A stretch of DNA of 64,000 bases, taken from the NCBI RefSeq assembly GCF_023702065.1, contig NZ_QFDM01000003.1, forward strand, positions 124,001 to 188,000. Direction: 5' to 3'. A program made the translations under genes and the position numbers. Positions 1-64,000 of this stretch are shown in pieces. How positions within the stretch are numbered: position 1 is the first letter of the stretch; every line of letters begins with the position of its first letter. This DNA is from Methanoculleus oceani (GTDB taxonomy: Archaea > Halobacteriota > Methanomicrobia > Methanomicrobiales > Methanoculleaceae). The notes under the pieces were generated by a model. That model ran no database searches. It was not told the DNA's origin and worked only from the letters and a program-made list of their open reading frames with translations.

Positions 1-399
1 CCCAAAAAAGGAACGCATTTCGAAGGGAATCACTGTACCATGATGGAGGAAAACAGATTTATCCATTCGTTTAAGCGCATTATTGTCTGAAGTTACTGTC
101 CATGAGTAAGAATTTGTGGGGTATCGGGTATCATCCTCTTTTTCCACAATTTCGAACCCGAGCAATCGTAATCTTTTATTAGTCTCTTCTCCGCCGGAAA
201 ACTTTGACACATTGAAAAGTTCCCCATTGGCAAATTCATTTGCCAGACTGATGACATACTTCGGGGGATAACGCTTTCCGAGGTAGATTAGGTCATATTT
301 TGTAGACTTGTTGTGGGGAGGGCATCCCTGCTCTTTTATTTCAGTTATTGCTCTAAGGATATGCTCTCGTTGAATATTTGAGGGAATCTGGGCTCTCAT
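1..399 (-). CDS. ScoMcrA-like N-terminal head-domain protein, partial
   Basis: Runs off the left edge of the window; 133 codons are visible from the ATG at 397-399. The translation starts MRAQIPSNIQREHILRAI and continues through STKYDLIYLGKRYPPKYVIS and GGEETN. This matches the head domain placed at the N-terminus of ScoMcrA-type HNH restriction endonucleases and other predicted defence proteins. The effector part, possibly an HNH nuclease, lies outside the window, so the activity is unknown. It follows the GHKL ATPase in the same direction with about 110 bp between them. The DNA is clearly lower in G+C than the core genes to the right, as expected for acquired DNA. The domain call rests on remembered family sequence. 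Confidence 0.7.
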   Translation of the reverse strand, partial: MRAQIPSNIQREHILRAITEIKEQGCPPHNKSTKYDLIYLGKRYPPKYVISLANEFANGELFNVSKFSGGEETNKRLRLLGFEIVEKEDDTRYPTNSYSWTVTSDNNALKRMDKSVFLHHGTVIPFEMRSFFG

Positions 400-510
400 A
401 ACACCACAATTGAGTGATAGATGAAGAGATTATTTAACCCTGCTGAAAGGGTTCGGTGCAGTGGTTGCTTGTCTTTTAGCATTTCTTTGCCTCTGCACCA
501 ACAAAGTCCA

Positions 511-1905
511 TCATTTTCTAATTGCTTTTTCCGCCACAAGTCCCAGATACCTGGTTAATTCATTCTCAAAACTACGGGATACATCAGATGCGTCACTTGT
601 AGCGTGAGCAACTTCGTGAAGTAAGATACCTGCATAATTCTGGATGTCTTTCAGTTGGTCTCGTTTTATTATGATCCTATTTTCAGAAGCCTCCCACAAC
701 CCCCCTACTTCCAGATATGAATCTGGATCGAGTCGCATTGTTTTTGAAATCAGGATTTCTTTCACACATTCAGGCCGGCCTCCAACGAAGTCCAATATTT
801 GTCCAGTTTGTTCAAAAACCTGTTTTTCCTTTGCGGTAAACTGCCTCTCAGACACAAAAGAGAACTTCAAACTATTATTCCAATCTCTGCTGAATTGCTC
901 TACGTCCCTGATCGGATTGCCCGAGACGTCTACTGCGCCTTGTAATTTACCTTTAATCTTCTGGGGAACAATTATGACGTCATATTTATCATTTCTGACC
1001 CTATCAACAAGATTCGGTGCGGACATGGCCTCGTCGGAGGTGAAGAATACAACCTTAGAACGATCATTGAGTAATCGGCATGCATGAACAGACACCTCTG
1101 ACCAGCCTAACTCGTCATGGTGCTCCCCGGCATCATAGTTGGCCAGATCATTTACTAATTCGTGCGCAACTTCCTGACTTTCGCATGCAGTAAGGATCTT
1201 TTGAACCCTGTCAGCGTAAGCCGTTCTACCGACATTCGTACGCTCACGATTCAATGCCTTTTGTATAGCTTTGTTGAGGGCCGTAATATTGTATGAAAAG
1301 AGGAAGTTTTCTTCTTCCGCAACCTGAACCCCGTTAACATATATTTTTGCGGGATCAGATTTCTTTTTAATAACCTGACCTAATGATGTGGTTTCTAACA
1401 CTTTTTCACCAGAAAAACGCAGGAACAGATCCTTCGCTCTTGAAATATCACTGTCTGAACAGTTTTTAAGGATAAACTCTGTTCCTTGGAAGTTATTATC
1501 AGAAGGGGGAGAAATTTGTGCGTGCAATGTGATAATATCATCAAAACCGTGTTTTTTTGTTCTTTCTAAGGTAATATCTTCATGCTTTGATTTTATCGAG
1601 ACCTGGACGCCCTTTCGATTGAATGTTGCAAGAGCATCTTTCAACCCGATACCAAATTTTCCAATGACATGAGGGTTTTTAAGTTTCTCATCGTTTTCTT
1701 TTTGTGTCAAGTGTTGATGATTAAGTCCTCTTCCATAATCGCGGATGTGCCAGCAATTCGCTTTATCTTTAAATATCTCAATTTTCTTGGTCTTGGTGAG
1801 TAGTTCTTCATCAATAGCATTGGCAATAATCTCTCTGACTGCGTGGTAGACTTCCCAATCTTCTAATATCTTCTCGACATTGAGATCAAACTTGTTAAAG
1901 GTCAT
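511..1905 (-). CDS. GHKL-type ATP-binding protein with C-terminal HExxH motif
   Basis: A 464-residue soluble protein. The N-terminus carries a Bergerat/GHKL ATPase fold: N-box EIIANAIDE near residues 25-33, G1 box DYGRGL near 56-61, and G2 box GKFGIGLKDAL near 82-92. The C-terminus has LLHEVAHA near residues 428-435, a zinc-metallopeptidase-like HExxH. Combining a Hsp90/MutL-like ATPase with a peptidase motif suggests an ATP-gated protease or a nucleic-acid-responsive effector, but no substrate is known. It resembles a sporadic family annotated only as ATP-binding protein. The segment is A+T-rich relative to the genome and sits between tRNA-Ala and the ScoMcrA-head gene, which fits an accessory or defence role. 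The ATG at 1905 is kept as the start; no strong Shine-Dalgarno site is seen. Confidence 0.75.
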   Translation of the reverse strand: MTFNKFDLNVEKILEDWEVYHAVREIIANAIDEELLTKTKKIEIFKDKANCWHIRDYGRGLNHQHLTQKENDEKLKNPHVIGKFGIGLKDALATFNRKGVQVSIKSKHEDITLERTKKHGFDDIITLHAQISPPSDNNFQGTEFILKNCSDSDISRAKDLFLRFSGEKVLETTSLGQVIKKKSDPAKIYVNGVQVAEEENFLFSYNITALNKAIQKALNRERTNVGRTAYADRVQKILTACESQEVAHELVNDLANYDAGEHHDELGWSEVSVHACRLLNDRSKVVFFTSDEAMSAPNLVDRVRNDKYDVIIVPQKIKGKLQGAVDVSGNPIRDVEQFSRDWNNSLKFSFVSERQFTAKEKQVFEQTGQILDFVGGRPECVKEILISKTMRLDPDSYLEVGGLWEASENRIIIKRDQLKDIQNYAGILLHEVAHATSDASDVSRSFENELTRYLGLVAEKAIRK

Positions 1906-2245
1906 GATATCCCCGGCATTGAATAACTGTTAACAATTGTCCAGGGAGAAAAACATTTTGAAATCGTCTTTAAAACATCTGTTCTTCATCCTGACCGTTA
2001 TAAGCGATATAAGCGTCATCATAACCGTAATGACAGTTGATGTCACTACATGCACAACACACCAGCGTCGGACTCAACGACACTCCCCAACTGACTTAAT
2101 GTCCCATCGATGAGCTTAGAGTATTGTCAACCAGATCCAACCTAAAAACCGAGTCGTCACCATCAACCGATTCATCGACCCGGCCATACGCAACGCTACT
2201 CTATCGGTACAACCATCGCCAAAGGCACACTCAAAACAGCAAACA
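1906..2245. other. A+T-rich intergenic segment next to tRNA-Ala
   Basis: No convincing gene is present. The composition matches the left-hand accessory segment rather than the core. It contains a short direct repeat (ataagcg twice near 2000-2015) and the presumed promoter of the GHKL ATPase gene. No integrase remnant and no second copy of the tRNA 3' end were recognised. Confidence 0.5.
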
Positions 2246-2317
2246 TGGACCGAGCGGGAATTGAACCCGCGGCCTCTACCATGCCAAGGTAGCGATCTAC
2301 CCCTGATCTATCGGCCC
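2246..2317 (-). tRNA. tRNA-Ala (GGC anticodon)
   Basis: A complete 72-nt cloverleaf read on the minus strand. The acceptor GGGCCGA pairs with TCGGTCC through one G-U wobble, which falls at position 3:70, the identity element of alanine tRNA. The D stem is GATC/GATC, the anticodon stem CTACC/GGTAG encloses TTGGCAT (anticodon GGC, codon GCC), and the T arm is GCGGG-TTCAATT-CCCGC. The discriminator is A and CCA is not encoded. No intron is present. A TATA-like CCTTATTATG about 30 nt upstream (2346-2356) fits its promoter. The 3' end faces the A+T-rich segment on the left, a common integration point. Confidence 0.93.
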
Positions 2318-2375
2318 CTGTTACCCTACAATGTTGATCGCGATCACATAATAAGGATTGGGGCGGGCCGCCCCC

Positions 2376-3512
2376 CTATCCCTCCCCGGCAAGGGCCGGG
2401 AGCCGGGAGAGCACCCGTTCCCGCGCATCCTTCATGTCCGGGCGCATGAGGCCGACGCCGGCGATGCCGTTCTTGATGCAGGGGGCAAGGAGCGGCACCG
2501 CGCCCTTCGGCGCGGGGGTGCGGGCGGGGAGCATGAGGCGGCCGCCGCCGGGCAGGTCGTAGACCTGCTTGACGCCGCTCCGCTTCCCGCGCTTCGCGAA
2601 GGGCCTGCCTTTGAGCTCGACGATGTCCATCGCGAAGTCGATCACCGGGGCGTTTGCTATCGCCCCCCCGACGCCGAAGGCGTCGGCGACGTCGCGGTAG
2701 GCGGCGACGTCTGCGCGCGACAGGCCGCCCGAGAGGAAGATCTTCACGTCCGGGTAGCCGTTGACGTCGAGCTCCCAGCGCACCTCCTCGATGATCGCCC
2801 GCATGTCGCCCCGGCGCGACCGCGGCGTGTCCAGCCGGACGGCCGTCGCCCCGCAGGCGGCCGCCCTGACCGCCTCGTCCTTCTCGTCGGAGAAGGTGTC
2901 CGCGAGCATGATCCGCGGCACCTCCGGGCCCGCCCCCTGCGCAAACGCGAGCCAGGCGTCCTCCTGCTCCGGGTAACACATCACGAACGCGTGCGGCATC
3001 GTGCCCGCGAGCGGGATATCCTCCGGCGCGCAGGTGTTGCTCGCCCCGTCCACCCCGCCGATCCAGGCCGCCCGCTCGATCATCGCGGCGATCGCCGGGT
3101 GCTGGCGGCGCGAGCCGAAGGAGTAGACCGGGCGGTCCCCCGCGGCCAGTTTCATGTGGGCGGCCGCCGACGCCACCCCCGAGGCGTGGCAGAGGAACCC
3201 GAGGATGGCGGTCTCGTAGACGGCGAAGTCCCGGTAGCGTCCCGATATCCGGAGGACGGGCTCGTTTTTGTAGAAGACCGACCCCTCCGGCATCGCGTCC
3301 ACGTCCACCGGGAGGCCGTCGAGCAGTTTGATGACGTCGTCAAGCCCGCAGAAGACCCCCCACGGGTCGGGGAGCGCTGCCGCCGTCACCTCCATCGTGA
3401 CGTGCGGGTTCACGCCGTCCCGCTCCATGACCTCCACGACCCGCCGGAAGTAGACGTCCGTACACTTCCCATCCCGGATGGCGTCTTCATCGACCATCTG
3501 AAACCTGCCCAT
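2376..3512 (-). CDS. pncB: nicotinate phosphoribosyltransferase
   Basis: Makes nicotinate mononucleotide from nicotinate and PRPP in NAD salvage, in the cytoplasm. About 378 residues from the ATG at 3512. Typical features are the N-terminal DVYFRRVVEVM, the central YSFGSRRQHPAIA (phosphate and quinolinate-fold region), MLADTFSDEKDEA and FLSGGLSRADVAAY, as in archaeal PncB/Thermoplasma-type enzymes. The longer frame reaches 3731 but its first 73 residues are low-complexity and overlap the divergent promoter. A second in-frame ATG lies at 3497. A TATA-like AATAAAAATTTA about 25-35 nt upstream suggests an almost leaderless transcript. It is divergent from the nucleoside phosphorylase gene and stands alone. 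Confidence 0.88.
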   Translation of the reverse strand: MGRFQMVDEDAIRDGKCTDVYFRRVVEVMERDGVNPHVTMEVTAAALPDPWGVFCGLDDVIKLLDGLPVDVDAMPEGSVFYKNEPVLRISGRYRDFAVYETAILGFLCHASGVASAAAHMKLAAGDRPVYSFGSRRQHPAIAAMIERAAWIGGVDGASNTCAPEDIPLAGTMPHAFVMCYPEQEDAWLAFAQGAGPEVPRIMLADTFSDEKDEAVRAAACGATAVRLDTPRSRRGDMRAIIEEVRWELDVNGYPDVKIFLSGGLSRADVAAYRDVADAFGVGGAIANAPVIDFAMDIVELKGRPFAKRGKRSGVKQVYDLPGGGRLMLPARTPAPKGAVPLLAPCIKNGIAGVGLMRPDMKDARERVLSRLPALAGEG

Positions 3513-3657
3513 GAATATTCCGGTCGTCGCGGAAGCGTAAATTTTTATTGAACCGATCCCGTGGCAACGCAACGGTGAATCTTTTCCCATAGGACGTCTA
3601 CCCTCTAGAGAGAATGTCGCACGGAGAAGCGTATGCCGCCATAGTGAGGTGGATCTA

Positions 3658-4329
3658 GTGCTCGGGATCATCGGGGGCACGAGCCTCCTCTTCGCCGACC
3701 TGCCGCCGCTCGATAAGCAGACCGTCGCCACGCCCTACGGGAAGGCGGAGGTGCACACCGGAGCCTTCGCGCTCCTCCTGCGCCACCAGCACAACCTCCC
3801 CCCGCACCGGATCAACTACCGGGCGTGCCTCGCCGCGCTCGCCATCCTCGGGGTGGACGAGATCGTCGCGTTCGGCTCCGCCGGCTCCCTGAAGCACGAG
3901 ATCCCGCCGGGCTCGATCGTCATCCCCACCGATTATTTGAGCGTCACCGACATCCCGTCCATCCACGAGTGCACCATCGACCACGTCCGGCCGGAACTGG
4001 ACGCGGACCTGGTCCGCACCCTCTCCGGACTGGTGCCGGAGGCCCGGACGGGCGGGGTCTACGCCCAGACTAGAGGGCCGCGGATCGAGACCGTCGCCGA
4101 AGTCAGAGCGCTTGCAAAGGTCGCCGACATCGTCGGGATGACGGTCGCGAGCGAGGCGACGCTCGCTCTCGAACTCGGGATGCGGTTTGCCGCCGTCTGC
4201 ACCGTGGACAACTACGCAAACGGCCTCGGGGAAGAGACCCTGACCTACGAGCACATCCTCGCGACCTCCCGCGCGAACTGCCGGAGGACCGAGAAGATCC
4301 TTGAGAATATCGTGGAGCGACTTGCATGA
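3658..4329 (+). CDS. MTA/MTI-type purine nucleoside phosphorylase
   Basis: A phosphorylase of the PNP/MTAP family that splits 6-oxopurine or methylthio-nucleosides to base and sugar 1-phosphate. The glycine-rich GIIGGTS phosphate loop opens the protein; GSAGSLKHEIPPGS and GMTVASEATLALEL (substrate-binding Met-Thr-x-Ala-Ser-Glu region) follow, with VDNYANG near the C-terminus. A GTG at 3658 is preferred because a GAGGTG ribosome site lies 6-7 nt before it; the GTG at 3649 would overlap that site. The stop overlaps the dadD start (ATGA). With DadD it would process 5'-deoxyadenosine, methylthioadenosine and SAH: deamination first, then phosphorolysis of the inosine product. The exact substrate is inferred. 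Confidence 0.83.
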   Translation: MLGIIGGTSLLFADLPPLDKQTVATPYGKAEVHTGAFALLLRHQHNLPPHRINYRACLAALAILGVDEIVAFGSAGSLKHEIPPGSIVIPTDYLSVTDIPSIHECTIDHVRPELDADLVRTLSGLVPEARTGGVYAQTRGPRIETVAEVRALAKVADIVGMTVASEATLALELGMRFAAVCTVDNYANGLGEETLTYEHILATSRANCRRTEKILENIVERLA

Positions 4330-5633
4330 ACGAGATCTTTAACGCCCAACGATCGGTCCTGATCGCCGGGGTCACCATCGACGGATCGACTGTGGATATC
4401 GCGATCGACGAGACCGGCATGATCGCGGGGATTGGTGAGGACGCGAGGAAGGCCATCGACGCTGATATCGTCATCGACGGCTCCGACCGGCTCGCCGTCC
4501 CCGGCATGGTGAACACCCACACCCACGCCGCGATGACCCTGCTCCGGGGCTACGGGGACGACATGCTGCTGCAGGACTGGCTCTCGCAGAAGATCTGGCC
4601 GCTCGAGGCCCACCTGACCGGCGACGATGTCTACTGGGGAACGAAACTCGCGTGCCTCGAGATGATCAGGAGCGGCACCGTCGCGTTCAACGACATGTAC
4701 TTCTTCATGGACCGGGCGGCGCAGGCGGTCGACGAGACGGGCATGCGGGCAACGTTCGCCTACGGGTTTATCGACCTCGGCATGGAGGAGAAACGCGAGG
4801 CCGAGATCAAGGCGACCGAAGCCCTCGTTGCCCACGTAAAATCGCTCGGCAACCCGCGGATCCAGGCGGCCGTCGGCCCCCACTCCGTCTACACCGTCTC
4901 CCCCGAAGGCCTCGCCTGGTGCGGCGAATATGCAAAAGAGCAGGAGATCGGCATCCACGTCCACCTCTCCGAGACCGAGAAAGAGGTCGTCGACTGCGTC
5001 GCCCAGTTCGGCAAACGCCCCGCGGTCCTCCTCGACGAGTGCGGCTGCCTCACCCCAAGGACCGTCGCCGCGCACTGCTGCTGGCTCGACGAGGCCGAGT
5101 GCCGGCTCCTCGGGGAGCGCGGCGTCTCCGCCTCTCACAACCCGGCGAGCAACATGAAGCTCGCCGTCAACCGGGCGATGCCCTACCACTGGCTGAAAGC
5201 TTCCGGGGCGAATGTCTGCCTCGGGACCGACGGCTGCGCCTCGAACAACAACCTCGACATGCTCGAGGAGATGAAGTTCGCCGCCCTGCTGCAGAAGTTC
5301 GCCTGGAACTCGCCGACCCTCCTCCCCGCAGGCGAGGCGCTCGCGATGGCGACGAGCGCAGGCGCCCGGGCGCTCGGCACCGGCCCGGGGACCCTGACCG
5401 TGGGCGCCCCGGCCGATATCGTCCTCCTCGACGCCCGTGCAGTCTGCAACACCCCGCTCTTCCACGCCGACTCGAACACCGTCTACGCCTGCAACGGCGG
5501 CGCGGTCATGACCGTCCTCTGCGGTGGCAGAGTCCTGATGCACGAGCGGGAGGTGCCGGGAGCAGAGGAGATCGTCCGGGAAGCCGCCGCCACGGCCCGG
5601 TCGCTGGTCGGGCGGACAGAAACGACCTCCTGA
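4326..5633 (+). CDS. dadD: 5'-deoxyadenosine deaminase, amidohydrolase family
   Basis: A 435-residue metal-dependent amidohydrolase that deaminates 5'-deoxyadenosine, SAH and methylthioadenosine, the by-products of radical-SAM and methyl-transfer chemistry. Visible metal and catalytic motifs are VNTHTHAAMTLLRG near residues 61-74, HVHLSETEKEV, a SHNPASNMKL block and CLGTDGCASNNNLDM with the catalytic Asp. The length matches the family (about 420-435). It overlaps the phosphorylase gene by four bases, so the two are translationally coupled and probably act in sequence. The ATG at 4326 gives the expected N-terminus. Substrate preference among deoxyadenosine, SAH and MTA cannot be told from sequence. 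Confidence 0.88.
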   Translation: MNEIFNAQRSVLIAGVTIDGSTVDIAIDETGMIAGIGEDARKAIDADIVIDGSDRLAVPGMVNTHTHAAMTLLRGYGDDMLLQDWLSQKIWPLEAHLTGDDVYWGTKLACLEMIRSGTVAFNDMYFFMDRAAQAVDETGMRATFAYGFIDLGMEEKREAEIKATEALVAHVKSLGNPRIQAAVGPHSVYTVSPEGLAWCGEYAKEQEIGIHVHLSETEKEVVDCVAQFGKRPAVLLDECGCLTPRTVAAHCCWLDEAECRLLGERGVSASHNPASNMKLAVNRAMPYHWLKASGANVCLGTDGCASNNNLDMLEEMKFAALLQKFAWNSPTLLPAGEALAMATSAGARALGTGPGTLTVGAPADIVLLDARAVCNTPLFHADSNTVYACNGGAVMTVLCGGRVLMHEREVPGAEEIVREAAATARSLVGRTETTS

Positions 5634-5731
5634 TCTTTTTTCGCCGGATGCATGCCCGTATGGTCTGTCCCATACGGGGTCTCATCCGCCGTTGCGTCCC
5701 GGCACCCGCAGGGAGAGGATGTCGAGGCCGG

Positions 5732-6994
5732 CTACGTGGTCGGGTAGTAGGTTGGTTGTGCAGTCGGGGTGTAGGTCGGTTGTGCGGTCGGGGTAGAGGT
5801 AGGGGTGTAGGTCGGCTGACCGGTCGGGGAGGGGGTCGGTTGTCCGGTCGGGATGGAGGTCGGTTGTACGGCAGGGGGATACGGCGGTCGCCAGATCGGA
5901 TAGGAGGGCGGTTGGCCGCCCGGCGCCATGGTGGGAGCGGGGGTCCCGGTCATCGTCGGCTGCTGCCCTGCACCGATCTCGGCAAGGTAGATGTTCCAGG
6001 CTCCGTCGTCGTTGCCCATCCAGACGATCCTGCTGCCGGATACGGCCGGGTAGACCTGTTCGGCACTATCGGACGTGACCTGCCTCTCCCGACCGGTCTG
6101 TATGTCGTAAAGATAGATGTCGCCGTTCCCGTTCCGGTAATCGGTCCAGACGACGTAGTCGACGTCGACGTCGGGAGCGAACGGCATTGCTCCCTCTCCT
6201 CCGATCCGGCGCACCTCCCGGGTGCCGGTCTCGGCCATGTACAACGAGACCAGGCCGCCCTCTTCGGCAAGCCAGACAACCCGCCTCCCGTCACTCGATA
6301 CCGCAGGGGGGCTTGATATGTTGCCCGTCAGGCTGACGCGCACCGGGTCTCCACCGGGGAAAGAACTCCACAGGACATCAAAATGGCCGCCGACCCTGCT
6401 GTCGTCGAGCCAGGCGACGGTGTCGCCGCCGATGGCCGGAGAAGTCCGGTTGGACGTAGTATTCCCGGGGAGCAGGCCGCTATCCCGGGTATCGATCCCG
6501 TACCAGTGGTTCTCGCCTCTTCCGGTCGTGACGTTGACGGCATTCCAGCAGATCACGTTACCCGATACGGACGGGGACATCTTGAAAGCCGAATCGTTCG
6601 TGACCTGAGTCAGCGAACCCGCGACGGTATCGTAAAGGTAGATATCCGTCGACGTCTCCATGGGTCTCGTGCCGGTCCAGACGACGTAGTTTCCCGAAAC
6701 GTCGACCTCCCGCATGGCGACGGTCGCGTTGGTCCCGTCTCCCGGGATCGTCAGGGTTTGCCCGGATGAGGCGTTCGCGACCCGGACCGATCCGGTGGTG
6801 TTGTCGAGCCAGACGACGGTATCTCCCGAGATCGCCGGAAATTCTTTGTCTCCCGGCCCGCTCGTGATTGCGGACGCTCCCGGCACCTGCGTCTGTCCCG
6901 GCGGGACCGGTTGTGCGAAAGCCGCACCCGCGGCGAGCGCAACGGCGATGACGATGACTGCAACGATTCCCATCTGTCCTATGAGCCGTTTCAT
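5732..6994 (-). CDS. secreted TolB-like beta-propeller with Thr/Pro tail
   Basis: About 420 residues. An N-terminal signal segment (MKRLIGQMGIVAVIVIAVALA, cleaved near AAFA) is followed by repeated blocks of the type VVWLDN, VVWTG, DIYLYD, QVTNDSA and PAVSGSRIVWMG, the WD40/TolB-like propeller repeats. The last 90 residues are Thr-, Pro- and Gln-rich with repeats such as GQPTYTPT, likely a glycosylated stalk on the outer surface. No wall-sorting motif was found. The ATG at 6994 is chosen because the AGGAGGT ribosome site lies 8 nt before it; the ATG at 7000 is too close to that site. Ligand and function are unknown. Confidence 0.8.
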   Translation of the reverse strand: MKRLIGQMGIVAVIVIAVALAAGAAFAQPVPPGQTQVPGASAITSGPGDKEFPAISGDTVVWLDNTTGSVRVANASSGQTLTIPGDGTNATVAMREVDVSGNYVVWTGTRPMETSTDIYLYDTVAGSLTQVTNDSAFKMSPSVSGNVICWNAVNVTTGRGENHWYGIDTRDSGLLPGNTTSNRTSPAIGGDTVAWLDDSRVGGHFDVLWSSFPGGDPVRVSLTGNISSPPAVSSDGRRVVWLAEEGGLVSLYMAETGTREVRRIGGEGAMPFAPDVDVDYVVWTDYRNGNGDIYLYDIQTGRERQVTSDSAEQVYPAVSGSRIVWMGNDDGAWNIYLAEIGAGQQPTMTGTPAPTMAPGGQPPSYPIWRPPYPPAVQPTSIPTGQPTPSPTGQPTYTPTSTPTAQPTYTPTAQPTYYPTT

Positions 6995-7147
6995 ACTCAT
7001 TACCTCCTGTGTCGTATGCGAGCCTCACCGCCCCGGACGATGCGAAGGCATGAGGACATAAGTGCCCGGCCCCCGTTACGGCGTCGAATGCCGGAATCTG
7101 CGGCATGATCCGGGAGAGTGCCGACCGGCAGGACGGATCCCCGAAGG

Positions 7148-7179
7148 GTGCAGCCCGGCCCGGAACTCCCGGGCTGCAC
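7148..7179. other. perfect 11-bp hairpin in leader region
   Basis: GTGCAGCCCGG and CCGGGCTGCAC pair perfectly around a 10-nt loop. It lies about 155 nt upstream of the beta-propeller gene and just downstream of a TATA-like GTATATATG (7196-7206, minus strand), so it would be at the 5' end of a long leader. There is no T-run, so it is not an intrinsic terminator. Confidence 0.45.
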
Positions 7180-7268
7180 GCTCCGTGGTAATCAAGGCAT
7201 ATATACATTGGGCCGGGCCGTCCCTCCCGGAGAACGCAAAGGACGAGCTGAAAAAGAGAGGGGCAGGA

Positions 7269-8969
7269 TCAGGCGGTCTCGATCTTCGACTCGCTCTCGA
7301 GACCGAGCTCCTCGATCGCCGCGTCCCGCATCTTGAACTTCATGATCTTGCCCGAGACCGTCATCGGGAAGTCGTCGACGAACTTGACGTAGCGCGGTAT
7401 CTTGTAGTGCGCAATCTTGCCGCGGCAGAACTCCTTCACCTCTTCCTCCGTGAGGACCACGCCGTTGTCGGGCTTGATCCAGGCCATCAGCTCCTCGCCG
7501 TACTTCTGGTCCGGCACCCCGATCACGTAGACGTCGGCGATCGACGGGTGATTGTGGAGGAACTCCTCGATCTCGCGCGGGTAGATGTTCTCACCGCCGC
7601 GGATCACCATGTCCTTCAAGCGCCCGACGATCTTGACGTAGTCCTCCTCGTCCATCGTCCCGAGGTCGCCGGTGTGGTTCCAGCCGTGCTCGTCGATCGT
7701 CGCCCGGGTGGCGTTCGGGTTGTTGTAGTAGCACCGCATCACGCAGTAGCCCCGGGCGCAGATCTCGCCGGTCTCCCCCCGGGGGAGGATCTTCTTCGTG
7801 TTCGGGTCGATGATCTTGATCTCGGTGTGCGGGAACGGCCTGCCCACAGTGGAGACGCGCCGCTCTAGGGGGTCCACGGTCGTCGTCATCGTGACGCCGG
7901 GGGAGGTCTCCGTCTGCCCGTAGACGATCACGATCTCGGACATGTTCATCTTCTTGTTGACCTCCCGCATCACCTCGGTCGGGCAGGGCGACCCGGCCAT
8001 GATCCCGGTCCGCAGCGTTTCCAGCCGGTACTTCGGGAAGTCCGGGTGGGAGAGCTCGGCGATGAACATCGTCGGCACGCCGTGGACCGCCGTGCACCGC
8101 TCGTCCTGCACGGCTTTGAGGACCGCTTCGGGGCTGAAGACCGGCGCAGGCAGGACCATCGCGGCGCCGTGGGTGACGCTCGCCATGTTCGAGAGGACCA
8201 TGCCGAAACAGTGGTAGAACGGCACCGGGATGCAGAGCCGGTCCTCGTGGGTGAACTTCATCCCCTCGCCGATGATGAAGCCGTTATTCAGGATGTTGTG
8301 GTGGGTCAGGACGACGCCCTTCGGGAACCCGGTGGTCCCGCTGGTGTACTGGATGTTGACCGCGTCATCGAAGTCGAGCGACTCCTCGCGCTCCCGGAGC
8401 TCGCCGGGGGTGATGAGGTCGGCCTTCTCGTGGAGGTCGTCCCAGGTGTACATGCCGTTGTAGGGAATGTCGCCGAGGAAGACGACGTTCTTTAAGAACG
8501 GGAACTTGTCGCTGTGGATCCGGCCCGGCTTCGCCTCGAACGCCTCGGGGCAGGACTCGTAGAACATGCCGACGTAGTCGGAGGTCTTGAACCGCCCCTG
8601 GATGAAGAGCGTCTGGACCTCGGACTGTTTGACGGCGTACTCGAACTCGTAGGTCCGGTACGCCGGGTTGATGTTCACCATGATGGCGCCGATCTTTGCC
8701 GTGGCGAACTGGACAAGCACCCATTCCGCGTAGTTCAGCGCCCATATGGCGACCCGGTCCCCACGCTCCACGTCGAGCGCCATGAGGGCGCGTGCCAGGG
8801 TGTCGACGCGCTCGAGAAACTCCGCATAGGTCCACCGGATATTCTGGTGGATGGAGACGAGTGCGTCGCTATCCGGGTGCGCCGCTGCTATACGGTTCAG
8901 CATTTCACCAATGGTGATGCCGAGCAGGGGTATCTGCGAGTTCCCACACGCGTAACTGCCCTCAACCAT
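7269..8969 (-). CDS. AMP-forming acyl-CoA synthetase (fatty-acid CoA ligase type)
   Basis: A 566-residue ANL-superfamily adenylating enzyme that activates a carboxylic acid with ATP and CoA. It shows the P-loop YTSGTTGFPKG near residue 220, VYGQTETSPG, the TGDLG motif, the hinge GRLKDMVIRGGENIYPREIEE, and the C-terminal catalytic Lys in SGKIMKFKMR. The length fits medium/long-chain acyl-CoA synthetases of the FadD/AcsM type. The start ATG lies 25-30 nt below a TATA-like CATATAACC (8993-9000) with no ribosome site, suggesting a leaderless mRNA. The natural acid is unknown; in methanogens such enzymes may activate short or branched acids. Confidence 0.88.
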   Translation of the reverse strand: MVEGSYACGNSQIPLLGITIGEMLNRIAAAHPDSDALVSIHQNIRWTYAEFLERVDTLARALMALDVERGDRVAIWALNYAEWVLVQFATAKIGAIMVNINPAYRTYEFEYAVKQSEVQTLFIQGRFKTSDYVGMFYESCPEAFEAKPGRIHSDKFPFLKNVVFLGDIPYNGMYTWDDLHEKADLITPGELREREESLDFDDAVNIQYTSGTTGFPKGVVLTHHNILNNGFIIGEGMKFTHEDRLCIPVPFYHCFGMVLSNMASVTHGAAMVLPAPVFSPEAVLKAVQDERCTAVHGVPTMFIAELSHPDFPKYRLETLRTGIMAGSPCPTEVMREVNKKMNMSEIVIVYGQTETSPGVTMTTTVDPLERRVSTVGRPFPHTEIKIIDPNTKKILPRGETGEICARGYCVMRCYYNNPNATRATIDEHGWNHTGDLGTMDEEDYVKIVGRLKDMVIRGGENIYPREIEEFLHNHPSIADVYVIGVPDQKYGEELMAWIKPDNGVVLTEEEVKEFCRGKIAHYKIPRYVKFVDDFPMTVSGKIMKFKMRDAAIEELGLESESKIETA

Positions 8970-9026
8970 TCTATATAAATGAGTAGCGGTACGGTTATAT
9001 GATTACTGGTTTTTTCCAGCGTAACC

Positions 9027-9034
9027 CTTATACC
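9027..9034 (+). promoter_or_regulatory. TATA box of tRNA-Trp
   Basis: CTTATACC preceded by AACC, centred about 31 bp before the first tRNA nucleotide, the usual archaeal spacing for a start a few bases upstream of the mature 5' end. Confidence 0.6.
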
Positions 9035-9061
9035 GCATGGCGTCAACAATATGGAGGACGG

Positions 9062-9215
9062 GGGGTCGTGGCCTAGTCCGGAATGGCGACGGGCTCCAGC
9101 GGTCTTTGCACGTGATGAACAATGGGTCTCCTGATTGAGAGATGATGACCCGTTGGAGCACTGATGCATGTTCGGAGAGACCCGTCGATCGTGAGTTCAA
9201 ATCTCACCGACCCCA
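9062..9215 (+). tRNA. tRNA-Trp (CCA anticodon) with 80-nt intron
   Basis: The acceptor GGGGTCG/CGACCCC, anticodon stem ACGGG/CCCGT and T arm GTGAG-TTCAAAT-CTCAC are intact, and the anticodon CCA is at 9096-9098. The intron begins after G37 (9099) and runs 9100-9179; A38 at 9180 starts the second exon. This is the canonical archaeal intron position, removed by the splicing endonuclease at a bulge-helix-bulge. The discriminator is A and CCA is not encoded. Confidence 0.93.
9100..9179 (+). ncRNA. intronic box C/D guide RNA in pre-tRNA-Trp
   Basis: The intron contains a C box GTGATGA (9112-9118), D' CTGA (9131-9134), C' ATGATGA (9142-9148) and D CTGA (9161-9164). Applying the N+5 rule, the D guide TGGAGC pairs with GCTCCA and places C34 opposite the fifth base; the D' guide GGGTCTC pairs with GAGACCC and targets C39. 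Both targets lie across the exon-intron junctions, as in the known euryarchaeal tRNA-Trp system in which the intron directs 2'-O-methylation of its own pre-tRNA at positions 34 and 39. The flanking TGCA/TGCA bases can form the terminal stem. Confidence 0.9.
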
Positions 9216-9256
9216 CATTCTCATGACGTTTATTCGATACCGCAGGGTATCTCCGG

Positions 9257-9831
9257 TCATTCCGCCTTCTTCTCCTCCTCGGCGGCAGCCGCGGCCCGGT
9301 TGAGATCGCTCTCGCGGTAGGTGAGCGCCGATATGTCGCCGTCGCTCTCGATGTAGGCGACCCGCACCTTCTCGATTCCATCGATACCTCTTGCACGGAG
9401 TGCGACGGTTCATTAGAACCGGAGCTTGAGCACTCGAAGAGTGCGAGCCGCTCGACGAGATCCTCGCGGGTCATCAGTTCCCTTTTGAGGCTCCGTTCGA
9501 TGACCCGGCCGTTCTCGATCACCTTGAGCGCTCCCGGGGAGACGATGCTGCGGATCCGCCGGCTTTTGTACTGCCCGACGGAGACGAGCACCGAGAGGAA
9601 GAGAAGCGTCGATGCGCTGACCAGCCCGGCAAGGAGCGATTCGTCGCCCGCGGTGAGTGCCTCCGAGATGCTTTCGGATATGATCAGCAGGAGGATCAGG
9701 TAAAAGGGCGTCAGCTGCCCGAACTCGTGCCTGCCGATGACCCGCATGACAAGCAGAAGGAAGAAGTAGATCACGGCCGCCCGGAGGATGAGTTCGGGGA
9801 GCGGCGTCTGGAGGACGAAGAGTTCCGACAT
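9257..9831 (-). pseudogene. YetF/DUF421 membrane protein, disrupted by 41-bp insertion
   Basis: The first part encodes a DUF421 (YetF-type) protein: three membrane helices (YFFLLLVMRVIG, FYLILLLIISESIS, LVSASTLLFLSVLVSV) followed by the soluble region SPGALKVIENGRVIERSLKRELMTREDLVERLAL. The frame is then lost. The natural C-terminus continues in another frame as LRARGIDGIEKVRVAYIESDGD and ends at the TGA at 9257-9259. The break coincides with a 41-bp insertion between direct repeats of GAGTGC (9398-9403 and 9439-9444); removing one unit restores a continuous family-like protein. The insert is a copy of the palindromic repeat family found elsewhere in the window. An alternative frame continues to 9073, but it runs through tRNA-Trp and looks like noise. 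Confidence 0.85.
9398..9448 (+). repeat. modular palindromic repeat, copy A (inside yetF-like gene)
   Basis: GCGAC, then hairpin GGTTC-ATTA-GAACC, then GGAGCTTGAG, then hairpin CACTC-GAA-GAGTG, then CGAG. This is one complete module of the family also seen near 16.5, 42.8 and 58.4 kb. It is flanked by 6-bp direct repeats and causes the frameshift in the surrounding gene. Confidence 0.8.
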
Positions 9832-10077
9832 GGTGGGCGTGGGTGATCCGGGACCGGATTATACCTTTCCCCGTTTTGAGGGGGTTCACGCCCGGTGCAG
9901 GGGTACGGCAGGGAACCTTTGCACACGAAACCCCGCCGTGGAGACGTGCACAGTCGACAGTACGCAGATAGGGCCTGCCTCTCAAACAGGATGTTCTGCG
10001 CTTAATGGTATCGATCGAACCGGGAGGTCTTTAATACCTGTTTCACCAATATTTCAGCACTATCTGAGGGCACGCAT

Positions 10078-11259
10078 ATGTATCTCATCGGTGAAGCATT
10101 GGTTGGAGACGGCGCAGAACTTGCGCACATAGATCTGATAATGGGAAACAAAGAGGGCGCGGTAGGACAGGCGTTTGCGAACTCCATCTCGCAGCTCTCG
10201 AAGGGGCACACGCCGCTCCTCGCGGTCATCAGGCCGAACCTGCCGACGAAGCCCTCGACGCTCATCATCCCGAAGGTTACCTTAAAGAAGGAGTATCAGG
10301 TGAACCAGATGTTCGGGCCCGTCCAGGCCGCGGTGGCGAAGGCCGTCGCCGACGCGGTCGAGGAGGGCGTCTTTGAGGGGCTCGACATCGAGGACATCGT
10401 GATCATGGCGAGCGTCTTCGTCCACCCCACCGCAGAGGACTACAACAAGATCTACCGGTTCAACTACGGCGCGATGAAACTCGCGCTCCGCCGGGCCCTC
10501 GACCGGTTCCCCGACGTAGATACGCTCCTGCACGAGAAGGACCGGGCGGCCCACGCGGTCATGGGATTCAAGGTCCAGCGCCTCTGGAATCCGCCGTACC
10601 TCCAGGTCGCGATGGACCTCGTCGACAGAAACCACATGAACAGGGTTCTCACTGAACTGCCCACGAACGACCACCTGATCATCGAGGCCGGGACACCCCT
10701 GATCAAGAAGTTCGGCCTCTCGATCATCTCCGAGATCCGCGCACTCCGCCCGAACGCGTTCATCGTCGCCGACCTCAAAACGCTCGACACGGGCAACCTC
10801 GAGGCCCGGATGACCGCCGACGCCGGCGCCGATGCCGTCGTGATCTCCGGCCTTGCGCCCCTCTCCACCATCGAGAAGGCGATCGAGGACACCCGGAAGA
10901 CCGGCATCTACACCGTGGTCGACATGCTCAACGTCAAAGACCCCGTCGCCGTCGTCAAGCAGCTGAAGGTGAAGCCGGACGTCGTGGAGCTGCACCGGGG
11001 CATCGACGTCGAGGAGACCGCGTACGCCTGGGGCGACATCCCCGCGATCAAGAAGGCGGGCGGCGAGCGGCTGCTGGTCGCGACGGCAGGCGGCATCAGA
11101 CAGGACGTCGTGAAGGACGCGCTCAAGGCAGGCGCCGACATTCTGGTCGTCGGCCGCGCCATCACCGCGAGCAAGAACATCCAGCACGCGGCCGAAGAGT
11201 TCCTCGAGGAACTGAGCACCGAAGAGATCGACCAGTTCAGAATTATGACCGACTTCTGA
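10078..11259 (+). CDS. fae-hps: bifunctional formaldehyde-activating enzyme / hexulose-6-phosphate synthase
   Basis: A 393-residue fusion. Residues 1-160 are Fae (5,6,7,8-tetrahydromethanopterin hydro-lyase), with the active-site His17 in AHIDLIMG, and condense formaldehyde with tetrahydromethanopterin. Residues 165-393 are a TIM-barrel 3-hexulose-6-phosphate synthase of the OMPDC superfamily, with FIVADLKTLDTGNLEARM and the phosphate-binding ATAGGI and VVGRAIT. In methanogens that lack the oxidative pentose route it makes ribulose 5-phosphate by the reverse RuMP path and traps the released formaldehyde. A TATA-like TTTAATAC (10032-10039) lies 45 nt before the ATG. A T-run follows the stop. 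Confidence 0.95.
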   Translation: MYLIGEALVGDGAELAHIDLIMGNKEGAVGQAFANSISQLSKGHTPLLAVIRPNLPTKPSTLIIPKVTLKKEYQVNQMFGPVQAAVAKAVADAVEEGVFEGLDIEDIVIMASVFVHPTAEDYNKIYRFNYGAMKLALRRALDRFPDVDTLLHEKDRAAHAVMGFKVQRLWNPPYLQVAMDLVDRNHMNRVLTELPTNDHLIIEAGTPLIKKFGLSIISEIRALRPNAFIVADLKTLDTGNLEARMTADAGADAVVISGLAPLSTIEKAIEDTRKTGIYTVVDMLNVKDPVAVVKQLKVKPDVVELHRGIDVEETAYAWGDIPAIKKAGGERLLVATAGGIRQDVVKDALKAGADILVVGRAITASKNIQHAAEEFLEELSTEEIDQFRIMTDF

Positions 11260-11279
11260 GTCGGCCATGGCAACGATAT

Positions 11280-11297
11280 TTAAAAAACCTTTTTTTA
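11280..11297 (+). terminator. T-run after fae-hps
   Basis: TTTAAAAAACCTTTTTTTAG, 20 nt after the stop codon; an archaeal-style oligo-T terminator without a strong hairpin. Confidence 0.4.
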
Positions 11298-12100
11298 GCC
11301 GTGAACCTCTCCCCTGTGACGATAACATGTCGGGGTGCATAAAGCGGCATTCGTTTAACCCATTTGTTCCATTACCCCTCATGGGGCACTATCCGGCCCT
11401 GCCGCTGGCCCGGGTCCATAATGCGGGTGTGCTGAAACCCCGCTGCATCTGGTATCGCTTTGCTGCACCATGTCAACCAATATCTGGTTCCTCGAACGCG
11501 ATTCAAGCCATATCGGAATTTTCAACTCCCCTTTCGTGTGGGATAGATCATCTACAAAAGCGAATCCACCCATATCAGCAAAATAAGCCAGAGGATTTTT
11601 ATTTTTATTATATTATACATCAAACACAATCAGATATGCAAACAAATATATAATTGGACACATAATTTCCTCCTCTGTCCTCTGATGGGACGGATAGGTC
11701 AAGCGGGGATCGATCGTGAATATAACCAAATTTTCGTTCTTTTCACCAGCCCTCTGCCACAGCAGGTGGTGCCACTACACTATTTGGCTCCACCACCGTG
11801 CTCGCGCCAGTTTCTCCACGGCTTCCTGATCTTGGACCGCAGCCGCACCGCTGCTGCCCGCCTGCACTCCGTCCGTTCGACGAGACATGAAACGCGGATG
11901 AATATGGCTGTCTGAGGAGCAGGCCCGCAGGGTGTGGGAACTCCCCTGGAGGTATTCGGTCGGCGTGAGGAATGAACGGAACCCGGCGCAGTGCCGCCGG
12001 GTTTCCTCCTTCGCGTCGCCGTTTTCCCGGGAATAAGAGGATGCACGAAGCCCAGCGACCGGAGGCTCCGTCAGGCGGCTCGATTAAGGAGGTATGAAGC
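11298..12100. other. long intergenic region, no supported gene
   Basis: About 800 bp without a convincing coding sequence on either strand. The predicted frames have no recognisable domains and poor codon use. An A+T-rich patch (11580-11665) contains the TATA-like AAATATATAATT at 11644-11655, about 450 nt before the next gene, so an untranslated RNA or a long leader is possible. A ribosome site, AAGGAGGT, at 12088-12095 belongs to the next gene. The middle part (11400-11580) could be a decayed gene, but no family was recognised. Confidence 0.45.
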
Positions 12101-13855
12101 ATGAAAGTGCATGTGATGGCAGGAGCGCTCCTGCTGCTTCTTGCCGTCGCCGTGCTGGCAGCGCCGGTTGCGGCGGCGGAGGAGTATGTATTTGTGACGA
12201 AGTGGGGATCAGAGGGGTCAGGTGAGGGGGAGTTTAGAAACCCAAACGATGTCGCCGTGGACGCTGCCGGCAACATCTATGTGGCTGACTACAGCAACCA
12301 CCGCATTCAGTTGTTCGATTCAAATGAGAACTTCCTCGGGCAGTGGGGATCATACGGGTCTGGCGACGGACAACTGATCCAACCCATTAGTATTGCCTTT
12401 GACGCTGCTGGCAACGTCTATGTGGTCGAGGCTGATAATCACCGCATTCAGGTGTTCGATCCCAGTGGGTACTCCCTCAGTATCTGGGGATCATACGGAT
12501 CTGGTGACGGGCAGTTTGTGAGGCCCGGGGGTATTGCCGTTGACAATGCCGGCAATTTTTATGTAGCCGATAGTTGGAACCACCGCGTCCAGAAATTCGA
12601 TTCCAGTGGGAACTTCCTCGCTATATTGGGCTCACAGGGGTCTGGCGACGGGCAATTTGGGTCTCCGATTGACGTTGCCGTGGACGCGGCCGACAACATT
12701 TATGTGACAGACTGGGAACTCAACTGCATCCAGAAGTTCGACTCCAACGGCGCTTTCCTCAGCAAGTGGGGATCATCAGGATCCGAAAATGGGCAGTTTT
12801 ATCACCCATATGGCGTTGATGTCGACGCTGCAGGTGATATCTACGTGACTGATTGGGACGGCAACCGCATCCAGAAGTTCGATTCAAATGGCATCTTCCT
12901 CACGAAATGGGGTTCATTTGGGTCTGATGACGGAAAATTTAGAACCCCGTGCGGTATTACCGTTGACGCTGCTGGCAACGTCTATGTGGCTGATTTCTAC
13001 AACAACCGCATCCAGAAGTTCGCCCCCATCCCCATACCGACAATCGCCGGGATCATTCCCGACTCCGGCCCCAACACCGGCCCCGTGAGCATCACCGACC
13101 TCTCCGGCACCGGGTTTATCGACGGCGCGACCGTGAAACTCACCAGGGCAGGCGAGGCGGAGATCGTAGCAACCGATGTCTCCGTCGTCTCCTCAACACA
13201 GATCACCTGCACGCTGGACCTGACCGGCGCTGCCGTGGGTTCCTGGAACGTCGTGGTGGCGAACCCCGGAGGCCAGCCCGTCACCCTGGCGGACGGGTTT
13301 TCCGTGACAGAAGCCGCGAACAGCCCGCCCGGGGTCACGACGGTGACGGCGCCCACAGACCCCCAGCTCCCGGGAAGCCTGATCCAGGCTACCGGCACGT
13401 TCACCGATCCTGATGAAGGGGATTCGCATACGGCGCTATGGGCCTGGGGTGACGGAGTAACGAGCGAAGGGCCGGTGGACGAGGCAACGGGTACCGTCAC
13501 CGGCTCGCACACCTACACCGCGCCCGGGACCTATATGATCACCCTGACCGTGACGGACAGCGAAGGCGCTTCGGGCTCCGGGACCGCAACCATCACCGTG
13601 CAGACGCCTGCCGAAGCGACAGCGGATCTGATCGAGCAGGTGGAGAGCCTCGAACTACCGGGCGGGATTGGAAATGGCCTTACCGTTAAACTGGATAATG
13701 CCATCGTGGTGCTGGACAGCGGAAACGAGCATGCAGCCAGCAACTATCTCAGTGCCTTCATTAACCAGGTGAAGGCGCAGAAAGACAAGAAACTGACCGC
13801 CGAAGATGCCGACGCCCTGATCGCCATGGCGCAGAGGATTATCGACAGCATTTAG
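12101..13855 (+). CDS. secreted NHL-repeat / IPT-TIG / PKD surface protein
   Basis: 584 residues. Signal peptide at 1-25 (ALLLLLAVAVLAAPVAAA); then six NHL blade repeats (about 28-305) of the form GNIYVADYSNHRIQLFDSNG with a GSGDGQF connector; an IPT/TIG immunoglobulin-like domain (about 308-390, PTIAGIIPDSGPNTG); a PKD domain (about 395-500) containing WAWGDGVTS and HTYTAPGTYMITLTVTD; and a C-terminal helical module of about 70 residues (LTVKLDNAIVVL, AASNYLSAFINQV) resembling the FIMAH-type domain of surface proteins. It probably sits outside the cell in adhesion or matrix interactions. AAGGAGGT 6 nt before the ATG supports the start. A T-run, ACTTTTTTTCG, follows at about 13888. Confidence 0.85.
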   Translation: MKVHVMAGALLLLLAVAVLAAPVAAAEEYVFVTKWGSEGSGEGEFRNPNDVAVDAAGNIYVADYSNHRIQLFDSNENFLGQWGSYGSGDGQLIQPISIAFDAAGNVYVVEADNHRIQVFDPSGYSLSIWGSYGSGDGQFVRPGGIAVDNAGNFYVADSWNHRVQKFDSSGNFLAILGSQGSGDGQFGSPIDVAVDAADNIYVTDWELNCIQKFDSNGAFLSKWGSSGSENGQFYHPYGVDVDAAGDIYVTDWDGNRIQKFDSNGIFLTKWGSFGSDDGKFRTPCGITVDAAGNVYVADFYNNRIQKFAPIPIPTIAGIIPDSGPNTGPVSITDLSGTGFIDGATVKLTRAGEAEIVATDVSVVSSTQITCTLDLTGAAVGSWNVVVANPGGQPVTLADGFSVTEAANSPPGVTTVTAPTDPQLPGSLIQATGTFTDPDEGDSHTALWAWGDGVTSEGPVDEATGTVTGSHTYTAPGTYMITLTVTDSEGASGSGTATITVQTPAEATADLIEQVESLELPGGIGNGLTVKLDNAIVVLDSGNEHAASNYLSAFINQVKAQKDKKLTAEDADALIAMAQRIIDSI

Positions 13856-14060
13856 GCTGCGAAAGTGCCGGCAGGCTTTCTTACCCACTTTTTTTCGTGC
13901 GAGGGGCTGTGCAACCCGTTGCAGTACCGACTCTCAAAATTGCGACTCGCACGGAAGTCGGCCGGCATCCTTTTCCTTTCCGGGGCCTGAGGAGGGCGGG
14001 CTTTTGATAGCCTGTGCTTAAGGGCGTTTTTAAAAATAGGGTTTTCGGCAGGACCTTGTC

Positions 14061-15143
14061 TCACGCCTTCTCTTCCAGGTGGATCTTCAGTCCCTCGTTA
14101 TCGACCTCTGTCGCGATCGCGACCCGGAGGCCCGCCGACGCGAGGATTTCCGTAACTTCCTCCTCCGGGCGGCCGGTGATGACCGCGATGGAAGGGCCGA
14201 CCGAACTCATGCCGACGAACTCGAGGCCGGCGTCGCGGAGCGCCGCCATGTAGCGGTAGATCTCGAACCCGTGGTGCTCGACCTCGGCGCGTTTCGAACC
14301 CCGGAACTCGATCTCCCAGATGACGTCGCCGGCTTTCCGGAGGTCGCCCCGTTCCAGCGCAGGGATGAGGTCCATCAGAACGAGGTAGGACTTCAGCTCG
14401 CGGTCGCGGTAGTCGAGGGTCCGGGCCTTGTTCATCAGGAGGTCGAACTCCTTCTCCCCCGCCGACGAGATCTCGGAGGACGGAATGGCGATGTAGACTT
14501 TCTTGCCCTCGGCAAAGGCGTGCCGGTAGATGAGCGCCAGTTCGTCGCCCATCACCACCATGCCGCCGTGGGTGCTCGCGGCAGGCCCGACGCCGGTCTC
14601 GAACCCGAACGCGACGCTCCCGGCCACCGTCTCCTCGACGAAGTTGCAGCCGAGGAGGAGGCGGAGCTGGTCGCTCGTCAGCGGCGAGCCCACCGCGGTG
14701 TTGAGGGCGTTTGCGACCGCGATCAGGATGGTGCTCGTCGACCCGAGCCCCACGTGCTCGTACATGTGGTCGCGGGCACGGATCCGGAACCCTCCCTTGT
14801 AGCCGACGACTTGCCTGAAGGCCTCCACGAAGTGCCGGAGGATCGGTTCGCGGGAGTAATCGATCTCGATTCCCGATGCCGTGCATTCGACCTCGGCGGT
14901 GCAGTAGACTCCGATGGCAAACCCGATGCCGCCCCCGCCGGGACGGTCCGGGGAGAACCGGTTCATGTCGAGCACGGTGAGGTGAATCCTCGCCGGGGCG
15001 CGGACGACGACGGTGCCGAAGACCGGTTCAAGCCGGTACTCCTTCCGGAGGCCGCACGGCCGGATATTCTCGCCGGGGGAAAAGGAGGAGAACTCGTATT
15101 CGACGAGGTCGAGATCCCCGCCCCGGATCTTCATTATGGGCAT
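14061..15143 (-). CDS. beta-ribofuranosylaminobenzene 5'-phosphate synthase (GHMP family)
   Basis: Catalyses the first committed step of methanopterin synthesis, joining PRPP to 4-hydroxybenzoate or aminobenzoate with loss of CO2 where applicable. 360 residues with GHMP features: VRAPARIHLTVLDM near residue 50, a GGGGIGFA glycine-rich stretch, and EHVGLGSTSTILIAVANAL, the phosphate-binding loop. The C-terminal MSSVGPSIAVI is the third GHMP motif. It is downstream of the DUF2148 protein in the same direction with a 12-bp gap, so likely one transcript. The ATG at 15143 has GAGTGA upstream; an in-frame ATG at 15134 is also possible. Confidence 0.85.
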   Translation of the reverse strand: MPIMKIRGGDLDLVEYEFSSFSPGENIRPCGLRKEYRLEPVFGTVVVRAPARIHLTVLDMNRFSPDRPGGGGIGFAIGVYCTAEVECTASGIEIDYSREPILRHFVEAFRQVVGYKGGFRIRARDHMYEHVGLGSTSTILIAVANALNTAVGSPLTSDQLRLLLGCNFVEETVAGSVAFGFETGVGPAASTHGGMVVMGDELALIYRHAFAEGKKVYIAIPSSEISSAGEKEFDLLMNKARTLDYRDRELKSYLVLMDLIPALERGDLRKAGDVIWEIEFRGSKRAEVEHHGFEIYRYMAALRDAGLEFVGMSSVGPSIAVITGRPEEEVTEILASAGLRVAIATEVDNEGLKIHLEEKA

Positions 15144-15155
15144 GCTGTCACTCGG

Positions 15156-15701
15156 TTAGCGTGTACGGTCAAAGAAGATATCCTTTCCCGATGCCCGGAG
15201 CGGGATCCCGTAGGCGACGCCGCAGCCCTCCAGCCACCCGAGCGAGAGCGCACCGACACCGACCGAGTACATGACCCGGTTGTCGACGTTGTGGATGCTT
15301 GCGGTCTTCGCCGCGGAACCGACCGCGATTCCGAGATCCGCCATCCTGACGACGCAGTTCGGACCCGAAAACGGGGTGGCCGGCGGATGTCCCTGCGCTT
15401 CGAGCATCTCTGCACAGGTGGCGTAGCCGCACCCGCCGCAGTCGAGGCCCACGGCATCGTGGAGCAGCGACCCGATGAGGAGGCAGGCGTCGCTTGCCGC
15501 GACGTTGCCCGCATCCCTGATGAAGAACCCCACGTTGTGCTTCTCGCCGTACTCCCGCATCGCCTCCGCGAGCGCCGTCTTCTCCTCTCCGGTGACGACC
15601 ATCGTCTTGATGACGTCTATGCCCCGTGCCTTCGGGGCGGTGCGCGCCGAGAGCGCCATCAGCCGGGCGACCATCTCTACGGCTTCCGATTCAAAGGCCA
15701 T
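15156..15701 (-). CDS. DUF2148 ferredoxin-domain protein
   Basis: 181 residues from the ATG at 15701, which opens the conserved [16 protein letters not shown]; a longer frame to 15743 adds only unconserved residues. The DUF2148 family shows [10 protein letters not shown] at the N-terminus and a Cys cluster [15 protein letters not shown] near residues 90-104 likely to bind iron-sulfur; a further Cys lies in SGPNCVVRM. It is common in methanogens and other anaerobes with unknown function. The 12-bp gap to RFAP synthase suggests co-transcription, but no direct role in methanopterin synthesis is established. Confidence 0.8.
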
Positions 15702-15793
15702 GTGAGTACGTGGCACCGGCCGGGGATAAGGGTATGCCCCCAAGGAGGGACGCCGATACCTTTTTCACAGATCCGCCAGGAGACGGGACTGTC

Positions 15794-16285
15794 ATGGCAC
15801 CGGAGAAGAGCCTCGAGCGCGCCACCTTTGGCGCGGGATGTTTCTGGGGCGTCGAGGAGACGTTCCGGCGCGTGCCGGGCGTCGTGGATACGGCGGTGGG
15901 GTTCATGGGCGGCACCGTCGAGAACCCGACCTACCCCGAGGTCTGCACCGGGAGGACCGGGCACGCAGAGGTCGTGCAGGTGACCTACGACCCCGGCGAG
16001 GTCTCGTACCGGGCACTCCTCGACGTCTTCTGGAACGCCCACGACCCCACCACGCCCAACCGGCAGGGACCCGATATCGGGGCGCAGTACCGGTCGGTGA
16101 TCTTCTACCACACCCCGGAGCAGGAGAAGGAGGCCCGGGCGTCGAAGGAGGAGGCGGACCGATCGGGCAGGTTCAGGCGCCCCATCGTCACCGCCATCGA
16201 GCCCGCGGGGACGTTCTGGCGGGCCGAGGAGTACCACCAGCAGTACTTCGCGAAGCGCGGGGGAGGGCATTGCAGGGTGTGGTAG
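15794..16285 (+). CDS. msrA: peptide-methionine (S)-S-oxide reductase
   Basis: Repairs methionine S-sulfoxide in proteins. 163 residues from the ATG at 15794. The catalytic GCFWG has its Cys at residue 16; other family blocks are [51 protein letters not shown] and a C-terminal [12 protein letters not shown] ending with a Cys in GHCRVW, a candidate recycling residue. Divergent from the DUF2148 gene with about 90 bp between starts. It stands alone. A start further upstream in frame lacks conserved residues. Confidence 0.94.
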
Positions 16286-16716
16286 GGGTGGCGAGAGCGG
16301 CCGGAAGAAACCCGGGGTCTTAAGGGTCCCGTCGTTGCCGGGTGTTGCACTCCGTCCGTGTTCTTCGCACCTCTTGGAACCGTAAAAAGTGTAGAGGGGT
16401 CCCAGTACACTGGACCGTGGAGGATATCGCGTCTGGGGGAAGGGGCTGACGGGGAGTGCGACGTTCCGAAGGAACGGAGCTCGACCACCGTCAGGTGGGG
16501 AGGGGGGTCTCCCCCCTCGAAACCCTCCGGGTTTCTCATGCTCACTTCGTTCGCACTCCCCATTGTCCCCACCCCCGTGGCGAGACTCCCTCGAAATCCG
16601 TGCATGGGGATAAGCGATGTTCCGAAGAAAGGCACTACTATAGAGTTGAGTTCAAGCCTGAAGATGCAGATGATGGCCTCGGGGACAAAACTTCCGGGCC
16701 GACAAAACAGCCCTCT
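16286..16716. other. intergenic region rich in palindromes
   Basis: No gene is supported. It holds the double palindromic module at 16454-16559 and another inverted repeat around 16402-16424 (GGTCC/GGACC with CAGT/ACTG inside). The frames that cross it contain repeat-encoded low-complexity residues only. Confidence 0.6.
16454..16559. repeat. modular palindromic repeat, copy B (two modules head to head)
   Basis: Left half on plus: GCGAC with hairpin CGTTCC-GAA-GGAACG, GGAGCTCGAC, hairpin CCACC-GTCA-GGTGG. A central hairpin AGGGGGG-TCT-CCCCCCT follows. Right half on minus: GCGAAC-GAA-GTGAGCATGAG, hairpin AAACCC-GGA-GGGTTT, CGAG. The linkers match the other copies while stem sequences differ. 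Confidence 0.75.
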
Positions 16717-17142
16717 TCACCCTTTCTTCCCCGGAACCCCAATCTTGAACCCGACGCCCTCGAACGAGGCGACCAGACGCTCACCCGAGTAGACGTCGAC
16801 AGTATATACCGACGTCCTCTCCGTCTCCGAGACCCTGCGGGCGACCGCCTCGAGCGTGCCTGCCGCCGGCACGGAGAAGTAGCGGATATACGCGGAGATC
16901 GCTATCTGGTCGATCCCGTCCATGTTCGCGGCGATGCCGAAAGCGTGGTCCGCGATGGCGAAGATCGCACCCCCGTGGGTCGTGCCGTGGGCGTTCTTTG
17001 TGCCCTCGGTCGACATCGCCACCCTGACGCAGCCGCCCTCGATCTCCGTAACCTCCATGCCGAGCAGGCGTGCGAACTCGCAGGTGTCGGACCGGTGCAC
17101 CGCCGCGGCATAGATCTCCGGGATGGATGCGGTTTTCTTCAT
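16717..17142 (-). CDS. PaaI-type hotdog thioesterase
   Basis: 141 residues. The hotdog fold is indicated by NAHGTTHGGAIFAIADHAFG, the PaaI-family substrate and catalytic helix (Asn/His-Gly-Gly and Asp), and strands IAISAYIRYF and VYTVDVYSGERLVASFEG. It hydrolyses an acyl- or aryl-CoA thioester of unknown identity. It follows the GT2 gene with an 8-bp gap, so it may share its transcript though no functional link is obvious. The ATG at 17142 is used; the longer frame upstream covers the GT2 gene. Confidence 0.82.
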   Translation of the reverse strand: MKKTASIPEIYAAAVHRSDTCEFARLLGMEVTEIEGGCVRVAMSTEGTKNAHGTTHGGAIFAIADHAFGIAANMDGIDQIAISAYIRYFSVPAAGTLEAVARRVSETERTSVYTVDVYSGERLVASFEGVGFKIGVPGKKG

Positions 17143-17150
17143 GACAGGAT

Positions 17151-17849
17151 CTACTTGTACTCCCGCTGCGAGTAGGAGACGCCGCCGGCGTCGCCGCCGC
17201 GAAGAACGATATAGAACCATTCCAGGATGGACTTGAGGGTCCCGAACTGCTGGTAGCGCCTCATCGAGAACCCGACCGCGAGACCGGTATCGAGGTAGAC
17301 CTTTCCGAGCTTCCGCATCCGTTGCGCGATCTCGAGGTCGTCCCCGGCGTCGATGCAGCGGTACATCCCCGCCCGGAGAAACGCATCGCGGTCGAACGCC
17401 GTGTTGCACCCGAGCGTGAAGTAGATCGTCCGGGTGTAGTAGCCCAGGCGCGAGAAGATGTTTGCGCCAAGAAGCGAAAGTTTATTCCTGAATCCTCCTT
17501 CGATCGGGTAGACCGTGCCGTAGAGCTGCACGATATCGCGCTCTGCAAAGGTTCTCTCGATCCGCTCCACCCAGTCCCGGGGGAGGATACAGTCGGCATC
17601 CGTCGTGGCGACGATCTCACCCGAGGCGGCCATCGCCCCGTCGTTTCGCGCCCCGCCGACTCGCTTGCTCGTCTGGATGAAGACCCTGTCCGCAAGGGGT
17701 TCGGCCAGTTCCCGGGTCCGGTCCTTCGAGTTTCCGTCGACGACGATGATCTCGTAGGTCTCCCTCGGCACCGTCTGGTCGGCGAGAGACCGCAGGCAGC
17801 GCTCGATGTTCTGCTCTTCGTTGTAGGTCGGAACGACTATGGAGATCAT
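17151..17849 (-). CDS. glycosyltransferase family 2
   Basis: 232 residues from the ATG at 17849, which overlaps the stop of the upstream GT4 gene (ATGA). MISIVVPTYNEEQNIERCL is the GT-A nucleotide-sugar fold N-terminus; IIVVDGNSKDRT and TTDADCILPRDW (metal-binding Asp-x-Asp) follow, with DAGDDLEIAQRM near 180. No membrane helix long enough for a processive synthase was seen. It transfers an unknown sugar during surface polysaccharide, glycolipid or S-layer glycan assembly, with the GT4 and flavoprotein encoded upstream. Confidence 0.88.
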   Translation of the reverse strand: MISIVVPTYNEEQNIERCLRSLADQTVPRETYEIIVVDGNSKDRTRELAEPLADRVFIQTSKRVGGARNDGAMAASGEIVATTDADCILPRDWVERIERTFAERDIVQLYGTVYPIEGGFRNKLSLLGANIFSRLGYYTRTIYFTLGCNTAFDRDAFLRAGMYRCIDAGDDLEIAQRMRKLGKVYLDTGLAVGFSMRRYQQFGTLKSILEWFYIVLRGGDAGGVSYSQREYK

Positions 17850-18823
17850 CCCTCGATCAACTCCCGGTATAGTTGTTGATGCCGTTTTGCTATAAGCGTG
17901 ATGTCGTATTTCTCCGTCGAGGCGCGTGCCTTCGCGGCGCAGCGCTGCAGGGCCGCATCGTCCTTGAGAATGTCCCGCGCCTCGTCGACCTCGGAAAAGA
18001 AGAGGACCGAGTCCCCGAAGATCTCCCTGAACTCGAAGATATCCCGGGCGATCACGGGGAGGCCGGCCGAAAGGGCCTCGACGATCACGAGGCCGAACGT
18101 CTCGGCGTGTGACGGCATGAAGAAGATGTCCGCCCCGCTGTATGCCCGGGAGATGTCGTCGATGACGCCGGTGAAGATGACGTTCTCGTGGCAATGGGTC
18201 TTGAGCATCTGGATCTTCGCGTAGTCCTTCGAGAACGTCCCGTACGGGAACCCGCCCACCCAGACCCAGGTCATATCGGGGTGCTGGTCGGCGAGTTTGA
18301 GGAAGTCGTAGATGCCCTTCCGGGGAGTCTGCTGGCCGACGGAGAGCACCACTCGCCGGCCGGGATCGATGCCGTACTCGTCGCGGAATGATTTGCGCTT
18401 CTTCTTGTCCCGCCTGAAGTACTCACGGTCGATGCCGTTCGGGATGAGGGTCATCGGGACATCGGGGACGAGCTGTTCGGTCTCCCGGTGGCAGGGCTCC
18501 GATATCGTGATGATGTGGTCGAACTGCCGGTAGATCTTCGGGTATACCGTGTTTATCCTCTTCGAGAAGGCGACGTTCCCCTCGTTCAGCCGCGGGGTCG
18601 AGTGGGCGGTCAGGACCTTTGCGCCCTCGGTGAACTTCAGGTGGTACATCGCCCAGGGCCCGAAGGTGTGGTAGTGGGTCAGGTCGAAGTCGCCGTGATA
18701 CAGGTTGCGGGCAACCTCCATATCGGGGAGCCGGGCGAGATGGTTATACAGCGTCCTCGCCGCCGTCGCGCACCCGATGTAGCGCAGGAAGCGGAAGTCC
18801 TCGACGAATATGTTGACCTTCAT
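17846..18823 (-). CDS. glycosyltransferase family 4 (GT-B)
   Basis: 325 residues. The N-domain has YIGCATAARTLYNHL and HYHTFGPWAMY; the C-domain has VVLSVGQQTPRKGIYDFLKL and the GT4 signature PSHAETFGLVIVEALSAGLPVIA (E-x7-E). It uses a nucleotide-sugar donor. The start overlaps the end of the FAD oxidoreductase gene by four bases and the stop overlaps the GT2 start, so the three are tightly coupled. Acceptor and sugar are not deducible. Confidence 0.9.
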   Translation of the reverse strand: MKVNIFVEDFRFLRYIGCATAARTLYNHLARLPDMEVARNLYHGDFDLTHYHTFGPWAMYHLKFTEGAKVLTAHSTPRLNEGNVAFSKRINTVYPKIYRQFDHIITISEPCHRETEQLVPDVPMTLIPNGIDREYFRRDKKKRKSFRDEYGIDPGRRVVLSVGQQTPRKGIYDFLKLADQHPDMTWVWVGGFPYGTFSKDYAKIQMLKTHCHENVIFTGVIDDISRAYSGADIFFMPSHAETFGLVIVEALSAGLPVIARDIFEFREIFGDSVLFFSEVDEARDILKDDAALQRCAAKARASTEKYDITLIAKRHQQLYRELIEG

Positions 18824-20139
18824 CCGTTCGCCCTCACGAAGTCGATCGCACTCCTGATGCAGCCATCCATATTGAGGTACTCGAACTGCGAAAACCGCCC
18901 GACAAGGTCGATGCCCCGCTCCCGGCAGAACGCCCGGACGATCTCGATGTTTTCGAGGTAATCGGTATCGTAGACGACGTAGGCGAACTTCTCCCGCGCG
19001 AGGCCGGTGTAGACGACGTTATCCCGTGAAGGGATGATCCCGGCAGCGATGAGAGAACTGATAGTATGCTCGATCACGTCGGCGTCCGGCATCCGCGAGA
19101 CCACATCGCCGTCATTGTAGGTGATCTCGGCGAGGATCGAGGAGTGGCCGGGAGGGGCGACCTCCGTGCTGTAATTCGAGGGGAACGAGATCCGGTTGAA
19201 GAGGCCCGTCTCCTTATCAGGGACGTAGAGCCAGGATATATCGGGGACATCCGCCGCAAGGCCGATGAAGACCGAGCAGAGCGAGTTGTAGCGGAGAGCG
19301 TCGCAGGCCGCCTGCACCCCGGCCGGGACGTCTGATAAACAGGGGAGCAGGTTCTGGAGCGGGATGGTCGATATCAGGCGGTCCGCATGGACAGTCTCGT
19401 TGCCGTCGCCGACGGCAAACCCGCCCTTCTCCTCGCGGACGGACGCGACAGAGAACCCGGTCCGGACGGCAGGGAGGACCGGCTCCGCAATCGCCCGGAC
19501 CAGCGCCTCGATCCCGCCCGTCACCGGGTAGGAGAAGACCGCCTGGTGGACATAACCCTCGGTCTCGATCCCGATGGCCGATTTGATGATATCCTCGACC
19601 GGCGGGCGGGGGATACGTCCCTCCACCCAGTGGTGCGACATCCGGTTGGCCGGAAAGTTCCATATCTTCTCGTTGTAGGGGACCATGTAGCATTCGGCGA
19701 TCCCCCGGCCGAAGGTGTAGGCGATCCACTCCGCAAAGTTTTCCGGCGGCGGGACTTCGCCCTTCTCGACGGCGATGAGGTTCTTCACGAACTCGTTGAT
19801 GCAGAAGAAGCGGTCTTCGTCGGGCAACTGGTAAAGACCGTTCTCGAAGGGGTATTTGACGTAGCGGCCCTTGTAGAGGATCTTCGTATTCCGCTTCCGC
19901 CGGTCGGCGTTCTCGCCGAGGACCGAGAGCATGAAGGAGAGGACTTCCGTATCGCGGGAGAAGATGATGTGCGAGCCCCCGGCATCGAACGTGAAACCCT
20001 TCTGTGTTCTCGAGCGGCAGAGCCCCCCGATCGTCTCGTTCCGTTCAAGAACGGTCACGTCGTCGCCCTGTTCACGGAGCAGGCGGGCCAGCGTAATCCC
20101 GGTGAGACCGCCACCCAGTACCGCCGATTTCACGTTCAT
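18820..20139 (-). CDS. FAD-dependent oxidoreductase, UDP-galactopyranose-mutase-like
   Basis: 439 residues from MNVKSAVLGGGLTGITLARLL, the Rossmann dinucleotide motif (GxGxxG variant GGGLTG), with VLERNETIGGLCRS as the FAD-binding extension and FDAGGSHIIF behind it. YNEKIWNFPANRMSHHW and the overall length resemble UGM and protoporphyrinogen-oxidase-like proteins found in sugar operons. It could be a mutase or a sugar-lipid oxidoreductase. First gene of the operon with two glycosyltransferases. The ATG at 20139 lies about 20 bp from the palindromic TATA ACCATATATGGT (20155-20166), implying leaderless expression. Confidence 0.82.
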   Translation of the reverse strand: MNVKSAVLGGGLTGITLARLLREQGDDVTVLERNETIGGLCRSRTQKGFTFDAGGSHIIFSRDTEVLSFMLSVLGENADRRKRNTKILYKGRYVKYPFENGLYQLPDEDRFFCINEFVKNLIAVEKGEVPPPENFAEWIAYTFGRGIAECYMVPYNEKIWNFPANRMSHHWVEGRIPRPPVEDIIKSAIGIETEGYVHQAVFSYPVTGGIEALVRAIAEPVLPAVRTGFSVASVREEKGGFAVGDGNETVHADRLISTIPLQNLLPCLSDVPAGVQAACDALRYNSLCSVFIGLAADVPDISWLYVPDKETGLFNRISFPSNYSTEVAPPGHSSILAEITYNDGDVVSRMPDADVIEHTISSLIAAGIIPSRDNVVYTGLAREKFAYVVYDTDYLENIEIVRAFCRERGIDLVGRFSQFEYLNMDGCIRSAIDFVRANG

Positions 20140-20154
20140 ACTGTTTATGCCGAA

Positions 20155-20166
20155 ACCATATATGGT
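20155..20166 (-). promoter_or_regulatory. palindromic TATA element of glycan operon
   Basis: ACCATATATGGT is a perfect 12-bp palindrome containing the presumed TATA box, 16 bp upstream of the first start codon of the operon. Confidence 0.5.
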
Positions 20167-20280
20167 TGACCATCCGTTTTCCCGCGGTTGCCGCACCCGG
20201 GGGTGAAAATCAGGAGTTATCAGGGCCGGAACGCGGAGTGCAGGTTCTGTTGTGCCGTCCGGCCTGCACGGAGGAACCTC

Positions 20281-21399
20281 CTAAGAATTGCGCAGTTCCC
20301 CGACGAACTCCCAAACGTCCTTTGCGTAGAGTTCGGGCTCTTCCCAGGCCGCGAAGTGCCCGCCGCTGGGGAGTTTTGTGAAGTGCTCAAGGTTAACCCG
20401 GCGCTCGGCCCATTCACGCGGCAGCGGAGCGTCCCGGGGAGGGTGGGCGACGGCCGCCGGGACCGGTGTGCGCTGCCAGGGACCGGAGGCCGCGTGCGCA
20501 TCGAGGTAGTACCGGCGGACGGACGAGCCGATCGTCCGGGTAACCCAGTAGATCGTGATGTTCGTGAGCAGTTCGTCGCGGGTGAAGCGTGTCTCAAGTT
20601 CCTCGCCGGTCGTGCCCGAGGCCATGAAACTCATGATCCAGGCCGCGAGGCCTGCGGGCGAATCGGCCAGCCCGTAGGCGAGGCTCTGCGGTTTGGTCGA
20701 CTGGACCATATTGAAGGCGCCTTCGTTCATCCACCACTGTTGAATGTAGTTCGCGAACGCAATCTCGGGTTCTGTGAGGGTCGAAAAATCCGTCGTCTGG
20801 TCAGGGTAGCCGACGTCGGTCAGGTGGATGCCGATCAGGGCGTCGGCGTGGCGGCCGGCAAGGGACTGAGCGATCAGCGTCCCGGCGTCGCCGCCGGCCG
20901 CGACGAATTTCCCGTAGCCCAGCTCTTCCGTCATCAGTCCGGCAAAGAGATCCGCGGTGTCGTCCGTGGTCATGGGCTTTCGGTCGGAGAACCCCTGTCC
21001 GGGGATGGACGGGACGATCACGTCGAACGAGAGATCGGGGTCGCCGCCGAACCGGGCGGGATCGGTCAGCATCGGGATGACCCTGTGGTAGCGGTAGAAG
21101 GAGTCGGGCCAGCCGTGGAGCAGAAGGAGCGGCGTCGGCTCCGGTCCCCTCCCGCGCTCGTGGATGAAGTGAATCCCCACTCCGTTGACCTCCGTCCTGA
21201 ACTGGGCGAAGCGGTTCAGGTACGCCTCGTGCCTGCGCCAGTCGTACCGGTGCTCCCAGTAGTCGACGAGGTCTTTCATGTACGGAAGAGCGGTGCCGTA
21301 CTCCCAGCCGGCGCCGTCATCGGGCCACCGGGTATTGGCGAGCCGCTGGCGCAGGTCGTCGAGGGTCGTCTCCGGGACGGCTATGGTGAAGGATTGCAT
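20281..21399 (-). CDS. epoxide hydrolase family protein (alpha/beta hydrolase)
   Basis: 372 residues. The N-terminal EHN domain (FTIAVPETTLDDLRQRLANTRWP) is diagnostic of microsomal-type epoxide hydrolases. The hydrolase core shows the oxyanion motif LLLHGWPDSFYR, nucleophile elbow AAGGDAGT with Asp, and the catalytic His in PSGGHFAAWEEP; the lid region is RRYYLDAHAASG. It would open epoxides or related esters. The family is mainly bacterial and fungal and is unexpected in a strict methanogen, so lateral gain from Bacteria is likely, though base composition matches the host. It stands alone. Confidence 0.87.
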   Translation of the reverse strand: MQSFTIAVPETTLDDLRQRLANTRWPDDGAGWEYGTALPYMKDLVDYWEHRYDWRRHEAYLNRFAQFRTEVNGVGIHFIHERGRGPEPTPLLLLHGWPDSFYRYHRVIPMLTDPARFGGDPDLSFDVIVPSIPGQGFSDRKPMTTDDTADLFAGLMTEELGYGKFVAAGGDAGTLIAQSLAGRHADALIGIHLTDVGYPDQTTDFSTLTEPEIAFANYIQQWWMNEGAFNMVQSTKPQSLAYGLADSPAGLAAWIMSFMASGTTGEELETRFTRDELLTNITIYWVTRTIGSSVRRYYLDAHAASGPWQRTPVPAAVAHPPRDAPLPREWAERRVNLEHFTKLPSGGHFAAWEEPELYAKDVWEFVGELRNS

Positions 21400-21478
21400 G
21401 CCCGGGGTGGACGGTCTTCATCCGGTTATACATTTCCCGTGGGAGGCTGCTTGCCATCTTCAAGAGCGCCCGGGTGCG

Positions 21479-22879
21479 CTACCGTTGCGTCTTCCTCTCC
21501 GCGAGAACCCGGCTCGACTCGATCGCCTTCTGTAGCGGCTGGATCATATAGGTGGGCATATTCTTCACTACCTCCCGCCTGACGGCGGGGATGCACATCA
21601 TGAGAGAGGTCGCCCGGGTGCTGATCCTTTCCAGGTAATTCCGGGTGGGGAAGTCATAGAGCCCATGCTGCCGGTAATACCGGTCATCAGCCTTGAAGGT
21701 CGCCCGCATTCCTCCCCAGAGCTCGTCGCGGAAGATCTTGTGGCCGGCGACGGCCGGAAAGGTGGGCGGTGCGATATATTCCCGGTCCGCGAGCCTCACC
21801 GAGCGCTCGGCCAGGGCGTGCAGGGCGGCATCGATCCCGGCCGGGTCTCCCGGCTCGTCGGTCACGATCCCTGCAAGGTTGGCTTTCTCCGTCATCACCA
21901 GGCCGCTGAGGACCTCCCGGAGGGTCGGGAGATGACCGAGCGGCCCTTCCACCAGGTACGCGACCTGCTTCCCCTTGAACGCCGGCACATGGCCGTTGAA
22001 GAAACTCCGGTCGAAGAACTGCTTCCAGGCGGCCGAGAGGAAACGGTCGCGGACGGTCCCGGCCATGACCAGGATATCCGCCGGGACGATGTACTCCTCC
22101 CAGAACGCCGAAAACCCGTCGTCGTAGACGCAGGTGTTATCGAAAGCGCACCGGCAGCACCCCAGGCAGCCGCCTTTCATCCCGGCGTCCCGGATATGGG
22201 CGACCCGGACCGGACCTGCGTAACACGCCGCGAGCCCGCCGACCATCGCCTCCTGGCCGGAGCCGGGCTCCGCATCGTGGAGGATGACCACCCGTTTTCC
22301 GCGGGTATCCACCGCGGCCGGCGGGCTCTTCGGGGCGTAGGGCGGAGAGGGAGCGGGCAGCGGCGGGAATACCCTCTGGATCGGCCGCCGTTCTGCGATC
22401 GCTTCCAGGAAGTCGGAGAAAAAGCGGATAAGCTGCTCCTGGAATGCCTCGTTTTCGAGGTCCTGCATGTGGGCCGAGCAGAAACCAATGTAGCGCATGC
22501 CGAGATCGTCGCAGACCCCGTGCAGGTAGGCGTGGGCGGTGTGGTCGAAGAAGTGGATGGAGGTGGTGAGGCAGGCGGCGTGCTTCCCAAAAAACGCCTC
22601 CGTCACGTTCCGTTCGCCGACCAGTTCGATAAAACGCTTCAACTGGGCCGGGACCAGCATGACGTAGACCGGGGTTGCCCAGAGCACGCCGTCGCACTCC
22701 TTTACCGTGGCGAGCAGCCCGCTCCACCCCTCTTCCTGCCGTTCAATCGTCCTGATATCCCGGCCTACGTGCACCACGGAGAAGGTATGATCCAAAAACG
22801 CCTCCTCGAGGAACCGGACGTACTGCAGGGTGACGCTCTTTTCCCCCTTGGGGCTCCCGGAGATGACAGAGATACGCAT
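21479..22879 (-). CDS. tandem flavodoxin-like NAD(P)H:FMN oxidoreductase
   Basis: About 466 residues with two flavodoxin-fold halves. The first (MRISVISGSPKGEKSVT, the FMN phosphate loop; ATPVYVMLVPAQLKRF) is NADPH-dependent FMN reductase-like. The second begins near residue 195 (KRVVILHDAEPGSGQE) and contains GGCLGCCRCAFDNTCVYDD, a Cys-rich segment typical of iron-sulfur flavoproteins, and DRFLSAAWKQFFDR. It likely moves electrons between ferredoxin or a reduced cofactor and an acceptor. The ATG at 22879 has GGACGGT upstream; an ATG at 22891 is in frame too. No partner gene is adjacent. Confidence 0.78.
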   Translation of the reverse strand: MRISVISGSPKGEKSVTLQYVRFLEEAFLDHTFSVVHVGRDIRTIERQEEGWSGLLATVKECDGVLWATPVYVMLVPAQLKRFIELVGERNVTEAFFGKHAACLTTSIHFFDHTAHAYLHGVCDDLGMRYIGFCSAHMQDLENEAFQEQLIRFFSDFLEAIAERRPIQRVFPPLPAPSPPYAPKSPPAAVDTRGKRVVILHDAEPGSGQEAMVGGLAACYAGPVRVAHIRDAGMKGGCLGCCRCAFDNTCVYDDGFSAFWEEYIVPADILVMAGTVRDRFLSAAWKQFFDRSFFNGHVPAFKGKQVAYLVEGPLGHLPTLREVLSGLVMTEKANLAGIVTDEPGDPAGIDAALHALAERSVRLADREYIAPPTFPAVAGHKIFRDELWGGMRATFKADDRYYRQHGLYDFPTRNYLERISTRATSLMMCIPAVRREVVKNMPTYMIQPLQKAIESSRVLAERKTQR

Positions 22880-23048
22880 GATACCGTCCACTCGGGTTCG
22901 ATGTACGGGCGTAAGGCAGGTGAGCGGATATACCTTGCGAAAATGGACGGATATTAAGCGGCATACCCGCCCCTCAGCACCGAAGAGCTCGTCAACCGGA
23001 TAGAGGCGAACGAATAGGACTTAAATCTTGCAACAGGGGGCTTCATGA

Positions 23049-23816
23049 TCATCTCCCCCTCCACGCGTACCCGACGGCGCCTTCCGGGCAGGCGTCCACG
23101 CATCCGCCGCAGAGGATGCATTCCGTATTCTCCATCCGCCTCTCCCGGACCATGCCGCGGACGTCAAGGCTCATCGGGCAGGTTTCGGAGCACTTCCCGC
23201 AATCCACGCAGCGATCCGGTGCGGCCGCGAGGTGGAGCGCCGGCCAGCCGACGAGGTTCCTGACCTTCCTCCCGATGATCAGCATGACCGCGATCGGACA
23301 GAAACTGTGGCAGAACCCCCGCCGTCCGGCGAGAAGGGCGAAAACGGTGATAAACGCGATCTGGCCGTAGAGGAGGGCGTATGCGCCCGGCCGGTCGACC
23401 GAGATCCCGTTGCCGGTCTGGTAGAAGAGGTCGATGGTTGAAAGGCCCCCGGCGGAGTAGACGGCGAGCGCGATGGAGCCGAAGATCCCGAGGAAGATGG
23501 GGTATTTGAGGTAGTTCAGCCACCCGGCCGTCACCGGTCTTCCGTTCACCAGGGTGTAGATCTCCTGCAGACCGCCCGCGGGGCAGAGGTAGCCGCACCA
23601 GAGCCTCCCGAAGAAGAGCGAACCGACAAAGAGCAGCGCAAACACCACCAAGCCGCCGGTGGCGATCCCCTGCGACGCACCCTCGGTGATGAGCGGGCAG
23701 GAGACGTAGGCAAAGGTCACCGGCATCAGCACGAACGAGAAGATGAGGAGGGCTATTCGCACCCTCTGGCGCAGCGCCGGGCGGTTCCTGGATATACTTC
23801 CCCGTTCCGGTTCCAT
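23049..23816 (-). CDS. NapH-like membrane ferredoxin, copy 2
   Basis: 255 residues. Membrane helices (LLIFSFVLMPVTFAYV, LVVFALLFVGSLFFG, IFLGIFGSIALAVYS, LLYGQIAFITVFALLAG) alternate with CGYLCPAGGLQE and GFCHSFCPIAV, the short Cys pairs of the NapH/YccM polyferredoxin family, and end with two 4Fe-4S sites: CVDCGKCSETCP and CILCGGCVDACP. It would carry electrons across or along the membrane to an unknown partner. Downstream of a close paralogue by 24 bp, in the same direction. Confidence 0.85.
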   Translation of the reverse strand: MEPERGSISRNRPALRQRVRIALLIFSFVLMPVTFAYVSCPLITEGASQGIATGGLVVFALLFVGSLFFGRLWCGYLCPAGGLQEIYTLVNGRPVTAGWLNYLKYPIFLGIFGSIALAVYSAGGLSTIDLFYQTGNGISVDRPGAYALLYGQIAFITVFALLAGRRGFCHSFCPIAVMLIIGRKVRNLVGWPALHLAAAPDRCVDCGKCSETCPMSLDVRGMVRERRMENTECILCGGCVDACPEGAVGYAWRGR

Positions 23817-23840
23817 AACGCAGCCCTCCGCCGCAGGCGC

Positions 23841-24599
23841 TCACCGGCCTCCTGCGCCGTAAACGATCACACCCTCCGGGCAGGCGTCCACGCAACTCGC
23901 GCAGAGGATGCACTCGGTGCTCTCCATCCGCCCCTCTCTGACCATGCCGTGGACGTCGAGGCCCATCGGGCACGCCTTCGAGCATTTCTCACAATCGATG
24001 CAGCGGCCGGCATCGGCGGCGAGCTGCAGGGCCGGCCAGCCGACGGCGTTCCTTATCTTCCGGCCGACGATCATCAGGACGGCTGTCGGGCAGATGACAC
24101 GGCAGAAGCCGCGCCGGCCCATGAAGTATGCGGCAGCGAAGATCGCGAGGAAGATGACGCCCGCGATCACCAGGGTCTCAAGCGACGCGATCGAAACGCC
24201 GTTCTCCGTGGCGTAGAAGGGATCGACCGCACGGATCCCGCCGGCACCGATGAAGAGGTACGCGAGCAGCCCAAGCCAGAGGACCGTGACGCCGTATTTG
24301 ACCCGGTCCCGCCGGTCATCTACGCTACGCTTCACGACGGGCGAGCAGATCTCCTGCCATGCTCCCATGGGGCAGAGCCAGCCGCACCAGAGGCGGGAGA
24401 CGCCGAGCGAGAGGACGGCGAGTGCGGCAAAGAGGAGCAGGCTGCCGGTGGCAATGCCTCTGGCCGCCCCCATCAGGATGACGATGGGCGAGATATAAAA
24501 GAGCGTGACCGGAATGAGGAGGAAGGAGACGATGAGGATAGCCTTCCGGATCGTCTGGCGCGAGAGTCGCGACTTCTGTGACAGGGTTTCCTGTGCCAT
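23841..24599 (-). CDS. NapH-like membrane ferredoxin, copy 1
   Basis: 252 residues from the ATG at 24599. It is alignable throughout with its downstream neighbour (shared IVSFLLIPVT, RGIATGSL, SRLWCGWLCPMGAWQE, GRRGFC, CIDCEKCSKACPMGLDVHGMVREGRMESTECILC). Four to five membrane helices and two C-terminal 4Fe-4S clusters are predicted. The pair is a tandem duplication and probably co-transcribed. AAGGAAA about 9 nt before the ATG may serve as the ribosome site. A longer frame to 24746 adds non-conserved residues. The redox partner is unknown. Confidence 0.85.
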   Translation of the reverse strand: MAQETLSQKSRLSRQTIRKAILIVSFLLIPVTLFYISPIVILMGAARGIATGSLLLFAALAVLSLGVSRLWCGWLCPMGAWQEICSPVVKRSVDDRRDRVKYGVTVLWLGLLAYLFIGAGGIRAVDPFYATENGVSIASLETLVIAGVIFLAIFAAAYFMGRRGFCRVICPTAVLMIVGRKIRNAVGWPALQLAADAGRCIDCEKCSKACPMGLDVHGMVREGRMESTECILCASCVDACPEGVIVYGAGGR

Positions 24600-24922
24600 G
24601 ATGATTTCCTTGCGTTGATCTGATGGTCGTGCAGGTCTCTCACACCGCCGGAACAGTCCCTCTATCATGGGATCTGCCGGTACGGAGGGCTGTGAGTGCA
24701 CGCACAGAGCAGCATTCCTATTTCTATCAAAGGGCTGCAATAACACTTTTGCATGGCGATTCCATCCCGGATGAGCAGCGCTTGCGGAAATAAGCGATTA
24801 TTACCGCTTAGATGCCCATTTATCCACTATAAGGGGTTTTGCCCATCTCTTGAAACGGTCAGCCGCGAGTCGTTGCGGATAAACCGGCTGTCGTTCCCGC
24901 AACGTCGCGCTGCCCTGTCGAG
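24600..24922. other. intergenic region, nothing recognised
   Basis: About 320 bp between the ferredoxin pair and the DUF4332 protein's stop. It holds the leader of the ferredoxin operon and no frame or repeat that can be supported. Confidence 0.5.
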
Positions 24923-25582
24923 TTACGAAACATACGACGCCGCTTTCACCAGTCGCCTGACGTCTCTAAGGCCGATCGTTCCTTTGAAGTACTTATGTTC
25001 CTTATTGACTCGATCGAGATCGCTGCATAATTCCTCCGGATCTGCATTCGAGACCGCATTTACATCCGTATACCCCGCAGAGACCAGCATTCTGGCTGCT
25101 GTAGGACTTACCCACTGGATTCTCGTAAGATCGGCCAGCGCATATAGGGAATCGACAACATCGGCATCGACGCCGAGAGCGATTGCAGCCTCCTCTCGTT
25201 TTTCGGGGGAGATCAGAGCTTCATAGAGGAGAACGGTATTCTTCAGACCCCTGTTCTCCAGGTTATCGAGGTAGGTCTTCTGGAACCAATCAAAAGCGCC
25301 TACGGGGCATGCTTTTGGGAAATAGCCCTCGACTTCCCGGCGCAGTAGCGTCAGGTACGCCGTATCGACTCCGACTTCCTTTGAAAGAGCGGGTATGTTC
25401 TTTGGATTCTTCAAGCCCTGCCGTAGATCCGCGAGAGTTACGAAGCCATGCGCTTTTAGCTTCGAAAATGTTCCACCAATATCTTCCAGCAGAGAACAGC
25501 GGCTTGGGACCAGATCGGTCTCTTCAATTCTCTTTTGCAGGTCGTCAAGGCTTACTCTTTCGGCATCGATGTAGTACGACAT
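24923..25582 (-). CDS. DUF4332 helix-hairpin-helix-type protein
   Basis: About 219 residues from MSYYIDAERVSLDDLQKRI (ATG at 25582; an ATG at 25588 is also in frame). Helical repeats resembling helix-hairpin-helix motifs appear in LKAHGFVTLADLRQGLKN, IQWVSPTAARMLVSAGYTDVNAVSNADPEEL, the pattern of DUF4332 domains. No catalytic motif. It is next to the EFR1 flavoprotein in the same direction with a 9-bp gap, but its role is unknown; nucleic-acid binding is only a guess. Confidence 0.65.
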   Translation of the reverse strand: MSYYIDAERVSLDDLQKRIEETDLVPSRCSLLEDIGGTFSKLKAHGFVTLADLRQGLKNPKNIPALSKEVGVDTAYLTLLRREVEGYFPKACPVGAFDWFQKTYLDNLENRGLKNTVLLYEALISPEKREEAAIALGVDADVVDSLYALADLTRIQWVSPTAARMLVSAGYTDVNAVSNADPEELCSDLDRVNKEHKYFKGTIGLRDVRRLVKAASYVS

Positions 25583-25591
25583 AGCCACTCC

Positions 25592-26434
25592 TTACGAACA
25601 GTCCGTGGAACCTGTCACCTGGTTTTCTCGTGCGGCTCCGTCCCCGCGTTGCGCCTCCATATCCGCAATGGTGAGGCCCGGGTGCCGGTAGCGCTGTCTT
25701 CCTTCGGTACCCTTTCCGGCCTGGATCGCCTCCGCCGGGCAGAGGTGAATGCACCCGCAGCAGAGTTCGCACCGGTGGTTCCAGACCGGTCTTCCCTCGA
25801 CCATCTCTATGTTGCCCGCCGGGCAGACGGCTGCGCAGATGCCGCAGGATGTACACCTCTCGGTCACCGTGAACTTGCGGTCGTCCCCGTGGACCCGGGA
25901 GCGGAACCGGGGGTATATGAGAGCCTTAACGAGCCGTGCAACCGGCGAATTCGGGAGCTTCGCCCTCTCGCCCTGCCGGATCCGGCCCGCGATCGCCTCG
26001 AGGTCCGCGTCCGCCGCGGCAAGCAGGCGATCCCGCTTCTCTCCCGCGGGCGACCCGTACATCAGGATGTAGTTGCCCGGCATACTCACCGCGAACCCTG
26101 CATCGAGTCCCCTTCCGGCCCGCTCTCTCAGGATTTCATCGAGCTGCCGGAGAGCCGCGGAACCTCCGCCCCCTCCGTGCGTGACGATCGAGAAGACGTA
26201 ATGTGCAGAAGCAACCCTGAGACGGCCGGCAAACGATGCCGCCATCGCCGGGAGCCCGGAGAAATAGACCGGGCAGACGATCCCGATCCGTTCGGCGTCG
26301 GGGGTGATCTCGCCCGCGGTATTCCGGAACGCCGCTATCGGGACGACGTCGGAGTCCCCGAGGGATTCGGCGGCCTTCTTTGCAGCGGCAAGGGAGTTGC
26401 CGGTGCCGGTAAAATAGTAGATGATGGTCTTCAT
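25592..26434 (-). CDS. EFR1-family flavodoxin/ferredoxin fusion
   Basis: 280 residues. The N-terminal flavodoxin domain (MKTIIYYFTGTGNSLAAA, phosphate loop; PVYFSGLP) is followed by a C-terminal pair of 4Fe-4S motifs, CTSCGICAAVCPAG and CELCCGCIHLCPAEA. EFR1 proteins are soluble electron carriers joining flavin and iron-sulfur centres in anaerobes. The ATG at 26434 is favoured because TTGAGGTTGCC with a GAGG site lies directly before it; the longer frame starts five codons upstream. The C-terminal 30 residues are polar and unconserved. Confidence 0.87.
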   Translation of the reverse strand: MKTIIYYFTGTGNSLAAAKKAAESLGDSDVVPIAAFRNTAGEITPDAERIGIVCPVYFSGLPAMAASFAGRLRVASAHYVFSIVTHGGGGGSAALRQLDEILRERAGRGLDAGFAVSMPGNYILMYGSPAGEKRDRLLAAADADLEAIAGRIRQGERAKLPNSPVARLVKALIYPRFRSRVHGDDRKFTVTERCTSCGICAAVCPAGNIEMVEGRPVWNHRCELCCGCIHLCPAEAIQAGKGTEGRQRYRHPGLTIADMEAQRGDGAARENQVTGSTDCS

Positions 26435-26664
26435 GGCAACCTCAAACAATCCGATCCAGCCGGGGCCTGCACGCCGACCGTCACCGTATCGATCCCGCTG
26501 TCCACCGGTCGTATCAGGAGTCTAAGTGTTTATGGATATGGACTTTGCGAAGACGATCGGGCGGGCAGACCGGGATCACTCTCAGCGTGGCGCACCATCA
26601 CTGCGACACGATCTCATGCAGAGGCGTGAAAAAAAGAAATGCCGGGATCGCTCCGCCAGCACTG

Positions 26665-28245
26665 TTAACGGTGTGAGTCCCGCTCGACAAGCAAGGAATC
26701 TCCCGGGGTGCTGGCCTGTGGAGAGAGACCAGACGACTGGATGAACCAGCCGGTCCGGGTGCCGTCGAGCACGTCGGAGGAGTTCCGGGCGGAGAGAAGG
26801 CTCACGACGACCATGGCGAGGGCCGAGAGCACGAGCGCGTAGAGGCTGAAGTGCACCGGGAGCTTTGCCACAAACTGGTGCCAGTAGCCGAAGGCCGCGG
26901 CCGCGACGAGCCCGGCCGCCATGCTCGCGATCGCTCCCTGTCCGGTGGCGCCGCGCCAGTAGAGCCCGGCGAGCAGCGGGACCGCGAACGTCGCGAGCAT
27001 GACCCCGATGCCCATCCAGATCAGCCACGCGAGCATCGGCGGCGGGTTGATGGCGAGCAGGAGCGTGCCGCCGGCCCCGGCGACAACCGCGATCTTCGAA
27101 ACGAGGAGCACCTCGTTGTCGGGCGCCGAGGGCCGGAAGATGTTTTTGTAGATGTCCCACGCGAACATGGTCCCGACGGTGAGCATGAGCCGGTCCGTCG
27201 TGGACATCACCGCCGCAAGGACGATCACGGCAAAAAACGCCCATAACGCCACGTTCGGCATGGCATACTCGACGCCTGATATGAAGGCGAAGTCCTGGGC
27301 GTTCACGGCGTTGGGGAGCACGAGTTTCCCCTCCTCGACGAGCGACCGCACGGCAAACCCGGTGAACTTCACCAGGAACATCACGACCGCGTAGATGGCG
27401 AACGCAACGAGCGGCGCCCACTTGAAGTAGCGGGCCTCCTTTGCGGCCAGGACGTTGTTGATGACGTGCGGCGCACAGGCGAGGCCAACCATCAGGAGGA
27501 CCCCGAACGAAACCAGGAACTCCGGCGTCGCGTAGGCGTAGGAGGCGTAGACCGGGCTCGGGTACCAGGCCTGGACGAAGTTCGGGTCGACCCCGGCGAG
27601 CACGGTATCGATGTGGTCAAGCCCGCCGGCGCTCACGATGACGAACGGCGCCATCAGGAGCACGCCGAGGATCAGGATGCCGCCCTGGAAGAGGGTCGTC
27701 CAGGATACGGCGTAGAGCCCCCCGACGACCGTGTAGGCGGTGATGATGACCCCGGCGATGAGCAGCGCCTGCCAGTGCGGGATAGCGAAGAGCCAGACAA
27801 GCACGATGCTGATCGCGGCGTACTGCCCCACCAGGTAGATCAGGGAGACGATGATCCCGGATACTGCGGAGAGCGCCCGGAGCGCCCGCGGGCTCTCAAA
27901 CCGTTCAGCAAGGTAATCCTGAATGGTCAGGTAGCCCCGCTCCTTCCCGATGGCGTTCAACTTCACCCCGAAGAAGATGATACAGAACGCGGCCGCGAGC
28001 GGGACGAAGATCTGCTCCCATATCCCCGGCCAACCCGACGTGTAACCGAATCCGCTGACGCCGAGGAGGGTCATGCCGCTGCAGATGGAGCAGACGATCA
28101 GGATCGTGAAGACCCAGAACCCGAGCGATCTGCCAGCGAGGATGTAGTCCTCGGTGTTGTGGATCTTCTTCGAGGCCCAGTTCCCGATGCCGATGAGCAC
28201 AACGAAGTAGAGCCCAATCAGGGCGAACGTTATCAGATCCGCCAT
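26665..28245 (-). CDS. sodium:solute symporter (SSS family)
   Basis: 526 residues with about 13 membrane helices. GLYFVVLIGIGNWASKK opens the protein; DYILAGRSLGFW, TLLGVSGFGYTSGWPGIW and QDYLAERF are typical of SSS carriers, and DRLMLTVGTMFAWDIYK is the Na-site region helix 8. It co-transports sodium with an organic solute (proline-, pantothenate- or acetate-like); the substrate is not predictable. Its start codon overlaps the stop of a 35-residue membrane peptide gene (TGATG), as for symporters with a small accessory subunit. Confidence 0.87.
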   Translation of the reverse strand: MADLITFALIGLYFVVLIGIGNWASKKIHNTEDYILAGRSLGFWVFTILIVCSICSGMTLLGVSGFGYTSGWPGIWEQIFVPLAAAFCIIFFGVKLNAIGKERGYLTIQDYLAERFESPRALRALSAVSGIIVSLIYLVGQYAAISIVLVWLFAIPHWQALLIAGVIITAYTVVGGLYAVSWTTLFQGGILILGVLLMAPFVIVSAGGLDHIDTVLAGVDPNFVQAWYPSPVYASYAYATPEFLVSFGVLLMVGLACAPHVINNVLAAKEARYFKWAPLVAFAIYAVVMFLVKFTGFAVRSLVEEGKLVLPNAVNAQDFAFISGVEYAMPNVALWAFFAVIVLAAVMSTTDRLMLTVGTMFAWDIYKNIFRPSAPDNEVLLVSKIAVVAGAGGTLLLAINPPPMLAWLIWMGIGVMLATFAVPLLAGLYWRGATGQGAIASMAAGLVAAAAFGYWHQFVAKLPVHFSLYALVLSALAMVVVSLLSARNSSDVLDGTRTGWFIQSSGLSPQASTPGDSLLVERDSHR

Positions 28246-28352
28246 CAGGAGGCCTCCCTGAACAGGAGCCCCCAGATGGCGAGCAACACGATGATCAGGG
28301 CGACAGCACCGCCCACGATGAGTTCCGTATGGAGTGGTAATCCGAAGAGCAT
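28245..28352 (-). CDS. symporter small accessory membrane peptide
   Basis: A 35-residue protein starting MLFGLPLHTELIVGG with one hydrophobic helix (AVALIIVLLAIWGLLF) and a short basic/acidic tail. The stop TGA shares a base with the ATG of the symporter gene, so translation is coupled. Small single-helix partners of this form accompany SSS transporters in archaea and bacteria and are likely bound to them. It is too short for most gene finders. The evidence is the position, the overlap and the hydrophobic pattern. Confidence 0.75.
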   Translation of the reverse strand: MLFGLPLHTELIVGGAVALIIVLLAIWGLLFREAS

Positions 28353-28449
28353 ATCATGTCAATGTGAGGCGTGCTAACATATAACACGATCGCACGGGAC
28401 AGGGAGATCGTCCCGATGAAGCGAAGAACCCGGCACACAAAAAAGAATA

Positions 28450-28953
28450 TTATTTGGAACTCTTTACTGTCTTTAGCCCCCGGAGGAGAGCAATCTTCCC
28501 CGTGCGGACGAGTTCCTTGATGCCGTACTGGCGCAGGAGTTTCTCCAGCGCGTCGATCTTGTTGGTATCACCGGCTACCTGGAGCACCAGCGTCTTTGCC
28601 CCGACGTCCACGACCTGAGCGCGGAAGATGTCGGCGATCTGCAGGATCTCGGCGCGGGCCGGGCCGGACTCCGCAGCCACCTTGATGAGGGCGAGCTCCC
28701 GCTCCACGCTCTCCCGCTCCGTCAGGTCCGAGACCTTGATGACGTCGATGAGTTTGTTGGTCTGCTTCATCATCTGCTCGACGACCCCGTCGTCGCCGTT
28801 CACCACGATCGTGATCCGGCTCATATCCGGTTCCTCGCAGGTCCCGACGGCGAGGCTCTCGATGTTGAACCCCCGCCGGGAGAACATCGCGGCGACCCGG
28901 CTCAAGACGCCCGCCCGGTTCTCCACGAGGATGCTCAGCGTATGCGGCTTCAT
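28450..28953 (-). CDS. ilvH: acetolactate synthase small (regulatory) subunit
   Basis: 167 residues: an ACT domain at 1-75 ([34 protein letters not shown], the valine-binding site) and a C-terminal ALS_ss_C domain (ALIKVAAES to LLRGLK). Confers valine feedback on the catalytic subunit. The ATG at 28953 overlaps the ilvB stop by four bases. Third gene of the leuA-like/ilvB/ilvH operon. A poly-T terminator is not obvious after the stop. Confidence 0.95.
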
Positions 28954-30626
28954 CGCTGACGCACCCCGATCATCTCGTTGATGGCAGCCCCGGCAGGGAC
29001 CATGGGGAAGACGTTCTCCTCCCGCTCGACCCTGAAGTCCAGGACGAACGGCCCGTCGGTGGCGAGCGCGGTCTCGATCGCTCCCCGGACACCGTCCTTC
29101 TCCTCGACCGTGATCCCCTCGATCCCGTAGGCGTTCGCGATCTTCACGAAGTCCACCGGCGGGAGCTCCGTATAGGAGTAGCGACGGTCGTAGAAGAGTT
29201 CCTGCCACTGCCGCACCATGCCGAGGTACATATTGTTCAAGATCATGACCTTGACGGGGATGTCGTACTGCGCCACCGTCCCGAACTCCTGGATGTTCAT
29301 CTGGATGCTGCCGTCGCCGGCGACGTCGACGACCGGCATATCCGGCCGGGCGTAGTGGGCGCCGATGGCTGCCGGGAGCCCGTAGCCCATCGTCCCGAGG
29401 CCGCCCGAGGTGATCCAGGTCCGGGGTTTCTTGAAGTTGTAGTAGAGAGCGGTCCACATCTGGTTCTGACCAACCTCGCTCACGATGATCCCCTCTCCCT
29501 TCAGGACGTCGGAGAGCTGCTCGACGACGTACTGCGGGCGGAGATGGCCATCGTCGCGGTAACCGAGCGGGTACTGCGTCTTCCAGGTGTTGATCCTCGC
29601 CACCCAGTTCGCCGTATCACCGCGTTTCTGCATCCGGCGGATGAGCGCCTGAAGCACTGCCTTCACGTCGCCCACGATCGGGACGTCGACCTTCTTGTTC
29701 TTCCCGATCTCCGCCGGGTCGATATCGATGTGAACGATCGCAGCGTTCGATGCGAAGGTCTCGATCTTGCCGGTGACCCGGTCATCGAACCGGACGCCGA
29801 CGGCTATTAAGAGGTCGCACTCCGTGACGGCGTAGTTCGCGGACTGAGTGCCGTGCATCCCGAGCATCCCGAGGCAGAGCGGGTGGTCGCCGGGGACGGC
29901 GCCGAGCCCCATCAGGGTCGTCGTCACCGGGATGGCAGCGGTCTCCGTGAACTCCAGGAGTTCGGCCGACGCCCCCGATAGGACCACTCCCCCGCCCGCG
30001 TAGATCAGCGGGCGCTCTGCTCTCGCAATCAGGTCGAGCGCCTTGTCGATCTGGCGGACGTGCCCCTCGTAGGTTGGCTGGTAGCCCCGGAGGGAGACTC
30101 TTTCCGGGACGGGCTTCGTGCTCTTCACCGGGCTCGTGGTGACGTCTTTGGGGAGGTCGACCAGCACCGGGCCGGGGCGGCCGGTTCGCGCTATGTAGAA
30201 CGCCTCCTGGATCACGCGGTCGAGATCGGCGACGTCTTTGACCAGGTAGTTGTGCTTGGTGACCGGCATCGTGATCCCGGTGATGTCCGATTCCTGGAAC
30301 GCGTCGTTCCCGAGGAGTCCGGTCGGCACCTGGCCGGTGAGCGCCACGACGGGGATGGAATCCATATACGCCGTCGCGATCCCCGTGACCAGGTTGCATG
30401 CACCGGGGCCGGAGGTGGCAAGGCATACCCCTACGCGGCCGCTCGCACGCGCGTACCCGTCGGCCGCGTGCGCTGCTGCCTGCTCATGCCTTACCAGAAT
30501 GTGCCGGATCGACGAGTCGTAGAGTTCATCGTAGATCGGCAACACCACGCCGCCGGGGTAGCCGAATATGGTATCCACCCCTTCACGCTGCAGCGCTTCA
30601 ATCAGAGTCCTGGCTCCGGTCTTCAT
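28950..30626 (-). CDS. ilvB: acetolactate synthase large subunit
   Basis: 558 residues of the TPP-dependent acetohydroxyacid synthase family: [15 protein letters not shown] and [17 protein letters not shown] at the N-terminus (TPP-binding Glu in HEQ), RFDDRVTG in the central domain, and the TPP/Mg site [16 protein letters not shown] to [11 protein letters not shown]. First shared step of branched-chain amino-acid synthesis. It overlaps the leuA-like gene by 29 bases and ilvH by four. No upstream attenuator was seen. Confidence 0.96.
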
Positions 30627-32109
30627 GCTCTTCCCTGAGTAATCTGTTCATCCCTGCGATAACTGCTTCGACGCTTGCCATGATGATGTCGGTCCTCGCA
30701 CCCCGTGAAGTCACGGTCTTCCCGTCCTTGCTGAGTTTCACCGATACGTCGACGAGGGCGTCAGTGCCGCCGGTTATGGCATCCACGCTGTATTCGTCGA
30801 GCCTTACGCTGCCGACGTCCGCTACCGATCTCTGGAGCGCGCGGATCGCCGCATCCACCGGCCCGGTCCCGACTGCGGCGCCGGTGATCTCGTCGCCGTT
30901 GACGAGCATCGTCACCGAGGCGGTCGGCATCGCATTGCTGCCCGAGACGATGGTGAACTGGCGCAGTTCGATGCACGGCGTAAACTCGATCTCCATGACG
31001 GTGTCGGCGATCGCCATGATATCGGCGTCGGTTATCCGCATCCCGGCATCTCCGACCTGCTTGATCCGCGCGACGATCTCCTTAAGCTGCGCGCTGTCCG
31101 GGGCATACCCCATGTCGTTGAGCGCGGCCTCGACCGCCGCCGACCCGGAATGCTTCCCAAGGACGATGCGGCGCTTCCGCCCGACCCTCTCAGGCCGGAG
31201 CGGCTCGTAGGTGCTCGCGTCCCGCATCACCCCGTGGGCGTGGATCCCGCTCTCGTGGGTGAAGGCCATCTCGCCGACGATCGGCTTGTTGGTCGCGAGC
31301 GGCACCCCGGTCAGCCGGGCGACGTGCGTCGAGAGCGGGTAGAGTTCTTCGGTCTTGATCCCGGTATCGACCCCGTAGAGCACCTCGAGCGCCATCACCA
31401 GTTCCTCAAGCCCCGTGTTGCCCGCCCGCTCCCCGAGGCCGTTGACGGTGACGTGGGCACAGGATGCCCCCGCACGGAGGGCGGCGACGGAGTTTGCGAG
31501 CGCGAACCCCAGGTCGTCGTGGCAGTGGATGGAGAACGGGGCGAAGAGGAGCGGCGGGACGATCTCTGCGGCCTTCTCGGGCGTGAGAAGGCCGACGGTG
31601 TCGCAGAAGCAGAGCCGGTCTGCGCCCCGCTCGACCCCTTCCCGGAAGACCTCTGCAAGGAACGCCTGATCGGCGCGGGATGCGTCCTCCCCGGAGAGTT
31701 CGACGACAAGATCGCGGTCCTTCGCGTACTCGACGGCGCTCCACGCCATCTCGCAGACCTGTTCGCGGGTTTTGCGGAGCTTCGTGCTGATATGCAGATC
31801 GCTCACCGGGACGACGAGGTGGACGGAGTCGGCACCGGCATCGGCGGCGAGGTCGATATCCCCGGGCAGAGCCCGGACGTAGGTGCAGCACTCGGCGGCA
31901 AGGCCGGCGTCGGCGATGGCCCGGATGGACTCGCGTTCTCCGATGGATGCGGCAGCTGAGCCTGCTTCAATCACGTGGACCCCGAGGTCGGAAAGATGCG
32001 TTGCAATCTCAAGCTTCTCGGCCGGCGTCAGGCAGACACCCGGTGTCTGTTCGCCGTCCCGTAAGGTAGTGTCAAAAAAGCGAATCGATTCACCAAATAA
32101 AACGATCAC
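30598..32109 (-). CDS. 2-isopropylmalate/citramalate synthase family protein
   Basis: 503 residues. The HMGL-like barrel shows [16 protein letters not shown] (metal and catalytic region), [14 protein letters not shown] and [18 protein letters not shown], followed by the C-terminal LeuA dimer/allosteric domain (residues about 380-500, [17 protein letters not shown]). It condenses acetyl-CoA with 2-oxoisovalerate (LeuA) or pyruvate (CimA); the regulatory domain and ilvBH neighbours support either leucine or isoleucine synthesis. The start is a GTG at 32109. Separation of LeuA from CimA needs substrate-site comparison. Confidence 0.85.
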
Positions 32110-32205
32110 ACATAGTGCAATTCACCGTCAGAGAATTGGCGGCGTCGTTACTTAAATGTTGGGCAGTCGGGGATTCTGGTGCGGAGCAGAAAAAGAGGGG
32201 GCGGT

Positions 32206-32883
32206 TCACGCCGGCGCCGGGGCGCTCTCGTAGAGGAGGGCGACGTACCGGGCGGAGAAGATGATGAACGCCGGCGTGAGGAGGAGCGTGAGGAGCCAGC
32301 CGATGACCGGGATGAGCATGAGAACGAACTGCACGATCGCGATCACGATGCCCATGACGAGAAGGGCGATGAAGCAGTTGAGCCACCCTACCCTGCCGAT
32401 GTGGGTGAGGAGAGTGCGGATCCTGAAGGCCTCGCCCATCCTCCCCGTCCGGGAGAACCGGACCACCGCAAAGGTCGAGAGGATGCCGATGATGATGGCG
32501 GCGACGATGAAGATAACGAAGATTGCCAGGGCTGCGAAGACGGCCAGCTCCGGACTGAGGAGCGGTTCAGGACCTGATCCCGCCGGGGTTACCGTCGATG
32601 AAATCGGGATGAAGTACATCGCGAAGGGAAGGAGCGTGAGGATGATGAGCGGGATCGAGTAGACGATCGTGATGACGATCAGTTTGATGCCGTCGATGAA
32701 GAGCCCGATCCAGCCTTCGAGTTCGGGGGCGGGCTTTGTGCCGCTCATGACCCGCACCGTGTAGCCGTAGATGAGCGGGAATATGATCGTGCTGATGAGC
32801 AGGAGGAGCCAGCGGACCCACCTGCCCCAGATGGCGTCCTTTGCGTATTCAAAGGACTCGCTGAGTAATCGGACGTAATCCAT
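32206..32883 (-). CDS. DUF4013 membrane protein, paralogue 1
   Basis: 225 residues from MDYVRLLSESFEYAKD (ATG at 32883). Six hydrophobic helices including WLLLLISTIIFPLIYGYTV, LIVITIVYSIPLIILTLLPF, FVIFIVAAIIIGIL and IVQFVLMLIPVIGWLLTLLL, and a conserved YESAPAPA tail. The central AVVRFSRTGRMGEAF box is shared by all four paralogues. Function unknown. The gene has its own promoter: a TATA-like GCGTTTATCTC (about 32925) lies before the start. Confidence 0.82.
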   Translation of the reverse strand: MDYVRLLSESFEYAKDAIWGRWVRWLLLLISTIIFPLIYGYTVRVMSGTKPAPELEGWIGLFIDGIKLIVITIVYSIPLIILTLLPFAMYFIPISSTVTPAGSGPEPLLSPELAVFAALAIFVIFIVAAIIIGILSTFAVVRFSRTGRMGEAFRIRTLLTHIGRVGWLNCFIALLVMGIVIAIVQFVLMLIPVIGWLLTLLLTPAFIIFSARYVALLYESAPAPA

Positions 32884-32984
32884 GTGTATCACCGCATGTT
32901 CGGGTAAGAATCTTGCGTTCATGGAGATAAACGCGCTGCTTTGTTCGCAGGCGAAACACTAAAAAAAGAAGGGTTATTCCGATA

Positions 32985-33668
32985 TCACGCGGGAGCGGGC
33001 GTGTCTTCGTACACCAGGGCAAGGTAGCGGCCGTAGAAGACGGCAAATGCAACGTTGAGGAAGAGGCCGATGATAAAGCCCAGGAACGGGATCATGTTGA
33101 TGATACCGACAACGAAGCCGTAGACGAACGCGACGACGATGAGTACGATGACCGCGATGATCCAGGTTCCCCACCCGAGTTTGCCGATGTGCGAAAGGAT
33201 CGCGCCGAAGTTGAACGCCTCGCCGAGGCTGTCTGTGTGCGCAAAGCGCATCAGGGCGAACAGGGCGATGAACGACATGACGATCGCGACGATGACGGCG
33301 AGGAAGGCTCCTGCCAGTGCAGCGAGGACTGCGGCGCCGGCCGCGGTCGGGTCGGTCGTTGCCATCCCTGCGATGAGGCCGATGCCGCCGAGGAGCAGGA
33401 AGACCAGGATCGCCGGGATCATGTAGACCAGCGCGATGATGTTCGCCTTCCATCCGTCGACGAAGAGCCTGCCCCACTCGTTAACCTCGGGGGCAGGCGT
33501 CTTGCCGGAGATCACCCGCACGACGTAGCCGCTGAGGAGCGGAATCAGGGAGAGCGTGATAGCCTGCACGAGTGCCAGGACGGCCAGGATAACCCAGTCC
33601 ATCCACTTTCCTACCAGAGCATCCTTGGTATACTCAAATGATCTGGAAATAACAGTACCGTAGTCCAT
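32985..33668 (-). CDS. DUF4013 membrane protein, paralogue 2
   Basis: 227 residues from MDYGTVISRSFEYTKDALVGKW. Helices include WVILAVLALVQAITLSLIPLL, ILVFLLLGGIGLIAG, AVIVAIVMSFIALFAL and VAFVYGFVVGIINMIPFLGF, with the shared RFAHTDSLGEAF box and an EDTPAPA end. The leader has a TATA-like ATTTATATCG (about 33703-33712) and AGGTGTTACACCT, a 13-base palindrome, immediately before the ATG. The hydrophobic loop GVVRVIS...GKTPAPEVNEWGRLF is conserved among the paralogues. Function unknown. Confidence 0.82.
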   Translation of the reverse strand: MDYGTVISRSFEYTKDALVGKWMDWVILAVLALVQAITLSLIPLLSGYVVRVISGKTPAPEVNEWGRLFVDGWKANIIALVYMIPAILVFLLLGGIGLIAGMATTDPTAAGAAVLAALAGAFLAVIVAIVMSFIALFALMRFAHTDSLGEAFNFGAILSHIGKLGWGTWIIAVIVLIVVAFVYGFVVGIINMIPFLGFIIGLFLNVAFAVFYGRYLALVYEDTPAPA

Positions 33669-33669
33669 A

Positions 33670-33682
33670 AGGTGTAACACCT
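33670..33682. promoter_or_regulatory. 13-bp palindrome in DUF4013 leader
   Basis: AGGTGTAACACCT is a perfect palindrome one base upstream of the ATG of paralogue 2. It includes the presumed ribosome site and lies downstream of the TATA box, so it may act as an operator or as a hairpin hiding the ribosome site. Confidence 0.45.
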
Positions 33683-33932
33683 ACGTGTAATTTTGAGAAC
33701 GGGCGATATAAATGTGTTGGTGAAAATTAATCGCTCACCATATAGCTTTCCGAAAAATAGGTGATTACACCGGTATAAATCGGAGAACCACAGCACAGAT
33801 CGTTCCGGCAGGAGTCGGAGCGCCGGGACGTTTAAATACCCGGATCTCGACAACGGGGACGGCGTGTGCCGTGCCCGCGGTATCCGGAACCTCCCTGACG
33901 GCGATCCCGGTCCAAAAAGAAGGGAGGGTGTT

Positions 33933-34583
33933 TTACGCCGGTGCCGGGGCGCTCTCGTAGATCAGCGTCATGTACCGTGCCGCAAAGATGCCCCAGACGG
34001 GGTACAGGAAGAGTGAGATCAGCCAGCCGATGACCGGGATCGCGTTCAGCACGGAGGTGACGAGACCAAAGACGAACCCGACAATCCACAGGATGATGAG
34101 AGCGATGATGTAGCTCCCCCAGCCGATCTTTCCGATGTGTTCGAGGATGGCGCCGAAGGCAAACGCCTGGCCCATGCTGTCCTTCTGTGCGAACCTGATG
34201 GTCCCGATCGCCGAGACCAGCGTGATGAGAATCGCGACGATGAACATGACCAGAAGACCGATGCCTATCGACCCGAGGGCGAGCATGGGGTCCCCGTTAT
34301 TACCGGCGAAGAACGCCGGTATGAAGAAGATGCCCATGACGATGAAGACCGGGATGGCGTAGATGAAGCCGATGATAAGGAGTTTCAGGCCGTCGATGAA
34401 GAGCCCGACCCAGCCCTCAACCTCGGGGGCCGGCTTTACACCGCTGTAAATGCGGACCATATACCCCATGATGACAGGGAATATGATCGTGCTGATGACG
34501 AGCAGGATCCACTGAACCCACTTGCCCCAGACGGCGTCTTTTGCATAGCTGAACGAATCGCCCAGCATGTTTCCATAATCCAT
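33933..34583 (-). CDS. DUF4013 membrane protein, paralogue 3
   Basis: 216 residues from MDYGNMLGDSFSYAKDAVWGKW. Closest to paralogue 1 by its ISTIIFPVIMGYMVRIYSG loop and YESAPAPA end. Helices include LLIIGFIYAIPVFIVMGIFFI, IGLLVMFIVAILITLVSAIG and IVGFVFGLVTSVLNAIPVIG. The shared box is RFAQKDSMGQAF. The leader has TATA CTTTTATACC (about 34619-34628) and an inverted AAATCG/CGATTT element next to the ATG. Function unknown. Confidence 0.82.
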   Translation of the reverse strand: MDYGNMLGDSFSYAKDAVWGKWVQWILLVISTIIFPVIMGYMVRIYSGVKPAPEVEGWVGLFIDGLKLLIIGFIYAIPVFIVMGIFFIPAFFAGNNGDPMLALGSIGIGLLVMFIVAILITLVSAIGTIRFAQKDSMGQAFAFGAILEHIGKIGWGSYIIALIILWIVGFVFGLVTSVLNAIPVIGWLISLFLYPVWGIFAARYMTLIYESAPAPA

Positions 34584-34792
34584 AGGTAAATCGCCTACGA
34601 TTTACTTTGAGGCAATATGGTATAAAAGCATTGCTGTAGTTCCTCTGTCCACATCCCTCTTTTGCAGAAACAGAGCGATTATTGCAGGATAATCGATGTG
34701 AAGAGTGTTTCTGGGGGAGCCGGAGCGCCGTGGCGTATGATGTGGCCACGAGACCGACGACGGTGATGCGGGTGGGGAGAGGGGGGCCCGCA

Positions 34793-35485
34793 TCACGCCG
34801 GTGCGGGAGCGCTCTCGTAGGCCCTGGCGAGGTAGCGGGCGTGGAAGATGCCGAACGCCACCCCGAGGAAGAGGTTGATGATCCACCCGAGGATGGGTAT
34901 CGAGGCGATGAGGCCGAGCACGACCGCATACACGAGACCGATGAGGAGGAGGACGATGATCGCGACGATCCAGGAACCCCACCCGATCCGCCCGATATGC
35001 GAAAAGATCGCACCGAAGTTGAACGCCTGGCCGAGGCTGTCCGTGTGGGCGAATCGCACGACCGCGAAGAGAGAGATGATCGATATGATGATCCCGACGA
35101 CGACCGCAATCAGGAGCCCGGAGAGGGCGGCGGCGACGGCCGGGGCCCAGGCGTCCGGGTTTGTGGCGCCCTCTGTCGCTATGGCGGAGGCGACCGCAGC
35201 CCCCCCGAAGAAGATCACGATCAGGATGACCGGGATCAGGTAGATCAGGTTGATGATGTTCCACTTCCACCCGTCGACGAAGAGCCTGCCCCATCCGTCC
35301 ACCTCGGGGGCCGGCGTCCTGCCGGAGAGCACCCGGACGATGTAGCCGTTAAAAAGCGGGACCAGAAAGAGCGTGAACGTCTGGATGAGCGAGAGGATGA
35401 CCAGGAGCACCCACCGTCCCCATTCGCCCCAGAGAGCCTCTTTCGTGTACCTAAGCGACCCGGAGACAAGATTACCGTAGTCCAT
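34793..35485 (-). CDS. DUF4013 membrane protein, paralogue 4
   Basis: 230 residues from MDYGNLVSGSLRYTKEALWGEW (ATG at 35485). Closest to paralogue 2 (GYIVRVLSGRTPAPEVDGWGRLF, RFAHTDSLGQAFNFGAIFSHIG). Helices and YESAPAPA tail are conserved. A TATA-like ACTTATATCC (about 35522-35531) and GGTGGTATGTGAT precede the start. The alternation of two subtypes (1 and 3; 2 and 4) suggests duplication of an ancestral pair. Function unknown. Confidence 0.82.
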   Translation of the reverse strand: MDYGNLVSGSLRYTKEALWGEWGRWVLLVILSLIQTFTLFLVPLFNGYIVRVLSGRTPAPEVDGWGRLFVDGWKWNIINLIYLIPVILIVIFFGGAAVASAIATEGATNPDAWAPAVAAALSGLLIAVVVGIIISIISLFAVVRFAHTDSLGQAFNFGAIFSHIGRIGWGSWIVAIIVLLLIGLVYAVVLGLIASIPILGWIINLFLGVAFGIFHARYLARAYESAPAPA

Positions 35486-35678
35486 ATCACATACCACCTT
35501 CGGCCGTGGAGAGAGGGCGGGGGATATAAGTTTTTGGTAGCGACGGGCCGAAGGGCTGTCATAGAGAGAGCAGTGAAGTCTCACGCGAGGCCGCGAAGAA
35601 CGCCGCGTTCTTGAGCCGGCTTGCCGTGTCGGTGGCCTTCCGGCTCCGAAACCGGGATCCGGCAGGACTCCCGGACAG

Positions 35679-36122
35679 TCAGAACTCCTTCCTCAGGTAG
35701 ACCATATCGACGAGTTGTTCGCCGCAGTCGAAGATCGGGTGGTCGTAATGGTCGATGAAGAAGTTCTTGACGCGATGGGATACGGCAAACCCGCAACGCT
35801 CGTAGAACCGGAGACTACGGGGACGGTCTCCCGTGCCGACGACCATGACGCGGCACTTACCCCTGTAGTGTTCGAGGATGTGCTCCACGAGCCGCCTGCC
35901 GTAGCCCTGCCCCCGGCACTCTTCGTACGTGGCTATGTTCTTCAGTTCATAGATGCCGTCGCCTTCGCACGTCACCACGCAGACACTCTTCAAGCCGCCG
36001 TCGTAGAGGGCAAACAGATCCCCGCGGTCCAGATAGCGGTCGATCATATCCTCCTGCTCGTCCCCGATCAGCAGCAGGTCAAGGAACTGCTTCTTGTTCT
36101 CCCGGACTTTTTCAATCTTCAT
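35679..36122 (-). CDS. GNAT-family N-acetyltransferase
   Basis: 147 residues from MKIEKVRENKKQFLDL. The acetyl-CoA loop is YEECRGQGYGRRLVEHI (Q/RxxGxG/A), with CRVMVVGTGDRPRSLRFYERCGFAVSH as the C-terminal strand-helix. Substrate unknown. The ATG at 36122 opens the conserved part; an ATG at 36167 is possible but adds fifteen non-conserved residues. It stands alone between the DUF4013 cluster and purH. Confidence 0.85.
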   Translation of the reverse strand: MKIEKVRENKKQFLDLLLIGDEQEDMIDRYLDRGDLFALYDGGLKSVCVVTCEGDGIYELKNIATYEECRGQGYGRRLVEHILEHYRGKCRVMVVGTGDRPRSLRFYERCGFAVSHRVKNFFIDHYDHPIFDCGEQLVDMVYLRKEF

Positions 36123-36197
36123 GGCAGACCCGGCAGGTGTGATCGATTCGAACGGGGCTTCCGGCATAAAAAATAGGAGTGGTCCGTGGCCGGCCTT

Positions 36198-37682
36198 TCA
36201 GTGCCGGAAGTGCCGCACGCCGGTGAAGACCATTGCGATGTTGAGCCGGTTCGCCGCATCGATGACCTCCGCATCGCGGATGGAGCCGCCCGGCTGGACG
36301 AGCGCCGTCGCGCCTGCCGCCGCCGCGACCTCCAGGGTGTCGGGGAACGGGAGGAAGGCGTCCGAGGCGACCGCCGAGCCGGCAAGGGGCTTCCTGGCCT
36401 TCCGGACCGCGATCTCCGCAGACTCGACCCGGTTCATCTGCCCGGCGCCGATCCCGATGACCGCTTTCTCATCGGCAAATATGATGGCGTTGCTCTTCGT
36501 GTGCTTGCAGACCTTCAGGGCAAGTTGCATCGCCCGCATCTCGTGGGCGTCGGGCTCCCGCTCGCTCACGACCCGCCAGTCCTCGCGGCAGGGCTCCGTG
36601 CGCTGGACCAGGACGCCGCCGTCGATGGTCCGGATCTCGTCCTGCACCACGGGTTTCGGCAGCCGGAGCACCCGCATGTTCTCCTTCGCCTTCATGATCT
36701 CGAGCGCTCCTGCGGTATAGGACGGGGCGACCACGACTTCGACGAACGTCCCGACAAACTCCCGGGCGACGTCCTCCGTCACCTCGCGGTTCAGGGCGAC
36801 GATCGAGCCGTAGGCCGAGACCGGGTCGACATCCCGGGCGGCGATGTAGGTCGGAAGGGGGGCGTCGCCCGTTGCAACGCCGCAGGGGTTGTTGTGCTTG
36901 ACGATGACCACGGCGCAGTCGTCGAACTCCCTGAGCAGGCCGACCGCGGCGTGGACGTCGAGGTAGTTGTTGTAGGACATCTGCTTGCCCTGGAGCGGCT
37001 CTTCTCCCGCGATGCCTGCATCGCCGTAGACCGCCGCCGCCTGGTGCGGGTTCTCGCCGTACCGGAGCGGCCTCCCGTTGCGGAACTGGACCGTGAGGAC
37101 ATCGGGGAACGGGCGGTCGATGCCGGCGAGGTAGTTCGCGATCGCGCCGTCGTAGGCAGCCGTCCGGGCGAACGCCTTTGCGGCAAGGTTCAGCCGCTCT
37201 TCGGGGGAGAACCCGCCCCGCCGGACGGCATCCGCCACCGCACCGTAGTCGGCGGGGTCCACCGCGACCGCGACGTACTTATGGTTCTTCGCCGCTGCCC
37301 GCACCATCGCCGGGCCGCCGATATCGATGTACTCGATCATCTCTTCAAGCGTTAGCCCCGCGTCCCGCATCGTCTCGAAGGGGTAGAGGTTCACTACCAC
37401 AAGGTCGATCGGCTCGATGCCGTGCTCCTGCATCACGGCGTCGTCGATGCCGCGGCGCCCGAGGATACCCCCGTGGATCTTCGGGTGGAGGGTCTTTACC
37501 CGCCCGTGCATCATCTCGGGAAAGCCGGTATGGGTGGAGACGTCGGTGTACGGGACGCCTGCCTGCGCGAGCGCGGCCCCGGTGCCGCCGGAACTCAGGA
37601 GCCGGTAGTCGTGCTCGGCGAGCACCTTTGCAAGATCGACGATGCCTGCTTTATCCCAGACAGACAGCAGTGCCCACTTCAT
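36198..37682 (-). CDS. purH: bifunctional AICAR formyltransferase/IMP cyclohydrolase
   Basis: 494 residues. The MGS-like cyclohydrolase domain (residues 1-150) contains LLSSGGTGAALAQAGVPYTDVS and GRVKTLHPKIHGGIL; the AICAR transformylase domain follows with LRYGENPHQAAAVYG, VIVKHNNPCGVATG and the C-terminal SDAFLPFPDTLEVAA. Catalyses the last two steps of IMP synthesis using a folate- or formate-linked C1 donor. The ATG at 37682 is 25-30 bp from the TATA ATATATATTT (37708-37717), so the leader is very short. Confidence 0.96.
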   Translation of the reverse strand: MKWALLSVWDKAGIVDLAKVLAEHDYRLLSSGGTGAALAQAGVPYTDVSTHTGFPEMMHGRVKTLHPKIHGGILGRRGIDDAVMQEHGIEPIDLVVVNLYPFETMRDAGLTLEEMIEYIDIGGPAMVRAAAKNHKYVAVAVDPADYGAVADAVRRGGFSPEERLNLAAKAFARTAAYDGAIANYLAGIDRPFPDVLTVQFRNGRPLRYGENPHQAAAVYGDAGIAGEEPLQGKQMSYNNYLDVHAAVGLLREFDDCAVVIVKHNNPCGVATGDAPLPTYIAARDVDPVSAYGSIVALNREVTEDVAREFVGTFVEVVVAPSYTAGALEIMKAKENMRVLRLPKPVVQDEIRTIDGGVLVQRTEPCREDWRVVSEREPDAHEMRAMQLALKVCKHTKSNAIIFADEKAVIGIGAGQMNRVESAEIAVRKARKPLAGSAVASDAFLPFPDTLEVAAAAGATALVQPGGSIRDAEVIDAANRLNIAMVFTGVRHFRH

Positions 37683-37707
37683 GGTTACACGTGAGCGGGG
37701 TAGAGAG

Positions 37708-37717
37708 ATATATATTT
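37708..37717 (-). promoter_or_regulatory. TATA box of purH
   Basis: On the minus strand AAATATATAT, centred about 30 bp upstream of the start codon, with a purine-poor spacer; typical archaeal core promoter. Confidence 0.6.
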
Positions 37718-37905
37718 GGCGCAGCCTACGAAACCGGCCGCGTTTCACCCCGCCGGGTCCCGGGAGGCGGGAGGGCGGATGCTGTGGGGAGGAAGGCTGC
37801 CTTACTCCCGCGGATCCGCATATCGACGGGAGAATACCAGCAGATGAGTGTCCAATCGAAGATTTGGACCGCTACAGGAGCCGGATGCCTGCAGCACCCG
37901 TTAAT

Positions 37906-37913
37906 ATTATATA
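37906..37913 (+). promoter_or_regulatory. TATA box of grpE-dnaK-dnaJ
   Basis: ATTATATA in an A+T-rich stretch 63 bp before the grpE ATG, leaving a leader of about 40 nt. Confidence 0.5.
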
Positions 37914-37976
37914 GAACCACATTACAATAAATAATCGAACTACTACATTAACATCATTTTGAAGCAGGTTAGGCGT

Positions 37977-38486
37977 ATGAAGGAGGATACATCCGGACCA
38001 AACGAGAAACAACAGGATCTCGCTGAATCGGCGGATGCAGCATCTCCGGCGCTTGAAGAGCTGCAGAAGGCATATGGCGACCTTAACAGCCGTTATCTGC
38101 GCCTTGCGGCAGATTTCGACAACTACCGGAAGCGGATGGACCGGGAACTCGACGCCCGAACAACGTTCGCCATCGAGGAGTTTGCGGTGGAGTTGCTCGA
38201 AGTCATAGACAACTTCGAGCGGGCGGAGAGAGCCGACGGTGCAGCCCTCACGGAAGGGATGGAGCAGATCAAGAAACTCTTCATCACCATCCTCGAGCGG
38301 CACGGTATTAAGCCCCTCGAATGCCGGAACCTTCCTTTCGACCCGGGACGGCACGAGGCGATAGCCTACGTCCCTTCGGATGCGGAGGAGGGGACCGTGA
38401 TCGACGAGGTCGTTCGCGGATACTGTATGCAGGACAAGGTCATCAGATGCGCAAAAGTTGTTGTATCTAGAGGATTGGAGGAATAA
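37977..38486 (+). CDS. grpE: nucleotide exchange factor GrpE
   Basis: 169 residues. An acidic N-terminal tail is followed by the long coiled-coil helix ([28 protein letters not shown]) and the beta-wing domain [44 protein letters not shown]. Releases ADP from DnaK. CAGGTTAGGCGT precedes the ATG at 37977, preferred over the TTG at 37959. Its stop is 4 bp from the dnaK start, and the dnaK ribosome site lies inside its end. Bacterial-type chaperone set acquired by mesophilic methanogens. Confidence 0.95.
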
Positions 38487-38490
38487 CACA

Positions 38491-40314
38491 ATGGTTTCAG
38501 AAAAAGTTCTGGGTATCGATCTTGGGACAACCAACTCGTGCATGGCAATCATGGAAGGCGGACGGGCGACGGTCATCGCCAACGCCGAAGGCGGCAGGAC
38601 CACCCCGTCCGTCGTAGCGTTCACCAAGGAGGGCGAGCGGCTGGTCGGCACCGTCGCAAAGCGGCAGGCGATCACCAACCCGGGCCGCACCATCCAGTCG
38701 ATCAAGCGAAAGATGGGCACGAGCGAGAAGATCGCCATCGGGGACAAGAGTTACACGCCGCAGGAGATCTCCGCGATGATCCTCCAGAAGATGAAGCTGG
38801 ATGCGGAGGAGTACCTGGGCGAGAAGATCGCGAAAGCCGTCATCACGGTGCCCGCCTACTTCAACGACGCCCAGCGGCAGGCGACGAAGGACGCAGGGAC
38901 CATCGCCGGCCTCGAGGTGCTCCGGATCATCAACGAGCCGACCGCGAGCGCCCTCGCCTACGGCATCGACAAGGAAGGCGAGTCCACGGTGCTCGTCTAC
39001 GACCTCGGCGGCGGCACGTTCGATGTCTCGATCCTCCAGCTCGGCGACGGCGTCTTCGAGGTCAAATCGACCGCGGGCAACAACCGCCTCGGCGGGGACG
39101 ACTTCGATAAACTGGTCGTCGACTACCTGGTCGATGAGTTCAAGAAGAAAGAGGGGGCCGACCTCCGGAAGGACCCGGTCGCCATGCAGCGGCTGCGCGA
39201 TGCGGCCGAGAACGCGAAGATCGAACTCTCCACCGTCCAGAAGACCAACATCAACCTCCCCTACATCACCACGACGGAGAGCGGTCCCAAGTTCATGGAC
39301 ATCGATCTCTCCCGCGCGAAGTTCGAGCAGCTCATCGGCGACCTCGTCGACTCGACCCTCGGGCCGGTGAAGCAGGCGCTCGCCGACGCCAAACTGAGCC
39401 CTGACGGTATCGACCACGTCCTCCTCGTCGGCGGGTCGACCCGGGTGCCGCTCGTGCAGGAGACGGTGAAGAAGATCCTCAAGAAGGAGCCCGACAAGGG
39501 CATCAACCCCGACGAGTGCGTCGCTCTCGGCGCCGCCATCCAGGCAGGCGTGCTGACGGGCGAGACGAAAGACGTCCTGCTCCTCGACGTGACGCCGCTC
39601 TCGCTCGGCATCGAGACGCTCGGCGGCATCGCGACGAAGCTGATCGAACGCAACACCACCATCCCCACAAGGAAGAGCCAGGTCTTCTCGACCGCCGCCG
39701 ACGGCCAGACATCGGTCGAGATCCACGTGATGCAGGGCGAACGGGCGCTCGCGAAGGACAACTTCACCCTGGGCCGGTTCCAGCTCACCGGCATCCCGCC
39801 GGCACCCCGGGGCATCCCGCAGATCGAGGTCACGTTCGATATCGACGCAAACGGTATCGTCCACGTCTCGGCAAAGGACCTCGGCACCGGCAACGAGCAG
39901 TCGATCACCATCAAGCCGCAGGACTCCCGTCCCTCGGAAGCCGAGATCGAGCGGATGATGAGCGACGCGAAGAAGTTCGAGGCGGAAGACCAGAAGAAGC
40001 GCGAGGAGATCGATCTCCGGAACACCGCCGACACCGCCATCTTCACCGCCGAGCGTGCGTTAAAGGATGCGAAGGACACAATCGACGCCGCGGACAAAGA
40101 GAAGATCGAGGGCGCGATAGCCGACCTCAAGAAGGCGCTCGAGGGCGACGACCTCGAGGCGGTCAAACAGAAGATGGACGCCCTGACCGAAGCGGTATAT
40201 GCTGTCACGACGAAGATGTACCAGCAGGCGCAGGCCGCCCAGCAGCAGCAGGCGACGGGTGCCGAAAAGAAGGATGATACCGTCGTTGATGCCGATTACG
40301 AAGTCAAAGAGTGA
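38491..40314 (+). CDS. dnaK: molecular chaperone DnaK (Hsp70)
   Basis: 607 residues. ATPase domain motifs are [28 protein letters not shown] and [14 protein letters not shown]; the substrate domain starts near [14 protein letters not shown], and the lid ends with a Gln/Ala-rich stretch and the VDADYEVKE tail. A ribosome site GGAGGAATAAC lies directly before the ATG at 38491. It works with GrpE and DnaJ encoded on either side. The first twelve residues of the longer frame belong to the grpE overlap. Confidence 0.97.
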
Positions 40315-40319
40315 GGTCG

Positions 40320-41462
40320 ATGGGTCCGGACAGCTACTATGATACTCTCGGTGTTTCGCGAAACGCCGACGATAAGGAGATCAGGAAAGCCTACCGGGAC
40401 CTGGCACGAAAATATCACCCCGACGTCTGCAAGGAGCCCGGGGCCGAGGAGAGGTTCAAGAAGATCAACGAGGCCTACAGCGTCCTCTCGGACTCCCAGA
40501 AGCGCGCCCAGTACGACCAGCTGGGGCATGACGCCTACAGCAATGCGTCCCGGGGTTCGTACTCCGGCGGGGGAGGGTTCTCCGGCGGGTTCAACGCGGA
40601 TTTCTCCGGGTTCGGGGACATCTTCGAGACCTTCTTCGGCGGCGCAGGCAGGCAGCGTTCCGGCCCACGCCCCGGGGCCGACCTCCTGATGAAGATGCGC
40701 ATAACGCTCGAGGAGGCGGCGTTCGGGACCGAGAAGGAGGTCGGCGTCGACCACGTCGAGCCCTGTCCCGCGTGCGAAGGGTCGGGGAGCGAGACGAAGA
40801 AGACCACCACCTGCCCGACCTGCGGCGGTAGCGGCCAGATGCGGCAGATGAGCCAGTCCATCTTCGGGAACTTCGTCCGGATGAGCACCTGCACCGCCTG
40901 CGGCGGGCGGGGGAAGATACCCGAGACCCGGTGCAAGGCCTGCAACGGCAGCGGGCACCGGCGTGCCCGGCAGACCGTGAAGGTCCGGATCCCGCCGGGC
41001 GTGGATACGGGCATGCGCCTCCGGATGGAGGGCTACGGCGACGCCGGGGAGTACGGTGCGCCGAGCGGGGACCTCTACATCGAGATCAGCGTCGCGCCGC
41101 ACAGGACGTTCACCCGGCGAGGCGACGACCTGGAGACGATCGTCGAGATCACCCCGGCCCAGGCGACGCTGGGCTCCGAGGTCGAGGTCCAGACGATCGA
41201 CGGGCGCACCGTCGTCCTGGATATCCCGGCCGGCGTGCAGTACAACACCGGGTTAAAGATACCGGGCGAGGGCGTCCGGTGGCAGACCCGGCCCGGCGAC
41301 ATGCTGGTGCGGGTGCGCATCGTCGTGCCCGACCGCCTGACGGAGGAGGAGCGCGAACTCTATGGGCGCCTGCTCGAGATGGAGGGGAAGAAGCCCTCCG
41401 CGAAGAAGGGCAAGGGCTTCTTCCAGGACGTCGTCGACAAGGTGAAAGAGTCGGTGAAGTGA
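40320..41462 (+). CDS. dnaJ: co-chaperone DnaJ (Hsp40)
   Basis: 380 residues. J-domain at 1-65 with HPD at residues 33-35; a Gly/Phe-rich linker; four zinc-finger repeats [24 protein letters not shown] and CKACNGSG; and C-terminal substrate-binding domains. Stimulates the ATPase of DnaK. The ATG at 40320 lies 5 nt past the dnaK stop with GAGG upstream; a GTG at 40311 overlapping dnaK is less likely. Last gene of the operon. Confidence 0.96.
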
Positions 41463-41500
41463 GGGGGGGGCCCTCTCGCTTCGGCGGTTCGGTTTTTTTG
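41461..41500 (+). terminator. terminator after dnaJ
   Basis: GAGGG-GGGG-CCCTC hairpin at 41461-41474 overlapping the stop codon, followed after 17 nt by a run of seven T (41492-41498). Confidence 0.55.
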
Positions 41501-41550
41501 GGTAACGGTTCCGGTGTGAGCCCGGGTCGTCGCGACTGCTCAACCGGGTA

Positions 41551-41793
41551 TCAGACTTTTTTCTTCAGTTCAGCGAACTGCCGGACGATCCTGGCGTTTT
41601 CCTCCCGGATCCTGCTGTTTCCGTCGGAAAGTTTCTGCCCGACCGCATCTGCGATTCGCCCGTGTTGTTCTCTGTAGATGGTATACAGCGTCTCGATGAT
41701 CGGCGCATAGTCCCCGTCATCCGCTTTTGCGAGCGCGTTCAGGTAGGCCGACCGGTGTTCCAATCCCAGGTAGAGTGTTGGCAGTCCTATCAA
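41551..41793 (-). pseudogene. Fic-family C-terminal remnant
   Basis: 80 codons beginning at a TTG with a stop immediately upstream. The sequence IGLPTLYLGLEHRSAYLNALAKADDGDYAPI resembles the segment after the Fic catalytic motif in Fic/Doc proteins; the FIC core (HPFxxGNGR) is missing. The left part is host-like in G+C, but the sequence changes to A+T-rich at about 41794. It therefore looks like the 3' end of a fic gene cut by the insertion of foreign DNA on its 5' side. Assignment rests on similarity remembered from the family. Confidence 0.55.
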
Positions 41794-41794
41794 A

Positions 41795-41919
41795 AGTTAA
41801 AGGCTGAAAACGCTTATGCTGAGGACGCTGAAAACTACCTTGTGGCAAAGGAGCAGAAGCGCAACAACATGGTAAAAATCGTTAAGACAGAAAAAGCCAA
41901 GGGTGTAATTAGAAGATAG
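41795..41919 (+). pseudogene. C-terminal fragment of unidentified foreign protein
   Basis: An open frame of about 41 codons ending in TAG, reading KLKAENAYAEDAENY and VKIVKTEKAKGVIRR, with no start of its own; it is fused in frame by chance to host sequence on the left. A+T-rich and codon use match the methyltransferase that follows 4 bp later. Probably the truncated end of the gene upstream of the methyltransferase in the donor. Confidence 0.45.
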
Positions 41920-41923
41920 GAGT

Positions 41924-42697
41924 ATGACAATGGAAGATATAACAATCCACGAATTTGATTTTGCCCTCATCAATGAATTTTTCACAGAACTTGAACGGCA
42001 GGGACCCGGCAGCCCCGAAGAAACCATCAGGGCATTAGGTTTTATCGGCAATCTTTCAAACAAAACAAAAATTGCCGATTTAGGCTGCGGCACAGGCTTT
42101 CAAACAATGGTTCTGGCACAAAATACAGAAGCAGCCATCACCGCCCTCGACCTTTGCGCCGGCTCGATTGATAAACTCAATGCAACAGCCGGAAAACTTG
42201 GTTTGCAGAACAGGGTGAAAGGTATTGTCGGTTCGATGGATAATCTGCCGTTTCAGAACGAGGAGTTCGATCTTATATGGTCTGAGGGGGCTATTGCCAG
42301 TATAGGTTTTGAAAAAGGCTTGAATCACTGGAAACGCTTCCTCAAAAAAGATGGTTATATTGCCGTAACCTATGAGTCATGGTATACCGATGAACGCCCC
42401 GCTGAGATTGAGAAGTGGTGGTTGGACGCAGTTCCTGAAATTGGCACGATAGCACATAATATTTCCATCATGCAAAAAGCAGGTTACATTCCTGTTGCCG
42501 CATTTACGCTGCCTGAAAGTTGCTGGATAGACAATTATTTTGTTCCGCAAAAAGCAAGGCAAGAGGAATTCTTGAAACAACATGCGGGAAATAAAACCGT
42601 TGAGGATATGATTGCGTTTATGAGGCACGAGGCGGACCTGTATTCAAAATACAAACAGTATTATGGATACGTATTTTATATCGGGAAAAAGATGTAA
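41924..42697 (+). CDS. class I SAM-dependent methyltransferase, foreign origin
   Basis: 257 residues. Motif I IADLGCGTGFQTMVL, motif II AAITALDLCAGSIDKLN, and GSMDNLPFQNEEFDLIWSEGAI are the UbiE/Methyltransf_11 type. The gene is strikingly A+T-rich (codons such as AAA, ATT and TTT) compared with host genes, and its sequence resembles bacterial proteins, so it is almost certainly acquired. The ATG at 41924 follows TAGGAG. Substrate unknown; the family methylates small molecules. The gene looks intact. Confidence 0.8.
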   Translation: MTMEDITIHEFDFALINEFFTELERQGPGSPEETIRALGFIGNLSNKTKIADLGCGTGFQTMVLAQNTEAAITALDLCAGSIDKLNATAGKLGLQNRVKGIVGSMDNLPFQNEEFDLIWSEGAIASIGFEKGLNHWKRFLKKDGYIAVTYESWYTDERPAEIEKWWLDAVPEIGTIAHNISIMQKAGYIPVAAFTLPESCWIDNYFVPQKARQEEFLKQHAGNKTVEDMIAFMRHEADLYSKYKQYYGYVFYIGKKM

Positions 42698-42783
42698 AGT
42701 TGTTTCCGGGAGTCCGAGAATTCGCCGGATTTCAAGTCCCGGCCAACCAGATCTGCAAGGCTCTCGACCCCTATAGCATCCAG

Positions 42784-42881
42784 TCGCTCGAAGCCTGGCG
42801 GCTTCTCATGCTCCGGAAGTTTTCCGTCGCTGCTCGAAAACGCTTCGCGTTTTCTCATGCTCCTGCCGTTCCGGCAGTCGC
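42784..42881 (-). repeat. modular palindromic repeat, copy C (two tandem modules)
   Basis: On the minus strand: GCGAC, hairpin TGCC-GGAAC-GGCA, GGAGCATGAG, hairpin AAAACG-CGAAG-CGTTTT, CGAGCA; then a second module, GCGAC, GGAA/TTCC hairpin, GGAGCATGAG, hairpin AAGCC-GCCA-GGCTT, CGAGCGAC. It lies directly before the trm-G10 gene. A degenerate half-module (GGGAGTCCGAG) occurs at about 42709. Confidence 0.8.
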
Positions 42882-42929
42882 ATCCCCCATCCCCCCGCTT
42901 TATCGCCCCGCGGGGCCAATATCATAAGA

Positions 42930-43883
42930 ATGAAGCTGCTCTTCGAACTCTCCGGCGAGCACCCCGACCTCCCGGTCGCGGAGCTGGAGTGCGTGGGCAC
43001 CGTCCTCGACCGGCGGACTCAGGTCGCGGTCGCCGAGTGCCCGGAACCGGAGGCCGCCGGGCGGCTTGCCCTGACGCACGTGGTGATGGAGTACCTCGGG
43101 GAGTGCGAGGCAACCAGGGCGGCGTTTGCGGATCTCCTCCGCGACCTTGCCATCCGGACAGAGAAGCCGTTTGCCGGCCGGGTGAAGACGGTCCAGGGGA
43201 GCCGGATGGATGCCGCGCACCTCGACCTGGAACGGCTGATCGGGACCCTGATCGCCGGCCCGGTCTCGCTCCGTGACCCAATCGAAGAGTACCGTGCCGT
43301 CGTCTCGGAGGACCGCTGCTACTTCGGCCGGGTCATCCTCCGGATCGACCGGGGGGCGTTCGAGGCGCGGAACCCCATGCGCCGGCCGTTCTTCCACCCC
43401 GGCGTGATGATGCCCCGGATGGGCCGGGCGCTCGTCAACATCTCCCTTGTTGCACCCGGGGAGATGGTCTTCGACCCCTTCTGCGGCACCGGCGGGATCC
43501 TCCTCGAGGCCCGTGAGATCGGGGTCCGGATCCTCGGGAGCGACTTCGACCCCGCGATGGTCGCCGGCTACCGGCAGAACCTCCCCGGGTCGGACGTGGT
43601 GATCGCCGACGCCACGGCGGTCCCGGTCTGCGACGGCGCTCTCGACGCGGTCGTGACCGATCTCCCCTACGGCCAATCGGTCCGGATCAGGGCGGAGAGC
43701 ATGGACCGGCTCTACGACGGATCGCTCGCGGAGATCCGGCGCATCCTCCGGCCGGGGAGGCGCGCGGTCGTCGTCACGCACCGCGACATCACGGCAATCG
43801 CCGCCCGCCACTTCACCGTCCTGCAGGAACACGAGCAGCGGGTGCACAAGAGCCTGACCCGCCGGATCCTGGTGCTCGGGTGA
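42930..43883 (+). CDS. tRNA (guanine-10-N2) methyltransferase, archaeal Trm-G10 type
   Basis: 317 residues. An N-terminal THUMP-like RNA-binding region (MKLLFELSGEHPDLPVAELE) precedes a Rossmann methyltransferase: RRPFFHPGVMMPRMGRALVN, MVFDPFCGTGGILLEA (SAM site) and AVVTDLPYGQS, the (D/N)PPY-type catalytic loop with L in place of the first P. Methylates G10 of tRNA. The ATG at 42930 follows the palindromic repeat. Trm11-type orthologues are widespread in archaea. Confidence 0.88.
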   Translation: MKLLFELSGEHPDLPVAELECVGTVLDRRTQVAVAECPEPEAAGRLALTHVVMEYLGECEATRAAFADLLRDLAIRTEKPFAGRVKTVQGSRMDAAHLDLERLIGTLIAGPVSLRDPIEEYRAVVSEDRCYFGRVILRIDRGAFEARNPMRRPFFHPGVMMPRMGRALVNISLVAPGEMVFDPFCGTGGILLEAREIGVRILGSDFDPAMVAGYRQNLPGSDVVIADATAVPVCDGALDAVVTDLPYGQSVRIRAESMDRLYDGSLAEIRRILRPGRRAVVVTHRDITAIAARHFTVLQEHEQRVHKSLTRRILVLG

Positions 43884-43928
43884 CGGTGCAGACCCCGGAT
43901 TTATGAGGGGTCCCGCTGAATTTTATAT

Positions 43929-44297
43929 GTGGAAGTAAATTTTAAGCGATACGGCCTCTATCTCGTCCGGTGGCAGCTCTCGACGCCGCTCCTCGCCGGC
44001 GTGCTCTACCTGCTCGCGGGCCTCGGAGCGCTGGCCGCCACCATCATCGCAAACCTGATCGGCGGCCTGATCTTCTTCTGGGTCGACCGGTTCATCTTCA
44101 CCTCCGAGACGCTCGCCGCCCAGTGGGAGGTCAAAGAGGAGGTCCGGTGCGTGGACTGCGGCATGGTCGCCCGGGGCTACCGCCTCGTCCGGGCGAAGAA
44201 TTACGACAGGTCCGACGACCCGGCGCCCGAGTTCCGTTGCGAGACGTGCTCGAAGAAGAAGTCGGAAGAACTCAAGAAGCGGGGCGTCAGGCACTGA
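43929..44297 (+). CDS. small membrane protein with zinc ribbon
   Basis: 122 residues beginning with GTG. Two hydrophobic segments (LLAGVLYLLAGLGALAATII and GGLIFFWVDRFIF) are followed by a soluble tail with CVDCG and CETC, a four-Cys zinc ribbon. A TATA-like ATTTATGAG about 25 bp upstream suggests a leaderless transcript starting at the GTG. Family not recognised; function unknown. Confidence 0.7.
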   Translation: MEVNFKRYGLYLVRWQLSTPLLAGVLYLLAGLGALAATIIANLIGGLIFFWVDRFIFTSETLAAQWEVKEEVRCVDCGMVARGYRLVRAKNYDRSDDPAPEFRCETCSKKKSEELKKRGVRH

Positions 44298-44336
44298 TCC
44301 GGCGGGCTTGCAGGGCCTGCAGGCCATACCTCCCCC

Positions 44337-44906
44337 TCAGAAGAACCCCGTCCCGACCGCCATAAGCGCCAGCGTCACGCACGCCCCCACCTGAACCGCC
44401 ACGTTGTCGTCGAGCGGGAAGCAGGCCTCGATGACGCCGGCGACCCCCGCCACAACCGCGGCCGCCCACCAGGGGATCAGAAAGGAGAGGGCAAGCGCGG
44501 CCGCCACCGCCCCGGCAACCGTCCCCTCGAGCGATTTGCTGCCGACGAGGGTGTGCCGCCCAAAGCGCAGCCCGACAACGGTCGCGACGCTGTCGAGCAC
44601 CCCGACCGTGACGAGGCCGACCGCGGTATACTCGCGGCCGAAGACCGCGAGGCAGAAGAGCGCCCCGGCGGCGTAGGCGATCCCGCCCTTGAGCGGCACC
44701 TTCCCGGTGCGCTCCGACTCGTCCATCACCCGCGAGAGGACCGGGACGTCGTAGCCGCGGGTGAAGGCGTCGCAGACGAGGAACTGGAGGACGAGCGCGG
44801 CGCTCACGAAGATGAACGCCCAACGGTCGTCCAGGCGGAGGATCACCGCCGCCCCGAGGACACCCATGAGCAGGTGGACCGTCTGGCGGAACGTCTCGCC
44901 CATCAC
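44337..44906 (-). CDS. diacylglycerol/polyprenol kinase family protein
   Basis: 189 residues, mostly membrane helices. The CTP-type lipid kinase (SEC59/DGK1-like) motif appears as GVLDSVATVVGLRFGRHTLVGSKSLEGTVAG and IEACFPLDDNVAV. It would phosphorylate a polyprenol or archaeal lipid alcohol with CTP to recycle the glycan carrier. It has no neighbours in the same operon. The start at 44906 gives a conserved HLLMG segment near residue 11. Confidence 0.78.
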   Translation of the reverse strand: MMGETFRQTVHLLMGVLGAAVILRLDDRWAFIFVSAALVLQFLVCDAFTRGYDVPVLSRVMDESERTGKVPLKGGIAYAAGALFCLAVFGREYTAVGLVTVGVLDSVATVVGLRFGRHTLVGSKSLEGTVAGAVAAALALSFLIPWWAAAVVAGVAGVIEACFPLDDNVAVQVGACVTLALMAVGTGFF

Positions 44907-45036
44907 ACCGGAATGGCGGCCCCGAGTGATAAAGCATCGTACGGGCGCTCCTCCACGATGAGTGCCGGTCGAATGCCCGGGGAGCAGTCACCTTAAAGTA
45001 GTCTCCTTCCATCCAACACCCCTGAGGGAGAAGAAG

Positions 45037-45804
45037 ATGGCAGAGATACGAAAGTATGTCAACCCCCCCGCCGCCGAAGTGATATGCGAGTTCCGGTTTC
45101 CCGAGGACATCCCCTGGGACCTGACCTACCCCGGCATCCTGTACGGTCACCTGAAGGATGCCTACCCGAAGAGAGACCAGCGCTACGTGCGCGAGGTGGT
45201 CATGCTCCTCGGCCCGGAGGGGCTCCGCGAGGAGCTCCTGGTCGGCGAACGGTCGGTCTTCCTCGCCGAGGACGAGGGCTGTGCGGTCCAGGTCGGGCCC
45301 CGCCTCCTCTCGGTGAGCTGCCAGAAGCCGTACGTCCACTGGGAGGCCTTCTCGGAGCGGATCCACGGTGCGTTCGACCGGTTCCGGGAGGTCATCAGCG
45401 CCGATGCCATCGGCACCATGAACCTCCGCTACGTCAACCTCATCGAGATCCCCGAAGCTGAAGTGACGCTCTCGGACTACTTTGCTTTCTACCCCACCCT
45501 CCCGCCGGAACTCCCGCGGGTGCCGGCGGGGTTCATCACCGGGTGCGAGTTCGCGTTCCACGACAACCGCGACAACTGCCGGGTGGAACTTACCGACGCC
45601 GTGCCGGAGTCGACGGAGAACAACGCGTTCCTCTTGAACATCGACTACTTCCTGTCGGAGGAGAAGAGCATCCCGATCGATGGGGTGGCCGACTGGCTGG
45701 AGATCGCCCACACCCACGTGCGGGATATCTTCGAGGCCTGCATCAAGGACACTCTCCGCGACCTCTTCACCATCCGGGAGGAGACGACGGTGGCGGCACG
45801 GTGA
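45037..45804 (+). CDS. TIGR04255-family protein
   Basis: 255 residues from MAEIRKYVNPPAAEVICEFRFPED (GAGGGAGAAG ribosome site before the ATG at 45037). The N-terminal block and MNLRYVNLIEIPEAE match the sporadically distributed TIGR04255 family, sometimes near toxin-antitoxin or defence genes; its function is unknown. The next gene, malQ, is 90 bp downstream in the same direction and is probably unrelated. A longer frame upstream is not conserved. Confidence 0.75.
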   Translation: MAEIRKYVNPPAAEVICEFRFPEDIPWDLTYPGILYGHLKDAYPKRDQRYVREVVMLLGPEGLREELLVGERSVFLAEDEGCAVQVGPRLLSVSCQKPYVHWEAFSERIHGAFDRFREVISADAIGTMNLRYVNLIEIPEAEVTLSDYFAFYPTLPPELPRVPAGFITGCEFAFHDNRDNCRVELTDAVPESTENNAFLLNIDYFLSEEKSIPIDGVADWLEIAHTHVRDIFEACIKDTLRDLFTIREETTVAAR

Positions 45805-45894
45805 GGCGGGGTCTCGCATGGGCGACGGCTACCGTCCGCGCCGGTACAGGACTATGGCCGGAGAGCCGAACCGTCCGATCCGGGGAGATGACGG

Positions 45895-47394
45895 ATGATC
45901 CAGACACGGGGAAGCGGCATACTCCTGCATATCACGTCCCTGCCGTCGGTGTACGGCATCGGGGACTTCGGCCCGTCGGCGTACCGGTTCGTCGAGGCGC
46001 TTGAGCGGGCCCGGCAGCACTACTGGCAGATCCTGCCGCTCAACCCGACACAGACCGGGTACGCAAACTCTCCTTATTCCAGCCCGTCGGCGTTTGCCAT
46101 GAACACGCTCCTTATCAGCCCGGAGATGCTCGTCCGGGAGGGGGTCCTCAGGAAGGACGACCTGGAGCCGGCGCCCGACTTTCCGGAGGAGCGGGTGGCG
46201 TACGAGGCGGCCGTCTGGTACCGGGAACGGCTCTTTTCGCTTGCTTACGAGCGATTTCGTCACTCCGGGCCGGAGCGCGGGTATGAAACCTTCTGCGACG
46301 CGAGCGGGTGGTGGCTGGACGACCACGCGCTCTTCGTCGCGCTCAAAGACCGCTTCCACGGGCAGGAGTGGAGAGAGTGGCCGGAGGAGGTCCGGACCCG
46401 GCAGCCGGAGGCTCTCGACGAGATGCGCCGGAGCCTCGCCGATAAGGTCCTGAAGGAGCAGTACCTCCAGTACCTTGCCGCCCGGCAGTGGTCGGCCCTC
46501 CGCCGCTACTGCACCGGGCGGGGCATCCAGGTCATCGGCGACATCCCGATCTACGTCGCATACGACAGCGTCGACGTCTGGGCAAACCCCGGGATCTTCA
46601 AACTGGACGAAGACCTCCGCCCCACCGTGGTGGCGGGGGTGCCTCCCGATATGTTCAGCAAAACCGGGCAGCTCTGGGGGAACCCGGTCTACGACTGGCC
46701 CGTGCTCCGGGAACGGGGTTACGACTGGTGGACGAGCCGGATCGCCCGGTCCGGCGAGCTCTACGACCTCTTCCGGATCGACCACTTCCGGGCGTTCGCC
46801 GACTACTACGAGGTCCCCGCGGGCGATGCGACGGCCGAGCACGGCACCTGGGTCGACGGGCCGGGAGCGGAGTTCTTCGAGGCGCTCTCCCGGCGGTTCC
46901 CCTGCTTCGCCATCGTCGCCGAGGACCTGGGGGCGAACACCCCGGCGGTCCAGGGGCTTCTCGACCGGTTCGGGTTCCCGGGGATGAAGATCCTGCTCTT
47001 CGCGTTCGGGGAGGGGATCGCAAGAACCCCCCATATCCCCCACAACTACGACCCTAACCTCCTCTGCTACACGGGAACGCACGACAACAACACGGCGAGG
47101 GGGTGGTTTGAGGAGGAGGCGTCGGAGGAGGATAAGGAGAGGTTCTTCGCCTACGTCGGGCGGGAGGTGGCGGCGGGCGAGGTCCACCGGGAACTCGTCC
47201 TTCTCGCGATGAGATCGGTTGCCCGGGCATGCATCATCCCCATGCAGGATCTCCTCGGCCTCGGCGCCGCGGCGCGGATGAACTATCCCTCGACCACCGA
47301 CGGGAACTGGGAGTGGCGGATGACGCCGGGGGAGCTTGCCGGTGCCCCGTTCGACTGGCTCGCGAGGCTCACGGAACTCTCCGGGCGGGGATGA
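45895..47394 (+). CDS. malQ: 4-alpha-glucanotransferase (GH77)
   Basis: 499 residues. RGSGILLHITSLPSVYGIGDFGP opens a GH77 enzyme; catalytic residues are seen in FRIDHFRAFADYYEVP (nucleophile Asp), AIVAEDLG (acid/base Glu) and CYTGTHDNNTARGWF (stabilising Asp). Moves maltooligosaccharide units in glycogen metabolism. The ATG is preceded by GGGGAGATGACGG. Methanogens of this group store glycogen. It is the only glycogen gene in the window. Confidence 0.95.
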   Translation: MIQTRGSGILLHITSLPSVYGIGDFGPSAYRFVEALERARQHYWQILPLNPTQTGYANSPYSSPSAFAMNTLLISPEMLVREGVLRKDDLEPAPDFPEERVAYEAAVWYRERLFSLAYERFRHSGPERGYETFCDASGWWLDDHALFVALKDRFHGQEWREWPEEVRTRQPEALDEMRRSLADKVLKEQYLQYLAARQWSALRRYCTGRGIQVIGDIPIYVAYDSVDVWANPGIFKLDEDLRPTVVAGVPPDMFSKTGQLWGNPVYDWPVLRERGYDWWTSRIARSGELYDLFRIDHFRAFADYYEVPAGDATAEHGTWVDGPGAEFFEALSRRFPCFAIVAEDLGANTPAVQGLLDRFGFPGMKILLFAFGEGIARTPHIPHNYDPNLLCYTGTHDNNTARGWFEEEASEEDKERFFAYVGREVAAGEVHRELVLLAMRSVARACIIPMQDLLGLGAAARMNYPSTTDGNWEWRMTPGELAGAPFDWLARLTELSGRG

Positions 47395-47395
47395 A

Positions 47396-47593
47396 TCAGT
47401 ACCTGGCGGTCAGGACCTCGAGTTCTTCCCTGACGGTCCGGCGGACCATCTCCTCGATGGCGGTGTAGTCCCGCTTCGCTTTCTCGTGCTTTCCGATCAT
47501 CTCTTCCATCTGCATGATCCCGAGGGAGAGGTTCTTCCCGTACTTCAGGGCGACCTCCAGCGCCCCCTCGTCGATCCTGACGACTCTCGACAT
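47396..47593 (-). CDS. small putative ribbon-helix-helix protein
   Basis: 65 residues. SRVVRIDEGALEVALKYG resembles the strand-helix start of ribbon-helix-helix DNA-binding proteins; the rest is charged helix and the family was not recognised. It is convergent with malQ, the ends nearly touching. A remarkable set of phased heptamers lies just upstream, and a TATA-like AGTTAAATCC is about 25 bp before the ATG. The obvious hypothesis is an autoregulatory DNA-binding protein; this is inferred from context. Confidence 0.6.
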   Translation of the reverse strand: MSRVVRIDEGALEVALKYGKNLSLGIMQMEEMIGKHEKAKRDYTAIEEMVRRTVREELEVLTARY

Positions 47594-47623
47594 ATAAGGA
47601 TGTTTTCCGGGCCCGGATTTAAC

Positions 47624-47703
47624 TGTTACAGTTTTGTTACAGGGGAGTGGCGGTTGTTACAAAAATGTAACAATGCCGGAGAGGATGTAACATTTGTGTT
47701 ACA
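47624..47703. promoter_or_regulatory. phased TGTTACA operator array
   Basis: Six heptamers: TGTTACA at 47624 and 47635; TGTTACA 47655 with TGTAACA 47666; TGTAACA 47686 with TGTTACA 47697. Every pair has a 4-nt spacer, and starts are 11, 20, 11, 20 and 11 bp apart, so three 18-bp sites repeat at 31 bp (three helical turns). The middle site is a perfect palindrome TTGTTACA-AAAA-TGTAACAA. Confidence 0.8.
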
Positions 47704-47764
47704 GAAGCGATCGCCAGGACCTCCGGGCGGGGATCCCGGGAACCCGCAGATGCGAAATCCCCGG

Positions 47765-48511
47765 CTACTTCACCCCTGCCTGCCGGGCCACGCCCCGGGC
47801 GGCCGCTGCGACTTCCTCCGGGTCACCGAGGTAATAGTGCTTCACGGCCTTCAGATCCCCGTCCAGTTCGTAGACGAGCGGGTAGCCGGTGGGGATGTTC
47901 AAGCCCGCGATCTCGTCGTCCGGGACCCCGTCCAGGTGTTTGACCAGGGCCCGGAGACTGTTTCCGTGGGCGGATACCAGGACGGGTTTGCCCTGGCGGA
48001 GATCTGCTGTGATGTGACTCTCCCAGTAGGGGAGCACCCGCTCGAGCGTGTCGTGCAGGGATTCGGTCGCGGGTAGGCTCTCCGGGTCCAGGTCCGCGTA
48101 GCGGGGGTCGAACCGCGGGTGTCCCGGATCGTCCCGCGAGAGCGGCGGCGGCCGCACGTCATATGCCCGGCGCCAGAGGTGCACCTGCTCCGCGCCGTAT
48201 TTCGCGGCGGTCTCCTGTTTGTTCAGGCCCTGCAGGGCGCCGTAACTCTTCTCGTTCAGCCGCCACGACCTGTGCACCGGGACGTACATGAGGTCGAGGT
48301 CGTCCATGACGATCCAGAGCGTCCGGATGGCCCGCTTCAGGACGGAGGTGTAGGCGACGCGGAACGTAAACCCGCCGTCGCTGAGGAGTTGGGCCGCCCG
48401 GTGGGCCTCTTCTATGCCGCGGGGCGAGAGATCCACATCGGTCCAGCCCGTGAACCGGTTCTCCCTGTTCCAGAGGCTCTCCCCGTGCCGCAAAAGGATC
48501 AACGCTACCAT
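47765..48511 (-). CDS. gpmA: 2,3-bisphosphoglycerate-dependent phosphoglycerate mutase
   Basis: 248 residues, the standard dPGM length, from the ATG at 48511 (GGGAGACGAG ribosome site). The phosphohistidine motif is [10 protein letters not shown] (His9), with [28 protein letters not shown] and the second His in [12 protein letters not shown]. Glycolysis and gluconeogenesis. A longer frame to 48682 has non-conserved residues. It is cofactor-dependent, whereas most methanogens use the independent ApgM type, so this gene is probably acquired from Bacteria. Confidence 0.94.
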
Positions 48512-48758
48512 CGCACTCGTCTCCCGTACCCGGTATGGTCCCCTCTCCCGGATAAATGCCATGCACGCACCGGGGTTCTCCTGCAGGAGCGGTCGGAATG
48601 CCGGGAGGCCAAAGGAACCGCCCGTGCGGGGACGCGGGGGAACCTGAACCTCAATCACCCGTATAATCGTCGGGTTTGACAAACGGATGACGCATAGGTT
48701 CGATATTTTTCGTAGTCAACCATCAATTTATCTCTCATTCCCGCTCATATGCTGCTAT

Positions 48759-49970
48759 ATGGCACCGAACAGAAGAAGGAACAGGAACTACATCCTCGCG
48801 GTGGCATCGCTGCTCGTCATCGTCGTGGCGTGCATCGTCGCCGCAGGATGTACGTCGACGCCCGGTGCGGCTGCCGGGCTCGCCGGGACGTCCTGGACGC
48901 TCGCGAGCCTCGCCGGTGAGGACGGCAGTATAACGCCGGTTCTCGACGACACGGCCGTCACGGCCGCCTTCAGCGTTGACGGCAGGGTCGGCGGGTCGGC
49001 CGGGTGCAACCACTACAGCGCGGGCTACACCGCGGAGGGCGCGGACCTCACCATCGAACCGGCCGTAAGGACCGAGATGTACTGCATCGACCCGCCCGGC
49101 GTCATGGACCAGGAGGATCGCTACCTCGCACTGCTCACCGAGGTCGCCTCCTACCGGGTGGAAGACGACCTGTTGATCCTCGCCGACCGCGACGGTGCCG
49201 ACCTGCTGATCTTCGAGCAGGTCGTCCGGACGCCCAACCTCCCGCTCGTCGGGACGGAGTGGGTGCTTGAGTCCTACAGCACCGGGGGAGACGCAATCTC
49301 TTCGCTCGTCGGCGGCACGACGATCACCGCGCAGTTCGCGGCCGACGGGACCGTCACCGGGAACTCCGGGTGCAACCACTACGGCGGGGAGTACGGCCTT
49401 GACGGAACGAAACTCTCGGTCTCCTCGCTCTACAGCACCCTGATGTACTGCACCGACCCGGGTGTCATGGAGCAGGAGGCGAGGTACATGAGTCTCCTTG
49501 GAAACGTCTCCTCCTACCGGGTGGAGAGCAACCGCCTGACCCTCACGGACGAGACGGGCACCGACCTGCTCGTCTTCGTGCAGGCACGGGAGGTGCCGCC
49601 GGCACCGCTCGCCGGGACCTCATGGACGCTTGAGTCCTACAGCCTGAACGGAGAGACGGTCTCCTCGGTGATCGTCGGAACAACGATCACGGCGGAGTTC
49701 TCACCGGACGGAAACGTCACCGGCAGTGGCGGGTGCAACAGTTACGGGGCCGGCTACAAGGTCGACGGCATGAGCCTCTCGGTCTCCTCGCTCTACAGCA
49801 CGAAGATGAACTGCAACAAGCCCGAGGGCCTCATGGAACAGGAGAACAGGTACTTCAACCTTCTTACGGCGGCAACAGGCTACCGCATCGAAGGAGACCG
49901 GCTCGACCTTCTCGATGAGGACGGAACGGGCCTGCTCTCCTACCGGGCGGAGCGCGGGGATCGGTCCTGA
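48759..49970 (+). CDS. triple META (HslJ-like) domain lipoprotein
   Basis: 403 residues. Signal YILAVASLLVIVVACIVAAGCTSTPG with lipobox AAGC near residue 30, then three META domains of about 115 residues, each with the hallmark GTxWxLxS, GxSGCNxY and (D/E)xxYxxLL pattern: AGTSWTLASL/AGCNHYSAGYT, GTEWVLESYS/SGCNHYGGEYG and AGTSWTLESYS/GGCNSYGAGYK. Each also has a MYC/MNC Cys, forming a likely disulfide. Surface protein of unknown role; META proteins in bacteria are heat-shock or motility linked. The ATG at 48759 is near a TATA-like CAATTTATC (48723-48731). Confidence 0.82.
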   Translation: MAPNRRRNRNYILAVASLLVIVVACIVAAGCTSTPGAAAGLAGTSWTLASLAGEDGSITPVLDDTAVTAAFSVDGRVGGSAGCNHYSAGYTAEGADLTIEPAVRTEMYCIDPPGVMDQEDRYLALLTEVASYRVEDDLLILADRDGADLLIFEQVVRTPNLPLVGTEWVLESYSTGGDAISSLVGGTTITAQFAADGTVTGNSGCNHYGGEYGLDGTKLSVSSLYSTLMYCTDPGVMEQEARYMSLLGNVSSYRVESNRLTLTDETGTDLLVFVQAREVPPAPLAGTSWTLESYSLNGETVSSVIVGTTITAEFSPDGNVTGSGGCNSYGAGYKVDGMSLSVSSLYSTKMNCNKPEGLMEQENRYFNLLTAATGYRIEGDRLDLLDEDGTGLLSYRAERGDRS

Positions 49971-50203
49971 TCGATCCTTCGTTTCCGGCAACGAGGGGTC
50001 GGTCGGAAGAAGCCGGGCCCTGCTCGATTTTTCTCATTTTACCGCATCCGGGCGCCCATCTCTCCCGGCGGGGCCGGCTCGGGACAGCGGCAGCGGATCG
50101 ACGCCGCTTCCTTCCATGCCTCAGGGAGAGGGCGATCGAGCGAATCTCGATGTAAATGGGGTAGTTTTTCTTCTCTCGCCCCCTACGCCTACCCGTGGTA
50201 ACG

Positions 50204-51055
50204 ATGGGGAGAGACGGGCACAACACACTCGCGAAGGCCGCGTTCCTGATCATCGTGGCGGCATGCCTCGTCTCGGTCGGCTACTCCGGCGGGACGGGTA
50301 TGCCCCCCGACGATGCCGGCCGGGTTGCCGAACCGCTTGCGGGGACGGCGTGGAACCTGATCGCGTTCCGTGCCGATAACGGCTCCGTCATCGCGTCCCA
50401 GAACGGGGCGGAGCCGCTCATCATCTTCGGCGAGAGCGGCACGCTCACGGGGTCTGCCGGGTGCAACCTCTACTCCGCCACCTACCGGATCAACGGTTCC
50501 GCCATCTCGGTGGAGCCGGTCGTCGCCACCGCGGCATACCCCGCATCGGAACAGGGGCTCTCGCAGCAGGAGAGCAGGTACCGGGAACTCCTCGTTGCGG
50601 CTGCCTCATACCGGGTCGAGGGCGACGAACTGGTGATCTCCGGACCGTCAGGTAAAGAACTGCTCGTCTTTCTGCGGGCGGAGCAGCCCGAGAGCGTGCC
50701 GCTACTCGCGACGACATGGCAACTGACCCGCTACACCACCGGCGGCGGCAGCGCCGTCGCATCCCCGATCCCGGGCACGAACGTCACCCTGGCGTTCGAT
50801 CCCGACGGCACGCTCTCCGGATCCGCCGGGTGCAACGCCTACTCGGCCCCCTACCGGGTCAACGAGACGGGGATCGCCGTGGAGCGGGTCATCGCGACGA
50901 AGGCCTCCTGCTCCGAACCGGCAGGGATCATGGAGCAGGAGGGTGCCTACCTGGACCTGCTCCGGTCGGCGGCGGGCTACCGGATCGTCGGGGGTACGCT
51001 CGCGGTCATCGACGGCAACGGCAGGGCGATCCTCTTCTATAAGGCGGAGCCGTAA
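50204..51055 (+). CDS. double META-domain exported protein
   Basis: 283 residues. A signal helix (AAFLIIVAACLVSVGY) with VAAC, a possible lipobox, is followed by two META domains (AGTAWNLIAF/AGCNLYSATYR and ATTWQLTRYT/AGCNAYSAPYR) closely related to those of the preceding gene. A GTG at 50195 is the alternative start. The pair likely arose by duplication and loss of one domain. The 230-bp gap suggests a separate promoter. Confidence 0.78.
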   Translation: MGRDGHNTLAKAAFLIIVAACLVSVGYSGGTGMPPDDAGRVAEPLAGTAWNLIAFRADNGSVIASQNGAEPLIIFGESGTLTGSAGCNLYSATYRINGSAISVEPVVATAAYPASEQGLSQQESRYRELLVAAASYRVEGDELVISGPSGKELLVFLRAEQPESVPLLATTWQLTRYTTGGGSAVASPIPGTNVTLAFDPDGTLSGSAGCNAYSAPYRVNETGIAVERVIATKASCSEPAGIMEQEGAYLDLLRSAAGYRIVGGTLAVIDGNGRAILFYKAEP

Positions 51056-51087
51056 GGAGGAGGGGCCTTCCCGGACCCCAAAAAGAG

Positions 51088-51483
51088 TTACGCCGCCGGG
51101 AGGGAGGAGTGCATCTGGGCAAAGACCCATGCATGGCCCGTCCCGCGGAGCACCGCCGTCAGCCGCCCGTTCAGGGTCTGCGGGGCACCGTCGGCGACGA
51201 CGCGGCAGGCCATGTCGGCCATGACCCAGGCGACCGTCCCTTCGGCACCGATACGGACGTCGGAGAACTCAAGCGCGATCGTCTCCGCCCGCGCAAAGTC
51301 GCGCTCAAGGTGCCGGCGATATGCCTCCTTCCCGATCACCTTCTCATCGGCGCCGGTCCAAAAACCCCGGAAATCGGGATCGGTGAGCGCCATTATGCCG
51401 TCGACGTCTTTCCCTGCCATAGCCTCCGCCATCCGCCGGAGCACCGCCATGATCTGGTCCCGTGTCTGTTCGCTGACTCGCAT
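51088..51483 (-). CDS. NTF2-like (SnoaL/DUF4440-type) protein
   Basis: 131 residues with the cone-shaped NTF2 fold pattern: a long first helix (QTRDQIMAVLRRMAEAMAGKDVDGIMALTDPDFRGFWTG) and strands VRIGAEGTVAWVMADMACRVV and GRLTAVLRGTGHAWVFAQMHSSL. Members bind small molecules or add hydroxyls or sugars; no active site is identifiable. It is downstream of the MoeA fusion in the same direction with a 45-bp gap. Confidence 0.75.
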   Translation of the reverse strand: MRVSEQTRDQIMAVLRRMAEAMAGKDVDGIMALTDPDFRGFWTGADEKVIGKEAYRRHLERDFARAETIALEFSDVRIGAEGTVAWVMADMACRVVADGAPQTLNGRLTAVLRGTGHAWVFAQMHSSLPAA

Positions 51484-51528
51484 GAAGGGTACTCTCGCCG
51501 AAAGGCAGATGTTCTTTTCGCGTATGCG

Positions 51529-53358
51529 TCACGCGAGGTTCCGTCCCTTTCCTGCCGAACCGGGATACGCGCGGAACTCCGGCGATCGGGCGGCCCGGAT
51601 GAGGCTTGCGACACCGTCGTCCGCGGCAAGTTCCTGTCGGATCAGGAGATCGCACGACTCGTACCCGAGCGGGGTGAACCGGAGCCCTGCCTCCTCTGCC
51701 GTGCGGGCCGGGCAGACGCCTGCGTCTGCAAACCCGTTGCCGACGGCCGCGGCGACGGCACCGGGCGTCCGCACCTCGTGCTCGTATCCGGCAAGCCGGC
51801 CGGTATCGATACCCTGCCGGTCCAGCCACGCATCGAAGAAGACCCGCGCCGCCGTGCCTTTCGGGCGGTTGACGAACCGGAGCGACTCAAGGCTGCCTGC
51901 ATCGAGATCGCCGGCCGACGCGATCCCCAGTTCCGTCCGGGCAATCTGCACCCGCAGGAGGTCTACGTCCGGCAGGTACCGGAGCACCCGGTCGTTCCAG
52001 GCCGCTTCAGTCTCCGGGAGAGCGACCGAAGCCGCGTGGCAGGTCTTCGCCCTGACGGCCAGCACCCCCCCCATCGTCGAGGCGTTGCAGCAATGGAGCA
52101 GGTAGCCGGCATCCGAGAGGCGGTTTCCAAGCTCGTTGAGAGCGGGAATGCGCTCGCCGACACAGACAAGCGTGCGGGCGATCGAGGCCGACGGGACGGT
52201 GAGCCGGACGCGCACCTCTTCGCCCGCCTCGATCCCCTCACGAGCGGCAGGGATGTGAAGGTAGCCGTTTGCCCGGACCACCGCCATCTGGATGCCACCG
52301 CCCCGGGGATGGGGGGTCACCCAGCAGGTGCCGTCCACGCGCCCGACCGAGACCGGGACAAACTCGTCGAACCCGAGATCGGACGCCAGCCTCTTTGATA
52401 ACCGGACGGCCAGCTCCTCGCCCGGGAGCGGCGAGAGCCCCCACCACGCGAGGAGGTTCCCGGCAACCTCGCGGAGAACGGTCTGTGCGGCGACCGGATA
52501 TCCCGGCATTCCGAGGACCGGTTTGCCGCCGACGTTCGCGAGCAGCACCGGTTTTCCCGGCCGGACCGCGATGCCGTGGAAGACGATCTCCCCGAGCGCG
52601 CCGACGACGTCCCGGGCGAAGTCCCGGGTGCCGGCCGACGAGCCTGCCGAGAGGATGACGAGGTCGTTCTCAGCAACCGCCTTCTCTACCACCTCCCGGA
52701 TCATGTCCGGGTCGTCGGGAACGATTTCGTAGCGGCGGCAGGTCGCCCCTATCCGGGTGAGGTAGGCCTCCGCCATGAGGGTGTTGGTCTCGATTGTCTG
52801 GCCGGGCGCGGGCGCTACGCCGAGCGGCACGAGGTCACTCCCCGTCGGGACGATGCCGACCCGGACCGACCGCACCCGAACCCCGGTTATGCCGTAGGTC
52901 GCGAGCGCGCCGATATCGAACGGCCGGATACGGTGGCCTTTCGAGAGGACGAGTTCGCCGGCCCGGATATCCTCGCCGGCACGCCGGACGTGCTGTCCGG
53001 ATGCGGCGGACTTCCGGATCCGGGGTATGCCCTCTTCGTCCCAGGTATCCTCGATCATGACGACGGCATCAAACGACACAGGGAGCACCTCGCCGGTATT
53101 GATGCGGGCATACCCGGCAAGGGGCAGCGGCCGCTGGTCCTGCGCCCCGAGGGTATCCCCGCTCTTTACCGCGTAGCCATCGAACTTCGCGATGTCGGCC
53201 GTAGGAACGGAATACTCCGCGTACAGGGGCTCGGCCGTCACCCTGCCGACAGCCTGGCGCAGCGGCACGGTCTCGACATGGTCCCGGGGGGGAAACGCCT
53301 GCCGCATCGCCGCGAGCGCTTCCGGGAGCGGGGTGAGGTTCAGGTAACGGCGTGACAT
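51529..53358 (-). CDS. moeA: MoeA fused to PBP-like domain
   Basis: 609 residues. Residues 1-410 are MoeA (molybdenum insertion into adenylyl-molybdopterin): AKFDGYAVKSGDT, VVMIEDTWDEEG, VGIVPTGSDLVPLG and ILSAGSSAGTRDFARDVVG. Residues 415-609 form a substrate-binding-protein-like domain (ASIARTLVCVGERIPALNELGNRL, STMGGVLAVRAKTCHAA) like those in archaeal MoeA fusions, proposed to sense or bind molybdate or tungstate. It matches the molybdopterin demand of FdhA encoded nearby. TGGAGTCGG precedes the ATG. The upstream trmO region ends 18 bp earlier. Confidence 0.9.
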   Translation of the reverse strand: MSRRYLNLTPLPEALAAMRQAFPPRDHVETVPLRQAVGRVTAEPLYAEYSVPTADIAKFDGYAVKSGDTLGAQDQRPLPLAGYARINTGEVLPVSFDAVVMIEDTWDEEGIPRIRKSAASGQHVRRAGEDIRAGELVLSKGHRIRPFDIGALATYGITGVRVRSVRVGIVPTGSDLVPLGVAPAPGQTIETNTLMAEAYLTRIGATCRRYEIVPDDPDMIREVVEKAVAENDLVILSAGSSAGTRDFARDVVGALGEIVFHGIAVRPGKPVLLANVGGKPVLGMPGYPVAAQTVLREVAGNLLAWWGLSPLPGEELAVRLSKRLASDLGFDEFVPVSVGRVDGTCWVTPHPRGGGIQMAVVRANGYLHIPAAREGIEAGEEVRVRLTVPSASIARTLVCVGERIPALNELGNRLSDAGYLLHCCNASTMGGVLAVRAKTCHAASVALPETEAAWNDRVLRYLPDVDLLRVQIARTELGIASAGDLDAGSLESLRFVNRPKGTAARVFFDAWLDRQGIDTGRLAGYEHEVRTPGAVAAAVGNGFADAGVCPARTAEEAGLRFTPLGYESCDLLIRQELAADDGVASLIRAARSPEFRAYPGSAGKGRNLA

Positions 53359-53376
53359 GTTCCGACTCCAGTGTAA

Positions 53377-54068
53377 TTATTTCTCTATCGATCGTGGCCG
53401 GGAGCGAACCGTGCAGTCAAAGAGCGACGCCTCGCCGGCCGCAAGGATCGCGTCGACGCTCTCCGGGACAGCCCTGAGGCAGAAGACCGCCTCCACTCCC
53501 GGGCCGGCAAAGACGTAGCGGGTCTCTCCCCGGCATCGCAGCCGGCGATTTCCCGGGCGCGCGCCGGTGATCCCGATGAGCGCGTCGGCGATGCAGGGAT
53601 CGGCGCCGAGCGCGACCGATACCTGCGGCGCCGAGAGGTCGCGCTCGAGGACGCGCGTCGCCGCCTCCGCGACCCGACGCAGTCCCATCCGGTCTGGTAG
53701 GGCTTGAGGTCGATCACCGGCGTCCCGTCGATCAGGTCCACGTTCGCGAGCAGAAGGAACCGCCCGTCCCGCACGCCGTGCAGCCGCACCACCGAGACGG
53801 AAAGGGGGTTCGGCCTCACCGGCGAGCGGAGGGAGAAAACGCCCTTCTCCGGGAGGTCGCCCGAGACCTTCCGGGCCACCGCCTTCAGGACTTCCCGGTC
53901 CGCCTCGTGCATCCAGCAGACGAGGATCAGGTGCGAGTTCTCCTCGACGCCGAGGAGCGCCCCGGCGTAGTCCGGAAAGGCCTCGATCTCGGCATCGACG
54001 CCCTGGACAGGCATGTCGCTCCGGGAGCGGATGTCTGAATGCACGAGCCCGATAGGGAAGAGTTCCAT
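53377..54068 (-). pseudogene. trmO: tRNA m6t6A37 methyltransferase TrmO with extra domain, frameshifted
   Basis: From the ATG at 54068 the TrmO (UPF0066) domain reads MELFPIGLVHSDIRSRSDMP to VFSLRSPVRPNPLSVSVVRL and DLIDGTPVIDLKPY, complete at about 130 residues. At the family-conserved QTGWD the frame becomes nonsense (Arg/Ser-rich). A second frame, entered by a one-base shift, encodes about 100 residues, MGLRRVAEAATRVLE and DPCIADALIGITGARPGNRRL, resembling an FmdE-like domain known to be fused to TrmO in methanogens. Either one gene carries a frameshift or two overlapping genes exist. TrmO methylates t6A37 of tRNA. GAAGG precedes the ATG. Confidence 0.65.
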
Positions 54069-54098
54069 GCGGTGCCTTCTGTGTTGACGGGATATACG

Positions 54099-54119
54099 CC
54101 CTCTCCCGCAGGGAGAGGG
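54099..54119. terminator. hairpin between fmdE and trmO
   Basis: CCCTCTCCC-GCA-GGGAGAGGG, a 9-bp perfect stem 9 nt after the FmdE-family stop codon; candidate terminator or processing site. A TATA-like GTATATCC for trmO adjoins it. Confidence 0.5.
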
Positions 54120-54127
54120 AAATCCCT

Positions 54128-54769
54128 TCAGTACGCTACCTTCTCGTAGTAAGACTGTGACCGGCAGTCCGCACAGGCCCCGCTGACGAGCATGTTGTCG
54201 GGAACCATCTCGCCGCAGATGGAACAGATTGCGGACTTCCAGGGCCATTTCTGCGGCACCTTCACCCGCACTCTCTCGTACGAGAGTATATCGCGCCCTG
54301 CATCGATGACCTCGTCAATCAGCGCGATACCCCGGGTTCTCGGGTCGAAGAGCGGGTCTTTGGTGTACCAGAGAGCGAACGTCGGGTACCGTCCGATCTT
54401 CTCGCCGTCGACGAAGACCCGGATCCCGTTCACGTACGGGGCTTCGGCCGGTCCGTTCATGGTGATGGCGAACTTCCCGATCGGGATCACCCGGAGACGG
54501 TGGTTGCCGGTCGTGCAGTGAGCGATAACCTGCAGGGGGTCGGGCAGGCACTTCGTGGTCTCGCAGACGGCGTAGATCTTCTCGCCCTCGGGAGGGTTCA
54601 GGAGTTCTAAGGCATAGTCCACCATGAAGACCCCGACCAGAAGCCCGGGGGCCGCGAAGGTATGAAAGTCGATACATCTCCGGAAGTAGTCGATCAGTTC
54701 CGGAGTGGAGCCTTTGGACTTGAGCCGGGCCTCGATGTCATCCCAGGTATGATTCAGTCTCGGTTGCAC
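54128..54769 (-). CDS. fmdE: FmdE-family protein
   Basis: 213 residues. FHTFAAPGLLVGVFMVDYALELL is the FmdE fold; VCETTKCLPDPLQVIAHCTTGN is the conserved metal/Cys region and the C-terminal CSICGEMVPDNMLVSGACADC is a zinc ribbon. FmdE associates with tungsten/molybdenum formylmethanofuran dehydrogenase and binds its clusters or cofactor. The GTG at 54769 is preferred; a TTG at 54787 extends the frame. It is divergent from fdhA, which may reflect shared control by formate or molybdate. Other fmd subunits are not in the window. Confidence 0.8.
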   Translation of the reverse strand: MQPRLNHTWDDIEARLKSKGSTPELIDYFRRCIDFHTFAAPGLLVGVFMVDYALELLNPPEGEKIYAVCETTKCLPDPLQVIAHCTTGNHRLRVIPIGKFAITMNGPAEAPYVNGIRVFVDGEKIGRYPTFALWYTKDPLFDPRTRGIALIDEVIDAGRDILSYERVRVKVPQKWPWKSAICSICGEMVPDNMLVSGACADCRSQSYYEKVAY

Positions 54770-54787
54770 GGAAGAATATATGATCAA

Positions 54788-55087
54788 GGTTAGTTGTAAA
54801 TATTTTGGCCAAGTAAACTAGATTTAATTTACATAAACAAGCCAGATATGGCATATTACCAATTGTGTGTTGTGTAATCGCATAAGAGCAGACACCATGG
54901 CGATTAATCGGTATGCATGGGATGCGATTTTATAAAGATCAATTATACCACCTAACATAACGGCAAGTGTTAAAATAATAAGTTTAAATTTATATACTAC
55001 GGCGTCGAGTAAAACTATTGTGAGCATGTCCGTCCTTCCTGACATGCTTGGCAACCGACGTTGAATGCAACAATCGGGAGAATGTGA
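54788..55087. promoter_or_regulatory. A+T-rich divergent promoter region fmdE / fdhA
   Basis: 300 bp without a gene. TATA boxes: TTTATATAC (54989-54997, plus, for fdhA) and a TATA-like element at 54797-54806 for the minus gene. The A+T-rich tract is unusual for the locus and may bind regulators; no clear repeated operator was recognised. The fdhA leader would be about 65-70 nt, with GGGAG before the ATG. Confidence 0.6.
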
Positions 55088-57154
55088 ATGACAGAAACCA
55101 ATGGAAAGTTACGCTACGTTCCCACGACCTGCCCATACTGCGGCGTAGGGTGCGGACTTAACCTCGTGGTGAACGACGGCAAACTCGTCGGGGTCGAACC
55201 CCTGAAGAGGACGCCGGTGAACGAGGGAAAACTCTGCCCCAAGGGTGCCACCTGCTGGGAGTTCGTGCAGAGCCCCGACCGGCTGACAAAGCCGCTCATC
55301 AAGAAGAACGGCAAGTTCGAAGAAGCGACCTGGGACGAGGCCTACGACCTGATCGCTTCGAAGTTCAAGGAGACTTACGAGAAGTTCGGGCCGAAGTCCC
55401 TCGGCTTCCAGGTCTCGTGCCGGACCCCGAACGAAGAGTGCTACATCATGCAGAAACTCGCGCGGGTGGCCTTCAAGACCAACAACATCGATAACTGCGC
55501 GCGTATCTGCCACGGGCCGTCCGTCGCAGGGCTCTCGCTCTCGTTCGGCTCAGGTGCCGCGACGAATCCCTTCGAGGACCTCTTGAACGCGGACGTCATC
55601 TTCATGATCGGGGCGAACTCCATTGAGGCGCACCCGCTCGCCGGCCGCCGGATAGTCCAGGCAAAGAAGGCGGGCAAGACGATCATCGTCTGCGACCCGC
55701 GCTACACGCCCACGGCGCGCCTTGCCGATGAGTATGTTCGTTACAACCCCTCGACCAACATCGCCCTGATTAACTCGATCATGTACTGGATCATCCAGGA
55801 GAACCTCCATGACAAGGAGTTCATCGAGAAGCGGACGACGGGATTTGAGGACCTGAAGAAGACCGTGGAGAACTACGCGGAGGTCGAGTCGATCACCGGC
55901 GTTCCGACCGAGCGGGTCAAGGAGATCGCGCGGATATACGCCAAAGCCAACAGCGCGGTGATCATCTACTGCCTCGGCATCACTGAACTCACGACCGGCA
56001 CGGACAACGTCCGGTCGCTCGGGAACCTCTCGATGCTCACCGGCAACGTCGGCAGGCCGGGAACCGGTGTCAACCCGCTCCGTGGCCAGAACAACGTCCA
56101 GGGCGCCTGCGACATGGGTGCCTACCCGAACGTCTTCACCGGCTACCAGAAGTGCGAGGACGACGCCACCCGCAAGCGGATGGAGGAACTCTGGGGCGTC
56201 ACCGGGCTTGCGAAAGAGTATGGCGTGACCCTGACCGAACAGATCACCCAGTGCGGCGACCCGATCAAAGCGATGTACATCTTCGCGTTGAACCCGGTCG
56301 TCTCCTACCCCGACTCGAACCACGTCATGCGGTCGCTTGAGAAGCTGGACTTCCTCGTCGTGCAGGACATCTTCATGACCGAGACGGCGCAGTATGCCGA
56401 TGTTATCCTGCCCGGAGCATCCTTCGCCGAGAAGGACGGGACGTTCACCAGCGGCGAGCGGCGCGTCAACCGTGTCCGCAAGGCCGTGGATACACCCGGC
56501 GACGCAAAGGAGGACTGGCAGATCTTCGTCGACCTCGCCCATAAACTCGGACTCCAGGGCTTCGACTTCAACTCGCCGGAGGATATCTGGAACGACGTGC
56601 GGCGGGTCACTCCGTCGATGGCCGGTATCAGCTACGAGAGAATGGAGAAGCCGGAGTCCGCGCACTGGCCCTGCCCGACCCTGGAGCACCCGGGAACCCC
56701 CATTCTGCACCGCGAGAAGTTCTCGTCGGCCGACGGTCTCGGACACTTCTTCGGTATCGAGCACCGGCCGCCCGCGGAGGTCGCCGACGCCGAGTATCCG
56801 TTCACCCTGATGACCGGACGTCTGCTCTTCCACTACCACACCCGGACCCAGACCGACCGCGCGAAGCTCCTCCACCACGAGGTGCCTGCAGGGTTCGTCC
56901 AGATCAACAACGACGATGCCATGCGGATGAATATCCGGAACGGGGAGAAGATCAAACTCACCAGCAGGCGCGGTGAGGTCGAGACCCTCGCGAAAGTGAC
57001 CGACGAGGTCGCGCCCGGCGTGCTGATGATGACGATGCACTTTGGGGATGCAGCCGCGAACATGCTGACGAACACCGCTCTCGACCCGCTCTCCAAGATG
57101 CCGGAGTTGAAGCACTGTGCTGTGAAGGTTGAGAAGATCACGGGGGTGCAGTAA
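55088..57154 (+). CDS. fdhA: formate dehydrogenase alpha (catalytic) subunit
   Basis: 688 residues. 4Fe-4S ligands C15, C18, C22 and C50 (TTCPYCGVGCGL, KLCPKG); molybdopterin-oxidoreductase motifs RICHGPSVAGL, with C141 at the Mo/W ligand position (Cys form, not selenocysteine), MIGANSIEAHPLAGRR and SMLTGNVGRPGTGVNPLRGQNNVQGACDMG; C-terminal molydopterin-dinucleotide-binding domain (TGRLLFHYHTRTQT). Oxidises formate to CO2 and passes electrons to F420 via FdhB. The ribosome site GGGAG lies 8 nt before the ATG. No in-frame stop is present. Confidence 0.96.
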   Translation: MTETNGKLRYVPTTCPYCGVGCGLNLVVNDGKLVGVEPLKRTPVNEGKLCPKGATCWEFVQSPDRLTKPLIKKNGKFEEATWDEAYDLIASKFKETYEKFGPKSLGFQVSCRTPNEECYIMQKLARVAFKTNNIDNCARICHGPSVAGLSLSFGSGAATNPFEDLLNADVIFMIGANSIEAHPLAGRRIVQAKKAGKTIIVCDPRYTPTARLADEYVRYNPSTNIALINSIMYWIIQENLHDKEFIEKRTTGFEDLKKTVENYAEVESITGVPTERVKEIARIYAKANSAVIIYCLGITELTTGTDNVRSLGNLSMLTGNVGRPGTGVNPLRGQNNVQGACDMGAYPNVFTGYQKCEDDATRKRMEELWGVTGLAKEYGVTLTEQITQCGDPIKAMYIFALNPVVSYPDSNHVMRSLEKLDFLVVQDIFMTETAQYADVILPGASFAEKDGTFTSGERRVNRVRKAVDTPGDAKEDWQIFVDLAHKLGLQGFDFNSPEDIWNDVRRVTPSMAGISYERMEKPESAHWPCPTLEHPGTPILHREKFSSADGLGHFFGIEHRPPAEVADAEYPFTLMTGRLLFHYHTRTQTDRAKLLHHEVPAGFVQINNDDAMRMNIRNGEKIKLTSRRGEVETLAKVTDEVAPGVLMMTMHFGDAAANMLTNTALDPLSKMPELKHCAVKVEKITGVQ

Positions 57155-57155
57155 G

Positions 57156-58394
57156 ATGGCAGCAAAGGGAGATATGGTATATGCCTGGACGACGAGCCCC
57201 GATATCGCCAAGGTGGCGGAGTGCGGCGGCGCGGTGACCGGGCTTCTCAAGTATGCCCTGGAGAACAAGATCGTCGACGCCGTGCTGGCAGTCAAAAAGG
57301 GCGTGGACCTCTACGATGCGGTCCCCACAATCATCACCGACCCCGCCGAGATCGGACAGACGGCAGGCTCGCTCCACTGCGGGACGCTCCTGATCTCGAA
57401 GCTGGTCAAGAAGTACCTGGACGGCGCCAATGACATGCGCATTGGGGTGACGGTGAAGGGCTGCGACGCGATGGGCCTCTACGAGCTCGCGAAGCGCAAC
57501 CAGGTCAACCTGGACAACCTCCTCCTGATCGGCGTCAACTGCGGGGGGTCCGTCAGCCCCGTGGCCGCCCGGAGGATGATCGCCCAGAAGTTCGGGGTCA
57601 ACCCCGACGACATCGTCAAGGAAGAGATCGACAAGGGCCAGTTCATCATCGTCACGAAGGACGGCCAGCACAAGGGCATCTCGATGGACGAGCTCGAAGA
57701 GGAAGGCTTCGGCCGCCGCAGCAACTGCCGCCGGTGCAAGATGAAAGTCCCGCGCCAGGCGGACCTCGCCTGCGGCAACTGGGGTGTCATCGGCGATAAG
57801 GCCGGCAAGGCCACGTTCGTCGAGGTCTGCTCCGAGAAGGGTGCAAACCTCCTCAATGCGGCCGTGAAAGCCGGAGCGATCGCCTCCGAGCCCGCGAACC
57901 CGAAGGGTATCGAGATCCGCGGCAAGGTCGAGAACGCGATGCTGAAGCTCGGCGACAAGTGGCGGGCACGCTACTTCGAGGGGCTCGGCGAAGGGAAGGA
58001 ACGCCTGGAGAAGATCATGGAGGACACGTCCCGGTGCATCAAGTGCTACGCCTGCATCGAGAACTGCCCGATCTGCTACTGCGTCGACTGCAGCACGAAG
58101 AAGACCTACCTGGTGCCGCCGGGAGAACTTCCTGTGCCGTTCATGTTCCACCTGATCCGGTTCGCGCACATCTCCGACTCCTGTGTCAACTGCGGCCAGT
58201 GCGAGGAGAACTGCCCGATGGAGATCGCGAACTCGCTCTACATGCACTCCCTGCAGACGGATATGGAGAGGATGTTCGGCCACACCCCGGGTGTGGATAT
58301 GAACCTTCCGATCCTCGCGCTCGTCGAGGAGAAGGCGGAGCGGGAGCGGCTCTCCGCGACCGGCAGCGACCAGATCTTCAACGTGTTCGAGTAA
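57156..58394 (+). CDS. fdhB: formate dehydrogenase beta subunit (F420-reducing)
   Basis: 412 residues. FrhB/FdhB family: AECGGAVTGLLKYALE, KGCDAMGLYELAKRN and the flavin/F420 region NCRRCKMKVPRQADLACGNWG; then two 4Fe-4S motifs, CIKCYACIENCPICYC and CVNCGQCEENCPM, near the C-terminus. Transfers electrons from FdhA to F420. The ATG at 57156 begins 1 nt after the fdhA stop, so the genes are coupled. The longer frame upstream overlaps fdhA. This pair also couples formate to heterodisulfide reductase in some methanogens. Confidence 0.95.
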   Translation: MAAKGDMVYAWTTSPDIAKVAECGGAVTGLLKYALENKIVDAVLAVKKGVDLYDAVPTIITDPAEIGQTAGSLHCGTLLISKLVKKYLDGANDMRIGVTVKGCDAMGLYELAKRNQVNLDNLLLIGVNCGGSVSPVAARRMIAQKFGVNPDDIVKEEIDKGQFIIVTKDGQHKGISMDELEEEGFGRRSNCRRCKMKVPRQADLACGNWGVIGDKAGKATFVEVCSEKGANLLNAAVKAGAIASEPANPKGIEIRGKVENAMLKLGDKWRARYFEGLGEGKERLEKIMEDTSRCIKCYACIENCPICYCVDCSTKKTYLVPPGELPVPFMFHLIRFAHISDSCVNCGQCEENCPMEIANSLYMHSLQTDMERMFGHTPGVDMNLPILALVEEKAERERLSATGSDQIFNVFE

Positions 58395-58495
58395 GCGACG
58401 CGTGCCCCGAAGGGGCAGGCGGAGTTCGAGAAAATTGCGCAGCAATTTTCGAGGGCGATGCTCCGTCAGGAGCAGAGTCCGAGCACCGCCAAACA
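58395..58495 (+). repeat. modular palindromic repeat, copy D
   Basis: Begins immediately after the fdhB stop: GCGAC, hairpin TGCCCC-GAA-GGGGCA, then GGAGTTCGAG, hairpin AAAATTGC-GCA-GCAATTTT, CGAGGGCGA, hairpin TGCTCC-GTCA-GGAGCA, GAGTCCGAG. The linker sequences match copies A-C; stems differ. Confidence 0.8.
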
Positions 58496-58505
58496 CACAC
58501 CGTTG

Positions 58506-58528
58506 CGCCCGGCCGGATCGGCCGGGCG
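58506..58528 (+). other. hairpin 1 between fdhB and fdhD
   Basis: CGCCCGGCCG-GAT-CGGCCGGGCG, ten perfect base pairs with a 3-nt loop. Confidence 0.6.
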
Positions 58529-58574
58529 TGTAACGACCACTGAACAACCATCTTGAGTCCCAAAAAAACCTCAC

Positions 58575-58596
58575 TTGCGCCCGTGCCGGGGCGCAA
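58575..58596 (+). other. hairpin 2 between fdhB and fdhD
   Basis: TTGCGCCC-gtgccg-GGGCGCAA, eight perfect base pairs. Confidence 0.55.
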
Positions 58597-58615
58597 ACGT
58601 GTGTGCCTGGCAATA

Positions 58616-58680
58616 CCCGGCGGCGGGAGAGCCCCAAACTTCTCTCCCGCTGTCGGGCAGCCGTAAAAGTCCTTTTTGTG
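58616..58680 (+). terminator. hairpin 3 with T-run between fdhB and fdhD
   Basis: GCGGGAGAG and CTCTCCCGC pair perfectly around a 10-nt loop, extended past an internal loop by CCCG/CGGG; a CCTTTTTG run follows. Possibly the terminator of fdhAB. Confidence 0.55.
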
Positions 58681-58849
58681 CATCCATTCAACGCTTTTAC
58701 ATGGGGTTCGCCCGGCAGTGTGTCTGGGCGGAAGACCAGGGGCAGCCACCGGTATCGTCTAGTCCTCTCCCGTGCATGATCTCTACAGAGAATCGATCCC
58801 GCCCCGGGGTGATCCGGCGGCGCGTGCGGCATACGTGAAGTGAGGAACC

Positions 58850-59572
58850 ATGTTTAAGAAAATCGCCTGTATCCGTATCGGCGGCGGGCAGGTCACCCGG
58901 GCTGCCGCCGAGGAGGCGCCGGTTGCGGTCTTCGTCAACGGCCGGCACCTGACGACCGTTGCCTTGAGCCCCGGCGGGTTTGAAGACTTCATCACCGGCT
59001 ACCTCTACACCGAAGAGATCATCAGGAATGCCGGCGAGATCGAGTCGGTCAGGATCGAGGAGAACCGGATAAGCGTCCTCACGAAGAACATCTTCAAGCG
59101 GGTCAGCGTAAAAAAGACCATCCTCTCCGGGTGCGGCGGGGCCGTCTCCTACATCGATACGCAGAAACTGCCCGCGATCGACTCCGACCTCACGGTATCC
59201 GTCCCGGAGATCGAGGCCGCCGTCGCCGCTCTCAGAGCGCCCGGCATGCTCGATGCGGTCGCTCTTGCCACGGGAGGCCGCATCGTCGCCTGTGCAGAAG
59301 ACCTCGACCGGCACAACGCCCTCGACCGGGTGATCGGCCGGGGCTTGCGCGAAGCCCTTGACTTCTCCAGGACGTTCGCCGTCGGCACCGGGACGGTCAC
59401 CTCCGAGATGGTCCGCAAATGCCTTGTGGCGAACATCCCGGTGCTGGTCTCCACCGGACCCCCGACGGCCCTCGCCGTGGAGATCGCGGAGGAGACCGGG
59501 CTCTGCATCGTCGGGTACGCGGGAACCCCGGAGATGGCGGTCTATACGCACGCGGGAAGGATAGCGGAGTAG
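58850..59572 (+). CDS. fdhD: FdhD sulfurtransferase accessory protein
   Basis: 240 residues. FdhD family, which sulfurates the molybdenum cofactor of formate dehydrogenase. Family blocks are PVAVFVNGRHLTT, LSPGGFEDFITGYLYTEEII, SGCGGAVSY, ALATGGRIVACAEDLDRHNALDRVIG and the C-terminal GYAGTPEMAVYTHAGRI. The usual CxxC loop is reduced to one Cys (GCGG), as in some archaeal members. A TATA-like CTTTTACATG (about 58690) may drive it independently of fdhAB. The sulfur donor could be the fused cysteine desulfurase encoded just downstream on the other strand. Confidence 0.92.
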   Translation: MFKKIACIRIGGGQVTRAAAEEAPVAVFVNGRHLTTVALSPGGFEDFITGYLYTEEIIRNAGEIESVRIEENRISVLTKNIFKRVSVKKTILSGCGGAVSYIDTQKLPAIDSDLTVSVPEIEAAVAALRAPGMLDAVALATGGRIVACAEDLDRHNALDRVIGRGLREALDFSRTFAVGTGTVTSEMVRKCLVANIPVLVSTGPPTALAVEIAEETGLCIVGYAGTPEMAVYTHAGRIAE

Positions 59573-59580
59573 TCCCGGCC

Positions 59581-62454
59581 TCACCGGCCCCGGCTGATCT
59601 CGCCGACGGCCGCAATGAGGAGGTCGATCTCGTGCTCGGTCGTGAAGGCTGCCATACTCGCCCGAACCGTCCCCTCCGGGAGGTTCAGGTGCTCCATCAG
59701 CGGCTGGCAGCAGTGGTGTCCCGACCGCACCAGGATGTCCGCATCCTCGTCGAGCATCTGTGCGGCCTCCTGCGGGTGGACGCCGTCGAGGGTGAACGAG
59801 ACGACCCCGATCCGGGCTCCCGGCCTTCTCCCGGCATAGACCGTGACCCCATCTATTGCGGAGAGCCCCTCGATCAGCCGGGCGGTCAGGCGCTCCTCGT
59901 GCCGGTGGACCCGCTCCATCCCGATCGCCGAGAGGTAATCCACGGCGACCCCGAGCGCGATCCCGCCGCCGATGTTCGGCGTCCCGGCCTCGTAGCGCTG
60001 GTAGCCCTCCGCCGGCTCATACCCCTCAGCCGTCACGCTCGCGACCATGCCGCCGCCGAGGGTCGGTGATTCGAGGAGAAGATCCCGCATCCAGAGGACA
60101 CCGGTCCCGGTCGGCCCAAACATCTTGTGCCCCGCGAAGCAGAGGAAGTCGCAGCCGAGACTTGAGACGTCGACCGGCATGTGCGGCAGCGACTGGGCTC
60201 CGTCCACGAGGAAGAGCGCGCCATGCTCCCGGCAAAGCCGCGCGATCTCTTCAACAGGCGTCGTCACGCCGAGGACGTTCGAGGCGTGGGTGACGGTGAC
60301 GAGCCGGACGGCGCCTCCGGCCAGGGTCTCCTCGAGCGCGGCAAGGTCGAGCGAGTAGTCGGCGTCGATCCCGATCACGTCGAGCGCGACGCCCTGTTTT
60401 GCAAGCGCTCTCCAGGGGAGGAGGTTTGAGTGGTGCTCGAGGATGGTGGTCACCACGCGGTCCCCCGGCTTCCAGGAGAGGCCCTGCGCGACCATGTTGA
60501 TCGCGTCCGTGGCGTTCTTCGTAAAGACCGTCACCCCCGCCTCCCCGCCGATGAACCGGGCCACCTTCTCGTGGGCGTGCCAGTAGCGCTGCGTCGCGAT
60601 CCGGGTCAGGCGGTGAACGCCCCGGCCGACGTTGGCCCGGTAGCGGTGTTCGAACTCGACGAGCGCCTCCACCACCGGTTCCGGCGAGAAACTCGTCGCC
60701 GCATTGTCCAGGTAGACGATGTCGCCGAGGATCGGGAAGTCTCCCCGGATCTCGTCCGGGGTAAACTCGTTCTCTGCCGGCGTCGCCGGCTCAGGCGTTT
60801 CCAGAGTCTTCGTTGTAGCCACCTCCACGCTCTTCTGGACCGGGGTAGCCCGGCTTTCCGGGGTAGTCCGGCTCTCCGGGGTAGCCCGGCTTTCCGGGGT
60901 AGTCCGGCTCTCCGGGGTAGCCCGGCTTTCCGGGGTAGTCCGGCTCTCCGGGGTAGCCCGGCTCTCCGGGGTAGTCCGGCTCTCCGGGGTAGCCCGGCTC
61001 TCCGGGGTAGCCCGGCTCTCCGGGGTAGTCCGGCTCTCCGGGGTAGTCCGGCTCTCCGGGGTAGCCCGGCTCTCCGGGTCCTCCCGGAGGGTGAAGTCAT
61101 CGTTCAAGGGGATGCCCCGGTCCCTGCAGACCTCGCGCATCTTCGGGGGCAGCGCCCGCCACCGCCAGAGTCCCCACCGGTGGTAGGCGTCCGGCATCCC
61201 TGTCTTTCCCGCCCACCTGATAAGGAATTCGTCCCAGCGATCCGTCAGTTCCGGGTGCATCTCCCGGAGCCCCTCGTACTCGCTCTCGAGCACCGCCGGG
61301 CAGGTGTAACAGCCTATCCGTTCGAGGCCCTTCTCGTAGAGCGGGTTCATGGGGGCCTCCTGCCACCAGAGGTAGAGAAAGACCTCGAGCGCCCGCCAGT
61401 TCCTGATCGGCGAGATGTTCAGTTGCAGGGGGTTTGCCGGGTTCTGGCTCGTCTCGTCGAGGTCGGCACGGTTCCAGGACTCGTACCAGCGGTTCCCCTG
61501 GATGGTGACGCAGGAGCCGAGCCCGGCGAGGTAAATCTTCAAGGGGTGGAGTTTCAAGAGTTTGCAGCACCAGCGGTGGTCCTTCCCCGGCGGCCCCGCC
61601 TTCTCGACCGCCTGGAAGAAGTCCCCGCCTTTCCGCACGATCTCAACGCCCTGGGACGCCACGAACTCCACGGTCTCGGGGAGTTCAATCCCGGTGTCGA
61701 TGAAGAACGCCTTCTCTACCCCCGCCTTTCGTGCAAGGTGGAGGACGGCGGTGCTGTCCTTGCCGCCGGAGAACGAGACGTTCACGCACGGCCGGTCGTT
61801 CATGTGCTTCTTGATTGTGCGGATCGCGTTCCGCTCGAGGTTCTTCAAGTGGTAGCGGTTCTTCTCGATCACCACGTCCCAGTCCGGGTCGGGCCGGGTG
61901 CGGGGCTCGACGGGGACGAGTTCCTTCACCCGGACCTGCCCGTCCCTGACGATGCCGGTGCCGAACCGGTTCCTGTAGGATACGATGACCGTCCCGTCGG
62001 GCACGGGGGTCGCCAGGGGGAACCGCTTCCCGCCGATACGACCCTTATGGGCGCTCACGGCGGGCTCGGTCTCGAGATCGACGATCCCCCGGGTTGCATG
62101 CGGCAGGATGTGCGGGAGCGCCTCGGGGGCGATATCGAGGCTGAACTTCCGGGTGATGGGGTCGAACGAGAGCCAGCCGAACCGGTCGCCGTGCACGATC
62201 ACGAGATCGGTCCGGTCGACGCCGCCGGTCTTGTTCAGGAGCACGACGTGGGGCAGGGGAATATCGCCGAACCGTTCGGCAAGAAGGCGCCGGATGAGGG
62301 CCATGTCGGCGGCGAGGGCAGGCCGGACGTCGTGCGGCTGCAGAAGCTCGATCTCCCGGACTCTCGTCTTGCAGGCGCAGGTGCGCCCGATGAGGGGGAC
62401 GTTGCACTGGTCGCACCAGTAGAGGAATTTTTTGACTGCCGGTTCGCGTATCAC
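59581..62454 (-). CDS. PAPS-reductase-like ATP pyrophosphatase fused to cysteine desulfurase
   Basis: 957 residues. A zinc ribbon ([12 protein letters not shown]) and a PUA/OB-type region precede an ATP-pyrophosphatase domain of the PAPS-reductase family ([22 protein letters not shown] near residue 230; RWCCKLLK and the Cys-rich CYTCPA). Then follow thirteen ESR(A/T)TP hexapeptides and a SufS-type desulfurase (from about 585): [13 protein letters not shown] Lys in [10 protein letters not shown] and catalytic Cys in [11 protein letters not shown]. It would mobilise cysteine sulfur and pass it to an ATP-activated target, such as a tRNA base or cofactor. Both catalytic halves look intact. Confidence 0.88.
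60842..61075. repeat. 18-bp minisatellite encoding ESR(A/T)TP linker
   Basis: Thirteen direct copies of GGGGTAG(C/T)CCGGCT(C/T)TCC, read on the plus strand. On the minus strand each encodes one hexapeptide of the linker. The first six units alternate as a 36-bp higher-order repeat (TAGCCCGGCTTTCC / TAGTCCGGCTCTCC). In frame throughout, so copy-number changes keep the fusion intact. Confidence 0.95.
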
Positions 62455-62753
62455 TTGAAGAAGAGTTGGTTGCTGCAGACATTAAGTGAACCGGTGAGAA
62501 AAGATCGCCGACGTCAGGGCGGGAATCCGGTCCCGGGGTCGCCTCACTCCACCGATCCCGTATCGGCCATCTGCCGACCGACGGCCGTGCAGGCTCTCCC
62601 CTCACGGGCGCTTCAGCAGCAGGCCGGGAATCCGGTCCCGAGGACGGCCAGCAGGACCGCCGCAACCAGGAAGAAGACGGCATCGAGATCCCCCTGCATC
62701 AGGATGCCGGGATCAACGCAAAGTTTATTCGCATTGGGGCGAACAATAGGGTG

Positions 62754-63062
62754 ATGCCATCGCGTTGCGTAAACAACCTCGGCGGAAAAGTGCTCCTCCT
62801 GAACGTAACTCCCGATCAGGTAAACGACTACGTGCGAAAGCACTGCAAAGAGTACTACGAGATGCCCCCGGACTTTGTCTTCAGAGACATCCGGATGCTC
62901 CTGGCGTCTCCCATGCTCGTCGGCCTCCAGGTCAGGAAGCAGAGGATCCTGCTGCCGTTTACGAAACTCTGCTCAGGCCCCGGGACGATGCTCTACGAGA
63001 TCGCGGCAAAGGAGGCGGATCTCGAGTTCATCCGCAACAACCTCGTGAAGGTCTCCAAGTGA
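62754..63062 (+). CDS. small conserved methanogen protein, probably DUF1894
   Basis: 102 residues. CVNNLGGKVLLLNVTPDQVNDYVRKH, EYYEMPPDFVF and LLPFTKLCSGPGTMLYEI resemble DUF1894 (MTH677-like) proteins restricted to methanogens; function unknown. A TATA-like AAGTTTATTC (62721-62730) lies about 25 bp from the ATG at 62754, so the message is probably leaderless; a GTG at 62751 is adjacent. Divergent from the desulfurase fusion. Confidence 0.65.
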   Translation: MPSRCVNNLGGKVLLLNVTPDQVNDYVRKHCKEYYEMPPDFVFRDIRMLLASPMLVGLQVRKQRILLPFTKLCSGPGTMLYEIAAKEADLEFIRNNLVKVSK

Positions 63063-63308
63063 GGGCGGGCGACCGTGCGGCCCCGGAACCCTCTGCCGGG
63101 TGAGCACAGCGGCGCTGGGCGGCGGCGCGGGAGCGGCCTGCAGCCGATCCGGACGGTTTGTGCATATCGCTCCCGTGTATCGCCAGATACGCCCCCCGCG
63201 AGGCCTCGCGCTCCCGTCTACCCTGTTTCACCGTATCCCGCCACCCGGAAAAGGCGGTATAACCGATCGCTATATAGCCCCTGACAGAAAAATCTTATAG
63301 CGATCACC
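63063..63308. other. intergenic region with promoter of DUF47 gene
   Basis: No gene is supported. TATA-like GCTATATAGC (63267-63276) lies about 35 bp before the next start. Confidence 0.5.
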
Positions 63309-63938
63309 GTGGGCATCAAGGAGTGGGTAGTCCCTCAGGATAAGGTTTTTTTCGATCTCTTCGACAGGCTGACCCGGGAGGTCGTCTCCGCAGCCGATCT
63401 GCTCGTCGAGTTCGTCGAGAACTTCGAGAACGTGAAAGAGCAGTGTCACCGGATGAAGCAGATCGAGCACCGGGGAGACGAGATCACGCACGAGATCTAC
63501 GAGCAGTTGAACCGGACGTTCATCACGCCGCTCGAACCGGAAGAGATCTCCCGCCTTGCATCGGCGCTGGACGACATCCTGGATTACATAGACGGCACTG
63601 CGCAGCAGATGTACAGTTACGGCATCACCGAGACCGACGACTCGATGATCGAGCTTGCAAAGCTGATCCAGCTGAGCGTCGTCGAGATCGAGAAGGCCGT
63701 AAACGGCATCCGGTCGATCAAGAACCCGGGCCTGATCGAAGAGAGGTGCATCGAGGTGAACCGCCTGGAGAACGTCGCGGACAACGTCCTCGGCCATGCC
63801 ATCATGGACCTCTTCAAGACACAGGATGCGGTCACCATCATCAAACTCAAGGATATTTACCAGAACCTGGAGATGGCGACCGATAAGTGTGAAGACGTCG
63901 CAAACGTCCTGAGCGATATAGCCATCAGACACTCCTGA
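63309..63938 (+). CDS. DUF47/PhoU-like phosphate-transport regulator
   Basis: 209 residues from a GTG. Helical bundle of the DUF47 family: FDLFDRLTREVVSAADLLVEFVENF, KQIEHRGDEITHEIYEQLNRTFITPLEPEEISRLASALDDILDYID, the metal-binding E/DxxxD motifs of PhoU-like proteins. It is directly followed by a PiT transporter gene, its usual partner, and likely controls phosphate uptake. A TATA-like GCTATATAGC about 35 bp upstream suggests a short leader. Confidence 0.9.
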   Translation: MGIKEWVVPQDKVFFDLFDRLTREVVSAADLLVEFVENFENVKEQCHRMKQIEHRGDEITHEIYEQLNRTFITPLEPEEISRLASALDDILDYIDGTAQQMYSYGITETDDSMIELAKLIQLSVVEIEKAVNGIRSIKNPGLIEERCIEVNRLENVADNVLGHAIMDLFKTQDAVTIIKLKDIYQNLEMATDKCEDVANVLSDIAIRHS

Positions 63939-63943
63939 CCGCT

Positions 63944-64000
63944 ATGGACCCGATCATCATCCTCGGCATTCTTCTCGCGCTGCTCTTTAATTTTGCAAAC
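63944..64000 (+). CDS. PiT-family phosphate transporter, partial (N-terminus)
   Basis: The last 19 codons of the window, MDPIIILGILLALLFNFAN, open as a hydrophobic segment ending in the start of the PiT signature (GANDxANxxA). The gene begins 6 bp after the DUF47 stop, the normal operon order. Only the N-terminus is visible. Confidence 0.75.
   Translation, partial: MDPIIILGILLALLFNFAN

Follow-up and report, generated by a model that had tools for sequence, protein, structure and literature searches.

A YetF/DUF421 gene of Methanoculleus oceani is interrupted by a 47-bp insert, and this insert is one unit of a structure-defined, two-hairpin repeat family. We assign a probability of roughly 0.78 to the reading that the insert is a copy of a non-autonomous mobile repeat, which entered the gene at a CTC trinucleotide, was inherited, and later had its second hairpin exchanged, with insertion duplicating 3–4 bp of the target. 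The gene lies in a window of 64,000 nucleotides (the whole stretch of DNA analyzed), and orthologous sites were retrieved by searching 35 genus genomes, including that of the window (G000), at the DNA level. Fifteen genomes had a match over the insertion site, and partial matches were obtained in G028 and G015.

Anatomy and Borders of the Insert

The interrupted gene occupies the minus strand, with its start at 9831 and a TGA stop whose expected position is judged from relatives (Table 1). The ORF beginning at 9831 enters the insert and then departs from the DUF421 frame, which is broken at 9398–9444 (minus strand). In the intact G004 orthologue, PF04239 (DUF421) matches residues 89–164 with an E value of 1.2e-15, and the match is continuous across the insertion point. 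The intact orthologue (L089:7891-8418) scored 57.6 bits against PF04239, above the cut-off of 23.6; its score of 20.9 bits against PF20730 (YetF_N) fell below the cut-off of 26.5. The first 129 residues encoded in the window reached only E = 0.0026 against PF04239, with the match ending at profile position 42, and no Pfam match at 0.001 was found for the whole broken ORF. Because the DUF421 profile runs continuously through the empty allele, the empty state is taken as ancestral. Convergent with the DUF421 gene is a tRNA gene at 9062–9215 (plus strand; Rfam matches RF00005 and RF01133), whose intron contains an sR3-family box C/D RNA.

Alignment with 14 relatives places the insert between GCGG-CTC and the following CGNGC and shows that it measures 47 bp in this genome, against 46 bp in each of the six further species that carry it. 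A 41-bp insertion into a yetF-like gene, bounded by GAGTGC direct repeats representing the duplicated target, had been proposed in a first-pass annotation of the DNA. The insertion is real and does break the frame, while its length is corrected by the alignment of filled and empty sites. GAGTGC does occur twice on the plus strand, at 9398–9403 and 9439–9444 (41 bp apart), and the copies are part of the module: one forms the 5′ arm in hairpin 1, and the other is composed of the module tail GCA and the target CTC. GAGTGC was accordingly rejected as a target duplication, being internal to the module in the filled/empty alignment, from which the actual duplication at this site is CTC (3 bp).

Table 1. 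Positions in the window of the interrupted gene, the parts of its insert, and further units of the repeat family
Feature	Position	Strand	Basis
YetF/DUF421 gene, part 5′ of the insert, 128 codons	9448..9831	-	alignment with 14 orthologues; PF04239
CTC, upstream copy of the target duplication	9445..9447	-	filled/empty alignment
Hairpin 1, GCACTC-TTC-GAGTGC	9430..9444	-	scan, fold
Connector TCAAGCTCC	9421..9429	-	family alignment
Hairpin 2, GGTTC-TAAT-GAACC	9407..9420	-	comparison with other filled species
Module tail GTCGCA	9401..9406	-	structural scan, family alignment
CTC, downstream copy of the target duplication	9398..9400	-	filled/empty alignment
DUF421 gene, part 3′ of the insert, not in the frame of the start codon, TGA at 9257–9259	9257..9397	-	
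Family unit, CTCC on either side	16463..16498	-	structural scan, flank comparison
Two head-to-tail family units	42790..42876	+	structural scan
Family unit	58400..58450	-	structural scan

Hairpin 2 and parts of the connector in G000 differ from those of the other six filled species, which display GGACG-TCC-CGTCC at the hairpin 2 position (one base off in G009 and G032). Compared with shuffled sequences, the insert of G000 folds better (z = −2.88) and that of G003 no better (z = −0.85). Elsewhere in G000, a unit at locus L120 has a hairpin 2 one base off that of the DUF421 insert, a resemblance by which this unit may be the donor of the exchanged hairpin.

Filled and Empty Sites across the Genus

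The insert is present in seven of the 15 orthologues (G000, G009, G003, G011, G006, G008, and G032) and absent from eight (G004, G029, G002, G017, G001, G005, G027, and G034). Empty sites read GCGG-CTC and continue directly into the next codons (G002 has TTG in place of CTC). Filled sites read GCGG-CTC, then hairpin 1, connector, hairpin 2, and RTCGCA, then a second CTC (CTT in G008), followed by the same next codons as in empty sites. The first-pass annotation had expected empty relatives to display a single GAGTGC and had named an insert carried by all relatives as the outcome that would speak against it; the eight empty sites bear out the insertion, with a single CTC instead, and the insert is plainly not universal. 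The insertion had also been called recent. Sequencing error and recent insertion are both rejected, given that the insert is common to seven species, whose genes differ by 11–18% from the window gene; judged from these alignments, the insertion is old and shared by several related species. In G029 (L024), the empty DUF421 allele also carries a 1-bp deletion that breaks the frame.

In a tree built from two neighboring genes (2877 columns), the filled species fall in a clade of nine, with the empty G004 and G005 inside (support 82); resolution is poor in the tree built from the DUF421 gene. With these two empty species inside the filled clade, the insert must either have been gained once and then precisely lost or replaced through gene exchange, or have been gained more than once.

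Conservation around the Insertion and the Fate of the Gene

The gene is probably dead or truncated in the filled species, either as a slowly decaying pseudogene or as a working N-terminal part, with the frame behind the insert kept through lag and chance. Being about the gene, this reading does not conflict with the mobile-repeat account of the insert. Six of the seven filled species have their frame broken by the insert; G032 has regained an open frame via a 10-bp deletion, and in G006 (L020), a 10-bp deletion upstream in the filled allele produces a further frame break with stops. Moreover, a G+C-rich frame of ~42 codons can avoid stops by chance. Death or truncation is opposed by a constraint-like pattern behind the insert, where the original frame and stop are retained in all seven filled species. 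Over 20 codons, pN/pS behind the insert is 0.297 (0.280 in empty species), with values of 1.09 and 1.82 in the other two frames; over 26 codons, it is 0.442 (0.400 in empty species). Variable columns number 3, 4, and 10 by codon position, a third-position excess at roughly p = 0.03, and the four to five small indels recognized by eye behind the insert are all multiples of three except the frame-restoring one in G032. The unusual conservation of the insert itself also sits poorly with a dead or truncated gene.

Across six species, the insert varies in 4 of 46 columns, compared with a mean of 12.4 (range 3–25) in 323 equal-length upstream windows, and its mean pairwise difference is 0.029, against a mean of 0.120 and with no upstream window so low; the upstream windows overlap and the species share descent, which makes this comparison less than a formal test. 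The inserts are nearly identical between differing flanks, which would suit independent insertion of the same unit at a hot spot in each species instead of once in an ancestor; the empty sites of G004 and G005 inside the clade and the different hairpin 2 of G000 point the same way. We nevertheless consider independent insertion unlikely, as the unit type of six filled species occurs once per genome and is confined to the DUF421 locus (35 genomes, up to 2 mismatches), such that no donor is seen. Four other places in the 35 genomes display 3 mismatches to the insert unit and have different stems. The restriction of the unit type to this locus in six species makes a single gain likely.

A further possibility is that ribosomes would hop from CTC to CTC over the insert, so that the DUF421 C-terminus would still be made and the insert kept as a bypass element. 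Matched in-frame CTC codons flank the insert in six of the seven filled species (the landing codon is CTT in G008), and the frame and stop retained in all seven, the pN/pS value resembling that of empty species, and the low variation of an insert that has no donor copy would all suit such a mechanism. A hop would also explain better than a frameshift why the frame after the insert stays the same although insert length differs (46 and 47 bp). However, matched codons follow from target duplication alone, and the short stretch and related sequences make for weak statistics, with the higher pN/pS over 26 codons. The second frame break of G006 and the reopened frame of G032 would be needless were bypass working, and the G003 insert folds no better than shuffles. 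We know of no translational bypass in archaea. Bypass thus seems very improbable, and a dead or truncated gene appears more likely than a bypassed one.

A Two-Hairpin Repeat Family

Units of the family to which the insert belongs consist of hairpin 1, the connector TCNNRCTCC, hairpin 2, and RTCGNN, in this order. Stems are replaced wholesale yet are still complementary, and the connectors are constant. A covariance model retrieved matches in 33 of the 35 genus genomes, with at least 156 in G000 (match counts per genome are lower bounds), in agreement with the first-pass description of the insert as a complete copy of a repeat family of this genome. Order-wide, 41 of 150 genomes yielded matches, which outside the genus were numerous only in G119. 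This genome (L161) belongs to a different genus within the same taxonomic family and yields at least 41 unit-model matches, and the sampled rest of the order has 1–4 or none.

A structural scan of ~0.67 Mb of orthologous stretches identified 36 units, six of which are the DUF421 insert in different species; scanning reversed and shuffled sequence returned 0 units each, which rules out chance. Within the window, a search for near-identical copies found the DUF421 locus itself as the sole match, and four more units share the same architecture (Table 1). A looser sequence pattern yielded mostly places with 3 mismatches, and inspection of these loci revealed that the stems vary. The 96 distinct units in the collected loci comprise 17 arm types of hairpin 1 and 34 of hairpin 2. 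Among 46 aligned units, 91% of cells are paired and covariation is 0.583, compared with 0.183 in shuffled and at most 0.161 in slid alignments, figures that are descriptive more than proof because the aligned units came from a scan requiring pairing and both connectors. A C preceding hairpin 1, which the scan did not demand, is present in 96 of 96 units. The first two pairs of hairpin 2 are G–C in 33 and 31 of the 46 units and U–A in 12 and 12. Six of 30 G000 units are spanned by an ORF of at least 150 codons with third-position G+C of at least 0.7, a count that is ambiguous in a G+C-rich genome, two loci being too short for this test.

Other repeats in the window include an 18-bp tandem repeat with 13 overlapping copies (60786–61123) and a 141-bp direct repeat (12197–13022) with six copies, 66–75% alike to the reference, perhaps from a repeat-domain protein.

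Evidence for Mobility

A second filled/empty pair (G003 and G005) was identified inside a MITE-like terminal repeat, again with exact junctions and with an imperfect duplication (CTC and CTTC). The remaining loci compared are mostly whole intergenic blocks that vary between species, with few clean single-unit pairs. In 34 of 120 arrays, the tetranucleotide preceding hairpin 1 recurs directly after RTCGNN, compared with a mean of 12.8 and a maximum of 23 for shuffled partners; a 5-bp flanking duplication occurs in 0 of 120. When the 51 arrays that adjoin another unit or are further copies of the DUF421 site are omitted, an exact 4-bp duplication flanks 23 of the 69 isolated arrays (mean 7.7, maximum 15 in 2000 shuffles).

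Arrays also lie within the loop of a palindrome made by their own flanks (18 of 119; expected 5.1, maximum 11). Nesting was evaluated over 157 arrays, more loci than in the 120 of the flank tests, by removing the guest together with one duplication copy and checking the remainder for a complete host unit. Thirteen arrays, several of which may be one locus seen in different species, are nested in a hairpin of such a host, 12 of them in hairpin 2 (expected 1.7, maximum 5), and an exact 4-bp duplication (CTTC) is found at the expected offset in four of the 13. This nesting, itself evidence from sequence, suggests that units move through a process guided more by structure than by sequence. The first-pass suggestion of a mobile family that duplicates a short target was therefore right in kind, given the filled/empty pairs, 4-bp duplications, and nesting; the duplicated target is not GAGTGC and, away from the DUF421 site, is mostly 4 bp such as CTTC. 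Arrays do run head-to-tail, with a perfect example of 7 units in G006, and a 148-bp block distinguishes G003 from G004, but spread solely by replication slippage and recombination within arrays is the least probable reading, as dispersed single units with empty orthologues and units nested in unit loops are not slippage products.

The MITE-like element measures ~100 bp, with ends CTTCGCG...GTGAG / CTCACGCGAAG..., and carries units in its terminal repeats (L114 in G005 and L100 in G003). In L084 and L089, it is also found close to where the DUF421 gene ends (3′ side), and blocks of 300–580 bp are wholly present or absent between species.

Candidate mobilizing enzymes were sought by family. Y1_Tnp (PF01797) was not found in G000 and was matched in 7 of the 35 genomes, five of which have at most 9 units; of 30 Y1 loci checked, 0 had adjoining units. 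IS110 (7 of 35 genomes) and the reverse transcriptase RVT_1 (3 of 35) were likewise not found in G000. A RAYT, IS110, or reverse transcriptase is ruled out as the present mobilizer, these families being absent from G000. This absence counts against a transposition account, as do the exact 4-bp duplication in only 23 of 69 isolated arrays, the duplication of only 3 bp at the DUF421 copy, the exact 4-bp match in just four of the 13 nested cases, the chance that several nested cases are a single locus, and the loss, exchange, or extra gain needed to explain the empty G004 and G005 inside the filled clade.

Under the preferred account of a non-autonomous mobile repeat, units would enter directly after a tri- or tetranucleotide that ends in C (CTC, CTTC, CTCC, or similar), duplicating 3–4 bp, and would often land in a palindrome loop or in a hairpin loop of another unit, presumably through an enzyme acting in trans on hairpin loops. 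Reuse of a CTTC-type inter-unit spacer as target would generate head-to-tail arrays; block duplication is seen as well. One such unit would have entered the YetF/DUF421 gene at GCGG-CTC-CGG, just after codon 129, in a common ancestor of seven or more Methanoculleus species, splitting the DUF421 domain and its frame and probably impairing the gene before being passed down. In G000, hairpin 2 would later have been swapped, probably by conversion from another copy.

Relation to Known Elements

REP/REPIN elements with RAYT resemble the present family in being short, palindromic, intergenic, high-copy, and apparently mobile without a gene of their own (PMC3116915, PMC3733652). In contrast to these elements, the units here combine two different hairpins head-to-tail rather than as inverted pairs (PMC3116915, PMC3733652). 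The GTAG tag was not seen in the present units, which have RTCG behind hairpin 2 (RTCG was demanded by the scan); a Y1 transposase was not found in G000, nor were units beside Y1 loci, and the family displays wholesale stem change and a short target duplication.

CGTC-tagged REPs are alike in having no dedicated transposase, GTCG behind hairpin 2, and copies inside ORFs, but possess 8–9 bp stems whose first two pairs are A–T, together with a CCA tail, whereas the first pairs here are mostly G–C and the stems ~5 bp (PMC3733652). CGTC-tagged REPs carry an unpaired CGTC at one end; in units here whose hairpin 2 finishes in C, this paired base and the bases that follow spell CGTC. Methano- genera are not mentioned in the paper on CGTC-tagged REPs (PMC3733652).

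Rickettsia palindromic elements are likewise palindromic and located inside protein-coding genes, but measure ~150 bp and are in frame, whereas the insert here is 46–47 bp and frame-breaking (PMC10969869). Insertion sequences that target REPs similarly enter palindromic repeats at a fixed point; the inserting element here is instead a 45–50 bp hairpin repeat entering its own kind (PMC1525189). Two satellite families with periods of 45 and 51 nt have been tabulated for Methanoculleus marisnigri as tandem repeats only (PMC6749651). Their period fits the arrays described here, and, compared by description, they may be the same arrays; structure, dispersal, and insertion are not described in the part of that paper compared (PMC6749651). 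Translational bypass elements (T4 gene 60, yeast mitochondria) resemble the present insert in size, matched end codons, and a kept frame (PMC5009743).

Relative to a MITE, the units lack terminal inverted repeats: in the consensus, neither end (TTCGCACC... and ...GTCGCA) is the inverted form of the other. The short target duplication is MITE-like (CTC here, 4 bp in 23 of 69 isolated arrays), and of three families sought as a parent transposase (Y1, IS110, and reverse transcriptase), none was found in G000.

A partial literature search found no description of the two-hairpin Methanoculleus family, although its arrays may be among those in the satellite paper. Judged by the features tested, it belongs to neither the RAYT nor the CGTC class and represents a new REP-like mobile family in archaea. 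Archaea, on whose REP-like families the literature consulted says little, thereby gain a hairpin repeat that is abundant, defined by structure, and apparently transposing. Two questions become testable: which enzyme would place DNA into the hairpin loops of Methanoculleus, and whether a long-kept, out-of-frame insert in a gene gets read around.

Follow-up and report, generated by a model that had tools for sequence, protein, structure and literature searches.

The window considered here is the whole 64,000-nucleotide stretch of the Methanoculleus oceani genome that was analysed, and the feature of concern is an array of repeated heptamers in the gap between two minus-strand genes, one for a phosphoglycerate mutase and one for a protein of 65 residues. 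Because of this position, the small gene is the only one that has the array upstream of it, at a distance of 30 bases from its ATG; the remaining neighbour, a GH77 gene, is convergent. An earlier sequence-only reading of this DNA had likewise placed the array upstream of a small protein. The features are as follows.

45895..47394, plus strand: 4-alpha-glucanotransferase (GH77) gene, convergent with the small gene and outside the unit
47396..47593, minus strand: gene of the 65-residue protein, ribbon-helix-helix (RHH)-like, belonging to no known family, presumed binder of the array
47617..47622, minus strand: TATA-like box TTAAAT of the predicted promoter, directly after the proximal unit and starting 29 bp ahead of the ATG
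47624..47641, no strand: proximal pair TGTTACA-N4-TGTTACA, immediately next to the small gene's TATA-like box and kept in orthologues
47655..47672, no strand: middle pair TGTTACA-N4-TGTAACA, from the sequence and a genome-wide motif search
47686..47703, no strand: distal pair TGTAACA-N4-TGTTACA, from the sequence and a genome-wide motif search
47765..48514, minus strand: 2,3-bisphosphoglycerate-dependent phosphoglycerate mutase gene, ending 61 bp before the array and outside the unit

Elsewhere in the window there are two adjacent META-domain repeat genes, at 48687-49970 (three modules, Pfam) and 50195-51055 (alike by eye).

The six heptamers, each either TGTTACA or TGTAACA, start at 47624, 47635, 47655, 47666, 47686 and 47697, with start-to-start steps of 11-20-11-20-11 bp, and both the positions and the distances are those originally given. 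Counting both strands, TGTTACA occurs 8 times in the 64-kb window, as against 1.19 ± 1.16 in shuffled sequence, and six of the eight copies are within the array. When the whole 2.46-Mb genome was searched for the paired motif at 11 bp (TGTWACA-N4-TGTWACA), only these three places were found at up to one mismatch; at up to three mismatches there were 68 matches compared with 70 for a reversed-pattern control, indicating no excess and no further targets above the control level in the genome. The three pairs had been described as an inverted, a reversed inverted and a direct repeat. However, TGTTACA and TGTAACA are one odd-length palindrome, TGT-W-ACA, in which only the centre base differs, and the "orientation" of a unit is therefore nothing other than whether that base is T or A. 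Among 75 orthologous 11-bp pairs the centre bases were AA in 37, AT in 17, TA in 16 and TT in 5, a distribution that fits independence. Each unit is therefore a symmetric site of its own, the three classes of pair arise simply because the centre base is free and are not separate kinds of site, and one symmetric reader per unit is favoured. The core conserved over all orthologues is GTWAC, with a T before it in 305 of 385 units and an A after it in 300 of 370.

Of the class's 232 genomes, 77 have an orthologue of the small gene, and rarely in more than one copy. The protein is present in four families (f1, f2, f4 and f6) and absent from f3 and f5, the named loci of its relatives belong to Methanoculleus and other Methanomicrobiales, and a phylum-wide sample yielded no additional order possessing it. 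The sequence-only reading had made much depend on the array recurring upstream of orthologues, and it does so across the order: at least four GTWAC units lie within the 160 upstream bases of 67 of the 78 distinct orthologues, drawn from all four families, with exactly six in 44. Over the 78 upstream regions there are 385 units, compared with 32 ± 5 in dinucleotide shuffles. The distances between successive units are 10-11 bp (180 cases), 20-23 bp (115), 31-32 bp (16) and 43-44 bp (3), with no others, and of 112 pair-to-pair steps 98 measure 31-32 bp from centre to centre. Most of the window's genus has 11 bp between the units of a pair and the other groups have 10 bp, while the pair period is constant at 31-32 bp. 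These are one and three helical turns, and their conservation among orthologues bears out the suggestion that all the sites face one side of the DNA. The link to the small gene is near-exclusive, as the four-unit pattern occurs in 38 of the 140 genomes of the order, all 38 of which encode the protein, and the reversed pattern occurs in none. Within the window's genus, pairs (allowing one mismatch) were found in 26 of 27 protein-bearing genomes, and the 8 genomes that do not have the protein carried either no pairs or an isolated stray pair; the stray pairs in two of these (G017 and G018) were not taken for arrays, being single and isolated. The genomes of the genus from which the gene is missing include complete ones, so the gene must be dispensable.

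An important consideration is what kind of protein might read such an array. The 65-residue protein has no match in sequence searches of Pfam, NCBIfam or the PDB, and when it was taken together with 15 homologues no RHH family of Pfam or NCBIfam scored above the cut-off, one member reaching CcdA at an E value of 0.13. When hhalign was run against RHH_1 proteins from related genomes, only 8 columns could be aligned, covering a SEGIR-type start of the second helix, with a probability of 34. Among 75 sequences V4, R6, Y18, S23, M29 and R51 are invariant, position 2 is S or T, and positions 5 and 7 are nearly always V, I or L; the conserved alternating positions 2, 4 and 6 of the N-terminal stretch make the pattern that would be expected of a base-reading strand. 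In an AlphaFold model of the monomer (pLDDT 81, pTM 0.45) residues 1-8 are extended and helices run from 9-18 and 22-64, but a second monomer model, of a Methanogenium homologue and of lower confidence, has a helix from residue 3 and an N-terminus unlike that of the first. Foldseek and VIA-align gave no informative match, the sole structural row being a RecN coiled coil at an uninformative Z of 2.2. The alternation of residues, the brief helix 9-18 and the S-x-G-I motif at the start of the second helix fit an RHH protein with a short first helix. The RHH fold originally suspected is plausible, but Pfam, NCBIfam and the PDB gave no match, the AlphaFold models are weak and the profile alignment is short. 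The protein is called RHH-like and no more, because the two models differ at the N-terminus and the alignment to the RHH_1 profile covers the SEGIR stretch alone. Relatives are absent from viral contigs and plasmid collections, on which ground a mobile origin of the gene was rejected.

The array is also placed regularly with respect to the promoter. At 57 of the 78 loci a TATA-like stretch of six A/T bases starts 0-3 bp beyond a unit and 25-36 bp ahead of the ATG, and the centre of the nearest unit is 3-6 bp before this stretch, on the BRE. In the window, TTAAAT at 29 bp upstream predicts a transcript start at the ATG or a few bases before it. In f1, which includes the window's genus, and in f6 the TATA comes after the whole set of pairs, whereas f2, f4 and g19 have the array shifted by a full period, so that two pairs flank the TATA and the last unit touches the ATG; such a displacement suggests that it is the lattice, and not any single site, that is kept.

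The reading that we prefer, with a probability of about 0.68, is that the array is an autoregulatory operator whose one face is filled cooperatively by RHH-like dimers, one per GTWAC unit, with the result that the protein shuts off its own gene. The protein would form RHH-like dimers, each reading one palindromic unit, and dimers lying on the same face of the DNA would bind cooperatively, as pairs (10-11 bp) and as pairs of pairs (31-32 bp). The filled array would cover the BRE/TATA region, and the start codon too in other families, and the bound protein would thereby keep TFB/TBP or RNA polymerase from acting at the promoter of its gene, turning the gene off once enough protein had been made. 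Autoregulation had already been put forward in the sequence-only reading, and comparison argues well for it in that the array precedes the gene order-wide, has no second copy in the genome and follows the gene in its distribution. It would not be universal, because a full array is missing from the small gene's own promoter in g4 and g25 and in some members of g12.

Activation, binding by some other factor and a chromosome-organising role are possible alternatives, and they rank in that order. One point against repression is that the three pairs of the window's genus, like those of f6, all precede the TATA, a region from which archaeal activators too can operate. The same operator and protein could in that case drive positive feedback, with TBP/TFB recruited by protein bound immediately ahead of the BRE. 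This is nevertheless unlikely, given that the nearest unit is centred on the BRE itself, only 3-6 bp from the TATA, and that in f2, f4 and g19, where a pair touches the start codon, protein bound there would block initiation. It is more doubtful again that another host factor binds the array and that the small protein is merely the product of the regulated gene. Room is left for such a factor by the fact that both the binding and the fold of the small protein are deductions, but the array and the gene share a phyletic pattern that includes losses inside the genus, and a separate regulator would need to have that same pattern as well as a single target, as the genome offers no further one.

Further evidence on what the operator might serve comes from the surrounding genes and from arrays found elsewhere. 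The small gene is seemingly alone in the window's genus and in f4, but it is followed by an asparagine-synthase-like gene in f6 and by a calcineurin-like metallophosphoesterase gene in f2, and since the downstream gene varies by family it is the array and the small gene that form the constant unit. In g25, whose named loci are from Methanogenium, the array has the small gene on one side and the start of the phosphoesterase gene on the other; an array so placed can serve the next gene, which supports the idea of a regulator with a movable operator. The array may also control the downstream gene, metallophosphoesterase or asparagine-synthase-like, in some families. A second array is found in g27 (L170 3021-3066, L171 3094-3140, L172 2991-3037) upstream of a gene for a 176-residue protein, after which comes a PAS/histidine-kinase-like gene. 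In two g12 genomes, G123 and G124, there is an orphan three-pair array (L169 3016-3104; L231 2403-2459) after an aminotransferase gene and with no small gene adjoining, and that of G123 also precedes a convergent gene resembling the end of a pyruvate carboxylase subunit. As a separate observation, two Methanocalculus-type genomes (g8) have a single GTWAC pair (L234 2525-2539 and L236 2497-2511) at the end of a nucleotide-sugar-dehydrogenase-like gene and just upstream of a second such gene.

There is one particular association that may bear on chromosome organisation. Upstream of xerA, the gene of the archaeal Xer recombinase, there are two to five pairs, 118-255 bp apart, in all six g4/g25 (f2) genomes examined (G037, G125, G112, G113, G116 and G117; L226 2739-3436, L229 2165-3040, L230 2158-2408, L241 2351-2483, L242 919-1439 and L258). 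The pairs are partly inside tandem repeats of 215-235 bp, and the two genera possessing them are those in which the small gene is without its own promoter array; in G117 no relative of the small protein was found. No pairs were seen upstream of xerA in the window's genome or in the other genera tested, and a linkage to xerA was rejected for the window's genome, in which the gene is not in the window but 299 kb away on the same contig and without upstream pairs. It was noticed after the fact that the small gene is 0.75-0.99 of a half-genome from the main orc1 in 11 of 13 complete genomes (G003, G019, G037, G039, G042, G044, G057, G076, G113, G116 and G119), a distance that may reflect synteny alone.

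Taken with the presence of a single array per genome, the intervals between the pairs at xerA, a chromosome-dimer recombinase, and the distance from orc1 are what favours a centromere- or terminus-type site, where a nucleoprotein complex would serve to partition or organise the chromosome and autoregulation would be secondary. We consider this improbable, a shade more so than an unrelated binder, in view of the phasing of the array to the promoter, the dispensability of the gene, the restriction of the xerA sites to two genera and the ability of synteny by itself to conserve a distance from the origin. Nor is there a ParA-like gene beside the array, none being found among its neighbours in the window (GH77 and phosphoglycerate mutase) or among those identified in other families. 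The partition-like complex entertained in the sequence-only reading is thus disfavoured, there being one chromosomal array with no such neighbour and, in most complete genomes, far from the orc1 origin gene. Slimmer still is the chance that the protein is mainly an organiser of the replication-terminus half of the chromosome, acting through the array at its own locus and the xerA pairs of two genera; if it were, an RHH-like protein would be linked to archaeal chromosome-dimer resolution, as MatP is to the E. coli terminus. The least credible proposal is that of an antitoxin-like gene autoregulating a toxin-antitoxin operon, which would suit the small size, the self-operator and the RHH-like pattern, but no toxin-like partner adjoins the gene in the window or the genus, the downstream genes elsewhere are metallophosphoesterase or asparagine-synthase-like, and the protein is missing from plasmid and virus collections.

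Arrays through which small DNA-binding proteins regulate their own genes, as preferred here, are of a known kind. MetJ, Arc, CopG and NikR bind symmetric or near-symmetric boxes, 8 bp in the case of the met boxes of MetJ, as RHH dimers placed side by side and cooperatively. The present protein has no detectable sequence relation to these, and the spacing and the sequences of its candidate sites are different. The viral RHH regulators of archaea SvtR, AvtR and F55 repress by promoter occlusion, oligomerising toward the BRE and TATA (PMC5569661), and the system proposed here would resemble them in its small protein, its own-promoter target, its repeated sites and the occlusion of BRE/TATA. In contrast to them, the window's protein is cellular and widespread in a methanogen order, and no sequence relation was found. 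The closest case of mixed-orientation heptads at a protein's own promoter is Omega (ParB) of pSM19035, whose parS heptads are bound by one RHH dimer each, occur in mixed orientations and overlap its own promoter (PMC9499535). Omega heptads, however, lack palindromic symmetry, follow one another without gaps in runs of 7-10 and function with ParA in partition (PMC9499535), whereas the units here are palindromic, chromosomal, without ParA and not contiguous, being separated by distances of 10-11 and 20-23 bp. CdrL of Halobacterium is an archaeal RHH protein with a single reproducible genomic binding site (PMC7439475), and CdrS and CdrL of haloarchaea are short chromosomal RHH regulators of archaea, as the present protein would be. 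These belong to PF01402 and sit with ftsZ2 (PMC7439475), but the window's protein has no PF01402 match and its gene no ftsZ beside it. The window's own genome has separate PF01402 genes, one of them with a 62-residue CdrS-like frame, and a CdrS-like protein from a related genome gave no BLASTP alignment with the 65-residue protein. A literature search found no paper on the GTWAC motif or on the protein family, and the family, the palindromic 5-bp code and the TATA-tied grid of 10-11 and 31-32 bp are likewise not found in the literature searched.

The array is thus a real lattice, deeply conserved and with no counterpart elsewhere in the genome, and it is probably the operator of an undescribed small protein family. 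A widespread but nameless protein of methanogens would thereby gain a testable function and an exact candidate DNA recognition code from sequence alone. A regulator for which its own promoter is the sole strong site in the genome would be unusual and could provide a simple model of archaeal self-control through a regular operator lattice, and the relocated arrays of related genera, before a phosphoesterase gene or beside xerA, show the movement of sites between targets.
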